A stretch of DNA of 64,000 nucleotides from Mesodorylaimus sp. YZB2_4 (Eukaryota; Nematoda; Enoplea; Dorylaimida; Dorylaimidae): contig JASANH010000105.1 in the NCBI GenBank assembly GCA_030248295.1, positions 1-64,000 of the forward strand. The letters run 5' to 3'. Position 1 is the stretch's first letter. Every line of letters starts with the position of its first letter. Position numbers and translations under genes: made by a program. A model generated the notes under the pieces. That model was given only the letters and a program-made list of their open reading frames with translations, was not told the DNA's origin and searched no databases. Of the stretch, positions 1-64,000 are shown one piece after another.

Positions 1-240
1 TTTGTAGCCGTTTTCTTAAAATCTTTAGCACAGGCTTTTTGTTATTCTGCCCTCAGGTGTGTTTTCGCAGTACATATGCACCGCGCACATGCGTATTTAC
101 GAATATTCAGTCTCGCTATGCATGAGACAGTTGACCTTTGATTGATGATCCCGAAGATGCACGAAACTAGACAGTTGACCTTTAATTAAACGGCCAGCAA
201 AATACTGAACGCACTCTTCAGCTCTTCCAGAGATAGCGCA

Positions 241-430
241 CATGTCATGTCATGTCATGTCATGTCATGTCATACTTTATCCATAGCCAAGCACCATAAG
301 GCGCACTCGAGGGCTAAGGAACACATAATTGACAATCACTTTGTACCGAGGCGGGAGTCGAACCCTCCCCTGTAAGTGCGCACCCAGCGTGAGAGGCAGA
401 CGCCTTAACCCGCTAGGCCACGACCCCGGC
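241..430 (-). repeat. tRNA-derived SINE, family 1, copy 1
   Basis: On the minus strand the head (418-430 leftwards) reads like a class II tRNA. It has an A-box-like stretch (GTGGCCTAGCGGGTTAAGG), an anticodon-type loop CTCTCAC, a long variable region and a B-box (GGTTCGACTCC). A non-tRNA body of about 70 bp follows, then a tail of five (ATGAC) units at 241-272. A second full copy lies at 9901-10072, and divergent pieces lie at 22256-22410 and 23139-23183. Head, body and simple-repeat tail are the standard layout of a SINE. The long variable region points to a Ser or Leu tRNA ancestor, which is an inference. Confidence 0.8.
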
Positions 431-970
431 ACACATAGAGTTCAAGATGACAAATACTTCTGAAGGGGCATCTTGCTGTTCAATACGAAAAAAGGAACTG
501 ACAATGATGAATGCATCTCTTTTTACCAGCGACCAAATGAAAGTTCTCATGCCCTCTCTGCCTGTAATTACCGTACGTGCAGGGCAGGAATTCGACACAT
601 TGAACCTCATCGCGCAGTGATTCATCATAATGTGGAATGTAAGAACATCCGAATAACCAGAAAACTCGTGGCATAACTGTTGCTGGTGGGAATTCGACTC
701 AAGCTCCTCTAGCATACTAGAATAGCCACATATCTTTAGACGCTTCGATACTGCTGTGCAGACTTCAGGAAACGATTTATGGTTTGGATGGGCATTTGGA
801 TTCAAAACGACATGGCTTTCGCTTGAATTATTCCTCGTTCTTAAAATTGCCCTTATGTTCTTGCTTCTTGCATATATAAAGCAGCTGAAACAAAACAGGC
901 ATCCCACAACAATCACTAAATACCAGTTTAGCCTCTGAGGAAGAACTCCGCCACGTGTTAGAAACGCCAT
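413..970 (-). CDS. possible exon of a type II membrane protein (hypothetical)
   Basis: An uninterrupted 185-residue reading frame on the minus strand starts at an ATG at 970. A basic N-terminus is followed by one strongly hydrophobic segment (about residues 17-33), which would act as a signal-anchor. A polar region with several cysteines and possible N-glycosylation sites (NNSS, NVSN) follows. That layout is typical of Golgi type II enzymes, but I recognise no family motif. The last residues run into the SINE at 241-430, so the true 3' end is probably an upstream splice donor or the gene is broken. It may equally be a chance frame. Confidence 0.25.
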   Translation of the reverse strand: MAFLTRGGVLPQRLNWYLVIVVGCLFCFSCFIYARSKNIRAILRTRNNSSESHVVLNPNAHPNHKSFPEVCTAVSKRLKICGYSSMLEELESNSHQQQLCHEFSGYSDVLTFHIMMNHCAMRFNVSNSCPARTVITGREGMRTFIWSLVKRDAFIIVSSFFRIEQQDAPSEVFVILNSMCAGVVA

Positions 971-1260
971 TTCTGTTATGCGAAGACAGAGGTGACAAAG
1001 GTTTTAAATAGCCGTGTTGTATAAGGAAAGCTGGCTCCTCAGCCAATCAGGACACGTCTAGCACGTGACGGTCAAGAGACCTGTGTGTCGAGAGAAAAAC
1101 CGAGTTCACTCTCTGAATTTTACATTCTACCTGCAGGTTGCTTTCATTCTTCAGTCGCTTGTGTGTTGTAACAGAAAATGCCGAAGCGTGCATCATCAAG
1201 GAGGAAGGAGGGCGGAGGGTGAAAAACAAAAAAAGAAGGGGAGAGAAGGGACCCCGCTTT
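971..1260. other. no gene seen
   Basis: Ordinary mixed-composition sequence with no supported coding or repeat feature. It becomes purine-rich at 1200-1255, before the A/C-biased tract. Confidence 0.4.
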
Positions 1261-1261
1261 A

Positions 1262-1875
1262 ACTACAGGGATGGAAGACGAGCCAACCAACCCCACACCA
1301 CCCCTTTTAAGACGAGAAGATTGCCTCCATCCACCACGACCCCCAACCCCCGCAACGCCTTTGAGAAGCACCGAAACACCCCCAAACGGCCGGGGGAGCA
1401 GCACACCCCATCTTTCACCAGCGCACCCCCCGCCCTCTCCCTCCCCCCAGCAAAAACAAGGGCCGGCACCACTATCCATTTGGTTTTGGGGATTTTTTAT
1501 TCCCGAGGGAAAAGGAGGAGAGAAACAAAACCTTCCACAAAACCAACCCACCACTATATATATCCGAATTTAAAGACATAACTAACACCAAACTCCAACC
1601 TCAAAACCTACCCATTACAAAAAAAATATAAAGAAAATAAAAACAAAAAAAAAAAACCCCACCCACCTATACAATAACTAATATCTTCTATAATCCACCT
1701 AAAAAAAAATTAAAAATAACCAACCAAAAAAAAAAAAAACACAACCCAACAACCCCAATCCCTCCAAAAAACAACAAAAAAAAAAAACCAAAAAAAAAAA
1801 AAAAATAAACAAAAAAAAAAAAAAAAACAAAAAAAAAAAAAAAAACAAAAACAAAAAAAAAAAAAACACAAACCA
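1262..1875. repeat. strand-asymmetric A/C-rich low-complexity tract
   Basis: From about 1262 the plus strand becomes strongly enriched in C and A. From about 1580 to 1875 it is almost free of G and consists of A-runs broken by single C or T bases (for example 1795-1865). Normal composition returns abruptly at about 1876. The long frames here on both strands are poly-Phe, poly-Lys or Pro-rich products of the bias and are not genes. It may be a decayed poly-A or CA-type repeat, or low-quality consensus, because the drift from mixed to A-only sequence resembles failing read ends. Confidence 0.7.
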
Positions 1876-1876
1876 A

Positions 1877-2104
1877 ATGTCCTTTAAGCGTCTTGCAATC
1901 ACGCACAATGCAACAGGGCGTACATTTATCACCCTAAGCCTGTGTAAGCAATGCGTGGAGTGCAACACAGAACTACAACTCGCCGCGGGAAAGATTTGGC
2001 AGCAGTATTGGGAGAAGAAAAAGGAAGAAGCAGCCATTTTGAAGACCCAACAGTGTCCTGCAGAATCAGATGGATCGGGCCAACGAGCGGGTGAACTGAC
2101 TTGA
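1877..2104 (+). CDS. small hypothetical ORF upstream of the Polinton relic
   Basis: A 75-codon frame starts at ATG right after the A/C tract and ends 100 bp before the TATA box of the Polinton ATPase gene. It contains a CxxC pair (CKQCVEC) and a charged Lys/Glu-rich C-terminal half. I recognise no family. It could be the 3' remnant of a Polinton gene or a chance frame. Confidence 0.15.
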   Translation: MSFKRLAITHNATGRTFITLSLCKQCVECNTELQLAAGKIWQQYWEKKKEEAAILKTQQCPAESDGSGQRAGELT

Positions 2105-2202
2105 CGGTATTACGCTGGTTAGAGAAGTGTGTCTTGCATAGATGCTCCCTTGTCGATCGTCTGCTATGCTGGCATCTACTGTATCGCACGTGTGTCTCTC
2201 AC

Positions 2203-2210
2203 TATATAAG
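2203..2210 (+). promoter_or_regulatory. TATA box for the Polinton ATPase gene
   Basis: TATATAAG lies about 80 bp upstream of the ATG at 2286. Transcription from about 25-30 bp downstream would exclude the upstream in-frame ATG at 2142 and make 2286 the first usable start. Confidence 0.5.
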
Positions 2211-2285
2211 ATCGTTTTGTTCTTCAATCTTTGTTCATTCCTGTGCATTCAAGTGTGTTGGGAAGTACTTCTAAGAATAACTGCG

Positions 2286-2942
2286 ATGGATACCACCTGG
2301 CTGCATAGTTTTTTCTGTACTGTCATTGGTGCCACAAGAGCTGGAAAAAGCACATTCGTCAGGAAATTAATCGAGCACAGATTCGAAACGATTTCGCCTC
2401 CCCCAAAACACGTATACTGGTGCTATTATGAGAGTCAACCTATGTATGCAGACCTAAACCGTGATCCTGGAATCACATTTATTGAAGGTTTTCCTGATTT
2501 TTCAAGCATCAGCAGAGGTTCTTTGGTGGTGATTGACGACCTTATGATGGAGAGCAAAAGTAAAAGCAACAACGCAATGTTAGTTGCGCTAGCCACGCGT
2601 GGTTGCCATCACTGGGGTATTTCATGCATCATGTTAACCCAGAATGCGTTTTTCGGAGATCGTACTTCACGCATAAATAGCCAGTATTTGGTCCTGATGA
2701 AAAACCCAGCTGACAAGCTCCAGGTGGCTACTTTGGCGAGACAGTTATTTCCAGACAACATAAAATACTTTCAACAAAGCTATGAAGATGCAACAGGAGA
2801 ACCGCATGGATATCTTTTTGTTGATTTGACACAGGCATGTCCCGATCACGCTCGCCTTCGTTCAAAAATCTTTCCTGGAGAGCCAACTGTTGTGTATACA
2901 CCTATAAATCACAGGGCTTGGAAATGCAGCAATCAGTTTTAG
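2286..2942 (+). CDS. Polinton DNA-packaging ATPase (FtsK/HerA, A32-like)
   Basis: The protein has 218 residues from the ATG at 2286. The frame is open back to 2142, but the TATA box at 2203 favours the later start. The Walker A motif GATRAGKST is at residues 15-23. A Walker B strand (LVVIDDLMME) lies about 65 residues later, followed by a conserved TQN segment. This is the pattern of genome-packaging ATPases of the FtsK-HerA superfamily found in Polintons and related viruses, where the enzyme pumps DNA into the capsid. The frame is intact, unlike several neighbours. It is the first gene of the relic and precedes the small basic protein gene by about 10 bp. Confidence 0.8.
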   Translation: MDTTWLHSFFCTVIGATRAGKSTFVRKLIEHRFETISPPPKHVYWCYYESQPMYADLNRDPGITFIEGFPDFSSISRGSLVVIDDLMMESKSKSNNAMLVALATRGCHHWGISCIMLTQNAFFGDRTSRINSQYLVLMKNPADKLQVATLARQLFPDNIKYFQQSYEDATGEPHGYLFVDLTQACPDHARLRSKIFPGEPTVVYTPINHRAWKCSNQF

Positions 2943-2954
2943 AATGGTACTCAT

Positions 2955-3312
2955 ATGAGGATGGTTGGTACTCGATTACAACGAAACTTGAAGCTACTTC
3001 GATACCTCAAGAAGGCTAAAAGACAAAAGAGGAAAACGTTTTTGAAAGGTGCTCCAAAGGACTTTAATCCTTTGTATTTGCGACTGCGCAAACAACATTC
3101 TACGTGGCAACATTCATCTAAAGACCAACGACAGAAAGGCTTTACATCGTCATAGAATTGCTCTGCGAACTTTGGCACAACGAAAGGCCTCTGTTGAACA
3201 AAAACGTAAACTGCTTATTCAGAAAGGTGGATTTCTTCCATTTTTGCTTGCGCCAATTATAAGTGCGGCTGGAGGATTAATAGGTAGTTTGTTGCGACCT
3301 TCTGAAAACTAA
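2955..3312 (+). pseudogene. Polinton small basic core-like protein, frame-shifted
   Basis: Two overlapping frames, 2955-3155 and 3049-3312, make up one ancestral gene. The first gives a Lys/Arg-rich N-terminus ending in a LKGAP motif. The second gives a stretch of the type CxCAxNILRGN, a basic middle (residues rich in K, R, H) and a C-terminal QKGGFLPFLLAPI hydrophobic segment. That arrangement is common to a small conserved protein of Polintons and adintoviruses. The two halves are in different frames, with the shift at about 3050-3080, so the gene is broken unless the shift is programmed or an assembly error. The role is inferred to be a DNA-condensing or membrane-active virion component. 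Confidence 0.55.
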
Positions 3313-3320
3313 AGATAAGA

Positions 3321-4100
3321 ATGATGCATTACAAGAAAATGATGCTGGTGCCAGCGTCTAACGAAGATTACCTCAGGAAAATGCTCCCTGCAGCTGTACC
3401 ACAACTAGCTGGCTTAGATGCGGAAATTCGTGCAATTCTAGACAACAACACAGACGCTCCTGATGTCAAACTACTTAATTACAATCAAGTGCTACGAAGG
3501 TACATGAAATTAAAGGAAGATGCATTTGGTGCACCTCTTCCTCATTCTCATAGAAGAGATGACGAGAGAGGGAATGCGCCTCCAGAAGCAGGACAGCTCG
3601 AACCAGACAGAGTAACTTTACCGTTTTCAGACGAAACCATATTAGAAGGTATCCCAACTAGAAATTTGAAGTCTGCACGCATATTGCTCAGCTATCTAAA
3701 GCGAAATAGTGAAATATCTTGGGCAAAAAATGGGGAAATGATCGCACATGGCGAGCGCTACCCAAACACAAACCTAGTAGATCTCGTGCACGACTTTAGT
3801 CGCATGAGGAAATCTGTTGCACATGCTGCTGGGGCTATCTTCCTCGCTAGGGCCTTAAAAAGGCAAAATGTGCCAAGAGAAAGCATTGGAAACCCAGCTC
3901 GCTGGAAACTGATCGCAGAAAATCAAAGGGCACCGTTTGAAGCGACCAGAATACTTGCGACAGCTAGTCCAGTCGGAGATAGGAATCAGGACTATATGCT
4001 GCTCGGCGAGGCGGTAGGGACATCAACGCCGTATAGGAGTACATGGGAAGAACAAGCTGATGACGACAACGATGATAATGATCCCACATTATACAGCTAA
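3321..4100 (+). CDS. conserved Polinton protein of unknown function
   Basis: This is an intact 259-codon frame, 9 bp after the stop of the preceding gene. The N-terminal 75 residues (LVPASNEDYL, then a motif around LLNYNQVLRRY) look like a conserved protein that sits beside the integrase in Polintons. The C-terminal half is rich in Arg and Asp and ends in an acidic run. No enzyme motif is visible. Membership in the element rests mainly on position, spacing and partial resemblance. The function is unknown. Confidence 0.5.
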   Translation: MMHYKKMMLVPASNEDYLRKMLPAAVPQLAGLDAEIRAILDNNTDAPDVKLLNYNQVLRRYMKLKEDAFGAPLPHSHRRDDERGNAPPEAGQLEPDRVTLPFSDETILEGIPTRNLKSARILLSYLKRNSEISWAKNGEMIAHGERYPNTNLVDLVHDFSRMRKSVAHAAGAIFLARALKRQNVPRESIGNPARWKLIAENQRAPFEATRILATASPVGDRNQDYMLLGEAVGTSTPYRSTWEEQADDDNDDNDPTLYS

Positions 4101-4156
4101 AAATGTGTATATAAATTCTTTGCAGTTAGCGTTTGGTTATACTAGGTTGTACGACG

Positions 4157-5238
4157 ATGACAGACCAAGTCCTACGTGGCATTTATTTGAATGTTGATCA
4201 CCCAGCTTGTTTTTCAAGTGTTAACTCTCTCTATAAGGCTGCTAAACAACAGTTACCAGGATTAAAACGCAGCGAAGTACAAGAGTGGTTGTCGCAGCAT
4301 GAAAGTTACACATTGCATAAGCCCGCCCGCAAAAAATTTATTAGAAATCCAGTGCTAAGTTGTGGAATGGACGCACTGTGGGAAATGGACTTGGTGGATC
4401 TATCGAAATTCAAAAAGCATAATAATGGATACGCATATCTGTTTCAGATAATTGATGTGGGATCCCGTTATGGATTTAGTGTGCCCTTACGTACGAAGAG
4501 GCCTGCAGAGTTCGCTAAAGCATTTGAGAAACTTCTCAAATCAACAGCACGTAAACCGGCTGTGTGCACGTTCGATGCGGGCAAAGAATTCACTGGGGCT
4601 CAATTTAAAAACATGCTGAAGAAGCACAAAATCTTTGCTTACGTGTCCAGGAGTGATATGAAATGCTCAATAGTAGAACGCTGGAATCGAACTTTAAAAA
4701 CAAGAATGTGGAAATATTTTACGCACAAGAATACTCGCAAGTGGGTAGATGTGCTACAGAAGTTAGTTAAAGCCTACAATTATTCAAAGCATCGCACGAT
4801 TGGGTGTAAACCAGCAGAAGTAACCCCGGATCGAGCTCGCAACATAAATGATCAGATAATTCAGCAAGCAGAAAACAAAGTAAAAAATCCGTTGCGCTTT
4901 AAGTATAACATAGGTGACCACGTTAGAATAAGTAAAAGCAAGGGATATTTGAAAAAGGTTTTGAGCCAAATTGGACCAGGGAGGTTTTTATTATCACGTC
5001 ACGAAAAGCCATTCCAGGGCCTGTATACAAACTTCAAGACATGAATAGCGAGCTAGTAGAAGGCATATTTTATGAGGCCCAAATTCAAAAAGTCGCAGAG
5101 CCGCAAACTTATAAGATAGAAAAAATCTTGCGTTGGAGACGGGTAGCTGGAGGAAAGAGGCAAGCATTAGTTCGCTTTCTCGGGTATGGTCCTGAGTTTG
5201 ATCAATGGATAAACAAGGAAAACATAACAAAATTGTGA
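4157..5238 (+). pseudogene. Polinton integrase with chromodomain, one frame shift
   Basis: The frame opening at ATG 4157 encodes a DDE integrase. The acidic residues sit in MDLVD, TFDAGKEF and IVERWN (about residues 78, 140 and 174 from this start). The C-terminal part is in another frame that ends at 5238. It contains the chromodomain-like sequence RWRRVAGGKRQALVRFLGY followed by a W that fits the aromatic cage. The shift lies near 4935-4950. Upstream of the shift the plus-two frame matches the family, and downstream the plus-one frame does. The enzyme would cut and join element ends to the host target with a 6-bp stagger. The chromodomain may steer insertion to chromatin. The break makes this copy inactive if it is real. 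Confidence 0.8.
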
Positions 5239-5265
5239 GCAGTAGCTCGTATAAAAAGCCCTGGA

Positions 5266-5619
5266 TTGACGGATGTCTCTCAGTCGCAAGTAATGGGGGA
5301 CCCACGACTGGGTAAGGATGTTTTTGGGGCCAATTACGAAGGCAGTTATAATCGCACTGAAAGTGAAGATCGTGGTACGAATTTGGGAAACAGTGTATAC
5401 TGGAAAATCTGGGTAAGTCGAGTCCCGAAGCAAGAAATCGTGTACTTTTGCCAGATTACTCTCGTCTACATTGTTATCCTTGCTAGTATTGGTAATTTGA
5501 CATTGCACAAAGACGAGGGTAAAGTTTGGATAGCGCTTTTGAGTGCTTGTCTGGGATACATTTTGCCAAGTCCAACATTGAAGCACTTACCAAGCGTTCA
5601 TCAGGAAAATGACAAGTGA
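5266..5619 (+). CDS. Polinton small membrane protein
   Basis: An intact 117-codon frame. A polar N-terminal half leads to the motif YWKIWVSRVPKQEI, followed by two hydrophobic segments (about residues 59-77 and 88-102). This pattern recurs as a small gene next to the integrase in Polintons and adintoviruses. Its function is unknown. A role in the virion membrane or in assembly is a guess. Its stop overlaps the start of the next gene by 11 bp, as expected for a compact viral-type gene block. Confidence 0.5.
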   Translation: MTDVSQSQVMGDPRLGKDVFGANYEGSYNRTESEDRGTNLGNSVYWKIWVSRVPKQEIVYFCQITLVYIVILASIGNLTLHKDEGKVWIALLSACLGYILPSPTLKHLPSVHQENDK

Positions 5620-6403
5620 AGATTTTTACCTCACACTTCCCAGCAATATTACTCGTGATGCTAGCGCATCAGCATTCCGAGTTCCTTTACCAAGGATGGT
5701 TAGACTTACTGGAGATTGGGAAGTTGCGCTAGTCGAATTAATATATCCATATTCCTGGTATAATATAGACGTGCCTGAAGGACGTGTTTACTTGAGTTTA
5801 GAAACCACAACGGAATTCATTTTTGTGCTGGTAGGTAAGCTGAAAAATGGACACTACAGTTCCATCGACGACTTATTACTAGCGCTGTCTGAAAGCCTGT
5901 CTGAAGAATATAAGGATTATGTAATTTTTGCTTATGATAAGAGAGCCAACCACGTTGAAATATTACTGAAAGACCCTGTGGTGGCCCTACATATGCCACA
6001 CTTTTTGTATTACATGCTTGGTTATACCGGCGGCAACCACTCCAGTGGTGAGGCAACAACGTCACCACCTAAAATTCGTAAAGACCAAGGATCAGCCCCG
6101 CATCCACCAGACATGCGGTGCGGTCTTGGTGTTTTTTATGTATACTGCGATATTACAGAACATAGTGTAGTCGGAAACAAATTGGCACCGCTGCTACGTG
6201 AAGTGGCTGTGGAAGGAAAGTTTGGGGATATTATAGACAAGATTTTTGTACACCCACATTATGTGCCTGTGCTGAAAAAAGAATTCGACACGATCGAAAT
6301 TGCCATAAAAACGGACCAGAATAGAAACCTTGCTCTTCAATACGGAAAAACACTTGCTAAGCTGCACTTTAGACGCAGAAAGGCCAGTGCATTTTTCATA
6401 TAA
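5609..6403 (+). CDS. Polinton PY-type structural protein (penton/minor capsid candidate)
   Basis: An intact 264-codon frame. The N-terminus has the motif DFYLTLPSN, then PRMVRLTGDWEVALVELIYP, which is highly characteristic of a protein shared by Polintons and adintoviruses. The C-terminal part includes DIxEHSVVGNKLAPLLR and a final strand-rich segment. In published analyses of Polinton capsids one jelly-roll protein was proposed to form the vertex (penton). Assigning this gene to that role is my inference from its position before the major capsid gene. Confidence 0.55.
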   Translation: MTSEDFYLTLPSNITRDASASAFRVPLPRMVRLTGDWEVALVELIYPYSWYNIDVPEGRVYLSLETTTEFIFVLVGKLKNGHYSSIDDLLLALSESLSEEYKDYVIFAYDKRANHVEILLKDPVVALHMPHFLYYMLGYTGGNHSSGEATTSPPKIRKDQGSAPHPPDMRCGLGVFYVYCDITEHSVVGNKLAPLLREVAVEGKFGDIIDKIFVHPHYVPVLKKEFDTIEIAIKTDQNRNLALQYGKTLAKLHFRRRKASAFFI

Positions 6404-6476
6404 GTATTGTCATATGACATTATTTGTTTATTCTGTGCAATATCTTACCGCAGACTAGTTGCTCCTGTAATAAGCA

Positions 6477-6937
6477 ATGTATTACGAAAATCCAAATTTT
6501 TGGCTTTCCTATTACAAACAGCAGGCCATTCAAAGTGGTCATGGTTTAGACGGTTTTAGGGGAGTACCATACCAGCGTGGAGTGGACTGGGCAGTTTCTT
6601 CAAATCCTTATTCCGAGTTGCTGTACCAGTTCTTAAACGAGCAGCAACAGCTACAGCGAGAAGGGCCGGAAAACAAGCTTTGAGTGCAGTTGGTCAGATA
6701 GCTGCAGATGTAACCGGTGGTCATGATCTACGAGACTCGATTCGAAATAGAGGCAAACAAGCTGTTTCAAATGTCCTGCACGAAACAGCTGATGCTATTC
6801 AAAACGGGAATGGGCTTGGCGTAAGGCCTGGTGGAGGTAGAGTAAAGACGCCTATAAAACGTCGTCGAAACGCAAAGAAAAACAGTGCAAAGAAACATCG
6901 CCTCAGTGTCAAGACAGATATTTTTGGCCGATACTAA
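6477..6937 (+). pseudogene. Polinton basic virion protein, frame-shifted
   Basis: The frame 6477-6683 starts with a Tyr/Trp-rich N-terminus and the motif VPYQRG, then loses its resemblance to the family. The second frame (open from about 6595 to 6937) carries an amphipathic Ala/Lys/Arg stretch and ends in a polybasic segment with RRRNAKK. The ancestral gene must have joined the two, so a single-base shift occurred near 6585-6600. The protein resembles small basic proteins of Polinton and adintovirus particles. An X/mu-like DNA-binding role is an inference. Confidence 0.5.
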
Positions 6938-6939
6938 AT

Positions 6940-7473
6940 ATGAACCGTTTCGTGGACTCGAATTCAACGCCGAGCACGAAATCTGAACTAGATCTTTTCT
7001 CCATTCCAGCAACGCAGGTCGCCATTAAGCGGGCGTACGACGATGTAATTTACCCGCCCAACCCGCTAACTAACGATGGACCATACGAATTCAGGATCAA
7101 CCCAGACCACGGATTCTTAAACCTTGCTAAACATAGGATTTATTTTCAATTGCGCATTGTAAGACCAGACGGCACTGCTTTAGTGGCAGCTGGTGACAAT
7201 GCTGACCCTCAAGTCGCCCCGATAAATGCCATAGCGAAAACATTTTTCAAGCAAGTGAAGCTTTTTATGAATAGCAAGCTGATATATGATTCTGGAGACA
7301 AATACCATTATCGCGCATTCTTAGAGACAAAGCTGAATTATAATTTAGAAGCGAAGCAAGCTCACCTCAGTGCTTGCCTGTATTCTCATGAGTATGGTGA
7401 TATTGATGCAAACGATAATGAGGACTTTGTTAGCAGAGCGGCTCTATTTGCGGGGAGCGCAAATGCGCATTAG
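6940..7473 (+). pseudogene. Polinton major capsid protein, 3'-truncated
   Basis: The frame begins 3 bp after the preceding gene. It contains QVAIKRAYDDVIYP and the segment FRINPDHGFLNLAKHRIYF, recognisable as the N-terminal jelly-roll of the family often annotated F54H12.2-like, which is the Polinton major capsid protein. Complete members are several hundred residues long, whereas this frame ends after 177. Resemblance stops near 7460 and the next sequence is unrelated. The copy was therefore cut by deletion or insertion and cannot form a capsid. Confidence 0.7.
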
Positions 7474-8520
7474 CTAAGCATGCTGTCAGGTGAGACTGGC
7501 ACTCTGACATAGAGTGTTTTGACCGAAGAAGTACATTAAAACGGGAGCTCTGAACATGACCTGACACATCGCATGTTTGCCGTTGTTTCTCGCAGCAGTA
7601 GAACATTTTGAGGTTCCTTGATTTTGCGATTTCGTGATTTCGTGGTATCTAATAATATCTCACGCATCAACCCCGCATTTTCATCCTTCGTCATTCCCCA
7701 ACATGCCAGCTTAAGTCCTTATATGCTGATTTCGTGTTACATCTCATTTCATCTTGTGACAGCGTCCTAAAAGAGACGTTCTTCAACTTTGCCGCACAAG
7801 ATCTTAGAAGGGCTGTATGCGGGTGTGAAATAGATATTAGACTTCTTGTCAAGAACACGGCGGTAACTGTCACAGCAAGGCGCTGCATCTATTTCCTAGG
7901 TGTGTCTTGTTAAAAATATTTTCACCCCGCGCGTCATCACATGCATATTAAAGACTGAATATTAATTCTCTTGGTGTGCATTACTTTTGAGTTGTTCAAC
8001 CCGTTCACACTGCTTTGTCAGAAAGAGTGCATGCCTTACGAGCCCTAGATAGAATGTGATCCGCAGAAGACCTAGGCGTGACCATCCAGAAAGAGGCCCC
8101 GCTCCCAACCAAGGCTGTCACGACGTGGTTATTGGAGTGCTATGAAGCCGAGGGCGAATTTGTGTTACCGCGACAAGCAATACGAAAGCTAATTTCAAGC
8201 ACGTTCCTCGCTTTCGAGAGCGATGTCGAATAGCGACTTTCAGAACTAGCCTGGCCCTAAACCCGTTCACACCAGCATGCGTCGTTCAATTTTGTAATGA
8301 TTTTGGAATGAGCATGTTAAGAAAGCGCGTCCTTAACCAGAATCCTCATCCTACACATGCATAGTAGATCAAAAAACTTGAAGTTTTGGCATTTGGATTT
8401 TGCCAAGAGCCTCCTTGAGTGACGATTCGTGCCAGGATTCATTCATGTCTCGCGCAATGCCAAGAAATTGGATTGAGATAATCAATTAATTAACTTGCTG
8501 GCGAGTGTATCGATTCAGCC
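7474..8520. other. no gene seen
   Basis: About 1 kb after the Polinton break has no supported gene, RNA or repeat. Only short random frames occur, including one of 65 codons on the minus strand near 7691-7888. Confidence 0.4.
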
Positions 8521-8524
8521 CGTA

Positions 8525-8605
8525 GTAACTAGAACTGGGAGTTCTCGAAAGAGCGCTGGCCTTTTTTGCCCAAGCAGGCGTGTCGTCAAGGAGAACAATG
8601 TATCA
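8525..8605 (+). repeat. direct repeat, copy 1
   Basis: The stretch with gggagttct, then agcgctggcctt, then gcccaagcaggcgtgtcgt recurs at 9150-9217 with few changes. The two copies are about 625 bp apart. The repeat is too short to classify. It may be an end or core of an unknown interspersed repeat. Confidence 0.55.
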
Positions 8606-9149
8606 GCTTTCCAAGCTTTTCGTGACAGGAAATGTGGGGTTCTCGCCTGAAAGATCGCGTAGAAAGGAGGGGGAACGATGTTCCAGCAGGTCCCCATCTG
8701 AAAAAGTCCGTTTTATAGGTTCAGATATAGCAAGTGGTATGGACATCGATATTTTCTTTGCGTCAAGAAAATGTCCTCAAAACTCAGGTGTCCATCATTT
8801 CTATGACTTTGCAGGTTTTGCCACCGGCCCCGCAAAACAATAAATACTAAATGAGCTGACTGATGTGGAAAATACCAGTCAGGCATCGATGCAGATGCTT
8901 TCGGAAACTTCGAAAAAAGTGAGACAAACCCTTTCTATTAAAAACATTTCATTTTCTGTTACTGACAGATAAAGACGTTTCACTTCGCTTGAAGTAAGTA
9001 CCTCGAAAGCCGTTATTTTGTCGACGAGAATAGTTTCTGATCCGCGTTTCCACAACCACAACCGACACTGACGTTAATTCCAGAGAATAGGCGCGAATGT
9101 TTACACTGACAAACCTAATAAGAATATATCGATTAAGCTTTCAGAGAAA

Positions 9150-9220
9150 CCTGCACCGGGAGTTCTAGCCAGAGCGCTGGTCTTATTGCCCAAGCAGGCG
9201 TGTCGTGAAGGAAAAACGAA
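9150..9220 (+). repeat. direct repeat, copy 2
   Basis: This is the second copy of the roughly 70-bp repeat at 8525-8605, including the segment gcccaagcaggcgtgtcgt. In this copy it forms the first codons of the frame 9205-9627. Confidence 0.55.
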
Positions 9221-9627
9221 GTTGGACGGGCCATTTTTTGGAAATGGATGACCGTGCTCATCTGAAGGAATACTATTTTCCAGAAGGACATGGTTCGGAA
9301 TTTGATAAAAATGATGTGAAGAATGATGCAGTTATTGGCAATGAGGATTCGGATCCCCGTCTTGTGCAACTTGGACAATGGAACTTGGAATTACAAGCAC
9401 CCCTAGCTGAACGAGCTGGGGATGAACCTGTGGGAGAAATGGAGAAACTAGAAGTGTCAGGCGATGCTATGCCGGCAGAACTGGAGGACAAAGAAGCGAC
9501 GAAAGAGGAGAGTGATGAAAGCAAAGACGAAACGAAAAAAGAGGAATCGTCATTGAAAAAAGTTGGAAATGCGATCAAAGAAGTTGGTCATCAAGTTAGC
9601 ATATTCTCAAAACAATGCGTTAACTAA
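9205..9627 (+). CDS. hypothetical acidic ORF
   Basis: A 140-codon frame with a strongly charged middle (Glu/Asp/Lys-rich, about residues 80-120) ends in an amphipathic segment (KKVGNAIKEVGHQV). No signal peptide or known domain is visible. The start lies inside the repeat at 9150-9220, so the frame may be a fragment of a repeat or an exon of an unrecognised gene. Plain acidic composition alone is weak evidence. Confidence 0.2.
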   Translation: MKEKRSWTGHFLEMDDRAHLKEYYFPEGHGSEFDKNDVKNDAVIGNEDSDPRLVQLGQWNLELQAPLAERAGDEPVGEMEKLEVSGDAMPAELEDKEATKEESDESKDETKKEESSLKKVGNAIKEVGHQVSIFSKQCVN

Positions 9628-9900
9628 ATAGTAAGTACGAGGAGCAATAGTGTGGTTGAAAATCTCTCATTTGCGTTTTTGGCATTTCACCTCTTCAAAA
9701 GTTGCTGTAATACTTCTCTTGCTTCAAGCATAGTTCAGTTTTCTACTTATGACCTTACAGTATATGGATGGCTACTGCTGATCATTAAAATAAAGCCTCT
9801 CTGACGCCAAGCGTCGTTGGTGGGTATGTGACCTTGAACCAACCCCTTCTGCTCGATTTTGTGGAATGTGATTCAACCTTCATCAGGAAGGATAATGACT

Positions 9901-10072
9901 GGGGTGAACGCCTAGCGGGTTAAGGCGTCTGCCTCTCACGCTGGGTGCGCACTTACAGCGGAGGGTTCGACTCCAGCCTCGGTATAAAATAATTGTCAAA
10001 TATGTGTTCCTTAGCTCTCAAGTGCGCCTAATGGTGCTTGGCTATGGATAAAGTGTCACATGACATGACATG
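9901..10072 (+). repeat. tRNA-derived SINE, family 1, copy 2
   Basis: This is a plus-strand copy of the element at 241-430. The head has CCTAGCGGGTTAAGG and the B-box GGTTCGACTCC. The same body follows (tatgtgttccttagc, then tggtgcttggctatgg), with a short tail of (ATGAC) units at about 10058-10072. Agreement with copy 1 is roughly 90 percent by eye. Confidence 0.8.
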
Positions 10073-10899
10073 CCCTGTTGAGCCAGAACTTGTCACAAGC
10101 ATCACTGTGCTTCCACTGCTTGAAGTTGAGCAGCTATGTGACAACATTAAGGTCCGTATGGCCCTTGTGTTCAAGACATCATGATTTTCGACTTTTACGC
10201 AACGACTCACGCATCTAAATTTATCCAAAAAAAAATCTGCGAGTAAAATATATCGCACTAAAGTACAACGGTGCAGTGACGCTATCTCTGTACAGGTCCA
10301 GGAAGCCCTCCTAACTTCTTAACCGCATAGCTCATACCTCATACCGCAGGGACTGTAACTGATCTGCGTAATACGTTTGGGTTATTATCACTATAGGGAG
10401 TGACGTGGTGCTTTTGCTCCAGGCCAAAAACCAAGACAAGCCCAACCAAGTCTTCCAACTTACTGTTAGTCCACGGCTGAAATCACCCAGACAGGTGCCG
10501 TTCCCACCAGCCAGCTGCGTGCAAAAAATAGACTGCTAAACGAGCCTACACATCTGTGCAGCAATGCAGGCGCTGACTCCGAGACAATGGAGTGCGTGAG
10601 TTGCTCAGACACCACTAGCCCAAAGTGGTGTCCATCCTCCCCATAAGAGGCGATAAGTGGGGCAGCGAGGAATCAAAGCACACAACCTCACGAGTGAAGT
10701 TAGTTAAACTGCCAAAACCCAGCAGCACCAACGCTGAAAATGAGCCATCTATCGCACTGATGTCATGGACGCATTTGGCTGAATCTCATTAGGCCTGACG
10801 TGTGCTTTTGATGCCTGCTTTGTCTGTCTGATCCAGTTTCTGTGCCTTGACCTAACTCGTATATAACGGGCAGGGGTGTAAGAGTGATGTCGAAAAACA

Positions 10900-12720
10900 G
10901 GATCCGCTTGAGTGGCTCACCAAAAATTATTGATATGCGCGGACAGCTGACTGGACTTTCGACCGTACAGCCACGTTAGCCGCCATGTATATGAACGGTA
11001 AAGCTCGTGTAAAATGGCGACCGGTGCAGGCAGTGCCTAATCAGTGGGAGCGAATGAATCACGCATGGTTGGGATGAATGCTGCAAGGAAAACGTAGTAG
11101 GTATGTATCTTCCAGACTCAGTTATCTGCCTTGAAGCATGAGAATAAGACTGTCACAGCCTACAGCTTGGAATTTCAACGTCTCGCACGTTTAGCTTATT
11201 GTTCTGCCACTTTTCCTGAATTGCGAGACGAAGAAAAGTTAATTGAAAAGTGTTATGTTAAAGACCCCAGTAGAGAAAACTACTGTACTAGCCGATAACA
11301 AGCAGAGCTAGTGAGCAGTAGGTGCGCTGCGCTAGTGCTAGAAGCTGGTAACATTCCCGTAGAAGTAACCTATGCGGTAGCCTAATCACAAGCGATGCGT
11401 AAGCAAAGTGGCGTGAGATTATGACCGCAAGTGTGCTAACTACCACTACGTTTACATCACGAAAAGTTCGCCTTAGCTCTCAAGCTAAACATACAGCTTT
11501 AGGTAAAGCGTTCAGAACCTCAGCGCGTATCCGCTGCCCGAGCAGTCGCGGAGAAAGCAGAAGCCACAGCCACATTTTCTGTTTGTAGATATTCTTCGAG
11601 TCAGAGAGTTAATTGTGTAGAATTTTAGTCCAGGAAGACAAGGCCGTCAGGGTCCAGGCCATAGGCCACAACTTGTTTTTGCTCCAATTGTCGCAAAACC
11701 AATCACTGGACACGTGATTGCTAGAGCCGAAATGGCAATCGTAGTTGCGACTCGCGCACATACCATAGCGATAGGGGTCGTTCGCAAACGTGTCAGTATG
11801 ATCCCTCTCGGGAGATTCGATCCCATACGCCTTCACAGGGTCGAAGGCCGACTAGAAATCAGTGGCGACCACACGGCCAGCAGAGATGAGTCAGACACCA
11901 AGGTTGTGTCCACGTACAAATAATGTTGATGACGAGGAAGAGTCAACCAATGCGAGTCCAAACGATCGGTGTCGTCAATCCAGCGGTAGACTGGAACAGT
12001 CGCGAAGCGATATTCCTTCGACTGAAAATCTGAGAGCCTGGTGAAGTTGTCTCTGCGCCTTGCACGACTGGCGGTGGGTGACTCACCCTTAATCCCTCGG
12101 GGGTCGCCAAACGAGGAGAGATAGGGGGAGGCTCTCGAGCATCCGGGTCCCCTTACGGGGCGCGGGCTGGGTATGGTCGCCCCATAGGGTGACCACCGAC
12201 ATCGCGGGGTAGCGACTAAGACGCACCCTTGCCCGGCATGCATCCCGCATTGACCCTAGTCGATGGTGAGATAGGGTCAACTAACGAGCCCCCTAGCACG
12301 CGGGTAAAGGCCAAAAATCGACCGTCTCCTGAACCAACCAGGATGGGTAAAAAAATATTTGACCTGGGATCACAGTCAAGGTGTTTGCGCCCAGGAAATG
12401 AGCACAGCTCTGATCGTGAGTGATGTTACACCACCAGCAGATTTTGTATCGCTAAATACGACTGATGAGCCCATGAGCGCAATAAACGTAATTCGCAAAT
12501 AGGACAGAATCCGATAAGTAGAAGGCTTCCTAAACAAGGTCAAATCGCCCTGGTCAAACTTGACTATGGGGATGTTAGGAAACTCATGTTACTTGACAAG
12601 TTAGGAAAGTCTGTTGCACTTAGGCCTACAACCGCACATTCTCACAGTCAGTAACACGCCCATGAGACTATTGGGTGAGTGCGAAGTTGATGTAAATGTA
12701 GGCACAATCAGTGAACTCTG
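10900..12720 (+). mobile_element. decayed LTR-retrotransposon (gag and protease remnants)
   Basis: Interrupted translation near 10935-11270 gives the retrotransposon gag pattern: an AMYMNGKARVKW-like stretch, then LKHENKTVTAYSLEFQRLARL and a following LRDEEKLIEK. Near 12540-12715 another decayed frame reads like the aspartic-protease region and its exit (VALRPTTA, then LGECEVDVNV). Many stops and shifts separate them. No LTRs or reverse transcriptase were found. The order gag then protease on one strand fits a Ty3/Gypsy-type element. Confidence 0.45.
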
Positions 12721-12783
12721 TAAACCTTTTGGTGTTCGCCAGCCAGGATGTCCCCTCGTTTGGCTTCTGTCTCTCCACTCGGA

Positions 12784-12950
12784 GTGCTCGACGGTACCCA
12801 GTGAGTCACATACAGGCTGGCGTGCAAGGTGGGCGAGGGTTTGTGGTTCGCAAACCGACCTCCGTCACCGGGATCGAACCTGCGACGAGCCCACCGCGGC
12901 CGCACTATACAGTATGTGGTTCATGCGTTAGGCTATCTCGAAACGATTTT
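12784..12950 (-). repeat. tRNA-like interspersed repeat, family 2, copy 1
   Basis: The block cgagggtttgtggttcgcaa, then accgacctccgtcaccggga, matches 54582-54692 closely. On the minus strand it holds a B-box (CAGGTTCGATCCC), preceded about 50 bp earlier by a weak A-box-like TAGCCTAACGC. It is probably a second SINE family with a tRNA-type head at its right end. Confidence 0.55.
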
Positions 12951-12959
12951 AAGTGAATG

Positions 12960-13625
12960 CGTGAGGATGCTTAAAAAAAAAAAAACAGAACTCTAAGCGT
13001 CACTTAGCGATAGGAGAAAGGTCTGGAATTAATGGCAATTTTATAAGTGCTGTCAATTAATGGCTTGCATGATTTTTCTGCAGATTGATTTGTTCATAAG
13101 CCTGTAAACCGCGCCAATGCGAGGACTTGCGAAGCTCATCGTCTTATTGTGACTTTTTTCCAATCTTATCAACAAAGTTTTGTGTTATCTGGAGCCACGG
13201 GTTATCAGGAATAACAGGTTATTGTGCTATCAGGAATAATTTGTCTTGTGATATTGCTTTGTAAAGTATTTTAAAAAATGGTTGAAGGATTTTGTTAACT
13301 GACTTTGCGTCTTCTTTTTAGACCGCCTTCATATTTTGGCATCACTCGTGTTGTGTTTCATGTTTCTTGTGCTCCTACTGCGCTTATGCATTTGCAGAAG
13401 AAAGAATATATGATGAGCTTGGCTATTCGGCTTCCAAAGTAGAACTATTCGATAAAGTCCCTAAAGTAGATAAAGTTTAAAAAATTAGTCCTCCCAAGTC
13501 CTTTTGAGTCTTAGTGTGGAAGTATCTTTTGGGAGACAGAGCCAGTATGGCGCTAATATTCGTCCATGGCAATGCAGGCAATCTGGGACTATAAATTATG
13601 TTTCGCTGACTTTCCACTGGTGCCA
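12960..13625. other. no gene seen
   Basis: AT-rich sequence with a short A-run at 12973-12985. No coding or structured feature can be supported. Confidence 0.4.
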
Positions 13626-13635
13626 TATACAACAC

Positions 13636-14671
13636 CATGGCTATACTTAAGGAATTCTCAGGCTCTCCTAACCACGCTCAAACCAGTTCTCTAACACGGA
13701 AAGAACTGGCCCATGGGCTAGCATGCAAGGAACAGGAGGGTTCAAATTTGGAATTCGAATGCTATCGCGGAAATAATAGTTTCATTGAATTCCTCGCATC
13801 AGACTTAACGTTCTAACAAACTATCATGTTTTACATTTTTTGTCAAAAAATTTGAATTTGGCGCTCTGACCTTGATGAGCAGGCAAGCAGACCTTTACAT
13901 CGCCGCAAACTGGAAGTCTTACCGAATCAAATCAATAACTGATGTCCTACTCAACAGACCACCAGAATATGCTGGCTAGAGAAAGAGAAGATTCTTTGTG
14001 TTAACATTGCTGACTATCGTCTTTATTTTATCAGTGAAACCGCTACCTTACTGATATTTCTCTGTAGCCAGAGCGCCAAAGCACCTGCGTGCGCATCTTA
14101 CATCTAGCGGGCATCATACGCGCCAGATGATAACGAGTGCAGAGCGCTTTACTTCAGAAGTTTTAAGCGAGAAAAGCTGCGTGCCGCGGCAATTGGTTTT
14201 GTACTGACGTCGCTCTAAAGCTTTCTTCAGTTTAGAGGCATTACTGTTACGAACTGAAACTACATAAACAACCGCGCACGGGGAAATTATCAACAGTAAT
14301 TCTTTTCACAATTGGCTTTGTACTGCTCTGTGCACATGGGTACAGAGTGTTGGAAGAACTACGTAACCGGATACGCATGCTGCAGTAAATTTCGCGCTTG
14401 TAGCAGCTTATGGCAAGCGCCCAGACAAGAACCTCCGTGCCGCCAAATTCAAATTTTTTGATTAAAAAAAATGTAAAACATGATAGTTTGTTAGAAGGTC
14501 AAGTCTGATGCGAGGAATTCAATGAAACTATTATTTCCGCGATAGCATTCGAATTCCAAATTTGAACCCTCCTGTTCCTTGCATGCTAGCCCATGGGCCA
14601 GTTCTTTCCGTGTTAGAGAACTGGTTTGAGCGTGGTTAGGAGAGCCTGAGAATTCCTTAAGTATAGCCATG
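13636..14671. mobile_element. 1,036-bp inverted-repeat transposon with 8-bp TSD
   Basis: The two arms, 13636-13863 and 14441-14671, are near-perfect inverted copies of about 230 bp around a 577-bp unique loop. The outer ends read CATGGCTATAC inward from both sides. The flanks carry an exact 8-bp direct repeat, tacaacac, at 13628-13635 and 14672-14679. An 8-bp duplication fits hAT-type or P-type transposases. No transposase frame is present, so it is non-autonomous. It sits about 220 bp beyond the stop codon of the minus-strand GPCR gene. The small frames in the arms are shadows of the inverted repeat. Confidence 0.85.
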
Positions 14672-14893
14672 TACAACACTATGCGAAGGCTCAGCATACA
14701 TATGAGCAATGGTCAGTAACAAAAGGAACTTCAAGCATCCAAAATGTTTCGAAACTTTTAGTTGTGTTTTTTTTAACAATCCTTTACTGCACTCTACAAG
14801 AAATTTAATTCGGATCCAATCAATCCTCATCCTTTGCTTTAGGCAAACATTACGGGTAACTTTGATGAGAACTAAAGAAAAACTGCACATATT

Positions 14894-17138
14894 TTACACC
14901 CAAATATCTTCTTCCTCGAAACTCTTCATTGCGGATTCAATTCCCGCATGTCTGATAGAAGATGCACTTGTGACGAGCATACCAAGCAAAAAAGGCGCCA
15001 ATGGTTCAGAATCTGGACTGAATTTCGTGCCAACTACAGAATTTCTCTGTTCATTCATTGATTTCGATTGGCTGTGCTCTCCACCGGGCGATGATGGAAT
15101 GACACTTCTTTTACATAAACACCCGCGAGCCATCAGGATTCTCTTCCAGGGAGATAAATTCACCGAATCTCTTCGCGGTGCACCAGCCGAATTACCGTTG
15201 CAACTACTCAGATGTCCAAGTTCTTCATACAACTCCGAAGGCAGGGCCACAGTTGTATCCTCCCGACCAATACTTACAAAATCACCATTATAGTCGCCGC
15301 TGCTAATCGTTGCTTTCTTCCAAGATCCTCGTCCATACTTGTCTGTGACGTCGTGCAGATCGGAACGGTTTCTGTCCGCGCGTCGAGCAGTGATCATAGA
15401 CGCGGCGATAGCTCGAATATTGTTCGTTGATGAACTCTTCTTTTCCAGGGAATTCTCACTAGAAGAATTCTTTTCAGGATGCGGTGCCCTAATCAGGTTG
15501 ATGTAACGTGCGAGCACGGTTGGACGACGTCGCTCGGGTGACCCCATTAATTGTTCTGCCGTGAATCGATCAGCGCCTGGCATCATTATTTGACCACTGC
15601 AACCCCAAACACTGACCAATTCACGACGAAAATCTTTACCAAATATGCAATATATTACAAAATTAATTGACGAGTTTACAATAGCCAAAAAATTTACAGC
15701 TTCGCGAGAAAAGGCATAAAATTCTGGCCACCATTCCCGCAACACTTTCTCTGAATATAGATTTTCCAGTAGAGTAATAATAAATCCCCATGAATTACAT
15801 AATAGAAATACAAGCACTATGACCAGTAGCACTTTGGTAGCATCGCGTGATTTTTCCTGAAATGAGATTAGCATTCAGTCAAGCTTGAGCTGGACTAACG
15901 ATAAGAATGTCATTTGCGGTGACGCATTTGATGCTCGAATTTCAGATCTTGGTGGTCAGTTTTTTGAATACTGAGTGCATGCGTGGGAACTAAAATTTGT
16001 GATTCCGTATTGAACCTGTGGCAACCTCTGTTGCACAAAATGACTTCAGGTACTAGTGGGGAGTGGCTGCACTTGAAAAGATAGAAACGACTGATAGGGA
16101 GTCATTAAAGAAAGTTTATTAACGAGTTCATTCACATTCAATAAAGGCAAGTTCATTACTGGAAAATGGATGAACTCAGTAAAGTCAATTTGATCTGTTT
16201 TTCTTCAATTGCTAATGCGTCCTCTAACCCACGTCATAGCCAATTCCCACGAGCGGAAAAGAATCAAAACACCCCAAGCACATATTTACCTTCAGCTGAT
16301 CCCTTTTCCTTCCTCGTTGTATCCAACTGAGTCGTTTCAATGATCTTCTTACTTTGAGGACAATGGCTGTGTTGACAAAAAACAGTACAATAAATGGTAT
16401 GAAAACCATGATCATTTGTGTCAGCCATAAGCTATGCACAGTCTGATACACTTGGTTGCCAAGTAATGCCGACTGTGTCAAACGTTGTGCACCGAATCCA
16501 GTACAATTATCGTTGTACACAATTTCCACTTCGAAATATTTGGTAGAATTGAATAGCATCGAGAATCCAATGACCAAGGCAATGGTCAGCACAGTGCGGT
16601 CGTGAGTGCACATGACTTTTGCCCGTTTCGGGTAGAGCACGGCCAAATAACGTTCGAATGTCACAGCTACCGTTATATAGACAGAACCCGTCTGGGCCAC
16701 GTGACTCAAAGGAAATCCATAGCGAACGAATTTTAACCAAAAGTCATATAAAGGCAAGCTATCTAAATATTCGTATATATATTCGACAGAATAAAGAAAT
16801 ATTGCGGCTAGAAGAAGTAAAGTATCAAATACGGCTAAAAAGGTGAGGTATAAATTATTTGGGGTTCTCATTCCAGGTCGTGTCAGGACGATAGTTGTGA
16901 TTACATTACCGAAAATGCCCAAAACGGCGACTGCCGTTCCGCAAATAGAAATAAGGATCAGCTTGGCTTCTAACCATTCATGTTTGTCGTAACGACAGGG
17001 GTCCCTATTGTTATTGAATGTGTAGTTGTCGAAAATGGAAGAAATATTATCCATCATAGGACTGAATAAGTCCTCGTAAAACATCGCTGTTAATCGTAGT
17101 TCATACTGCCCTTGCACAGAAATAACATCGAATAGCAA
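14894..17138 (-). CDS. FMRFamide-receptor-like class A GPCR, gene 1
   Basis: There are two coding exons: 17138-16290 and 15856-14894. The junction is phase 0 (donor after CAGCTGAAG, acceptor before GAAAAATCA). Exon 1 carries TM1 (GNVITTIVLTRP follows), TM2 (NNLYLTFLAVFDTLLLL) and TM3 ending in FERYLAVLYP, the DRY-equivalent, then TM4 and TM5. Exon 2 carries TM6 (VFLLCNSWGFIITLLE) and TM7 with NSSINFVIY in place of NPxxY. This pattern fits FMRFamide/neuropeptide receptors of invertebrates. The long cytoplasmic tail is Ser/Arg-rich. The first ATG is 17138, but ATGs at 17057 and 17054 agree better with the start of its paralogue at 25120. The ligand is unknown. Confidence 0.8.
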
Positions 17139-17159
17139 CCATGATGTTTGGCGATACTA

Positions 17160-20100
17160 CTTGTACTTATGCCCCCAGCTGAAAGGAAAGTTTAATAAAA
17201 TTTTTCTTTTGAATCTCGCGCTGGGCCTGGACTAACAATAATTTGGAGTTATTGACAGATCTGGCACGCGAAATAGGACTACCTACGGTACGTGTGGCTT
17301 GGCCACTAAAACCAACATTTTTTATATATAACTAGCATAAAAAGTGTATCGGACAAATGTAATTCAATGTTTCAAGTGCACGGAAATGAAAAAGATGGTT
17401 ACAATATGTCGGCAGGATATTGGGGCCTATTTTATATTTTCTACTTTACAGAACTGATTTGGACGAAGCAGCACAGCTTATCGTTAGAAAAGTGAGGCCT
17501 TTGAGAATCCTTGTTCCTTTCCTTGTCTAAAAACATTCTAATTGTTTGATAGATGGAAAGACAAAAAGATTAGAGGATCTAAAAATACTTTCTTGACGTA
17601 AATACGTGAAAATATTTACTTAGGTACAACTCCGACTTTTCTATTTGTCTTTCATTACTTCTATGTACCTACTTTAATTGAACCACAGGAAATGACCCGC
17701 AGAAAAAATAGGAAACCTGCTTTAAACTGGACTAAAAGCACTTTAGCCAGAAGTAACTTTGGAAGACGATGAGATCGATACCGAAAAGTGCAAGTCGAAT
17801 GATGACTTAAAAAATCGCACACTTGTCAAAAACTCCAGAAAACATCAATTTCGCGTCTACGTGGCCAGAAAAACTTTGTTTTGCCCTTTGCGGAGCTGGA
17901 GTAGATCAAGAATGGATTAGGGGATTCAGTTTCGTGGCATAGCGGAAAACATCTTGCCCGCCCCAATGTTGTTTGTAGCAATAAATGCACCCCACAACAT
18001 GACCGCCTATTTCACCCTTTTACCAAAAAGCAATTGGAACATTTTTAGAGGTCTCCTCGGATTTCATCAAGTCGACTACGAACTTAACCCCGAAGAAGCT
18101 TATGTAGAAAAGGGCAAGAGTCGCAGCTTGAACGCGTCGTCAGTCGATTGAAACTGACAAAGGATCCAACATGGGTATAAGCATTTTTGGCATAAAAGTC
18201 GCTGCTTTTCATTCTAAGCCAATTTAGTCGAGTCGCTAATGCTCCTTAGCTGGCCAGGCCTTTCGAGAATTGCCACAAGACCAAAAACTTGATCTCGGAT
18301 TTTGATCGAGAATAAGATGTTCTTCTATTTTCTGTTTCTAACCAGAAGAAAGGAAAATAGAAAGCTGCATTTCTCTATTGAAGGAAAAATGTTTCCGTGA
18401 TCTCTGACTCCAGGAAGCATTTTCGAAGTAAATAAAAGCCATAAGAACAAAAGCCATTTTAAAAACAGTTTGACTCATACTTCTTTCTTCCGCTCGATGA
18501 AAAAACTTAGTGGCAGCGTAAAGATGACGATAGGTGAACAAACTTTTGGCGAAAGGAATCTAATATTTTAGACAACGAACTGCTGCGGGAGACTCATTTT
18601 CGAGAAAGGAAGCCCTGCCTGCGCCATGGTGAGATGGCGACGAGACAAACTAATTTCCAGGTTTATCCCCTGGATACAATCATCATTTCACTTACCAATT
18701 AGGACGCTGTGAAGGGCTTGGAGACTGGCCTGAATGGCGTACAAGATAGAACGCCTGCTTTGTGTGCGCATGGACATAGAACAGGGCAAACAACAGGCTG
18801 CCTCAATCTGAATTCTTCCCAGAAAGCATCTTTTGATATTTGAAATGCAAAAATTTGTATCATAGAGATATAAATATGTGAAAAAGAAAAAAGTGTTTCT
18901 TGTAAGCTGTTTGACCTTCACTCATGCGAAAGAAATCTTGAAGACACGACAGCTCAATCGCGGCCTAACTATTTTTTAGACGTTGCTCGCACGTTAACCT
19001 AATGCGGGAAAGAAAAATTGACTTGTGCATAGTCTGTACTCGGCCAATCCCCGACGTCTCGTTGTACGACAAGTGCACCAAAATGCCAAAGCTAGCCGAA
19101 CTGGCGAGCTTCTAGTTAGTCGTCGGGCTCGTTTTGTAGCCTGCGAACGAGCTCTCATCTCCGTTCGTCCTAGTGTGGGCCACATCTGGCACATCTTGGC
19201 CAGTTATGTCTTCGATATGTCCTTATCCCCCGAGACTAGCAGGACGTCGACAAAGACTAGGCTATCTTTATCGCATTTGCTTTCTGGTGCAGAAATATAG
19301 AAAAAGCAGACAACCTTGCATCAGGAAGAACATTCTCGGGTTAAACTGCAGGGCAAGAAAATGCTTAGATATGCTTTCAAGTTTTGCGGGAATATTTTTT
19401 TTTTGGTTTGACCAAGTTAATCCTATCTTGTCCACCCAGGTCGCTGTCGTACATGTATGTCATTTGGTTAACAGTGATCAGACCTATTTCACGTTTTTGT
19501 GTGAGCAGAGATCGAGCTAACGGCTCGAAGGCTGTGAGTCTATGGAACTCCACAAGACAGGGTAATATCCTCCTTCACTCAAAATTGTGGCGTTACAATT
19601 GCAGCCATTCATCTCCTTTAGAAATGCTTTCTGGACGCCTGTAAAGACGTTTTCTAACGATATCTGCAGCAGGACTACTACGCCACAGGACTACACAAAA
19701 TATCACAGAAACTTTTTGTCTTTCAAAAGAATGGTGCAGGTTTCTATTTCTTCTATTTCCTCTTTTTGGTTTAAAAACATACGCAAGTACTGAATTACAA
19801 GTAGCTTAAATTTCATCAGTCTACATTCACCATCAGCAGGACATTTCTTCCTGCGAAATGTAACCAAACCGCACGGATTTCACGCGCTAGCCGAAGCTAT
19901 CGCTCAAAGAGCGTGTCTCTTTGTGATCAGTTTATTACTTCGCTAGAACAAGAATACCCGATGGGATAAGCACTTTACGCCCCATCAGGGATTTTATACC
20001 ACAGTGAAAAAATATTTTCACGCAAGAAAAAATTGTTCGTCATTGCAAAAGATCAGAAAATTCTAGTTCGAAAGAAAGAGCAAAAAAAAGGAAATGTCTA

Positions 20101-20400
20101 TTTGACAAAACGTAATCAATAACCGTTTCCATTACATAATTTGTCAATGTCAACGTTTGTGCATACTTCCTGGGGCGCCAGTACAACAAATCACGAGCCA
20201 AGCAGATTCACGATATCCATTGGGAAAAGTTCGAATAAAGCTAAACTTCGCGTAGACTTCTTTCCTACGTCAAGCTATAAATTTTTATTTTACGACATTG
20301 TTTCCTCAACAGAGAAATCAAAAAATATGCGTCTATGGAAAACGGGGCTCTCTAATGTTATAAAAAGTTCAAGGGAAAATGAGTGAACAGAGGAAATTGG
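17160..20400. other. intergenic, no gene seen
   Basis: Upstream of GPCR gene 1. Mixed AT-rich sequence with only short frames, the longest about 115 codons at 19173-19520, without recognisable domains or splice-supported continuity. No repeat family was recognised. Confidence 0.4.
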
Positions 20401-20405
20401 GTTCA

Positions 20406-21578
20406 CAGTTCGACCCAAACCCATTTTTAAAAAGCCAAACCCAACCATTCGCTAGTGAACCCAAACCCAATCCATAAAAACCCATACTTTTCGAAACAAT
20501 TGACTAAAAACCCAAAAAAACCACTGTTCTCAGTGAAGTATTATCAGTATGACGCACATTTCTGTGAAAATGCCATCATTCTTTTCTAAGAGACCTGACG
20601 GAAAGCAATCTTGTTCGCACAGAGGCTTTACTTGAAAGCCTTCCTCCAGAAAGAAGTTGTGAGGATAGTGGAAGAGACACCCCTGGCCTCCCCAGGGCAC
20701 TGGGTAGAAGATTTTCACGGTGCACATAGCTGAAAGTTGACCTTACGATGAACACATTTTTGAGCAGTTGAGTGAGTCGTGCGCCACTCGCATCTACTGT
20801 ACCCTCAGAAAGATCCCCAGGGATACCAGTAGCTACTGATCTAGGGGGCGATGAACTGGCATGACCTTAAGTATCTGACCGCACCTCCAAATCCGGTTTT
20901 TGGATTCCTTCAAAACCAACCAAAGACTTGAGAAGTGCTCATATCTCAACGACCATTCCCTTTTCGAGCTGCAAGCTTCAAATTTTCATGTCACCAAGTT
21001 TAAAACTTTCATACCATCAATCTACAAGCCCTGTTAAAGACACAATTTATCACTAGTCTATGGCTAGTCTAAACTTGCAGAATATACCTTTTTCAAGGCA
21101 AGAAATCACTCTCTAAACTCAGCCAAAAACTCAAGCACCCCTGCCAAAAAGCACGAGGCTCCTTAATGGGTTTTGACTGACCAAACTTCAAAACTGGGAC
21201 CTGGCTGACCTGATATCTGACTGCGAGTCGACAAGAGATCAGGCCAGACTCGATGTCGTCTGCTGACAGACGATTTCTCATTTCCGTCACAGTCAGACTG
21301 GCATGTCGAATTAGACTAGCTGGGGGCACTGGGTACTTTTCTGAAGTACCAGAATCTGTCGATTCGAAACTAACAGACATCATATCGCAATGGCTTCAAA
21401 ACGCTGTGCCGATCAACAACATACTCATGCTGACCCCAAGTGAAAACGTGGTTTTTTGGGTTGGGTTCGAGAAAAAGTCAACCTACTACACAACCCTAAA
21501 CCACCCTGCCAGAAAACCCGAGCCGAACCCAAAGACCCAGAAAAATGGGTTGGGTTTTGGGACCCAATGTCGGACCTG
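20406..21578. mobile_element. possible DNA transposon with AACCC-rich inverted ends
   Basis: The two ends, about 20406-20525 and 21445-21578, are degenerate inverted copies dominated by AACCCA / TGGGTT words. The outermost bases compare as CAGTTCGAC on the left and CAGGTCCGAC (reverse complement) on the right. No target duplication is clear, so it is old or the borders are uncertain. The enclosed 0.9 kb has no transposase. Confidence 0.4.
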
Positions 21579-22255
21579 GGAAAGAAAGGCTAATGCAGTT
21601 ATCGCTGCCGGTTTTTATGCAATCCGCTTTTTGCGTAACAGTTGGGCACATGAGCTGCGGTACTTGCACCTACTGCACGACTTATCCTTAGTATTAATGT
21701 CATACGATTAAGGTAAGCGAAATTGTAGGTCAAGTTAGCTACTGCAGACTAGCTAAAATCTTATTATTTCAGGAGGCAAGTTGACGAAACTTAACTGATC
21801 GTCAGACTTTTGTGAGAAGTAAAGAAAATATTTAGGATAACTTGTACTCTATGTGTTACCCGCACATCTTCTTGGTTTGCCTTTCAGCTGTCAAGCTTAT
21901 TTTTGCAAATTTGATACGAAAATTTTAAACTAACTTTTTTGTTTGCCATTCCCAAAGATCATGTTTGGAAAGGAAAATTTCCAAGCAAGAAGCAACTTTG
22001 ACGTGGTCTACTCGTATACCTTATTGTTGCATGCGGTCCTCGGTTTCTTGTTTCAGCAGTAGAATAGAAAAACTACTGCAAAAGCAGCGATCAGTTTCAG
22101 CTATGGACGGACTTGCACCCGAGTAAAGCAGACACCAGAATTTCACATCCGGTGTCAGGTTAACCGCTCGAAATACGATGAATAACAGACCAACATCTCA
22201 TGTTTTGTCTACCAGATGATGCATAGTATTGGTTTACTTCCTCATGCCGTTGCTC

Positions 22256-22410
22256 TTCATTCCTACTCATTCTCATGTTACCTCATCGCCACGCGCGCGC
22301 ACTCAAGGGTGAAGGAACACTTCACACAAAAAATGACTTACCAAACTGCGAGTCGAACACTTGTCAGTAACCGTGCCCCTGGCGTAAGAGGCAAGTGCCT
22401 AGCCCACCTT
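22256..22410 (-). repeat. divergent SINE family 1 copy
   Basis: Read on the minus strand it contains GGGCTAGGCACTTGCCTCTTACGCC, tgttcgactcgcag and gtgttccttcacccttgagtg in the same order as the head, B-box and body of the SINEs at 241-430 and 9901-10072. Many substitutions and the lack of a clear (ATGAC) tail mark it as an older subfamily. Confidence 0.6.
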
Positions 22411-23138
22411 GCCTGATCCCTCCCTGTCTTCGTCATCTGCTAAGCAATAAGGAACCTGCCCTAAGAAGAGATCAGCCCGCTATTGCCTATCCCCCGCCGC
22501 CTGGGTGCGCGTTAAAACGTGTTCTCTTTCCTTAGATGCTCTCTGTCTTGAGACTTCTGCCTTCACTGTTGCTGTTTTTGTTTCGCATATAAAAGCGAAA
22601 ACAAAAGGCGGAAGATCGCAAATCACGGGGCACCTGTAAATGCTGAAAATAATGAAGTACAGAGCTCATAAGGCTTTCTGCTGCACACTTACAGCAGTGC
22701 ATACAACATGTCAAGCTGTTACCTGCAGCACTGTCTGCTTGTCTGGTCTGGTCCAGGCGAAACCGTGCGGATACGTGGCAGGAGAGCCAGAAAGGAGAAG
22801 AAGAGTATTCTGAAGAGTATATATGCAATCAAATGACTATACAATGGTTTTTGGCAACGAGTCTTTCAACTGCTCAGAAATAGATGAATTTTTGCATTTT
22901 TCTGAAGTGCAAGGTTTGGTTACTGGCGAATTTCATTCCTTGCACACTTTTTACATTCCTTAAACCTGTACCTTTTAGCATTTTGTCAAGACATGCTCGT
23001 GCACAAAACTAATCGTAAGCCCTACGCGGAAAGCCAAGTATTTTTGTATCTACTGTCTGTTGGTTGCCCAATGCATAATTCGACCTTGTTTTAAAACAAA
23101 ATCCATAACTACCCTGCTTCTCCACCAAGCGAAAGCTT

Positions 23139-23183
23139 AGTGCGCTGCATAGTGCTTGGCTATGGATGAAGTATGACATGAAA
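23139..23183 (+). repeat. SINE family 1, 3' tail fragment
   Basis: agtgcttggctatggatgaa followed by gtatgacatga matches the last part of the family 1 SINEs. The head is absent. Confidence 0.6.
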
Positions 23184-25119
23184 TAATGCTGAAAAATGCA
23201 AGCCAGCTGTATTGAACCGCAACCTCTGCCCCTGTGATCAGCTTCATAACCAGCCATAATACCGATGGTGCAGCACTCCATCTTCCTGCTGACACAGTGC
23301 ATGTATTAAACACGAGTAGCAGTGATCTATCATAGGAGCCGGCACTTACCCGTTGATCTACACTGCCCGTGTACCCTAAAGCCAGCTGGCTAATTTTCAT
23401 TCGACAAAAACTTGTTCCTGACCAATTGACACTTACTTTATTATTCTATTGCTCAATTTATATTTTATACAGTTCTTTTATTATATTATATTATCCAAAG
23501 CCACTTTTCCAGACTGAACCAACCAAGGCAGTAATTTAAAAGCAATTTCGAAAACCCGGCTTTTCACTTTTGGTTTTTTGGCTTTTGGTAGAAAAAGGGA
23601 GCAATCTCATGTGCTCATGTGTTATGACATCGCTTCGTCATTAACGACTGTTTAATTAATGCTAGGCGTAAAAATTTCACAAGTACAGTAAATGATAAAA
23701 TTTATTTTGTGTTCCTCTGTCGTGAATTGATTAATTTAGCCTCTAAACCTGTGCAGAGCTATTTGTCCAGCAAGGGCTACTCCTTCAAATGACGAGCCAC
23801 TATGACTGGGCGCAATTTTTTCCATTAGTGCAATTTTGCCAAGATTATTTCCGATATACATTGCAGGAACTCTATCTTCTCACCCAACATCTCACCCTCC
23901 TGTGTTCTCAAATATGTCATCATAGGAAAACACGTCGATCAATAATTCCCAAACTATGACGTAATTCGATACTAGTCCATTAACAGCCGATTTATGCTCA
24001 TTGCTTTTACACAACCCCCTTACTCAGTCATTTGGACCGATTAACGATTGATGGACCATGGGCCGGATATGATGCATAAGACCAGTCTCAGCTCCTTATT
24101 GATTACTGCACACAATTACTACGTACCCTTGTCAAATAACACACTTCTGAAGACCAGCTCGGCCACGCGGTCAACTCACCCCTCCAGGCCTGCGGTGTTC
24201 AAAAAAACCACCTGTCCGAATAGCCCCGCTCGAGACTCCCTGAGGGCTCCCTCTTTTCTGTCCTGTTTTGTTACAAGCAGTGTCAGTTTGTTAACTCCGT
24301 GCATAAATTGTCATTTGATTACTTTGACTGCTCATCAAACCTAGGCTGTGTTTTGAGAGAAGACGATGCTTGACGCCTCTTGATATCTAAAGTCAATTAC
24401 TTAGTAGTAACTTTTTTTCGTACTAAGGCCCCACGCACATGCTCGGATCAAGAATTTCTACTATTTGATTGAATCTACGTGAAAATATCTCTAATGACAT
24501 GCTAAATCCCATTCCTCCCACGGGCTTGGTTAGCATGCTAGCGTCAGCATTTTTCGAGATCTCAAAATAGGTCCCCAACAGCTTTGACTTTTGCATATCG
24601 TTTGCTTTTGTAAACGAACTCACGCGTCAGTCAAGTTAGCCATACTAAACGGGTGTTTGCTCACGCGTGATGGTGTTGAGATGGGAGAAAAATTTTTTGC
24701 TATGATCGTCACTTTTATTGCTTAGCTCCAATTACTGAGCGGAAAAGGAGAACGTTAGGACGTGCAGCCCGCCGGTCGCTTTTTCATCGAACGTGGATAT
24801 GCTATAACAGGGTATGAATACTGACTGCATTAATCGAGCCACCCTTTTCGACGACCCGTTCGCAAGGGAAAAATAGTATAAAGTAGAAGGTTTATTCAAG
24901 CTGGCCAACAGTGGAAAAAAATTTATGCTCTTTCTGATTCTTACTTCCTAACGGGCTTGATAGGTTTCCGAGGGGGCAGGGGTAAAACGTGGAAATTTTA
25001 TCGACTCGGTTTTGACTAACGGTCTTGGCTTTGTTTTAGCAACTCCAGGGTAAACGGTGGCTGCGCTTCCGCTTCCACAATCATAAGTCATCCATGTGGT
25101 TTCTCCGCTTCAATAAATT

Positions 25120-28100
25120 ATGGATGAAATAACAAGCACGAACGACTCTTTTATGATACAGTCAGAAGAAGAAGAATGTAGTTTTTCCAAGCATCAGTGG
25201 CTACCCATTAAATTTATTCTTACATCAGTGATCGGATCTGGTGTTGCTATATTCGGTATATTTGGTAATATTACGACGGCTTTCGTCTTGACTCGACCAT
25301 TGATGCGCACACCCAATAATCTGTACTTGACAGCCTTGGCAATATTTGACATCTTAGTCTTAGTCCTGGGCATTTTACTATACGCGACCGAATACATTCA
25401 GGAATATTTCGATAATGTTCAAATGTATATTCTTTGGACGAGTTCTACACCTTATCTTTATGCTATGAGCAACTTTGCTCAGACTGGTTCCGTCTACATA
25501 ACTGTGTCGGTGACGTTTGAACGGTATTTGGCCGTTTTATATCCGAGGCTATCACAGCAACAATGCACGAAGCCAAGAGCAGGATGTGTGATTGGCTTTG
25601 TAACCGTTTTTGCTGCTTTATTCAATGCATCAAAATTTTTTGAGGTGGAAGTTGTACAGAATGAGAATTGTACAGGATTCGCCAGTCGTGGTCTCGCACC
25701 ATCGGAACTATTGATGGATCCTATTTATGGAACTGTTTACACCCTGTGGCTCACTCAATTCATTATGGTCTTCTTTCCCTTCGCTGTTTTATTAACAATT
25801 AATACAGCCATTGTTTGGAATTTCAGAAAATCATTAAGACAACTGGATTGTAAAGTCATCGACTCGTCAGATCGGGGAACTCTAAAAGTAAGTGTAAGGG
25901 ATGAGAAACAGGGAGTTCATAGGCTTTAAAATATGTTTTAATCGCATGTTCCTGTTTTGCTTGCAGTGCACTGAAGTCAGCTATCCTACAGTCATTATAC
26001 TGTAGTACAACGCATGCGCTAACGATAGGCTAGGATCTTTTTTTCAGGCCATCCCGACCAATATCAGGATTTTTAGCATTTTTTTTCGCATCCGCCTTTT
26101 TTCCTCACTAAAACACATTTTTCTGTCACAGCTTTTTTTAAACTTCTCTTTACGATTATCACCGTTATATAGAAACTGAAATTGATCAATAAATACGCAG
26201 TCTCGATACGGGGCACGGGCCTAAACCATGCCATGCCAGCTCCCGTCCGACCCCTAATCGTAAGAAGCTGCCGCAGGCTAACAGTATTCCAGCCAAATTT
26301 TTGCCTTATTATTTATGCAGAGTCCCGATGCCCGAGGATTGGGATCAGGAAGGGTCAAATCCCAACAGGATCTGGATCCCGTCCTATCCTTCGCCTGCCC
26401 ACGTGCCCATTATCGTGATCTATACGTAAGCACGCAAAAATGTTGCCCGCGTGGAAAATTTACTCATAAGTATGATTTAATAAGATGTACTCCATGGGAG
26501 CAACAAAATAGCGTAAAAGAATACAGACTACTAGTCAGACCAGGCGCAAAGTAATGCCATTTTAGTCACTACTAATAAATAAGGTCAAGTGAAATGCGTT
26601 AGAAGGGAGCTCAAAATATGGTTCGGGAGATCCAATAGTTGTCCAATCTTACATCTCATGCCCCAGACACAACAAGCAAATTTATATTTCCCGCTAATTT
26701 CATGCAACATAGTTGGGCAGCGCATCAATTTTACGAGCGTCCATATCCCGAGTCTGGATTATCTGCATTTATTTTCACTTTCTAATCATATCAGACATTT
26801 TAATACCATCGAGGAGCCTAAACCAGGCTTGCGAATCCTGCATATCCTTTAGCTTTGAGACAATGCCTTAACATTCTTCCGGTCTATTTATTGTGCTCAT
26901 CCGTTCAAATTTCTCTGCACTACGCCTTAGTTAGTCGCACTTTCTAAGCTCACAAATCATTGAGGCTGATTCCATAAAACGCAAGAAATGATTAAACCTG
27001 ATTCCCAACATCCTCGTCTGCTTTGTCAGAATAGACGTCCCATGATCGATTTTGCTTTTTTTAGTTTTGCAGAAACTCGAATTGTGCATAAGCGACATAA
27101 GAAAGGCCCAAATGAGATGCTCGAAGACCTTTCAGTTTCTACTCGTTTATTCGTATGCGAGTGCCCCCATAATGCACACTGCCTGCATGGAAATTGAGCA
27201 ATTTCTTTTCCCCGCTTCGTCAGACAAATTACGAATCACGCCTGTTCTATTTGAGAAAGTCGTGCCTGCAAGGTGACGTTTCGATGTGCAGGAATGCGAA
27301 AAAGAAAACGAGAAAACAGTCCCTTGGAGCGCTGTTTTCTCCAGAGCTTTGCAAATCATGAGGAAAATGCACGATGCACGAGTCCTAATCGAATGCCTCA
27401 TAATGCAGATTGCATGCTTAAAAAATTTAAATCTTCAAATTGGGGTTTTTAAAAGAAGAATCTCATAGCATATAATTGCAGTGCACTGGAGGAAAATTAT
27501 GGTAATTACTGTACAGGAAAACTGGCTGCCTTTATCTCTGTCAAACGCACTCTATGAACTAACTGCACCCGTAAAAACGTGATAATACTCTCCAAAAACC
27601 TCATCAAATTTTTATGATCTTGTCGTTAAAAAAATTGGCACAACATCTTTGCAGAAAATTGAAACTTGTAATCGTTCATTGTAACAGACATGCACATACT
27701 GCATGATCGTACACACTGTCAACAATCCTATAACCTACAAAGCTGGTCTGGCCAAACATGATTTCAAAGTCTGACAACAACAAAAAATTGTTTTGTGACT
27801 CTAAAAAGCCCTCGGTGCAATGCCTGCTTGTGTTAAGGCAGTTGTCTAAAACTGCTTCAGAAGCCAAATTTAAGCGAGTACATGAATGATTGCTTTTCCA
27901 AGAAGATGAATTTTGACTATCTATCAATGGACTTTTTGTGCGATTTCTTCTGTGTGAATTATGAGAGCATATGTTTGAGGGTTTTTCACTGTCTGCAGTG
28001 TAGAGACACCTGAAATCTGCCATAATTTTGCACAACTAATATTTGAACGTTATTGACAGCTTCTTGGTGTAACAAATGCCTATAGCGCTAGCTATCAATA

Positions 28101-29024
28101 AGTATTTTCACACTTGACTCACTGCCTCACTGCCTCGCGGCGTTTTTACTTAGAAATTGCGTTACACAGTGAAAAACTGAAAAACCTGTAGGAAACTCAA
28201 TATTATTTATGCGTTGCATTTTTAAAAAACATTCCCATTATTTTCAGGAACAATCGAGAGATGCGACTCGGGTGCTGGTCACTATTGTGGTGGTCTTCCT
28301 GATTTGCAATTGTTGGGGTTTTGTCATCACTGTGATGGAAAGCATTTACGGTGGTCATCATCTAAGTCAGTGGGCGCCACAGTTTTACGCTTTCTCGCGA
28401 GAAGCTATCAATTTCTTGGCAATCGTTAATTCTTCCATTAATTTTCTAATTTGCGTTACTTTCAGCGATGATTTTCGGTGCGAATTATTGATTATGTATG
28501 GCTGCAAACGTCGAAAACGCAATTCGACTATTCGCTATTTAATTGCCAAAAGGAGAAAGGCGTTTAGCGAGGGACGTCCTTTTAACCTTATTGCTCAATC
28601 GACCAGATTTAATAGCAAAGATTTTAGAACAGTTTCACTCAGCAAAGTGAAGTATGTGGACCGACTTCAGAGCGTTGAGTCGTCGGTCAATTTTAGCAGT
28701 ACCAGCGGTGGTAGCGGAGAGGGCCAGAAGGTGCCTTCCTTCAATGCTCTGCTTGAAGCTGCGCAACTGTTCATCACCAATGGCACAACATCACCCGAGT
28801 GTAAAGAGTCATATTCTGGAAGATGCGAATCTCCTATAAAAGAAATAGAAAATTATTGTGCACAGGAAAGGCGAAATGTAACGTCGATATCGAATAAACA
28901 CACAGCCAATATTTATTCTAATGGGGCGCCAAGGCATGACCACGACCCTTCAATACATCAACCATTCCTGTACAAAAATGATTTTTTATCTAATTGTGAA
29001 ATGGAATGTGAGACAGTTATTTAG
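25120..29024 (+). CDS. FMRFamide-receptor-like class A GPCR, gene 2
   Basis: Exons are 25120-25887 and 28248-29024, 514 residues, joined in phase 0 (TCTAAAA|GTAAGT, then TTTTCAG|GAACAATCG). The intron lies at exactly the same codon position as in gene 1 on the other strand. The layout is a short extracellular N-terminus, TM1 to TM5 in exon 1 with GNITTAFVLTRPLMRTPNN and FERYLAVLYP, then TM6 and TM7 in exon 2 with CNCWGFVITVME and NSSINFLIC. The usual Tyr of the TM7 motif is Cys here. The tail is Ser-rich and long. It is a divergent duplicate of gene 1, head to head about 8 kb apart, predicted to be a plasma-membrane neuropeptide receptor with unknown ligand. Confidence 0.85.
25888..28247 (+). 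other. intron of GPCR gene 2
   Basis: A 2.36-kb intron with GTAAGT donor and TTTTCAG acceptor. No embedded gene is seen. Some weakly repeated words occur around 27120-27420. The frame on the minus strand at 27676-28035 has no recognisable domain. Confidence 0.6.
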
Positions 29025-30250
29025 GAGGGGCTTGATCAAGGGTCTTATTTGTCATAGTGTAATGAGGCGTGACGAAGATCAAAAGTCAATCTGCGAATGT
29101 GCACAAGATAATCATGCTATCTCACACAAGTTTGAATGGCTATTTTTCGAGTGCTGAGTGACTGGAAAATTGCGTTCCAGAGGGTTTCCAAAGGGCTTCT
29201 GAATTTGCTAGCTCACTCGAAGGAAATTATTCGTCCAGCTTCTATCCATCAGATGATCTTGTGGTATTTTCCTCTCAGATCCGTTTGCATCGCTCAATAA
29301 GCAGTTTTTTCGGATTTTTGATGCTCATGCAACGCGTGTCCTTCGGCTAATGCTGATTCCAGTCCCGTTCAGTTCAGTTTTATTGCAAAACGATTAGTGC
29401 AGTCTTTACGCAAAACTATCAGAAAGCTGGCAATGTCTTGCAATAACCTCTACAAATTGCGCAGTGTCTAATCACTAAAGCAATTTTCAATAATAAAATA
29501 CGCAGCAGTAGTATTCTGACGTTTGCGTTTTCTGAAAGGCGATATATGAAAGCGGTTGGCGGATAAGTTTCATACCACGCACTTGAGAAAAAACAGTCTG
29601 TTTTGCTATGCCAGTCAGGTGTGAGAACCCACGCTGCTTCATGCATTTGAATACATACATAATGCTGGGTACCCTGTTTCACAGAGAAAGCAGCTGGAGA
29701 TCTTGAGAAGCCACTGCACAATGAATGCACAATGAATGAAAGGCAAGGTGTCATTCATAGAGCCATACTAGGGTGCATTGGAAGTATTTTTCACCCTCAA
29801 TCAGATTTGGCGCACTGTGTTTTACCGCCCACCATCTAGCGTTTCCAGCAATCTCATTGGCATGTCCAAATGTGGGACAGACCTTTATAAGCTTGCATAA
29901 ATAATGGAAAACTCTGTCCCATCGCCCAGGTAAGTAACAAGCCTCTCATCTACACAATTCCATTCTTGCTCATACACAATCTTGCACAGAGACTCTAGTT
30001 GCGCAGGCCTCTTGTGACCTCTGGTACAAATAAAACACAGTGGGAAACGCTGTAAACAACTACAAAAGAACAAAATCTGACTTTGATGCAAAAGCAACAG
30101 GATTTCAACACTGAATGCACTCAGCTAGATAAGATAAATTGGCTTGTTACGGCCCTTGCACCCGAGTGCAATCAAGCTTTAACCATCAGCTTCTGAGCTC
30201 ATGTTATTATCCTTTGAGTAAACAACTCTTATTGCGGTTGGTGCTCATAA
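29025..30250. other. intergenic, no gene seen
   Basis: Separates GPCR gene 2 from the P450 gene. Short frames only. The 3' UTR of the GPCR gene must lie at its left side, but I could not place a poly-A signal with confidence. Confidence 0.4.
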
Positions 30251-30254
30251 ACGC

Positions 30255-30263
30255 TTATAAAAG
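30255..30263 (+). promoter_or_regulatory. TATA box of the P450 gene
   Basis: TTATAAAAG is 54-62 bp upstream of the P450 start codon at 30317, which leaves a short 5' UTR if transcription starts about 30 bp downstream. Confidence 0.6.
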
Positions 30264-30316
30264 ACTGCTTTTGTAACACATGAGCATTCGATGATACAAG
30301 AGCAGAAACGCTAAAA

Positions 30317-32741
30317 ATGTTTACTTTCTACGACGTTGTGCTCTGGCTGATCGTTTTTGTGGTCGTTTCATCAATCTATTGGTACATGACCATACCAAAA
30401 AACCTTCCACCTGGTCCCGTTGGCTTGCCATTTCTTGGCTCATCACTTTACTATTGGGATGGGTCGAAACAGCACTTGATTTTGAGCGAAAATGTGAAAA
30501 AGTATGGTCCAATCTTCAAATTATATATTGCGAATAAACTGGTCGTTGTACTGGGCACTTACGAACTGATCCAAGAAGCTATTGTGAAGCAGGGCGATGT
30601 GTATGCCGGAAGACCAGAGCTTCAGTCGTTTGTACCGGACAAAATCAAGCGTTTGGGTAAGTCAGCGCATGAGACTCTGTTGAGAGCTTCCCTAAGCGCT
30701 GCGCATACAGCTCTTTCATTTTGTGCAGATAGTACTGTACACACAGTTTACAGTTACTTTTTGTTAATAAAAATCACTAAACCTGACTTGAGTGCCAATC
30801 CTGCATGCATTGCTACTCGTTGACCTGTTCAGATAAGTACAGCGTCAGAAGAATAAATCTTCCTGCCCAGGGGTTATCAACTCGGAGGGCGATCTGTGGA
30901 AGGAGCAACGACGTTTCGCTTTGTCAACGCTGCGAGACTTTGGTGTTGGACGACCAATTATAGAACCTCGTATCAAGGAAGAGATAGAGTATATGAGTGA
31001 GCGGATAACTGAATATGCAATCACAGGAAAACCATTCAACCCTCAACGACTGGTTACTTGTGCCGTTTCAAACATAATTAATCAACTTTTGTTCGGACGG
31101 CGGCTCAGTTACGATGATGAAGAGTTCGTGCGCCAATGCATGGAAATGACAAGGAGGGTCTCCGGTGATGGCATCAGCTTCTTGTCGCCCTTAATTCTAT
31201 CTGAAACTATGGCCACACTTGCTTCGCTGTTACCAATAGTAAGTATGCAGGAAGTGGTATAAATGTACAGTACTGCTGCACAAGACGCCACGTCCCTTTC
31301 TTACTGATATTCATGGGCTCAGTCGTCCGAACATCATTGGACAGGTGCGTGCATACTATCAATAGCCTTTTTTAAAAATTCTATCCGTCGCTGTATTCAC
31401 CTTATCTTCTCCATGGTTTTCCGAAGATTAGCTGAATCGATAGATCGAGTTCTAATTTTTTATTTTTCGCGCGTATAATCGGTGCGAGCGCGCGCAAGCT
31501 AGTGATGCTTGGACGACTGCTTATGACAAGGTAACATGAGTTCTCGTGAAATGGGAAGCTATGTCTTGGGGGAAGGGTCGTTATAAGGCAGGGGGCGTGG
31601 GGCTGCTAAGGACGCCCCGAGGGGTACAGTATCCTCGAAACTTTAGTTCACCGTGTTGCACCCCTTCTTCCCAATCCCTCGCCCCAGCCTAATATAAACG
31701 AACATTGACGTGACAATGTTTGTCTTGTTCCATAGTCTTGCGTGAGAGAGGACCGGGAACCTTACTATTAGATGGAATACAGTACAGTATAAAAAATAAT
31801 ATCATCACAAAGGCACCTACCGACTTTAGTAAACAAGGATTTCACGGAGTATAGAAACCTCTTGACGTTACAGTAGTTCTAAAAATTTGTTGTTTGTAGG
31901 GGCGGAAAATGAAAGCCGAAGCTGACGATTTTCTTGATTTCGTGGAAAGTGAAATGAAGCAGACAATGTCGACCTTCGATTCAGATTTTGAACCCAATAA
32001 TTATATACATGCATTTATGAAAGCTGCTTCATCAATTCAAGGAGAATCTTATTTCACCAACGCCCAGCTACTTTCCACTTGCAACGATCTGTTTCAAGCT
32101 GGGACAGAAACTACAGCCACCACGACTCGTTGGGCCATCCTCTATCTGGCACACCACCAAGAGGTGCAAGAAAAGTTGCATCAGGAGATAAAGAATCAAG
32201 TTGGCACCAGTTCTTTGCCCAGTTACGCTGACAGAGTGAAGTTGCCATTTGCTGAAGCTGTGGTCATGGAAACTCAGCGTATATCAGATTTGGTGCCATT
32301 GGGGGTCTTACGTAGGACACTAGCCCCTACAAAGTTGATGGGCTACGACATCCCGCCAGACACCCTCGTCGTTCCATTGCTAACAAACATTCTTCACAAT
32401 CCCGATGTCTATCCTGAACCACTGAGATTCAATCCAGGCCGATTCATAGATGCAAATGGCAAAGTGATCAGGGATCCCAAATTGATACCTTTCCAAGCTG
32501 GTAAAGTCCATTTTGTTATCTTTCGTTTGTAAACGATTCCTTTTTCGGCTTTATAGGTAAGCGAGTCTGTCTTGGCGAGCCATTGGCGCGAATGGAACTC
32601 TTTCTGTTCTTGGTCGGTCTTGTCAGTCGGTTTCGTTTTTACTTTCCAAGCGACAGGATCCGGCCCAGTACTAAACCCATTGTTGGCTTTACGTGCACAC
32701 CTGTCCCATACGAAGTTTGTGTCGAGACACGAAATGACTAA
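30317..32741 (+). CDS. cytochrome P450, CYP2 clan
   Basis: Five exons can be joined in frame: 30317-30656, 30871-31238, 31285-31344, 31900-32500 and 32557-32741, giving 517 residues, the usual length. An N-terminal membrane anchor precedes the proline hinge PPGPVGLPFLG. The helix C region GDLWKEQRRF is typical of the CYP2 clan. The I-helix reads AGTETTATTTRW, the K-helix ExxR is ETQR, and the heme loop FQAGKRVCLG supplies the Cys ligand. Splice phases agree at every junction (1, 0, 0, 1). The 60-nt third exon is the least certain part. The product should be an ER-bound monooxygenase. Its substrate cannot be read from the sequence. Confidence 0.9.
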
Positions 32742-33600
32742 ATTGGATAACTTAATAATTTGTGCTGCATTTTCCTATGATAACGCTATAGCGTCTAGTT
32801 TTAGCTTTGATTATGTTGTTCTAGAATCATAGTTAAAAGCACTCCTGCTGTAGCAACACAGGTCCAGTATGGACGCCAGAATGTACACATCACACATGCT
32901 TTTGGTCAGTACAGGCAAATGAAGCACAGTAAAAAGATGATAGCGTACAAGGGGCCGTCAGCTGCGTGGGGACTTTATTTCCGACTTACAGCAACATTGC
33001 GAGGGGGGATTCGATTAAGGTGCTCCAGTTTAGTTTTTTGAGCTCATCATACAACCAAGCAGACTTGGGAAGATGGTCACAGTGCTGATCGCCGTCCGCA
33101 ATTACGAGCATACAGTAATTTCAAATGCGTTCACCCACTAGAAATTTTGATGACGATCCAATAGCTTTTGTGACGCCCCCCATTATTTAAAAAAGCATAT
33201 TATATCTGTACCTTGTCGAGACGAATGCTGCTGCAGAGCGCAAACGCCACAGTTTTTCAGTTCCTATCCTTGGATGTTATATGGATGCCGTGTCCGCGCC
33301 GAATCAGGCATGTGATGCAGGGCCCTCCCACATCAATAGATGACCAAAAATGAACAGGCTCCGCGTAAAATTCATGGCACAAATAAGCTTGCAAATTTGC
33401 AGCCTCAAGTCACTTCCTAGAACCTGAACGTTTTACATTCCTCTCGCAACAGCTTCTCCGATCCTCTGTTTCTCTACCTGTCATCGAAAACAGATCGTAT
33501 GGAAGGACGTCACTTCTTTCACTTCACAGTTTCACAAGTGAGGGAGGTTCAAGAGAGGATTACAGCGAAGGTTCCTTAAAAAACGTGTCTTTTCAGTAGG
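32742..33600. other. intergenic, no gene seen
   Basis: Downstream of the P450 stop codon. No gene, RNA or repeat is supported. Confidence 0.4.
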
Positions 33601-33627
33601 TCTGTCAAAGATCCACAGCATCAGGAG

Positions 33628-33690
33628 CTATAGACCCGAATCGGGTCAGGTAGTTTCGGGTCGGGTCAGCTGAATTCCGGGTCAGGTAAT
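33628..33690. repeat. GGGTC-rich repeat end, left
   Basis: Degenerate (GGGTC/GGGTCAGG) words, including gacccgaatcgggtcaggta. An inverted, diverged counterpart lies at 37640-37732. The two may be ends of one old transposon that later received the LINE fragments, but no target duplication is visible. Confidence 0.35.
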
Positions 33691-34249
33691 ACTTCCAAGT
33701 TTATTCTTTTGGCACTTACAGAATCCTCTTCGTATCTGTTCAATTTCAGGATTTGCAAAATTTGTTTTTGCATGGAGCGAATTTTGCAAACATATTGAAG
33801 TGGAAATGCAAAGCTTCACAAAAGCGCATAAAAGCCTTGCACTCCCAGGCTTTTCATTCGGCGTCTTCCAAATTTCAGGCAGGTTAGACGTGAGTATGAC
33901 CAAATTTTCTGGGAGGTTTCTGCTTTAGAGTTTATATTTCAGTAAGCTCTTATTAACTTTTAGCTGTTTTGCAATGTTTTGCAATGCACGCTTCTCACGT
34001 TTCGCATAGTGCCGCGAGTGCATTCCCAAGCAAAACATAGCACCGTTAACGCATACTCATACTCATGGCTTACTCGTACCTAAACGCGGAATGCGCACTC
34101 TGGAGATAAGAACACGAACACTGAAGCAATAGAGACCTTAGTGTACAGAGATGGGCAGCCAGTGGAATGGTATCGCATTTTTTGGGGACCTCATACAGGG
34201 TCCTCTTGAAGACTCGATGCGCCTCGTTGAAAACCGGGGAGCTGTCCAC

Positions 34250-34830
34250 TTCTCAAAGGCAAGGCGTTATATCACTGCTTCCAGAACCAGGCAAGGATAC
34301 GACTCTACTTAACAACTGGCGTCCAATAACCCTTTTGAGTTACGATAAAAAAATGTTGGCGAAGGCATTAGCGACTTGGTTGAGGGAACACGTACAGGAT
34401 GTCATACGTGACACGCAAACGGGTTTTGTAGCTGGCCGTTACATCGGAGAAAACATCCGTATGACGCTCGATATCATCGAGACGATGGAAGAAGACCCGA
34501 GAGCCTCGGGTATGCAGTTAGCATTGGACTTTGAAAAGGCGTTGGAGCAATCGTCAGGGCTGCCCTTTATCGCCGTACCTCTACATTATTGCCGCTGACT
34601 TTTTGGTCGCGGCGTTGCAAGCTGATCCTACGGTCTGCGGAATCTCGCTTCATGGCACAAAGTATTTGTGCAGCTGTTACGGACGTCTTTCGTTTACTCT
34701 TTTACTTCGAGCAACTGCCCTTCGGCAGACGCACCAGCCCGTTATATACGGGTCGAGTCAGGGCACAGATACCGGATCAGATAGACCAGGCAGGCATCAA
34801 CGGTAAACAACAGGCCTAATGAGATCCAGC
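34250..34830 (+). pseudogene. LINE reverse-transcriptase fragment
   Basis: The frame at 34167-34598 gives NNWRPITLLSYDKKMLAKAL, then QTGFVAGRYIGENIRMTLD and LALDFEKA, which are RT motifs 1 to 3 of a non-LTR retrotransposon. A shifted frame from about 34540 begins RQGCPLSPYLYII, the next motif block. The active-site region between them is missing, so an internal deletion of roughly 60-80 codons joined the two. It is a dead fragment with no visible ends. Confidence 0.75.
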
Positions 34831-35930
34831 CAAATTCGTCCATCACATTCACCCCCCCCCTCCTTTATCCCTGTCTCACTTTGCGGTGCGTGCTCACTTA
34901 TCCCAATTATACAAAAAATGCGTGCTCTTTCTATCCCCTGTACAGAATCCCTCTTTTTATCACTCTTCCTTTGCCCCTCGCATGCAATCTAACAGCTCAC
35001 CAACAAAAATAAACTGACAGGTTAGCTTATCCTAGCGTTGTGCCAATGTGCCCATGCGGTTTGTTTTCCCTATGTCCCCCTACACTGTACCACGAAATGA
35101 CCAAATCACATCCTCTCCCCTGCTGTTTACGTGCATTTGTGCCTCTGCTTTCTACTCAATCACGACTCCTAATATCTTACACTCAAGATCTCTTGCCCTC
35201 TATGCCTGTTACGCTTCTCCATAAAAACTACCAACATTCGATTCTAAGACTTGCTGTAATTCCAAGGTGTGTGCTGAGTCCTGCCCGGAGTACTGCGCTG
35301 TTGCAAAGACACGGGTTACAGTCTGGCCTATTGCCATGCTCAGTGCAAAATTTTTGAACAGTCTGTGCCGGCGTAAATACGCATTAGTTCGTTCCGTGAG
35401 TTCGCGTTGAACTTGTTCGCAGTCTCGGCGCGGTAATTGACAATATCTACCAAAGACAGGGGAGCAAATACGGTATACAGCCCTATGAACCTGCGATCCT
35501 ATCGTCTCACCGGCGGTATTGGCCATCGGTAGTGCGAGCAATGGATGGTCCCTCCAAGGTGCTGCTTGCACTGGTGTTGCTAAGAGAGCTGGCCGTGCAG
35601 GTGATGACGCAAAACCTAAAGAATACCCTGGGCTAGGGACAGGGTCACATCAGAGGATGCTAGCATTAGACAACAGGTTTTAACTGTTTAAAAAGTCATA
35701 ACCCTTACGTTTCTGAATCCGTAGTGAAGGATCTGACAGAAGCTGGTTTCCAGCACTACACAGTATGACTTTGTAGCGGTATCATGTGAGGACTAGATGA
35801 TATCGAAAACGAGATTGAAGTCCGCAAACCACTGCTCACAGAAATTTGAGCAGGCCATTTACACATTTTTACTTCTTTTACAAGGAAATAAAAAAAACCA
35901 ATTTGAGTTCTAGCATTTATAAATTTTTGC
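34831..35930. other. no gene seen
   Basis: C/T-biased at 34845-35100 with a C-run, then ordinary sequence. The minus-strand frame at 35209-35571 shows no domain I recognise. Confidence 0.35.
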
Positions 35931-35933
35931 CTG

Positions 35934-36182
35934 TAAAGCTCCGTGAGCTATCTTGCGACGGGTGAGTCTTTTGTTAATTTTTGACCATTATGGATCAAAA
36001 ATATTGAGAAACCTTGGGCATAAGTGGAAAATTAACAGATTTACATATTTGAGGATTCTATCGCAGAAAATATCCAACTCCTGATGGTTGTACTCTCATT
36101 TTTCATTTGGTCATAAATTCTGATGGCGCCAGGTTTACTACACCAAAATCAGGATACGTACAAAGTTTAAAAAATTGTGTGA
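35934..36182 (+). repeat. inverted repeat arm, left (about 250 bp)
   Basis: This stretch reappears in reverse complement at 38495-38748 with roughly 85-90 percent identity. The shared words include tttttgaccattatggatca and gtcataaattctgatggcgc. Together they bracket about 2.3 kb that contains a truncated LINE. The inner borders coincide with the ends of LINE homology on this side. Confidence 0.8.
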
Positions 36183-36183
36183 A

Positions 36184-37605
36184 GATTTTTTATGGGAACG
36201 AGAAGTCGACAATCATCCGCGAAAGCATCCAAGGAGAAGTCAGGATATCGATATTTGAGCTCCACAAGCAGAGGATCCATACAGGCGATAAATAATACAG
36301 GCCCAAGCACGCTGCCTTGAGCGACGCCACTAACCATTGGCAAGTCAGCTGAGGCGCAGTCACGACTTGTGACATGCTGGGTTCGATTCGATGAATAGGA
36401 CTTGATCCACGCAAGCAACTCGACTGGAACACGATGATGATTATGGAGTGTCGACAATAAAGAGCAACGGAGAATCTGATCGAAGGCTTTTGCCAAATCG
36501 AAATAAACCGCAAGGATGAACTTATAATTAGGACTATCCAACCAATCATAGATCTGTTGCGCAGTAAAAATGAGCGCAGTGTTGGTGCCTCGACGCTTCC
36601 AGAACCGATGCTGGTCAGGCGAAATCTGAATAAATTTGTGCAGCAATCTGTCCACATGTTTTTCTGATAATTTTGATAAAATCAACAAAAGCGATATCGG
36701 CTTATAATTACTGATCAACGACTTGTCCCCTGGCTTTGGTACTGGCACAACTTCTGTTGATTTCCGCATCGATGAAAAAATGCCTGATTCGATTGATCTA
36801 TTGAACAAAGCCGCGAGAGCAGGGCAAAGTGATGGTGCGATGTTCTTCAAAATCGACACAGCGAGACCGTCTCCACCAGGTCCGCTACGTGACTTCAGTA
36901 GACGTATACAGTTCAAAAAGAATTTGCTAGACACTGAATAGTCGGACTCATTAATAGTGACCGACGGGAGTGGCTCAAATATACCATAGTCAGTAGATTG
37001 AAAATTTCTCGCAACTCATTGAATGCATCTGAAATAGCAAATGAACCAAAGATAGGGCAGTTCATATTATCCTGTAAAACTGTAGGACTCGATTGATCAT
37101 GTGTTGATAGTGTCCTGGGAGCGGCCAAAAAGTCGTTAGACGACTGATCATCAGTAAAAGTGTTGACAATGAAATCTCGCTTTGCTTCATAAATTTTCTT
37201 TTTACATTGGCGTTGCAAATTTTCGGATATGTACTCATCAGTAAGATTGCCATCTCGCTTCCAACGTTTATATGCCGCATTTTTCTCTTGTATGAGGCGA
37301 AGCAGACAGCTGTTCATCCAAGGACATAGCTTGTCCATGCGAACCAAACGTTCGGGCACATGCTTGTCTAGAACTGAATTTGAAGAGCTAACCAATTGTT
37401 GCAAGGCATCATCGACTGTTCACGACGAGTTTACCAATTTCTCAAGGTCCAGGGTCGATATGTGATCATTAACTTTAGCCCAGTCCACTCGTTTGATCAG
37501 CGGAATGGTACGCCTGTCAGGCACCCGTTTCTTTGAAGCACCCGAGGCAAGAATCGATAATGTCGAGTGATCAGAAGTGGAAATGGGTGGCATCAGAAGT
37601 GGCAT
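36184..37605 (-). pseudogene. truncated LINE ORF2 (Jockey/CR1-like), minus strand
   Basis: Read from 37605 leftwards it begins in the last endonuclease motif (STSDHSTLSILA). The linker follows (KLCPWMNSCLLRLIQEKN, then KKKIYEAKRDF) and then the RT (SGPGGDGLAVSILKN, NYKPISLL, FDLAKAFD, GVAQGSVLGPVLF and FADD). It stops just after the FADD catalytic motif. One stop and one or more frame shifts lie near 36930-37000 and 37400-37420. Both the start of the endonuclease and the thumb are missing. It belongs to the APE-type non-LTR retrotransposons. Confidence 0.85.
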
Positions 37606-37639
37606 TGAAATCTCACTCGAAAAGGTCAGAGAAAAAGAG

Positions 37640-37732
37640 TCAGAGAAAATCCTTGTCGGGTCAGGTTTGGGTTTTGGATTTTAGGTTTCGAGTCAGGTCA
37701 GGAACACTTTCCTTACCTGATCGGACCTAGGG
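37640..37732. repeat. GGGTC-rich repeat end, right
   Basis: Words such as cgggtcaggtttgggttttg and cgagtcaggtcagg end in cctgatcggaccta. It is a diverged inverted counterpart of 33628-33690. Confidence 0.35.
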
Positions 37733-38059
37733 GCTGAATTCACAAAAAAGTGGTGTAACTGAAAAGAATTGGGTGCAGTGCAATCGAGGGTGGAGGGGCA
37801 CACATAATGGCCTGAATTCGAACTCGATCGCCCATAACTAGGCGCGGTGGGGGCCTAACCCAATTTAGGCCACAGGCCAGGCTAGCTTGAACGCTGCTCG
37901 ATCTTAATGGCCAGAAAATTGCTACTGTAGTAAAAATCTAGCCATAATAGTGCAGGTGCGTGTTTTCTCGCTTTTTATAATTTCGCAACTTTGTCGCTTT
38001 CCACGCGACTGTGATTATAAGCGGACTCGGCCATATATGGCCGTAATTCTGTCACTTAA

Positions 38060-38235
38060 GCAGTCGATGCACAGATGCAAAATAGGTAGGGTTGGTTGCA
38101 TACAAAATACGCACACTGTACGCAAAGTTTGTGCATCGCACTGAAATTTGGATGCGTATACAGTATGCGTCCACCAGGCGGAATGTGTACGCATATACGA
38201 ATTGGCAAACTTGCTTGTACGCAATACATACAATG
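38060..38235. repeat. TACGCA/TGCGTA-rich short-repeat cluster
   Basis: The words tacgca, gcgtat and gtacgca occur many times in both orientations over about 175 bp, giving dense small hairpins. I recognise no family. Confidence 0.4.
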
Positions 38236-38494
38236 CGTTCGTTAATTAGCCGCTTCAGCCAAGTTAAAAATTGAAAGAAATTTCTTAACACAAGCCAAAT
38301 TAGCAGGTGGAAGAATTCAAACTTGTAATTTATACATCTTTTCCTCACTGGTCGCAACAAATCCAATATTTGACTAGCGTTTCAGTTCGGCAGCTCTTGC
38401 CTCTATATTCGGCAAAAAATTTAAAAAATTTTAGCCAAAGAATCTTTCTTGCAAGTCGATATTTGTCTGACTTTGTCAAAGTGACATCTTCTCA

Positions 38495-38748
38495 CAATTT
38501 TTAAAACTTTGTGCGTATCCTGATTTTGGTATAGTAAACCTGGCGCCATCAGAATTTATGACCAGATGCAAAACAGAGAGTACAGCCATCAGGAGTTCAA
38601 TACTTGCTGCGACAGAATCCTCAAATAAGTGAATCCGTCAATTTTCAACTTACAGCATGCCCACGGTTTCCCAATATTTTTGATCCATAATGGTCAAAAA
38701 TCAACAAAAGACTTACACGTGGTAAGATAACCCACGAAGCTTTAGGGA
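38495..38748 (-). repeat. inverted repeat arm, right (about 250 bp)
   Basis: Reverse-complement partner of 35934-36182. Its outer end abuts the SINE-like element at 38750-38905. Confidence 0.8.
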
Positions 38749-38749
38749 T

Positions 38750-38905
38750 CGCTTTAAGGCTGGAACCCTAAACCAGCCACCCCGGAGGGCTCAGCTTTAG
38801 TGACGCTGCTCAGTGCAAATGTACCACGCCCACCAGGATTCGATCCCGCAAACTTTCGCTTGCGATCCCGATGTCGTACCACTGAGCTATCAGGGCCACG
38901 AAAAG
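38750..38905 (-). repeat. tRNA-derived SINE, family 3
   Basis: On the minus strand the head has a canonical A-box TAGCTCAGTGGTAC and B-box GGATCGAATCC about 45 bp apart. Between them is a strong hairpin of CGCAAGC and GTTTGCG type. The tail runs towards the inverted-repeat arm at 38748. The tRNA arms do not fold properly (the anticodon stem is lost), so this is a SINE head rather than a functional tRNA gene. Confidence 0.6.
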
Positions 38906-38999
38906 AGAAAAACTAGCAGCTCACTCAAACTTGGTCGAGTGTAAAGTGCAGCCCCTCCTTGCCTGAAGGAAGATCATCCCCCTTGCTCTCACTGCACAC

Positions 39000-39680
39000 T
39001 GCTTCACACGCTGACCAAGGCTGCGTGTTATCGCACGTGTGGTCTGACCAACCGAAATAACCAACTAGGCCGAAAGTTGGATTTCCAGTGTTGAAAGAGT
39101 ATTGGCGGAGAAACGCTGGATTGCTGTCACGAGCTTCACGGATTTTGTTCGACCAACCGGTATTGTAAATGAAGTCAAGACCCGCTTATTATCGTCCGAC
39201 CCTAATCTCCAGTTACCTGCTAGGAGTTTGGAAAACGAGGATTTCGCGGATATTTCGAGGAAATTAGCCGAGTTGTGTTCTACCACTCGCTAGAATCGCA
39301 ATGTTCTTCATGGATGCTGAGATCAGCTAGTAGCTCTATGCACGACTAGTCGTTCGTTGTACATATAGACCCTAGTTGCTTTTTGACCCACTAACTTTTT
39401 CAAATTATTCGACCACTATTGTGAGAAAACAATTGCTGTTTTGCAAGGATTTTTAAAAGGATTACCAGGGAATAACAAAAGAAGTAAGCTCAGGTGCGTA
39501 AAATAAGGTGTCTGCATATGTGCAATGATACACTAATCTGGCTGCTGCTCGAATACACCTGGGCCCTGAGATGCCCACGCGGGCGAACAGTTCCAGTGTC
39601 GATGGCGCTGTAGCGACTCCAAGTCAACAGCAGAGGATGCATTACGAGCTCGACACTGCATGGCGATGTTGCAGCAGCCT
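39000..39680. other. no supported gene
   Basis: The frame at 39102-39293 (63 codons) has no recognisable motif. No repeats were identified here. Confidence 0.3.
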
Positions 39681-39685
39681 CGGCA

Positions 39686-40017
39686 GAGATATTGAAGAAA
39701 ACTCAAATTCGGAAGTAGTGCCTATAGTACGCACCTCTTTAATCCCCCCCCCCCCCCCGCGACGCTTTTGAAATAGGAGCGGCGCTGGTTGCTACTCCGG
39801 GAATCGCCAGTAAATTTATAACTTCTTATTTTTCATGAATGACAGATACTCTAGCACGGAATTAGACCGAAAAAGTGAAACAGTTATGAATCAACTGGCG
39901 ATTTCCAGAATAAGCAGCCAAAGCCGCTCTTGTGTCATAAGCGGCACGCAGGCGGGAAATTCAAATGGTGCGGACTGTAGACACTCCTTCCGAATTTGAG
40001 TTTCCTTCAATATCTCA
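39686..40017. repeat. imperfect palindromic element (about 332 bp)
   Basis: The arms 39686-39824 and 39886-40017 are inverted copies at roughly 80 percent identity. The shared words include gaaactcaaattcgga and atcgccag. A C-run of about 16 bases (39743-39757) has grown or been mis-called inside the left arm. There is no coding capacity. It looks like an old MITE-type hairpin, but no target duplication is clear. Confidence 0.7.
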
Positions 40018-40024
40018 GGTGAAA

Positions 40025-41830
40025 ATCAACGAATTCTGACGCAGTATTAAGCGTTTGAAAGCTCTCCCAAGGGGCTACAAAGCAGGCTATTACTGATCAG
40101 CGCACCTGATCAACAGCTGAAATTATTGATCAGTTTTGGCTAAAATTGCCTAAATGGGATTCTGTTATCCACCATGTGCACAATTATGTACAGTCGTAGG
40201 GAAAAATTTCGAGCTGTTTTGTTGTATAGCGGCCCTAGGCTGCTATTTCAGTAAAAAAAAAGCAGGGGTTAGACTGTTTTAATAATTTGCCCATAATCGA
40301 TTATGTGACTGATCACGGTTGATAGCTGGCGATTTTTGTTGAATATCTCATGAACGGTTATAGCTAGAGTAATTTTAAAAACAGTTTTAGATTCCTTGGA
40401 AGGTAGCGGTCATTTCAGTATTTTTTAAATTATTTTAGACATAAAAGTAAGCAAGTTATTATTTTTTCGACCAAAAGTGACCATGTTTTAATTTTAATGT
40501 GCTATGTTTCCAAATATAGTCATTTTAAAAAACATTTACTTGCGTCAAGACGATCAGCTTTTTAAGTATTTTCGACCGAGCACTTAAAAAGGGTGGCCGA
40601 AAAAGTCGACTGGCCAAGCAAATTCCGGATGGGTCGAGTCCCTCAGAAACCCTCTCTTAAGAAGTCCCTGGCCAGCGCCTAGTTCGCACACAGTTCTGCC
40701 ATTGGGGCGGACCACACGAAGAGGTGGACTCCTTGGAGGGACAGTGCTAATCTCACCCAGCCAGCGGCCTGCTCTTGCACTCCCTGGTTCCTTCCAACCG
40801 ATCCAAGTGTCCTAGCCACGCCCTAAGAAGTCTAGGTGCCCCCCAAGCGGCAATGGTCACAGCATTACCACTTTCTTTGTCATACTGACAAAAAGGCCCA
40901 CTGCTCCAGTAGGTGGAATTCTGAAAAGCTGTTAGGCTGTATTTTTAGGTCCCTAGTACCATTAAGGTGCTCCTGGTGGAGAGGAAGCCACCCGAGTAGA
41001 CAGTCTTGGCTTGAACACCGACGGGATTCGAAGCCCACCCGCCACCATCCGAGGAAGTCGGTGTCCAGTTCAGGATGCCATCGCGTGGAGGTTCTCCTAG
41101 TGGAGACGCACAAAGTTTCACTTTCAGCTGTACCTGTCCCGTCCCGTACCACCGCCCTTGGTACATTCTACCTGCCTGCGACTTCACACAGGCTGCGCCA
41201 CTATCACGAAGAAGTCTCGCGAGCAGCGATTCGTTAACGAAGTTCACACGGTGATGGATCTTCCGACAGTGCCCAGTTTTGCATAGAGTAATAGTTTTCT
41301 TCGCACTGGTTATACCGACACAGTCGGCGGAAAACCTCAGTTTTGACTTTCCACAACTCCGCTCTTACTTTTCCAAAACAAGTGATTCTGACTTAAACAC
41401 GCCAAAATTGGCTTGTCATCTTTGGTTCTTCTATTTGGATTTAGAATCATATGTCAACTCACCACGTTGAAGGGGTTTCTTATCGCAACATGCAACTGCA
41501 AAAGACAATGCTTATGGTTGTTTTATCATGGTCATTAGCAGAAAATATTTATCGAGGCGACACCTTTGAGCGAGTTCGAGCTTCTTTGCTGCATCTTGCA
41601 GACCACCATGCACTTGCGCACGCTGAGCACTGTCCAGTGCTTCGCGGCTCATTTTCTTCTGCACCTTATGTCGTCGCTGTGTTAGCTTTGTAGTTTCTGT
41701 GTCGTCTTCCATCTTCAGCAATGTTTATTTACGCGGGATTTTTTTTTAATCCTCGTAACTTCCAATATTTGAAAAAGCCACTTTTACCGAATTAGGCTAC
41801 GCTTATGGCAAAACAGACGCCTGGGCAGCT
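40025..41830. other. intergenic, no supported gene
   Basis: AT-rich to 40620, then GC-rich at 40620-41240. A minus-strand B-box-like stretch (GGCTTCGAATCCCG, about 41019-41033) hints at another tRNA-derived repeat but lacks a partner A-box. The frames here show no domain. Confidence 0.3.
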
Positions 41831-41889
41831 GGCACAGATCCCGGGTGCGCGGCTGTCGCCAATCGGCCTAGAATAAAATCTGCCGCGCG

Positions 41890-42145
41890 CCGCCGCCGTC
41901 TGGGCTGGGTGGTCTTGTCGAGTCGTCGTCAAGTCGATTGCACTCAAAAGCTCGCTCGTTTTCGCACGGTAAGTCCTAATTTCCGAAACGTTTGCTTTTA
42001 TCGCTGATTTGCTGAGCTTTACAACTTTTTGCGTGGGCCTACTCTTTTGCTTATTTTGGAGATAAACTTGAAAGTTTTTCGGTTCTTTTTTCGCATCTAA
42101 GCCTTTCATGTTTATACTTGCGTTTAGGCAGTCCAAAATCAAAAA
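41890..42145 (+). promoter_or_regulatory. GCLC 5' leader with spliced UTR intron
   Basis: A GC-rich stretch at about 41880-41900 precedes a likely non-coding exon ending in GCACG|GTAAGT at 41968. An acceptor GCGTTTAG at 42120-42127 opens the coding exon 18 bp before the ATG. Transcription start is inferred near 41850-41920. No TATA box is seen. Confidence 0.5.
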
Positions 42146-45100
42146 ATGGGTTTGCTTTCCTTGGGTCATCCGTTGGATTGGTACGAAACGAAACCGATAG
42201 CCGACTATGTCAAAGAACATGGAATTATACAGTTCATAAATCTGTATCATCGATTAAAAGATCGTCAAGGCGATTGGCTAAAATGGGGAGATGAAATTGA
42301 ATATCAAATGGTTAAATTCGATCATGAAAATAAACGAGCCTACGTTAGCTTGCGAGGTACAGAAATTTTAGCCAAATTAATGGCTGACGAAAGTCCAGAT
42401 CCGACAAAAAATGAATTCTTATGGAGACCCGAATACGCCGAGTACATGTTGGAAGGAACGCCTGGTAAGTGAGTTTCGACACTTGGTATGGTTTAGGGTT
42501 AAAGCGAGCCTAAACAAGTACGGTACCGAATTAATTGTTGTTTATGAGCAGTGAAGCTCATGAACAATGAGCTTTATGAAGCTTTAATCAGTGCTCCGAT
42601 GATACTTTCTGCAGTATCCTTATCGGATCTAGCATCGAAGACTGAATCACAGAACATTCAAGAAAGATTTTCGGAGAATCCAAGAGAGAAAAGCAGATTA
42701 TTCTGTCCAAAAATACTCACAATCGGAACTGCTGTCGAAGCAGTGCAGTTAAGCCTTCAGACTACACTGAAGCCTTAAACCTCACAGAAACGCTTTGTCA
42801 TCCTTTCCTTTTGAAACTGAGGAGCACCCTAGCTGGGCATTGCCAGTTTCATGAGATCCAAATGCAAGAGCAACCAACCCATACTAAACTAACTCAACAC
42901 ACATCGTAGAGTAAGTACTTGATATTTGTGCATTTGACAGGGATACTGACGGAACGAGTTAGTTTCACATCCACCTGACCCGTTCTGCTTGACAATAATC
43001 TATAATCTAGTATAGACTTATTCTCATCGTCTAACGATAAGTGCCTTCGTGATTACAAAATTGGCCACTACCGCGGTGGAAAAGTATCTTGTTCGCATGT
43101 AAAATATCCAGACTGTTAGCGTAGGAGTTTTGCATGCTCCTTCAACAGACACTCCTCTCGTCGAGCACAGGTATTTCCGAATCTTCATAATCGACGTTAG
43201 TTGCTGGGATGTGTCAAGCATTTGATACACGCATGTTGGGCATATTATTTCTTACATTCACGCGTTATTGCATCAGACGCTCAATACCAAACAAGTGAGC
43301 ATGACGAAGCATCTCATTACTTTCACTAGACAGCGACACTTCTTCAAGTTTCCTTACTCACGTGCTCGACATGTGCGATGCTCGTTTTCCAGTGCATTAT
43401 GTAATTCGTACCTCTCGTGGCATGGAACTTTGAAAAAGTAACGTTTCAACAGGATGTGTAGGAGAAGGAATTGATTTTGGTCGAGGACGAGTGAACTTTG
43501 AGCTGTGCTGAGTAATTTGCTGACGTAAAAGCGTCTGAAGAATCCCTGCACGCTTGTACTCATTCGTGCGCAATATGGACCAGATTTCTGGCTCGTGCCT
43601 GTGGGACTTTATGTGTGGGGGAACGTATGTGCACTACATTTCGACACGATGCATTATTGACACTTGTTTGATTGCTTGGCAAGCCAGTTAATGGGCTTAC
43701 CAAACTGGAAAATAAGCTGGCTAGAAAGAATTGTCAATGTCAACAAGAGTGTGGGACGATTTGACGTAGGTAACTAAGTGAAAGACGACAATATAATCAA
43801 AGTGTACAAACAGAATGCAAACATGCGCATCGCATAGTTTTGAGATAAGAAAGCACGCGTTCTCATTGTTTGCTATTTCGTCTTAGGACACTGTCTAAAA
43901 GATAAGGGTTCTGCGTAGCGCGTTTCCATGGCGATTTTCTGAAGTTCTCGATGGTGCTATCGCAGTTGTAAAAATAATATACCCAGAGAACGTACGAGTA
44001 AAGGCTTTGCGGGTGCCGAGGATGCACCGCAGCTAGATTATTGAAGAGTGCAAGTTACCCTACAAGGAAATGAAATTGCCCGACCACTAATTTACAGTAT
44101 AGGGGCGTTATCACATCACATATGGATTGACGGTGCTCAATCATACCCCGGCCATCTGGATTAACAAACGAGGATTCTTTGACAAGGCCTGAGGCCGATG
44201 TCGTAACCCAGAAGGGACAGTTCATGATGTTGTGTACAGTACACGAACTAGTAGACAGCTCTGTTCCCCCCCCCCCCCCTCATGCCTACAGATCTAGTAG
44301 ATCCCGATCTAGCTGGTGGTCCGGTGCGAAAAAGGTGTCAATTAGGATGACGTACTTGGCACCAGGCCATCACCAACCTGCTCTGTTTTCTCGCTGTCAT
44401 CTGGCCAGTCCAGCAGTCGGGTCAGATCGGGAATCGTTCCACCTCTGGGATCAGCGGCTTGGTCAATGCTGGCCTTTAGTCCGCATAAGTAAATGCAGTG
44501 TGATATTTCCGCTTTGAACTGCAATGCTTTCGTATATTCAGGCATGCCATATGGTGGTGTTCTGCCATGTTTTAACGTTGTCGAAGACAATATGAAACGT
44601 CGACGAGCAAAAGCGGTAGAATTGTTGGGTCAAGACGAAACGTTATTCAGTATCCCTTGTTTCCCACGTCTCGGATGTCCCGATTTCACACGACCCCAAA
44701 CTCATCCAAATTCGAGCGAAGGCTATTCACATTCGATTTTCTTTCCTGATGATGCCATTTATTCGGCACATCCGCGTTTTAAAAATTTAACTCGCAATAT
44801 TCGACAACGCCGAGGAGAGAAAGTTGTAATCAATGTGCCAATTTTCAAAGACGTCAATACGCCGAGTCCATTCCGCGAAGATTACGCCAAGATGGGTGAT
44901 CACGATGGACAAGCTGCTAGGAATAGTAAAGATGATCATATTTACATGGACGCAATGGGATTCGGCATGGGATGCTGCTGCCTACAAGTCACTTTCCAGG
45001 TAAGCTGATGGCCATTTGCTGTTTTACCTTCATGCACCAAGTGCAGCGTTACCTTTTCTTTGCACTTACGGCTTTGTTCGGCTTACAACCCATGGCATGT

Positions 45101-48100
45101 ATTTTACCTGTTTCATATACAATATATGCGTAACACATGGATCAGGCCTATGCAATTGGGTAATGAACTTTGTCGCCTTCGTTTGATTAAGCCACAGCGA
45201 TTGAAAGTAGGGTGCTAGGCGCAAACCCGTCGGGTGGGTGCTTCAGCCTGCCACGACCATGACCAGCATCGACCGACCCACCGATCCGGGCCGGATCGGT
45301 TGGGGGGGAACCGACTTAAGCTGTGGGTCAGTCGGATCGGAATTTTGAATTCCCGCCAAAATATCTTCTCTGGCGCTTAGTCATGTCTTCATGCAGGCAG
45401 CTAGGATCGACGCTTCAACCCACTGGACTGGCCGCCCATGCATGACATCTACGTTTTTTTTGCAAGTTTCGACCTCACCCACCTTCTGTCCACATAGGAG
45501 CGCGGGGGCTCATTTGGCTTGTGAGAGGCTGATTGGGGGGGGGGGGGGGGGGCAACCCTGACTGAAACGCCTCAGTTCTATTCTGGCTGGAGACGTCAGT
45601 TTAGGAAGCCCGTTCTCAGAGAACTGGCTGTGGGCGATTCACCAGGAATTCAATTGGAGGTGGAAGTGGTGCCCTCGATTGAGGAATCTGGTCCTAATTG
45701 CCAGTCGGGGCCCTCCGTTCTTGCCCTCTATCATCCGTAAACGCTGATTCTGGCGCAGGATGCCCCCGGCGGTGATGGTCCAGCGGAGCAGCTACAAGTG
45801 AGGTCGTCAGAGGGAGCCTGCCATGAGAGTTGACCGCCTCACACACTGCCGCACCCGTCAGTATGACTGCTGGCCGGCAACTGGCAAATCCCATAGGAAA
45901 TTGGGGTAGGTTGGGGGCCCAGCCCAAATACATTTAAAAAGCTGGCCTCATACTAGCCACCTCCCACTCTAAGAAGTCAAGTCTAGAAGCGAAACGGGAT
46001 ATTGCAGGTGCTGTTTGACTGTAAAAATTTGTGAAATTCTACGCTGTGGCCTCAGACAGCATGGGGCAAGGGACGAGCACGTTAACTTTGTCCTGAAATT
46101 CTCCTCCCCTGTCCGTATTTGTCCGAAATCCGTCAGCCCCTTTTTTCTGACTGCGGGTGTCTGTTATCGATGGTTCTTTATCCAAGAAAGAATGTGCATC
46201 ATGCCAGAAAACAAATGAGTGGGCGCAATACAACGTTGGGTCGGGTCGGGCCGATCCAGACCCTTGGTCGGGTCGGTATGGTGACCTCACACCCGGGTCG
46301 GTCGATGCTGGGACCATGATGCCTGCTTGAAGTTTTTAGATCTTCCGCTCCTCGCGGTATCTTCTTCAATGAGTGTCTTTTTTTACTGTACACGCCTCTG
46401 CAGCTTGTGTAAGAGTTGCGATCAACTGCCGCATGACCAAGCCGATGTCATGGCGGCGAGGTTTTTCGTTTTCGTGTTTCATCATATCGCCACCTGTCTT
46501 GTGTGATTCATCTTTTCTTAATATTCACTCTGCGGTACACTAACTTTATGTTTGTAGTCAGCTGTATTTGCTGGCAAACTAACACTATTTACATGACTTT
46601 CACCTTGTATGTGTCTGCAAGTGTCATCGAACCTTACATCTACTTTGCAGGCAGTCAACATCAATGAAGCTCGTTGGCTCTATGATCAATTGACCCCGAT
46701 CACTCCTGTGCTGTTGGCACTGTCGGCAGCTACACCTATTTTCCGCGGCTACTTGGCCGACGTGGACAGTCGTTGGAACATCATATCAGCTTCGGTCGAT
46801 GATCGCACGGAGGAAGAACGTGGATTGAAACCATTGAAAGAGAATAAATTTCGAATTCCTCGCAGCCGATACGACACGACCGATTGCTACATCTACTCTT
46901 GTAGTGCTGGCTATAACGATATCCCGTTGGAGTACGAGCAGCAGCATTTGGATAAGTTATTGGAAGGTCGAGTGGACGAGTTGTTGGCGAGACATATCGC
47001 TCATTTATTCATTCGTGATCCATTGCAAGTATTCAAGGAGCGAATCGAACAAAATGATTTGGAAAGCTCGGAACATTTCGAAACCATACAATCGTCGAAT
47101 TGGAGGAACATGAGGTAAGAACTGTCTGAGATGTACCGCTTCTGGCAAGATTAACCAGCATCTCTCTCCTGCTGGGGAAATCATTTGTGCGTTCTTACAG
47201 GTTCAAGCCGCCGCCAGCTGATAATCCACAAATTGGTTGGCGAGTTGAGTTCCGTCCAACCGAAGTCCAATTGACCGATTTCGAAAATGCGGCTTACGTG
47301 TGTTTCGTGGTGTTACTAACTCGTGTCATCATTTCTTTCCGTTTGACATTTTTAATTCCGATCAGCAAAGTAAACGAGAATATGGAACGCGCTCAAAAAC
47401 GTGATGCGGTTTTGAATGTAAGTCGCACTAGGAATTCTGCATGCTGTGGTAATACGCGAAGTTTTGCAAATGTTCCAGCCACTTTCAAAAATGAAATTTT
47501 TGGGGGAGAGAAGTATTTCTGGCTGCATTAAAAATGGCCCTGGTTTTAGGTAACGGAACGGCACTTTTTAGCAGTGGGTCACTCTTGTGCTCTAACTTAG
47601 TCATCTTAGGGGTAGGAGCAAAACTAAACGGGATACTTATGGCAACTTTTAGCCAGCCAGGCTTGGAGAGGTGTCCGACTAGTCAGCTAAAGTTTTGAGA
47701 AGGCTGTTTTTCCTTTTTTAGCAAAAGTTTTACTTTCGACGAATGTTGGCTACTTGCGACAGCCCTCCAGATGCACTGAAGGTATGCGCGTGCTCGGAAG
47801 CACCGGATGAAGCTTCGCTAAATCCGACCAGCGAAAAAACCGCGGCTCCGCCCACCAAGCCACCGTCGGAAGATTACATCGAAATGACGATAAATGAAAT
47901 TGTTAATGGTAAACCACCAGATTTTCCGGGACTGGTGCCACTGATGCAGATCTACTTGGATTCAGCTGATGTGGATGTGGATACTCGATGTACCATACAG
48001 CAGTACTTGAAGTAAGTACTGGCAGTCTAGTTTCCTGATATTCCCTTTGATAGATTCGAGTGGTCAGTTTGATCGCAGCGCGCGATCAGCATGAGGTTGT

Positions 48101-48529
48101 AAAAATGCTGAACCTGCTCGACCACTGTTATCTAAGGTTACTCACTGTTTTAGGTTCATCAAGCAAAGGGCTAGTGGTCAACTGTGGACCTTAGCTCATT
48201 GGATGCGGGAATTTGTAAAGCGTCATCCAGCTTACAAAAAGGACTCGGTCGTTACTGAAGAGATCAATTACGATTTGTTGAAAACCATGGACGATATTGC
48301 GCAAGGCCGTGCGCATTGTCCATGTTTGTTGGGGACTTTTCGCACAAAAGCCCAAATCGGTATCCCAAATGCGGTGGACAAGGCCGAGATCATGTATCGA
48401 AATTATTCAGTTGGTCGAAGCAAACTTATCGGAAACACCGACCATGCAGCGGCGACCAATGGCAGCGGTCATGATGGGCATGGGCACAATGACCAGAGTC
48501 TTTTAAATGGCTTCTTGAAAGCTCAGTAA
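42146..48529 (+). CDS. GCLC: glutamate-cysteine ligase catalytic subunit
   Basis: Six coding exons join in phase: 42146-42464, 44542-44999, 46651-47114, 47201-47417, 47722-48011 and 48154-48529, about 707 residues. Matching landmarks are WGDEVEY-type [91 protein letters not shown] and [18 protein letters not shown]. The enzyme joins L-glutamate to L-cysteine using ATP, the first and limiting step of cytosolic glutathione synthesis. The vertebrate protein is about 637 residues. Here the extra length is mostly in exon 5 and in a His/Gly/Asn-rich C-terminal tail. Intron 2 carries a transposon. Confidence 0.95.
42465..44541 (+). other. GCLC first coding intron
   Basis: About 2.1 kb, with a GTAAGT donor and a TATTCAG acceptor. 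It holds a C-run at 44262-44278 and no gene that I can support. Confidence 0.6.
45263..46311. mobile_element. 1,049-bp DNA transposon in GCLC intron, 8-bp TSD
   Basis: Terminal inverted repeats begin CCAGCATCGACCGACCC on both sides, a perfect 17 bp that then grades into GGGTCGG-rich sequence. An exact 8-bp direct repeat, gaccatga, flanks it at 45255-45262 and 46312-46319. There is no transposase frame. The 8-bp duplication suggests hAT-type mobilisation. A run of about 18 Gs at 45535-45553 lies inside. Confidence 0.8.
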
Positions 48530-50450
48530 GTGGGGCTAGGGCGTTACGTTTCGTGTGACCTCGCTTTGGTCACAGTCACTTTTTTTGATAATGTACTGTT
48601 TTGCCAGTAATATTTAATTGTGACCTATTTTACGGCATCTTTTTTCTCCATCTATGACATCCAGTAGCTTTTATCTTTTGCTCATTCCTTTTTCCTAGTC
48701 CGCTTATTTACAGTGTAGAGATAATACATGACAAAAGTTTTCAAAAGTTCTTGCTTTTTTTTGAAAAAACTAGCAATTGAGCTGTCCTTTTTTATAAGGA
48801 TTGATGACATCTGAGGTCAGATGCTAACTGATGCTATACATAGCATTTGCTGTGGAATCAGCCATGAAGATGATTGGAACGAGAATGTCAATGAGTTTTG
48901 AAGCGGCGCACAGGCATCATTTTAGAATAGTTTCATATTCAGATAGCTATTATGACTGACGAGGTAACGATGAGTGCCATCACTTACAATGGGTGTGTGC
49001 TGCTGGTAGTACTGTAGTACTGGGATACTGTAGTTGCGTGAACTGAAATGCCTTGTTTTGATGGATTGTGAAGGGTTTGTGGATTTGAGGGTGAGCATGA
49101 TCAAGTAGAGAAATTCAGAGGATAAGGTAGCTTTTGTGTGTTGTGACTGCTGTGAGTTGTGCTATGCTCTCTAAACCATTATGATATGAATTGATCTGCG
49201 CGGACGATCTAGCAGCACTGTAAAGAGATCAGTTTAGCGTCGTTGTGATGAGCACAGAGTAGTTTCCACTCGATCACACACTGCCTCCCTACGTTCAATA
49301 CTGATCGGAAGTATTGTTAGATTTCTGGCAGCAACTATGACATTTGGTAAAATGCTCTTTTTTCGAGTAAGATCCAGGTTACTGTTTTATCCATGCAGAC
49401 ACCGACTGATTGCAGAATCGTGGACAAACGGCAAACACGATAAACGAAGAGTCAAAACCAAAACGATTAGTGAAGAAGATACAGTTATTAATTTCGTGGT
49501 CGATTTATTCATTCTATATTCATGACATTCTTAAAGCACACTCAAGGATCACGAACCGTGCCAAAAAATACTACTCCTCACACTCACAGGGAAAATGTCA
49601 TGGCACTGACGAAATTGAGACTTTCCACACCAGGATCTAAACCAGTTTAAAGTATCCCAAGCAACATCCAACAGGACAGTATTCCAGAAAGTCATTGCCG
49701 AGAAGATAAAAGATTGCTTATATGACACGTTATGCCTGTGGGCCTATGGGCCAATAAATGGTGATCTATGTCAATTAATCGAGCACTAGCGCGAACAGTA
49801 TCTGATTTATGCAAAAAACGCGCGTTTGGAAAGTCGTGAAAGCCATGATGAAACTTATAAAGCTGGCACAACTCAAGCGCTCCCTTCTATGTACAATGAA
49901 GACTAATCCAACTAGAATTTGCTCATCAATCCTCATAAGAAATTTGCATATCCTTGTAGCGAGTGCAGCATATTCTTGTTGATTGTGGAAGGTGCTAGTA
50001 AATTTCCGAGGTTTCTTCGTGGTTATCCAATAATGTACAGTACATTTAAAAAGGTAGGTAATTGTTGAAGGGATCGCCAAAAATTTGAACAGCGTGCAAC
50101 TGGTCGCAACACTGCTGCTCACGTCAAACAAACATGCGTTGGACACGAAGCACGAGTAGTTCTCACCTTATAAAAACAGGCGAAAAAATGCGACATAAAG
50201 GCTCGAATGAACAAAAATATTTTTGACCAATTAGTTTTGACATGAAATTCTTGACATTTCTAAGATTTTCCCACCTAAAAAACTACCAATAGTTTTTAGC
50301 AGGTCAGAAATACGTATGACTTTTGCTCACTTTACATCACAGTCGATAGAAAACGAATACGAATTTTGGTGATCTGCTGATTGTGATTGAGTCAATGGAA
50401 TGAAAAATTGAAAAGAAAATTTAGCTAGAAACTTTTTTCCCTTGTGTGAA
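48530..50450. other. GCLC 3' region and intergenic
   Basis: Contains the GCLC 3' UTR and probable upstream exon or exons of SMIM15. No further gene or repeat is supported. The minus-strand frame 49775-50146 shows no known domain. Confidence 0.4.
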
Positions 50451-50458
50451 CAGTAGAA

Positions 50459-50728
50459 ATGTTCGACCGTGATTATTGGGCGAAATTGTTCGCTGATATA
50501 ATGATCTATGCGGCCGCAAATCCTTGGCAATTTATCAATTACATCTTGCTGATCTTATCGCCTTTATTCCTACTGAGCGCATTTTTGTCGTGGAAATTGT
50601 TGACAGCGATTGAGAAAGAAAAGAACGAAAAGAAAGCCAAAGCGAAACGGCAAGAGAAAATCGATAAACTGAAAGCGAAACAGCAAAACGCGGCGATCGC
50701 TGCCGGTGGAAAAATCAAAGATCAATGA
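50459..50728 (+). CDS. SMIM15: small integral membrane protein 15
   Basis: The protein has 89 residues in one coding exon. It opens MFDRDYWAKLFADIMIYAA, followed by NPWQF, one transmembrane segment (about residues 26-43, LLILSPLFLLSAFLSWKL) and a Lys/Glu/Ala-rich coiled-coil tail. The vertebrate SMIM15 protein has the same MFD start, the same PLFLxSAxLSWKL membrane segment and the same basic tail, at about 74 residues. The function of this conserved single-pass protein is poorly known. A pyrimidine tract ending in AACAG at 50455 suggests a spliced 5' leader. Confidence 0.9.
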   Translation: MFDRDYWAKLFADIMIYAAANPWQFINYILLILSPLFLLSAFLSWKLLTAIEKEKNEKKAKAKRQEKIDKLKAKQQNAAIAAGGKIKDQ

Positions 50729-51041
50729 AGTCACAGTTTCTGTTTTGATTCAGGTTATACCAACTGTAAAAATGTAGATTTACTTTGATTAATGAACGAG
50801 AAAATGCACGTTTGCTGAAATTGGAAGTTATGCAATCGATTTTTCGGAAGAAGTAAAGTGCACACGTTGCAAAGAAGAGAGTGCATAAGCTGTACTGTAG
50901 ATTACTTTCAGTTTGTTTTCCAGGTGATTAGCAAAAGCGAAGTATAGTAGTGATCAACTACCTTCTGTAAAATACAGCAGAGTTAAGTAATGAGTAGTGT
51001 AAAGCGCTTCCAAATATGAAAAGTCAAAATGATACTTGGTT

Positions 51042-51047
51042 AATAAA
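51042..51047 (+). terminator. poly-A signal of SMIM15
   Basis: AATAAA about 315 bp after the SMIM15 stop codon, in a T-rich context. Confidence 0.5.
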
Positions 51048-51059
51048 ACTCTATTTTGG

Positions 51060-52480
51060 TTTACAAAGTCAGTAGCGGCGGGCAGAGAACGGTTTACCCA
51101 CGAATATTTTCCTCGAATTTGTCACCACTTATAAAAGGACTAGCCGACTGAAAGTCGTAAAAGGCTCCTTTACACTGTCTACTGTCTTCCAAGTATTCTT
51201 ATTTATTGTTATTGTTTCGCCATATCGCTCTGGACTGGTTTGCGACTTGAAGTAGCTTGGGGGATTGCAGGATGATTTCGCTCTCGGACTGGTTTGATCG
51301 GTTTTTATCACTGACTGTGTTTCCATTTTATGTTTCTTAACCCATGAGTGCACTTCAGGACAAAATGTGATAAAGAAGTTGTCTGCTTATTCTAAAAATT
51401 TTCGTGAACGAAGTGTGTAGTGATTGGAAATATTTCTTTTTGGATGTCTTGACTCTAGCCGCTTCATTCAAACTGGCCAATATCCCACTTTTCTCACTCT
51501 CGCCTTTACTTGCTATGATTTTATAATGTCGGTATTCTGTAATTACTCACTTTGAACCTGAAAATCCTTTCTATGTGCCAGGCGTGTTACTGTACGTCGC
51601 GACTTGACGGTCACGGCTAATCAAAATACTTGCTTGGTCTTTTGAGAGACTCTGTTTCATCTGATTGTGAGAAAGAGGACTCACATCAAAGAGATGGAGG
51701 TTCACAGCATGGCTTAGCACATCCTAAATTGCGATGAACACATTTATGCAGTTCGGGTGCCTGGGTGCAAAGTCCACAAGAGTCTTTAACAGAAGGAAGA
51801 CGGGGTGTTTTTGTTAGCCGTGCGCGGTGAATGTCCGTCTCGACACAATTTAATTTAAGTAAAGTTTTTCACTTTTCAAATGCATTTAAACTATAGCCTT
51901 GGGCTGGTTTCGATTATGAATTACGATAGAGATTTTCCATCTGCTTTTTTGAAACATACAGTGGAATAGGTAAGTGGCCCAAATCAGATTGATTCATATG
52001 GCTATGTTGCCAGGTCGATTCTAATTCTTAACGATAAGTGTGTCCAGCGAGGTGATATCCGCTGTTTCAGCCATGCTGCGAACGAAAGTGATTGCAAAGC
52101 CATAAGCCGGCAGAAGTGCTGAAATAAGCCATCTCCCGGAAAAGCGACAAAGCTATCACACTTTGGTGCCAGAAAATACTTTCTCCAAGGTTCCAACAGT
52201 TTGCATTTTTGCTATAAACTGATGCAACTTCATCGTTTTAGTCTTTCTCGGAATTGTTGTGCACTGTTCCATTTGACAAACCGCATTTCCCCGGCAATAG
52301 TCAGATGATACCTAGCGTATGTGGCTGAATCGCAGAGCCAGTTTTTCGTTTACTGTTGAGCCCAACTCTATTTGTTTGCAGTTGTGCTCCACGTATTCTT
52401 TTTTAGAGGCAGTGTCAGCAATGTTATTTCTGAGTCTTGATATTAGTAGAACGGTGAATAGAGCATAAGCTAATTGATTG
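51060..52480. other. intergenic, no gene seen
   Basis: No repeat or coding feature is supported. The right end should contain the promoter and non-coding exon of the next gene. Confidence 0.4.
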
Positions 52481-52495
52481 CATGTTTTTAGGAAA

Positions 52496-54001
52496 ATGGA
52501 CATTGAAAAAGAATTTTTCAAATTACTCGTGTCCAAAGGTCTTCGTGCTCACGAAGCTCGCGACGTATTAAATTGTTATTTTACAAATTTTGTGCGTCCT
52601 GGAGAAAACACGTTGTACAGTTGTTTTTCATGCGGTGGTTTTTATGCTCCAAGTTTTGGACAGCCTCTGTGTTCTACGTGCCACGCATTTTTGTATCCCG
52701 AATCGATAAATTTCTGGTACAATTTGTGAGTATTTCAATGGAGTAAAAATGTGTTATTGTTGCCTATATAATTGTAATCGCTAACTTTTTCAGGGCTCAG
52801 CGTGGCTCGAAGTTTTCCGACGATCAAAAATCAGATAGCGAAGATTCAGGCAACGAAGATCTGGGTCCGACAGTATCGTACAGTCAAAAGGATGGTAGCA
52901 GTACTGCTCTTCAATCTCCTGCAGATCAGTCATCTTCTTTGCACAGTTTCAATCAAATTGGCGGTTCTGGCGATGACAGCAACAATTCTGCCTCTTTTGT
53001 TGGTGTCGGAATTGTGCATAGCGTGCCACCGCAAGATCGACTGAGCGAGCAGTTACGAGCTCTAAGTCTGCCACGGTCACCAAACGAACGCTGCTTACCT
53101 GAGGGATTGGTCGATCGATTACCGACCGAAGTGTTGGCGAAAATTTTCAGTTTTGTTGACGATTTGACATTATGGTTTTGCAGTCGTGTGTCAAAACGTT
53201 GGCAACGGATCGTGAAAGGATCTACAACTTCTCGACAGTGGCAAAAATACGTCAATCTACGTTGGCCGTTAGTGCAACCGTTCTACGCGCCCGTGTGTTG
53301 GTACAAATTGTACGGGGCATTGATGGATGCTGCGCCTTGTTTTGCTTGTTTGGAGGTAAGGAAGGTCGATGTGGTTGGAAACCTTTGAGAAGAGCGCATT
53401 CGATTTGTCATGTCATCGACAAATCTCACTTTACATTCTCTTTCAGCATATGCAAATCGACAAGAATCAATCGAATATTTGGTCGGCTGCGTCCTTGGCG
53501 GCAGATAACGGTGGCGTTGGCACAAGTTTAGGTTCGAAGCGGCTTCATTCCGAAATTCGGTCGTTGCATGCCGAACCACCAGCTGGTGTGGAGGCGCGTC
53601 CATTGAATCGACAGTACAGCCATTGGTTGGCCAGTTTGACTGGTCCGGCGAATAGTCCGTACGAAGGGGGCAAGTTCCTTTTATTTATTCAAATACCAGA
53701 TACATATCCGATGGTTCCGCCGATTATCAAATTTCTTACTCGTATTTTTCATCCAAACGTAAGTCGGCACGGCGATATTGGAATGGATGTGCTGTTGCAC
53801 AATTGGAGTTTGGCTTTGACGCTAAGTAAGATTTTGTTGAGCATTCAATCGTTGTTGACTGATCCGACGCCCGACGCTTGCATGGAACCGGAGATAGGTC
53901 GTTTGTACCGTGATAACCGAGTTATCTATGATTGTATGGCCCAGATGTGGACATGGAAATATGCCATGATCGATGTGTTAATGCCGTCGTGGAATGATTG
54001 A
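52496..54001 (+). CDS. Cys4 motif / F-box / catalytically dead E2 (UBC) fusion protein
   Basis: Exons are 52496-52725, 52794-53355 and 53447-54001, 448 residues, with phases 2 and 0 that match. The start ATG lies 5 bp after a TTTTTAG acceptor, so the 5' leader is spliced. Four cysteines (C43, C46, C59, C62) form a zinc-ribbon-like site. An acidic Ser-rich linker follows. The F-box begins LPTEVLAKIFSFVDDLTLWFC near residue 186. A UBC fold fills about residues 300-448, with TYPMVPPIIKFLT and the FHPN motif. The normal active-site Cys (ICLDIL context) is replaced by Gly376 in DIGMDVL. It should bind SKP1 but cannot form a ubiquitin thioester, so an adaptor or E2-mimic role is inferred. Confidence 0.85.
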
Positions 54002-54420
54002 AGGACTATTTTAGTTTTGACGTTAATACGAGTTTATGTTTGCAAAAGTAGGGTGTATATATAATGAGTTCGTGTGTTGGCGTTTTGTGGATTTCAATAT
54101 CGCCTTAGAAGTTCCTAAAAAATGTATGGAGGCTGAGTGTTGGTTAGAAGACATTATATGTTTACATTCAGCAACTCGTGACAGTCGGAACGGATTAAAC
54201 CTCTTTTCAAAGGACCCAAACTCCATGCATCAGCTGATTCCCATTCAATGCCCATATTTGGTTGGGTGTTGAAGGATGGATACAAGTGATTTATCAAAAG
54301 GTCCTGGCAAAGCATCTGATTATATGGGGTAGTATTGCGCAATATGGGGCCCATCGGCCAGTGAGACGTATGTACGCCCCAAAAATCTCAGTACAATACT
54401 AGTCTAACCAGTAGCATCAT
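54002..54420. other. 3' UTR / intergenic
   Basis: Follows the stop codon of the F-box/UBC gene. Nothing further can be supported. Confidence 0.35.
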
Positions 54421-54581
54421 TATGCCTCTGTGTATGCTCTGTGCGGGGACCGGCACGCACAGCAGCGTCCCTCTGCGTGTCTCCACTGGGAGCACATCCA
54501 CGCGAGGGCATCCTTGACAGGACACCAACTTCCTTGGACGATGGCTGGTAGACTGAGACTGTCTACTCCTTCGGCTTCACT

Positions 54582-54720
54582 TGGTGCACCTCGACAGTAC
54601 CACACGGTCACCCACGGCCTGGCGTACAGTCAGCGAGGGTTTATTGTTCGCAAACTGACCTCCATCACTGGGGATTGAACCTGGGATGAGACCAGCTGCT
54701 CGCTACTGATCAATACGCAT
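54582..54720 (-). repeat. tRNA-like interspersed repeat, family 2, copy 2
   Basis: The block gcgagggtttattgttcgca, then aactgacctccatcactggg and gattgaacctgggatgag, matches 12784-12880. The B-box equivalent on the minus strand is CAGGTTCAATCCC. About 150 bp to the left (54430-54580) may also belong to the same element. Confidence 0.55.
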
Positions 54721-55939
54721 AGACGATCACCGACAGATAAAACCTTGATAACTCAGAGCAGTGCTGTTTGGGACAAAACTAAAATCAAACATCCCCATAC
54801 TTTGGGCCCCTGTCTGTCCTAAGATTTGGAAGGACAACGAGCCTTTTTAGTACCAGCAAGTGTCCCGTGCCAAAAGTCTGTCGCTACGCCAAGAGCTGTT
54901 GAGCTATATGTTTCAAAATACAGCATATTCTGCAAAAATAACGTGCCAGTGATCGCAATCGCTAAGTATCACTGCACTGACTAAATTATCAGTGATAGCA
55001 GCGACAATTGCGAACGTTTCAAATCTGTGTCATTTACACATGTGATTTATCAGAGCGGCCATAAAGTGATTTTAGTGATTTAATTCATTTCAAACATATT
55101 ACAAGGTTGGAAAACCTGGAAGCATGGAATCTGAGGAGTGAGGGAATTTTGGAGCCAGAATCAGGGAAAACTGATCAGGGAATCAGGGAGATCACCTTTC
55201 TAGGATTCAAATTTTCAATCACGTTGAGGTTAATCATACTGGTTAGGCCTGTAAATCATTTTAAATTTGTTTTGTTGTCGAGGAGGAATGTGAAAATCCT
55301 CTCGGGAAATCGAATTCTTTTCTAGGAAACCTGGAAAATTCATTTTCTGCTCTATGAGCCTTGCTTTGTGGAACTACTGAACCTGTACTGAATCTCGACC
55401 TTGTTTGTATCCCGATACCGAATTCAAGGAGGAATCCAAATAAAATGTATGCCAAACAAACAATCTTCAGGCTGGCGCGGGAAATTTGAATTTTTGCACC
55501 GTGGTTATTTTACGTTCTGCTATGCCTTACATAGGAGCGAGGGCCATTCGCGTGTACATATGTTCCTACATGTACTAGTGCAGCTCTACTTTATATTCAA
55601 TCGACAACTCCAGTGCCGATCTTCTGCAATAAAATTTCGCAGCTACTGAAGGGCTGCAGTCGGATAAGCAATATCGTTCCGTGCACTAGTGAGTGGAAAA
55701 TTCGCAGTTGCACGCGTGGACCCCAAAAGGAGGATCTCGAGCAATCAACTGCGAGGATACAGGGAAGGGCAGGCGTCCGGCTAGAATTGCAAAGTAAGCT
55801 TCCTGCACAATTGGGGAACAAAACTATTTGGAATTTTGAACAGTAAATTGTTGGCATCCGAGGCCTCGTTTTTAAGTGATAATGTAAATTTCAAATTAGG
55901 CGCTGCTGCTTGCCAATGCAATGGCTTTGTTTGTAGTCT
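54721..55939. other. intergenic, no gene seen
   Basis: A small hairpin is formed by gcaatcgct and agcgacaattgc at 54956-55013. The words tcaggga and caggga recur at 55130-55195, as in ends of some hAT-type repeats. No gene is supported. Confidence 0.35.
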
Positions 55940-55945
55940 AACTTC
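55940..55945. other. target-site duplication, left (aacttc)
   Basis: Exact 6-bp copy of 61260-61265. It borders the foldback element on the left. Confidence 0.85.
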
Positions 55946-55978
55946 AGTAGTTATAGTGTGCGTCGCGCGCCTGCAGCT

Positions 55979-56001
55979 AGCTGGGGGCGAAGCCCCCAGC
56001 T
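55979..56001. repeat. subterminal palindrome, left arm
   Basis: agctgggggc, gaa, gcccccagct: a 10-bp stem with a 3-base loop, 33 bp from the element tip. The right arm has the same stem without the loop at 61207-61226. Confidence 0.8.
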
Positions 56002-56278
56002 TACCATACCAGCTTATTATCACCCCTAAGCCACTGACCACTAGCTGAAAGCCCAAGCCCCGCAGGGCCTTAATTAGCTTACCACCCTAATAATCGTCAG
56101 TCCTTTGAGACCCTTCTTATCACTGTGAGCCCCCTTATCAGTCATTAGCTGAACCTTATCACTATCTAGTCATTAGCTGAACCATATCATCGACTAGTCA
56201 GCAAGTCAAGCTCCAATCTTCTTATCATATCACAATAGCGATGATCCATAATCAGTATTTTCTGGAAAAGTGAAAAGT

Positions 56279-56353
56279 TTTGCGCCCGCTAAGAATCGAA
56301 CTCGCCTCGCCCGAGTGGAAGTCGAAGGTTCTACCAGTTGCGCCACGGGGGTA
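56279..56353 (-). tRNA. tRNA-Gly(UCC)-like Pol III unit, left arm
   Basis: Read on the minus strand: A-box TGGCGCAACTGG, anticodon-type loop CTTCCAC with TCC in anticodon position, B-box GAGTTCGATTC, then GCGGGCGCA and, a few bases on, AACTTTTCACTTTT as a Pol III stop. The acceptor and D stems pair poorly, so it is probably tRNA-like or a pseudogene rather than a working tRNA. Transcription would run outward, towards the left tip of the element. Confidence 0.55.
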
Positions 56354-56446
56354 GTTTAGAAAGAGGGTCGAGAGTGCACAGTGAAGACAATGGATTATTT
56401 GAACGCGCAGACATACATGTCATCGAAACCTACAGCGGAGCATTCA

Positions 56447-57194
56447 GAGCTGCTCGTTTAGTGACAAGAGCAGCTCCTCCTTGGTGGAGAGCAGCTCGGA
56501 GCTGCTCATTTTGTTGCAGGAGCAGCTCCTCCTTGGTGGGGAGCAGCTCGGAGCTGCTCATTTTGTGGCAGGAGCAGTTCCTCCTTGGTGGGGAGCAGCT
56601 CGGAGCTGCTCATTTTGTTGCAGGAGCAGCTCCTCCTTGGTGGGGAGCAGCTCGGAGCTGCTCATTTTGTGGCAGGAGCAGTTCCTCCTTGGTGGGGAGC
56701 AGCTCGGAGCTGCTCGTTTTGTTGCAGGAGCAGCTCCTCCTTGGTGGGAAGCAGCTCGGAGCTGCTCATTTTGTTGCAGGAGCAGTTCCTCTTTGGTGGG
56801 GAGCAGCTCGGAGCTGCTCATTTTGTGGCAGGAGCAGTTCCTCCTTGGTGGGGAGCAGCTCGGAGCTGCTCGTTTTGTTGCAGGAGCAGCTCCTCCTTGG
56901 TGGGAAGCAGCTCGGAGCTGCTCATTTTGTTGCAGGAGCAGTTCCTCTTTGGTGGGGAGCAGCTCGGAGCTGCTCATTTTGTGGCAGGAGCAGCTCCTCC
57001 TTGGTGGGGAGCAGCTCGGAGCTGCTCATTTAGTAACAAGAGCAGCTCCTCCTTGGTGGGAAGCAGCTCGGAGCTGCTCATTTTGTTGCAGGAGCAGTTC
57101 CTCTTTGGTGGAGAGCTGCGCAGAGTTGCTCATTTCTTGGCAAGAGCAGGTCCTCCTTGGTGGGAACTGTTTGGATCTGCTCATTTTATGGCAG
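56447..57194. repeat. 52-bp tandem array, left arm (12 regular + 2 degenerate units)
   Basis: Twelve units of exactly 52 bp run from 56447 to 57070, followed by two diverged units. Each unit contains the palindromes gagcagctcggagctgctc and aggagcagctcct, joined by tccttggtggg and attttgt. Because 52 is not a multiple of three and the unit has no stop on this strand, all three frames stay open. The resulting 52-residue-period peptides rich in SSSLVGSSSELLIL are by-products of composition. Confidence 0.9.
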
Positions 57195-57380
57195 AGCAGC
57201 ACTTTGGTAGCAGGAGTAGCTCCTACTTTGTGGGGACCTTTCCATTTTATCAGGTGAGCGGCAAATGTGAGAGCATACACCATGCCAGTTTCCTACAAAT
57301 CCAGTCAGGGCGTTCACTTTGTACCTTAGGGGGCTTTACTTCATGGTCCATGTTGCACTTATAAGCCTACAACCCCGCTC

Positions 57381-57462
57381 ATATTAGCGGGGGAGCTGCT
57401 CATGTTAGCGGGGGAGCAGCTCATGTTAGCGGGGAGCAGCTCATGTTAGCGGTGGAGCAATC
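57381..57462. repeat. 21-bp tandem repeat, left arm (4 units)
   Basis: Four copies of gctcatgttagcgggggagc with small changes (20-21 bp). The inverted counterpart in the right arm has about six copies at 58330-58450. This is the innermost block of the terminal repeats. Confidence 0.85.
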
Positions 57463-57529
57463 ACTGCCCTGATGCTTCCATATATTCTTCCTCATATGAA
57501 TGTGAAGAGAGGGCTAACTGCCAAGTGAC

Positions 57530-57538
57530 GATAAAAGG
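57530..57538 (+). promoter_or_regulatory. possible TATA box of the cargo gene
   Basis: GATAAAAGG lies about 50 bp upstream of the first ATG of the zinc-finger gene at 57587. It is a weak match. Confidence 0.35.
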
Positions 57539-57586
57539 CAACAGTTTTGTTGCATCTGCCAGTTTCATATTTTTTCGAGTTGGCGA

Positions 57587-58228
57587 ATGGTTCGGTTTGG
57601 ATTACTCTCGAAAATGGTCAACGATAACGATAGCTCGTCTGGCGAAAATGGCGACGATGAATGCACAAAATGTGACAAGACATTTTGTTCGAAATATTCA
57701 TTGAGGCGTCACATGAAATCTGTTCATGGAAAGCGAGCGCGGACCAGTACTGTTGATGGTAGCAAGGATGGTGATAGCGAAGAAGCGGATGGCGGCGGAG
57801 ACAATGACGATGACGATGAAATAGAACCATCCAATAAAATTTGGCGGACATTCTTGAAACGGATCTTGCGTAATTGGAGGGAAGATGATGATTTTCAAAT
57901 GCCACAAACGGAAGATGATTTTCTAAACCTCAAAGATCAAGTCCGAGAGGAGTTGTACAGTCAAACGGTCAAACTTTTGAACGACTACAATGCACTGGTC
58001 GATTCTCCAATATATAAAAAGATTCGAGTCACTGAAGATCGCCTATTACAATTGATGGATGACGAAGATAGTGATGATCAGCAAGAAGCCTTCCAAACGG
58101 CCTTCGATCAGAGGAAAACATTGCTATTGAATTTTTTGAATGACAACCTAGATGTAGTTGAAAATTATGCGGAAACATCAGACAGTGGAGAGGAAGATGG
58201 AGAAGAAGAAGAAGAGGACAGTGATTAA
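57587..58228 (+). CDS. single C2H2 zinc-finger protein, cargo of the foldback element
   Basis: An intact 213-codon frame fills the single-copy loop. One classical finger is present (C26-x2-C29-x12-H42-x4-H47; CTKCDKTFCSKYSLRRHMKSVH), followed by a basic patch and an acidic Asp/Glu/Gly run (about residues 60-78). A helical central region follows (IWRTFLKRILRNW to LLNFLNDNLDVVENY), with a very acidic tail of Glu and Asp. No transposase, integrase or helicase motif is visible. A second ATG at 57614 is possible. A TATA-like box precedes and AATAAA follows, so it looks like a complete transcription unit. A single finger with acidic regions suggests a chromatin or end-binding protein, which is an inference. 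Confidence 0.75.
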   Translation: MVRFGLLSKMVNDNDSSSGENGDDECTKCDKTFCSKYSLRRHMKSVHGKRARTSTVDGSKDGDSEEADGGGDNDDDDEIEPSNKIWRTFLKRILRNWREDDDFQMPQTEDDFLNLKDQVREELYSQTVKLLNDYNALVDSPIYKKIRVTEDRLLQLMDDEDSDDQQEAFQTAFDQRKTLLLNFLNDNLDVVENYAETSDSGEEDGEEEEEDSD

Positions 58229-58312
58229 TCCACCCAACTGATTTTATAAAACTACTGTGCACAAACATTAATACCTTGATATTCAATCATGATCAATATT
58301 TATGTTTCTTTT

Positions 58313-58318
58313 AATAAA
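58313..58318 (+). terminator. poly-A signal of the cargo gene
   Basis: AATAAA, 85 bp after the zinc-finger stop codon and just before the right arm begins. Confidence 0.5.
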
Positions 58319-58329
58319 TAGCTACTCAC

Positions 58330-58450
58330 CTGCTAACATAAGCAGCTCCCCGCTAACATGAGCAGCTACCCCGCTAACATGAGCAGCTCCCCGCTAACAT
58401 GAGCAGCTCCCCCGCTAACATGAGCAGCTCCCCCGCTAACATGAGCGGGG
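58330..58450. repeat. 21-bp tandem repeat, right arm (about 6 units)
   Basis: Copies of ctaacatgagcagctccccc, the reverse complement of the block at 57381-57462. The copy number differs between arms (about 6 against 4). Confidence 0.85.
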
Positions 58451-58640
58451 TTGTAGGCTTATAGGTGCAACATGGACCATGAAGTAAAGCCCCCTAAGGT
58501 ACAAAGTGAACGCCCTGACTGGATTTGTAGGAAACTGGCATGGTGTATGCTCTCACATTTGCCGCTCACCTGATAAAATGGAAAGGTCCCCACAAAGTAG
58601 GAGCTACTCCTGCTACCAAAGTGCTGCTCTGCCATAAAAT

Positions 58641-60725
58641 GAGCAGATCCAAACAGTTCCCACCAAGGAGGACCTGCTCTTGCCAAGAAATGAGCAACTC
58701 TGCGCAGCTCTCCACCAAAGAGGAACTGCTCCTGCAACAAAATGAGCAGCTCCGAGCTGCTTCCCACCAAGGAGGAGCTGCTCTTGTCACTAAATGAGCA
58801 GCTCCGAGCTGCTCCCCACCAAGGAGGAGCTGCTCCTGCCACAAAATGAGCAGCTCCGAGCTGCTCCCCACCAAGGAGGAACTGCTCCTGCCACAAAATG
58901 AGCAGCTCCGAGCTGCTCCTCACCAAGGAGGAGCTGCTCCTGCAACAAAATGAGCAGCTCCGAGCTGCTCCTCACCAAGGAGGAGCTGCTCCTGCAACAA
59001 AATGAGCAGCTCCGAGCTGCTCCTCACCAAGGAGGAGCTGCTCCTGCAACAAAATGAGCAGCTCCGAGCTGCTCCTCACCAAGGAGGAGCTGCTCCTGCC
59101 ACAAAATGAGCAGCTCCGAGCTGCTCCCCACCAAGGAGGAGCTGCTCCTGCAACAAAATGAGCAGCTCCGAGCTGCTCCTCACCAAGGAGGAGCTGCTCC
59201 TGCCACAAAATGAGCAGCTCCGAGCTGCTCCCCACCAAGGAGGAGCTGCTCCTGCAACAAAATGAGCAGCTCCGAGCTGCTCCTCACCAAGGAGGAGCTG
59301 CTCCTGCCACAAAATGAGCAGCTCCGAGCTGCTCCCCACCAAGGAGGAGCTGCTCCTGCAACAAAATGAGCAGCTCCGAGCTGATCCCCACCAAGGAGGA
59401 GCTGCTCCTGCCACAAAATGAGCAGCTCCGAGCTGCTTCCCACCAAGGAGGAGCTGCTCTTGTCACTAAATGAGCAGCTCCGAGCTGCTCCCCACCAAGG
59501 AGGAGCTGCTCCTGCCACAAAATGAGCAGCTCTGCGCAGCTCTCCACCAAAGAGGAACTGCTCCTGCAACAAAATGAGCAGCTCCGAGCTGCTTCCCACC
59601 AAGGAGGAGCTGCTCTTGTCACTAAATGAGCAGCTCCGAGCTGCTCCCCACCAAGGAGGAGCTGCTCCTGCCACAAAATGAGCAGCTCCGAGCTGCTCCC
59701 CACCAAGGAGGAACTGCTCCTGCCACAAAATGAGCAGCTCCGAGCTGCTCCTCACCAAGGAGGAGCTGCTCCTGCAACAAAATGAGCAGCTCCGAGCTGC
59801 TCCTCACCAAGGAGGAGCTGCTCCTGCAACAAAATGAGCAGCTCCGAGCTGCTCCTCACCAAGGAGGAGCTGCTCCTGCAACAAAATGAGCAGCTCCGAG
59901 CTGCTCCTCACCAAGGAGGAGCTGCTCCTGCCACAAAATGAGCAGCTCCGAGCTGCTCCCCACCAAGGAGGAGCTGCTCCTGCAACAAAATGAGCAGCTC
60001 CGAGCTGCTCCTCACCAAGGAGGAGCTGCTCCTGCCACAAAATGAGCAGCTCCCAGCTGCTCCCCACCAAGGAGGAGCTGCTCCTGCAACAAAATGAGCA
60101 GCTCCGAGCTGCTCCTCACCAAGGAGGAGCTGCTCCTGCCACAAAATGAGCAGCTCCGAGCTGCTCCCCACCAAGGAGGAGCTGCTCCTGCAACAAAATG
60201 AGCAGCTCCGAGCTGCTCCTCACCAAGGAGGAGCTGCTCCTGCCACAAAATGAGCAGCTCCGAGCTGCTCCCCACCAAAGAGGAACTGCTCCTGCAACAA
60301 AATGAGCAGCTCCGAGCTGCTTCCCACCAAGGAGGAGCTGCTCTTGTCACTAAATGAGCAGCTCCGAGCTGATCCCCACCAAGGAGGAGCTGCTCCTGCC
60401 ACAAAATGAGCAGCTCCGAGCTGCTCCCCACCAAGGAGGAACTGCTCCTGCCACAAAATGAGCAGCTCCGAGCTGCTCCCCACCAAGGAGGAGCTGCTCC
60501 TGCAACAAAATGAGCAGCTCCGAGCTGCTCCTCACCAAGGAGGAGCTGCTCCTGCAACAAAATGAGCAGCTCCGAGCTGCTCCTCACCAAGGAGGAGCTG
60601 CTCCTGCCACAAAATGAGCAGCTCCGAGCTGCTCCCCACCAAGGAGGAGCTGCTCCTGCAACAAAATGAGCAGCTCCGAGCTGCTCTCCACCAAGGAGTA
60701 GCTGCTCTTGTCACTAAACGAGCAG
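58641..60725. repeat. 52-bp tandem array, right arm (38 regular + 2 degenerate units)
   Basis: From 58744 to 60719 there are 38 units, with unit starts checked at several points and always at multiples of 52. Two diverged units precede them at 58641 and 58692. The same two palindromes as in the left arm occur in each unit. Variant units (tgcttcccacc with cttgtcactaaat) recur at 58744, 59420, 59576 and 60304, which reveals internal block duplications. The minus-strand frames are open for the same composition reason as on the left. Confidence 0.9.
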
Positions 60726-60821
60726 CTCTGAATGCTCCGCTGTAGGTTTCGATGACATGTATGTCTGCGCGTTCAAATAATCCATTGCCTTCACTGTGCA
60801 CACTCGACCCTCTTTCTAAAC

Positions 60822-60894
60822 TGCCCCCATGGCGCAACTGGTAGAACTTTCGACTTCCAATCGGGCGAGATGAGTTCGAATCTTGCCGGGCGCA
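60822..60894 (+). tRNA. tRNA-Gly(UCC)-like Pol III unit, right arm
   Basis: A-box TGGCGCAACTGG at 60830-60841, anticodon-type loop CTTCCAA at 60854-60860 with TCC at 60856-60858, and B-box GAGTTCGAATC at 60872-60882. The ends tgccccc and gggcgca pair six of seven. TTTT starts at 60899, immediately after the unit. The D stem pairs poorly, so aminoacylation is doubtful. Transcription would run outward to the right tip. Confidence 0.55.
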
Positions 60895-60991
60895 AAACTT
60901 TTCACTTTTCTAAAATCATTGCTCATCAATGGTTGATTAAACACTTGTGATATGATAAGAAGATTGGAGCTTGACTTGCTGACTGGTCGAT

Positions 60992-61075
60992 GATAAGGTT
61001 CAGCTAATGACTAGATAGTGATAAGGTTCAGCTAACGACTAGATATTGATAAGGTTCAGCTAATGACTGATAAGG
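60992..61075. repeat. 28-bp direct repeats in right arm (3 copies)
   Basis: tgataaggttcagctaatga with ctagata occurs three times in a row. The left arm has two copies at about 56130-56190. Confidence 0.8.
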
Positions 61076-61206
61076 GGGCTCACAGTGATAAGAAGGGCCT
61101 CAAGGGACTGACGATTATTAGGGTTGTAAGCTAATTAAGGCCCTGCGGGGCTTGGGCTTTCAGCTAGTGGTCAGTGGCTTAGGGGTGATAATAAGCTGGT
61201 ATGGTA

Positions 61207-61226
61207 AGCTGGGGGCGCCCCCAGCT
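61207..61226. repeat. subterminal perfect palindrome, right arm
   Basis: agctgggggcgcccccagct, a perfect 20-bp palindrome 33 bp from the right tip. Confidence 0.85.
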
Positions 61227-61259
61227 AGCTGCGGGCGCGCGACGCACACTATAACTACT

Positions 61260-61265
61260 AACTTC
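61260..61265. other. target-site duplication, right (aacttc)
   Basis: Exact partner of 55940-55945. Confidence 0.85.
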
Positions 61266-61714
61266 TGATTCACAATGCAGATGTCATATACAACAAGGCG
61301 ATGGAGCACTGGGAGGAATAGCGCGCGTCATGGTGTGGTGTTCGAATTTCGTTTACTTCCAAATAAATATATGTCTGAAACTCCAAAACGTGGACTCACA
61401 AAACAAATAAATGCATGATGCACACATTGCCTGCTGCTGAAGAAAAACTGTATCAAAAGTGGAAGTGACAATGGTTGTGACACTACTGACACTGGCCAGG
61501 CACCTGTCTCAAATACACGCTCGTGCATACTGTAGATCTATTCACAAATACATAGTGCGCACAGATTGTACACAGACACAGAGGAAGGACAATGACAAAT
61601 TTGGTCACGACTGAGGGTGTCTTGGAGGCACGCTGCGCTGATTAATCATACTCCGAGGAAGACCTCCTACGCAAGCTAGTACCCGTCTCCAAGACCAATT
61701 GAGGATTCTAATCG
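61266..61714. other. intergenic / 3' UTR of the phosphatase gene
   Basis: No gene is seen. As the phosphatase gene is read leftwards, its 3' UTR should lie here. Confidence 0.4.
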
Positions 61715-63169
61715 CTACCTCTCCACTTTGACGTGATTCTCTATTATACTACCGTCAATCGGATCTATTTCTCGTCTGGGAGCGGTTTGATCAGTCGATG
61801 TGACATTGGCGTCAGGGGCGGGCGAGGGCTGACGATTGTTGCCCTTGCTGCGATGATCTTGCTGATTGTGCACGTTGGTGATATAGTAATGCAGGACTAG
61901 GTCGTAAAGGTATTTATACTCTTCCTGCAAACCAAAGGCAATATGAGAGCGAGCATGGATGGGGAGTCGTAAACCTTGAGAATCCCAAAACAGCATTCGT
62001 AAGCTGCTCCTGTCGATAGTACAGTACATGAAACAGAATTTCGTTTAGAGAATAAATGCAGTCAGCAGAAGCATTGCTGCATAGATGCGCCCATCAGGTG
62101 TTACAGGAGCATGCTCTAAGTAAAAGTCCGATGGCCTGGATCTCAAAAATTGCTGATGGTGTCAGAATATGTATGTAGACAAACCTTAAGTTGAATCCCA
62201 GTATTGGCTTATGGATGATACTGAGCTAAGGACACTATTTAATTATGTTCGCAGCACGTACATAATTGCCTTCTCACACCTATACGATTCGCCAACATTC
62301 AAAGTGACCTCTCGTCTTCAGCCTCGATAAAAGGTCTGTACTTTATACGCCCCCTTCCGACTGACCCTGAAATAACCCAAGCCGATCCCTACCAGCTTAA
62401 CAGAACAGTCTACAGTAATCGTAAGCTTAGGCAGCTCACTAATTGTCGCTCTTAGAAGTGCAAGTTTTCGACAAAGGTGCAGTGACGTAGGTGGGCCTGA
62501 CAGCATACTGTAAGAAACATGGTTCCTACTGCATACAGTACCTAACAGCTTTGCGTGCCTAACTCAGCTTGAATCAGGATCCGGTATCTCTATGCTTCAT
62601 CAGGCTCAGTTGCAATTTCAATAAGTCTGATGAATTTTGCTGAGACTTGAGCAATGAAAAGAATAGAAAGGAAAAATATCTATGCAATATAGTTAACTTC
62701 CACATAATGTGAGAGCCTGATTCAGTCATCTCTCAGTAGAGTCAAAATCAAAATGTACCTTGTTTTCAATCAGCTGGGGTCGATTTAATCGCACCATTTT
62801 ACTAGCATGGAACACGTCCACTTCATGGTCGAGATCTATCTGGTCGATTATGATATTAGCGGCTACGAAAATGCCGCATCGGCTTACGCCATTACTGAAG
62901 GTGAAAAGCGAATTTTCTTAACCTCGAACCCGTACTTACTCGCATGCCACTTACTGTGATATTACAATTGTAGGCTTGGTTTCTGGTCGATCGGGTGCTC
63001 TCCGCCTCCAAGATCGGACCATTTTGATAGCGTCGATTAAACCAGAGGTCGATAGAGGCACACGAGTTTGAATAGGCCACATGCGCACGCTAATTATATT
63101 GCACACTCGAGATTCAGCATCTTGAAGCATCGATTTGCCCGCAACCATGATTTCAGTTAGCATAAATGT
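61715..63169 (-). CDS. receptor-type tyrosine phosphatase, D2-like C-terminal exons (partial)
   Basis: Three exons in order on the minus strand: 63169-62955, 62894-62759 and 61924-61715 (stop). The phases match. The first gives a WPD-region segment with MWPIQTRVPLSTSGLIDAIKMVR. The second starts across the junction with SHNGVSRCGIFVAANIIIDQ and continues DVFHASKMVRLNRPQLIE. The third gives EEYKYLYDLVLHYY and a polar tail. This is a protein tyrosine phosphatase domain, but the HCxxGxxR loop lacks its Cys. That fits the inactive membrane-distal D2 domain of receptor phosphatases. Upstream exons for D1, the membrane segment and the ectodomain must lie beyond 63.2 kb, probably outside the window. 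Confidence 0.8.
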
Positions 63170-63179
63170 CTGGAAACAG

Positions 63180-64000
63180 TAAAAGATTTTGTTGACCGGA
63201 GAATTTAGACAAGAATACAGTACGAACCCATCAGAGCAAGTTTTTGGCTGCTCAGAGCACAGGTTTCAGTATGAAAGTCGATTTGACAGGAAAAAGAAGG
63301 TCAGAAGAGAATGTCCACGTAACTTTCATGAAAGCGAGCCCCATCACCTGAATTCATAGGTGCAGGTGACCACTGACCCTGAGTGCTCAACTTCCTCCAT
63401 TACTGCAACTCATTGCTTAGACTTTGGATATAACTATGCAGTCAGCATTTAGAAACTCGCCCGACGACCGATCTTTTGCATGAAGCCAGCAACTGGGGTG
63501 ATGTTTCAGCCGTCAACCATGTTTGAAGATTTGGTCAATTTCCCTGGGTTGTGGCGTGAGCACCGTACAAGCTCCCACTGGTCACTTCCTCCCAGACGAC
63601 TGGCAAGCATTAGCAGAGACGTAAAAGCAGTAGAGTGATCAGAGTAAGATACACCTGAAGCGCATAGCATGCCAGGCCACACCACTACCAAGCGACACTT
63701 ACGTGCTGCCAGACGCGCAGAAGTCACGACGAAAACAGGAAGAGCGATTCATATTAGTGTGGAAACATATAAAACCAACCAAATTTCCCGCCGGAATGTA
63801 CCTCATGCAGACAAAGACAAAACAAAAAACACCAACCAGTGTGTCCATTTTGCTCTGCGTTTTAGCAGCGCTTTCCTTTCGGAGCAATTTGAACCAACTA
63901 TTTTCGGCTTTTCTTGCCGCTTCCGCCTCTCGTTTTTCTTCTTGCTCTTTCGCCACATCTGACGCTCTCTAGACATGGCACAGACACAAAATCATAAGCA
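63180..64000. other. probable intron of the phosphatase gene
   Basis: Upstream of the last recognised phosphatase exon on the minus strand. I could not find another exon with confidence. The frame at 63699-63956 (minus) is Lys/Glu/Ala-rich at its start but has no clear domain. Confidence 0.35.

Follow-up and report, generated by a model that had tools for sequence, protein, structure and literature searches.

The stretch of DNA analysed here (the window) covers positions 1-64,000 of the forward strand of contig JASANH010000105.1 from the nematode Mesodorylaimus sp. YZB2_4 (assembly GCA_030248295.1), and contains, at 55946-61259, a foldback element of 5,314 bp recognized by its borders and inverted arms. 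It lies between exact 6-bp repeats, aacttc, at 55940-55945 and 61260-61265, which are its target-site duplications. The sequence AGTAGTTATAGTGTGCG forms the left tip (55946-55962, plus strand) and, inverted, the right tip (61243-61259, minus strand). With up to three mismatches allowed, this 17-mer is found in the window at these two sites only, against 0.11 expected, and two sites were reached in none of 100 shuffles; the exact borders proposed in an initial annotation of the same DNA are thereby confirmed. Among the 39 other scored matches, 20 start exactly at the left border, 55946, while 15 start one to five bases before it and four later. As had also been proposed, both arms carry the same modules in the same order. 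From the tip inwards these are 28-bp repeats (2.2 copies at 56140-56200 on the minus strand in the left arm, 3.0 copies at 60991-61072 on the plus strand in the right arm), a tRNA-like unit reading outward (56280-56353, minus; 60822-60895, plus), an array of 52-bp units (14.5 copies at 56447-57200, plus; 40.5 copies at 58623-60728, minus), a unique block of 176 bp that is 99% identical between the arms (57201-57376, plus; 58447-58622, minus), and 21-bp repeats (4.0 copies at 57377-57459, plus; 5.9 copies at 58325-58446, minus). The inverted arms are 93-96% identical over 0.9-1.0 kb and, being long and internally repetitive around a small loop, have the structure of a foldback element.

The loop carries one intact gene-like ORF of 213 aa (57587-58228, plus strand) and no transposase, in agreement with the initial annotation. 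Its product has one C2H2 finger (E = 5.3e-6), acidic stretches and a C-terminal part predicted to be helical in a low-confidence AlphaFold model (mean pLDDT 48.9). Longer open frames, of up to 259 codons, cross the left 52-bp array. The gene is under constraint, as the pooled pN/pS over 25 gene copies is 0.39 (codon bootstrap 0.24-0.64). No homologue of the protein was found among 104 word-sharing candidates at E <= 10, nor in viral contigs, and derivation of the gene from the Polinton integrase ORF was rejected for want of a significant alignment. The zinc-finger protein probably binds DNA of the element or of Polintons and aids spread of the element.

The element belongs to a dispersed, multicopy family in this 145-Mb genome. 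The private ORF has 54 matches in the genome, and the tip pattern has 99 as compared with 16 for a reversed control; the tip on one contig (C678) is missed by this pattern and was recovered with an earlier one. A genome search for the same tips had been set in advance as a test of the initial annotation, and because other copies do share the tips, the objection that there might be none falls. Exact 6-bp duplications flank 11 of the 17 two-tipped copies, and all 11 differ in sequence; another copy (C271) has a 6-bp duplication with one mismatch, and the remaining five (C141, C287, C336, C397 and C733) have none. Three of these five (C336, C397 and C733) are chimeric, with unlike tips. The C287 copy lies within a palindromic contig: once reverse-complemented, one of its flanks agrees with the other at 504 of 505 positions. 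Nine copies combine exact duplications with a full-length gene, and these are 3.4-5.3 kb long. Empty sites were sought by joining the two flanks, for the window copy and for one further copy (C12); the search returned only the occupied loci and one match of 42 bp.

To what, then, are the ends of this element related? The outer 457-487 bp of the foldback arms match the ends of Polinton terminal inverted repeats (TIRs) in the same genome, and 12 of 53 arms run on into Polinton TIR past the foldback boundary. When the window arms were compared with 10 Polinton-type arms drawn from these 12, identity was 73-90% and all 10 had one common stop point: the left arm ceases to match at arm position 457 in nine and 454 in one, and the right arm at 487 in nine and 484 in one. 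The Polinton-type ends of the window copy are thus 55946-56402 (plus) and 60773-61259 (minus), and the 28-bp repeats and the tRNA-like unit are common to the foldback and Polinton-type TIRs. Past about 628 bp, eight of the 12 arms continue as the integrase side, two (C269 and C868) follow a second continuation, and two follow neither. Tip and integrase matches occur together on 14 contigs; in 10 of them an inward-reading integrase lies within 6.3 kb of the tip, and in the other four (C937, C450, C675 and C397) the two are not in such an inward, near arrangement. In five contigs (C724, C678, C750, C569 and C222) the integrase starts 1.93-2.06 kb inside the tip. The integrase is identified through a window ORF at 4133-5044 that matches Pfam rve (E = 9.2e-14) and to which the pieces align at 36-37%; the tip-linked ORF itself has no direct Pfam match, and in the copy read it is represented by two pieces in separate ORFs. 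On C269 the shared TIR is followed, about 7 kb inside, by a DNA_pol_B_2 gene (PF03175, E = 9.8e-13; PHROG DNA polymerase), a piece of which is also found at four identical places away from any listed tip. A weaker case is C426, where the tip has one mismatch and pieces of integrase and polymerase lie 1.4 and 6.3 kb inside it, respectively; C868 continues as C269 does, yet has no polymerase match. A conserved ORF that might encode a capsid protein lies 4.7-5.65 kb into the Polinton; it has no match in Pfam, PHROG or PDB (profile from 6 of 13 sequences) and no relative among viral contigs. Retrotransposon-type integrase pieces at two loci with foldback or Polinton-type ends (C456 and C569) are taken as nested insertions. 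Polintons have AGT...ACT tips and 6-bp target duplications, and the tips and duplications of the foldback family agree with this rule. Since no contig was found to hold both ends of a Polinton, the 6-bp duplication of the family's own Polinton is not seen here.

We consider it highly probable that the element is a gene-bearing, non-autonomous derivative, or satellite, of a Polinton/Maverick family of the same genome, which has taken on a foldback architecture and would be moved in trans. It is likely to be a passenger of Polintons, because its outer ends match theirs and it has no moving enzyme of its own. No integrase, PolB, ATPase, protease or capsid gene was found in the element, so it is not an autonomous Polinton and is instead a non-autonomous member, with the 6-bp duplication usual for Polintons and a TIR common both to rve-integrase elements and to PolB elements. 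The Polinton integrase may act in trans on the foldback ends. What is new is the foldback architecture and the cargo, not the transposition chemistry. The suggestion of a new foldback family is therefore to be divided: these copies do form a true family of inserted foldback elements with a private gene, but it is not an orphan superfamily, since its outer 457-487 bp match Polinton TIR.

The 190-bp tips at the two ends of a copy are 98-100% identical; from copy to copy the tips diverge by several percent (identity 0.996 within seven copies and 0.909 between copies in 21 pairs). Within and between copies, respectively, identity is 0.960 and 0.868 in the tRNA-like unit, 0.988 and 0.969 in the region just inside it, and 0.948 and 0.860 in the unique block. 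These values give no clear gradient, and the idea that homogenisation of the arms weakens inwards was dropped. In a phylogeny of 25 foldback and 12 Polinton rows a single clade of foldback tips is rejected (AU p = 0.0011), and the foldback tips are mixed with those of Polintons. The mixing is not random: labels change 13 times, as compared with 17.4 in shuffles, of which 10 of 500 are as low, a low count that is partly due to double counting, as both arms of one copy are included. Because the tips are nearly identical within copies but not between them, and are interspersed with those of Polintons, while the gene stays nearly constant (0.963-0.997 between those copies), ends seem to have been swapped between elements and then re-copied in pairs. 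Recombination with a Polinton or with another element would replace one end, and the new end would then be copied onto the opposite one, either through panhandle pairing while PolB of the Polinton carries out protein-primed replication or through gene conversion from arm to arm.

How far can the likeness to a virus-like Polinton be taken? The element might be a true satellite: a small linear genome integrated by the Polinton integrase, replicated by PolB via panhandle-paired ends, perhaps packaged in the capsid, and carrying one selected zinc-finger gene that acts on the helper or else on the arrays of the element itself. On such a reading panhandle-paired replication would keep the tips identical and let ends be borrowed from the helper; we regard it as possible but rather doubtful. 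Better placed, at about even chances, is that the element is the same satellite and its paired tips come solely from gene conversion or ectopic recombination of chromosomal copies, without protein-primed or panhandle replication. Little speaks against this, as identities from the tip to the unique block favour neither mechanism by any clear inward gradient, and chimeric copies that lack duplications and have unlike tips are present here. Galileo, a foldback element of the P superfamily, is likewise described with 98-100% TIR identity within copies and with chimeric copies (PMC3573991).

A different origin would be a foldback superfamily independent of Polintons and served by a transposase of its own encoded elsewhere; Polintons would have captured its ends or traded ends with it, so that the likeness is secondary. 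Many copies are indeed foldbacks with the gene, and since tips are exchanged between the two groups, the sequences do not settle which way the transfer went; however, the integrase-type genes noticed in the interiors read (Pfam scan on ORFs of interest) are the Polinton one and the retrotransposon-type pieces at C456 and C569. Moreover, Polinton arms hold TIR past the foldback boundary, with two continuations, as expected if the TIR is owned by Polintons, and AGT...ACT tips and 6-bp duplications suit Polintons, which makes this origin improbable. Membership in FB/Mutator was rejected, as the duplication is 6 bp and not 8-10 bp, and so was membership in Galileo and the P superfamily, where it is 7 bp; this difference had been pointed out in the initial annotation, and no Mutator-type gene or P-type transposase was noticed in the interior ORF lists read (Pfam on ORFs of interest). 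A Dada- or IS3EU-type element is very improbable: Dada also yields 6-7-bp duplications, but it was rejected, since Dada-U6 and Dada-U1 are described without terminal inverted repeats and Dada targets small-RNA genes (PMC3706591), whereas the arms here are long and the duplicated targets all differ. Least credible is an assembly artefact in which one locus was duplicated in inverted orientation, as might apply to the palindromic C287 contig but is ruled out for the window copy by its unequal arrays (14.5 and 40.5 units), its unique, non-inverted flanks and the 11 copies with independent exact duplications.

The closest known system remains Polinton/Maverick (polintovirus), with which the family has in common the 6-bp duplication, the terminal 457-487 bp and the tips, as carried here by rve-integrase and DNA_pol_B_2 elements. 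Polintons typically measure 15-25 kb and have genes for a retroviral-like integrase and a protein-primed PolB, many of them also for capsid-like proteins (PMC6431247), whereas the foldback copies are far shorter, show none of their integrase, PolB, ATPase or capsid genes, and have private 52-bp and 21-bp arrays and the zinc-finger gene. Tm1 of root-knot nematodes (Mutator/Foldback) similarly has foldback arms with variable arrays and one terminal type across members with a histone-hairpin motif, MITE-like members and transposase-bearing ones, but it is described with 9-bp duplications, a Phantom-like (Mutator) transposase and a TIR pair averaging 93% identity within an element (PMC3169594). 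Galileo, with its long repetitive TIRs, differs in its P-superfamily transposase. Tetris of Drosophila virilis is an apparently non-autonomous foldback whose outermost TIR is common with DAIBAM, but it is reported with 8-10-bp duplications, assignment to Mutator and no conserved ORF (PMC4079207). Transpovirons and Tlr elements are small members of the virophage-Polinton network, although foldback arms are not mentioned in the passages cited (PMC3671162; PMC4028283); transpovirons encode a zinc-ribbon protein and are plasmids of giant viruses (PMC3671162), and an older proposal of Tlr as a non-autonomous Polinton derivative is disputed in PMC4028283. Most foldback elements have been placed in the Mutator superfamily, exceptions being few (PMC4079207). 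If the Polinton satellite reading is true, elements that have a retroviral-type integrase and a protein-primed polymerase also develop foldback architecture, and Polintons gain a satellite with its own gene. The pairing of tips makes it possible to test from sequence how the ends of Polintons are copied.

As for the tRNA-like unit, a translatable tRNA is not supported: of 53 arms across the family, 15 yield a tRNA call from ARAGORN, and between copies the whole unit (0.868) is no better conserved than its neighbours (0.909 and 0.969). In the window copy ARAGORN calls tRNA-Gly(TCC) in the right arm only, with A- and B-box-like blocks and runs of T downstream, and the left unit was mapped by hand from it. 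Across 29 aligned arms the A- and B-box-like blocks are well kept.

The foldback element of the window (55946-61259) carries aacttc on either flank, and its tip, the outermost 17 bases, is present within the window at the two element ends only, so that the exact borders and shared tips of the initial annotation are upheld. The same holds for the arms, which are mutually inverted copies with an identical order of modules, though they differ in the length of the 52-bp array, which has 14.5 units on the left but 40.5 on the right. The loop had been read as holding one intact gene, and it does contain a single ORF (57587-58228, + strand), which is 213 codons long and encodes a C2H2 finger.

How widely is this structure repeated? 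The window makes up the initial 64 kb of contig C196 in a genome of 145 Mb and 1067 contigs, taken to be an animal's because its neighbouring ORFs look so by eye. A 161-bp query from the left end was run against this genome, and 40 of 108 candidates were scored, the query itself included; leaving the query aside, matches started exactly at the proposed tip base in 20 cases, 1-5 bases before it in 15 and later in four. The tip pattern with at most one mismatch gave 99 matches genome-wide versus 16 for its reversed control. The loop gene had 54 matches, 23 of them spanning nearly the whole protein at 93-100% identity, and the 176-bp unique block had at least 40 (40 scored of 76 candidates). The 52-bp array is absent from several loci retrieved with the tip. 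Target duplications were surveyed in 17 copies with two facing tips. An exact 6-bp duplication, each time of a different sequence, flanks 11 of them, namely the window copy and those on contigs C12, C104, C127, C11, C250, C23, C37, C413, C48 and C218, and the copy on C271 has one with a single mismatch. The duplication is missing in five (C141, C287, C336, C397 and C733); the tip is damaged in C141, and left and right tips are unlike in C336, C397 and C733, which look like recombinants. The C287 copy (locus L015, C287:89968-95280) lies inside a palindromic contig, its flanks being reverse-complementary at 504 of 505 positions, which is due either to misassembly or to a genuine inverted duplication. 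The C218 copy (locus L033, C218:67413-68363; duplication tgcatg) is a MITE-like member of 0.95 kb that lacks the gene; its 28-bp repeats are expanded, and the tRNA-like unit occurs once.

To what kind of element do these ends belong? Past the foldback boundary, 12 of 53 arms run on into Polinton TIR sequence. Beyond about 628 bp, eight of these follow the integrase side, C269 and C868 share another continuation and the remaining two match neither, roughly what the two sides of a TIR of about 625 bp should give. Ten of the 12 were compared with the window arms; all ten match, at 73-90% identity, and the match stops at arm position 457 (left) or 487 (right), counted inward from the tip, with C509 stopping three bases earlier. 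The foldback is thus a pair of Polinton-type ends enclosing private interior modules. When the wrongly cut C158 and the damaged right end of C141 were omitted from the 53 arms and a tree was built from the other 51, it had 25 foldback and 12 Polinton ends intermixed, together with 14 that bear no label. Forcing the foldback ends into one clade cost 81.6 log-likelihood units (AU p = 0.0011), and the well-supported branches alone require at least four label changes. The labels are somewhat clustered (13 changes versus 17.4 in shuffles; 10 of 500 shuffles gave so low a count), partly because one copy can contribute two arms to the tree. Recombination inside the 240 bp used would disturb the topology, though not the finding that foldbacks and Polintons have ends in common.

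Both a tip match and an integrase match are borne by 14 contigs. In five (C724, C678, C750, C569 and C222), an inward-reading ORF starts 1.93-2.06 kb inside the same end; in five more (C585, C426, C47, C730 and C967), the integrase ORF likewise reads inward, 1.4-6.3 kb inside; and in four (C937, C450, C675 and C397, the last assessed by hand), tip and integrase are apart or differently oriented. The integrase ORF behind the ends aligns in two pieces (36% and 37%) to window ORF 4133-5044, a Pfam rve integrase (E = 9.2e-14); the two pieces themselves have no Pfam match. On C269, DNA_pol_B_2 pieces lie about 7 kb inside the same end (E = 9.8e-13 and 3.5e-5, the second below the Pfam cut-off), with a PHROG DNA-polymerase match (E = 1.2e-8), and on C426 a one-mismatch tip is followed by an integrase piece at 1.4 kb and a polymerase piece at 6.3 kb. 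Two observations speak against this polymerase link: no polymerase match was found on C868, although its continuation is the same as that of C269, and the C269 piece recurs unchanged at four further places where no tip is listed. No Polinton with both ends on a single contig was found in the assembly; from the ends at C724, C678, C750, C569, C222 and C269, it is 8-13 kb inward to the contig border.

Some further frames were seen at these loci. In the Polinton integrase ORF (extracted locus L018, 2536-3648, - strand, and homologues), the matches of the N-terminal portion to several other copies are split in two, possibly an intron pattern, around what by eye may be a C2H2 finger. Immediately inside the Polinton TIR (L018 4375-5079, - strand; also loci L021 and L024) lies an open frame of 235 codons with no Pfam match, which a 2.1-kb two-tipped derivative at C397 retains. 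Retrotransposon-type integrase pieces at C456 (locus L019, 2172-3002, - strand; weak rve and Tf2-1-like SH3 matches) and at the second tip of C569 (locus L026, 2173-2994, + strand; Integrase_H2C2, E 2.1e-9) are taken as nested retrotransposons.

The tRNA-like unit belongs to the Polinton-type end that foldbacks and Polintons share, and in each arm it points outward. It has blocks resembling A and B boxes, with T runs behind it, and may hold a Pol III start.

In the seven two-armed gene copies, the paired 190-bp tips of one copy are 0.979-1.000 identical (mean 0.996), C287 having to be discounted here because its contig is palindromic, versus a mean of 0.909 between copies (21 pairs); the gene is 0.963-0.997 identical between them. 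Within and between copies, identity is 0.960 and 0.868 for the tRNA-like unit, 0.988 and 0.969 for the next 73 bp inward, and 0.948 and 0.860 for the unique block (six copies), with no clear inward gradient along the arm. Probably, a Polinton integrase recognises the foldback ends in trans, and a copy would take up a new end, which would next be copied onto its other arm. Such copying might proceed through protein-primed replication with panhandle-paired ends, as established for adenovirus. Gene conversion is another route to matched tips, since Galileo shows equal within-copy identity (PMC3573991), and the data fit either route.

The private gene has a pooled pN/pS of 0.39 over 25 copies (codon bootstrap 0.24-0.64, a rough interval, as pairs of gene copies are non-independent), so its protein has been constrained during the spread of the family. 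Variants found in at least two copies are 8 synonymous versus 6 non-synonymous, singletons 30.5 versus 57.5, and four of the 25 copies contain in-frame stops. No relatives of the protein were found among the candidates tested, including viral contigs, and no relationship to the Polinton integrase ORF was detected. Its structure prediction is of poor quality and shows the C-terminal half as helical.

Taken by its ends and duplication, the foldback is a non-autonomous Polinton; its mobilisation is putative, and it would work like a Polinton passenger with foldback arms. Its best parallels are Tm1, where cargo members have ends in common with MITE-like and transposase-bearing ones (PMC3169594), and Tetris (PMC4079207); both are of Mutator type.

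Elsewhere in the window, 2142-7473 holds the remains of a different Polinton lineage, which include the rve ORF, an ORF at 2142-2942 with a weak AAA_14 match (E 0.0025, below cut-off) and ORFs at 3321, 5609 and 6940 assigned to no family. These remains are flanked by an inverted pair of 177 bp each (251-427 and 9901-10077), tRNA-like in part by eye and perhaps two SINE copies. A further inverted-repeat element has 215-nt arms (13636-13850 and 14457-14671) that are 97% complementary and spaced by 606 nt.
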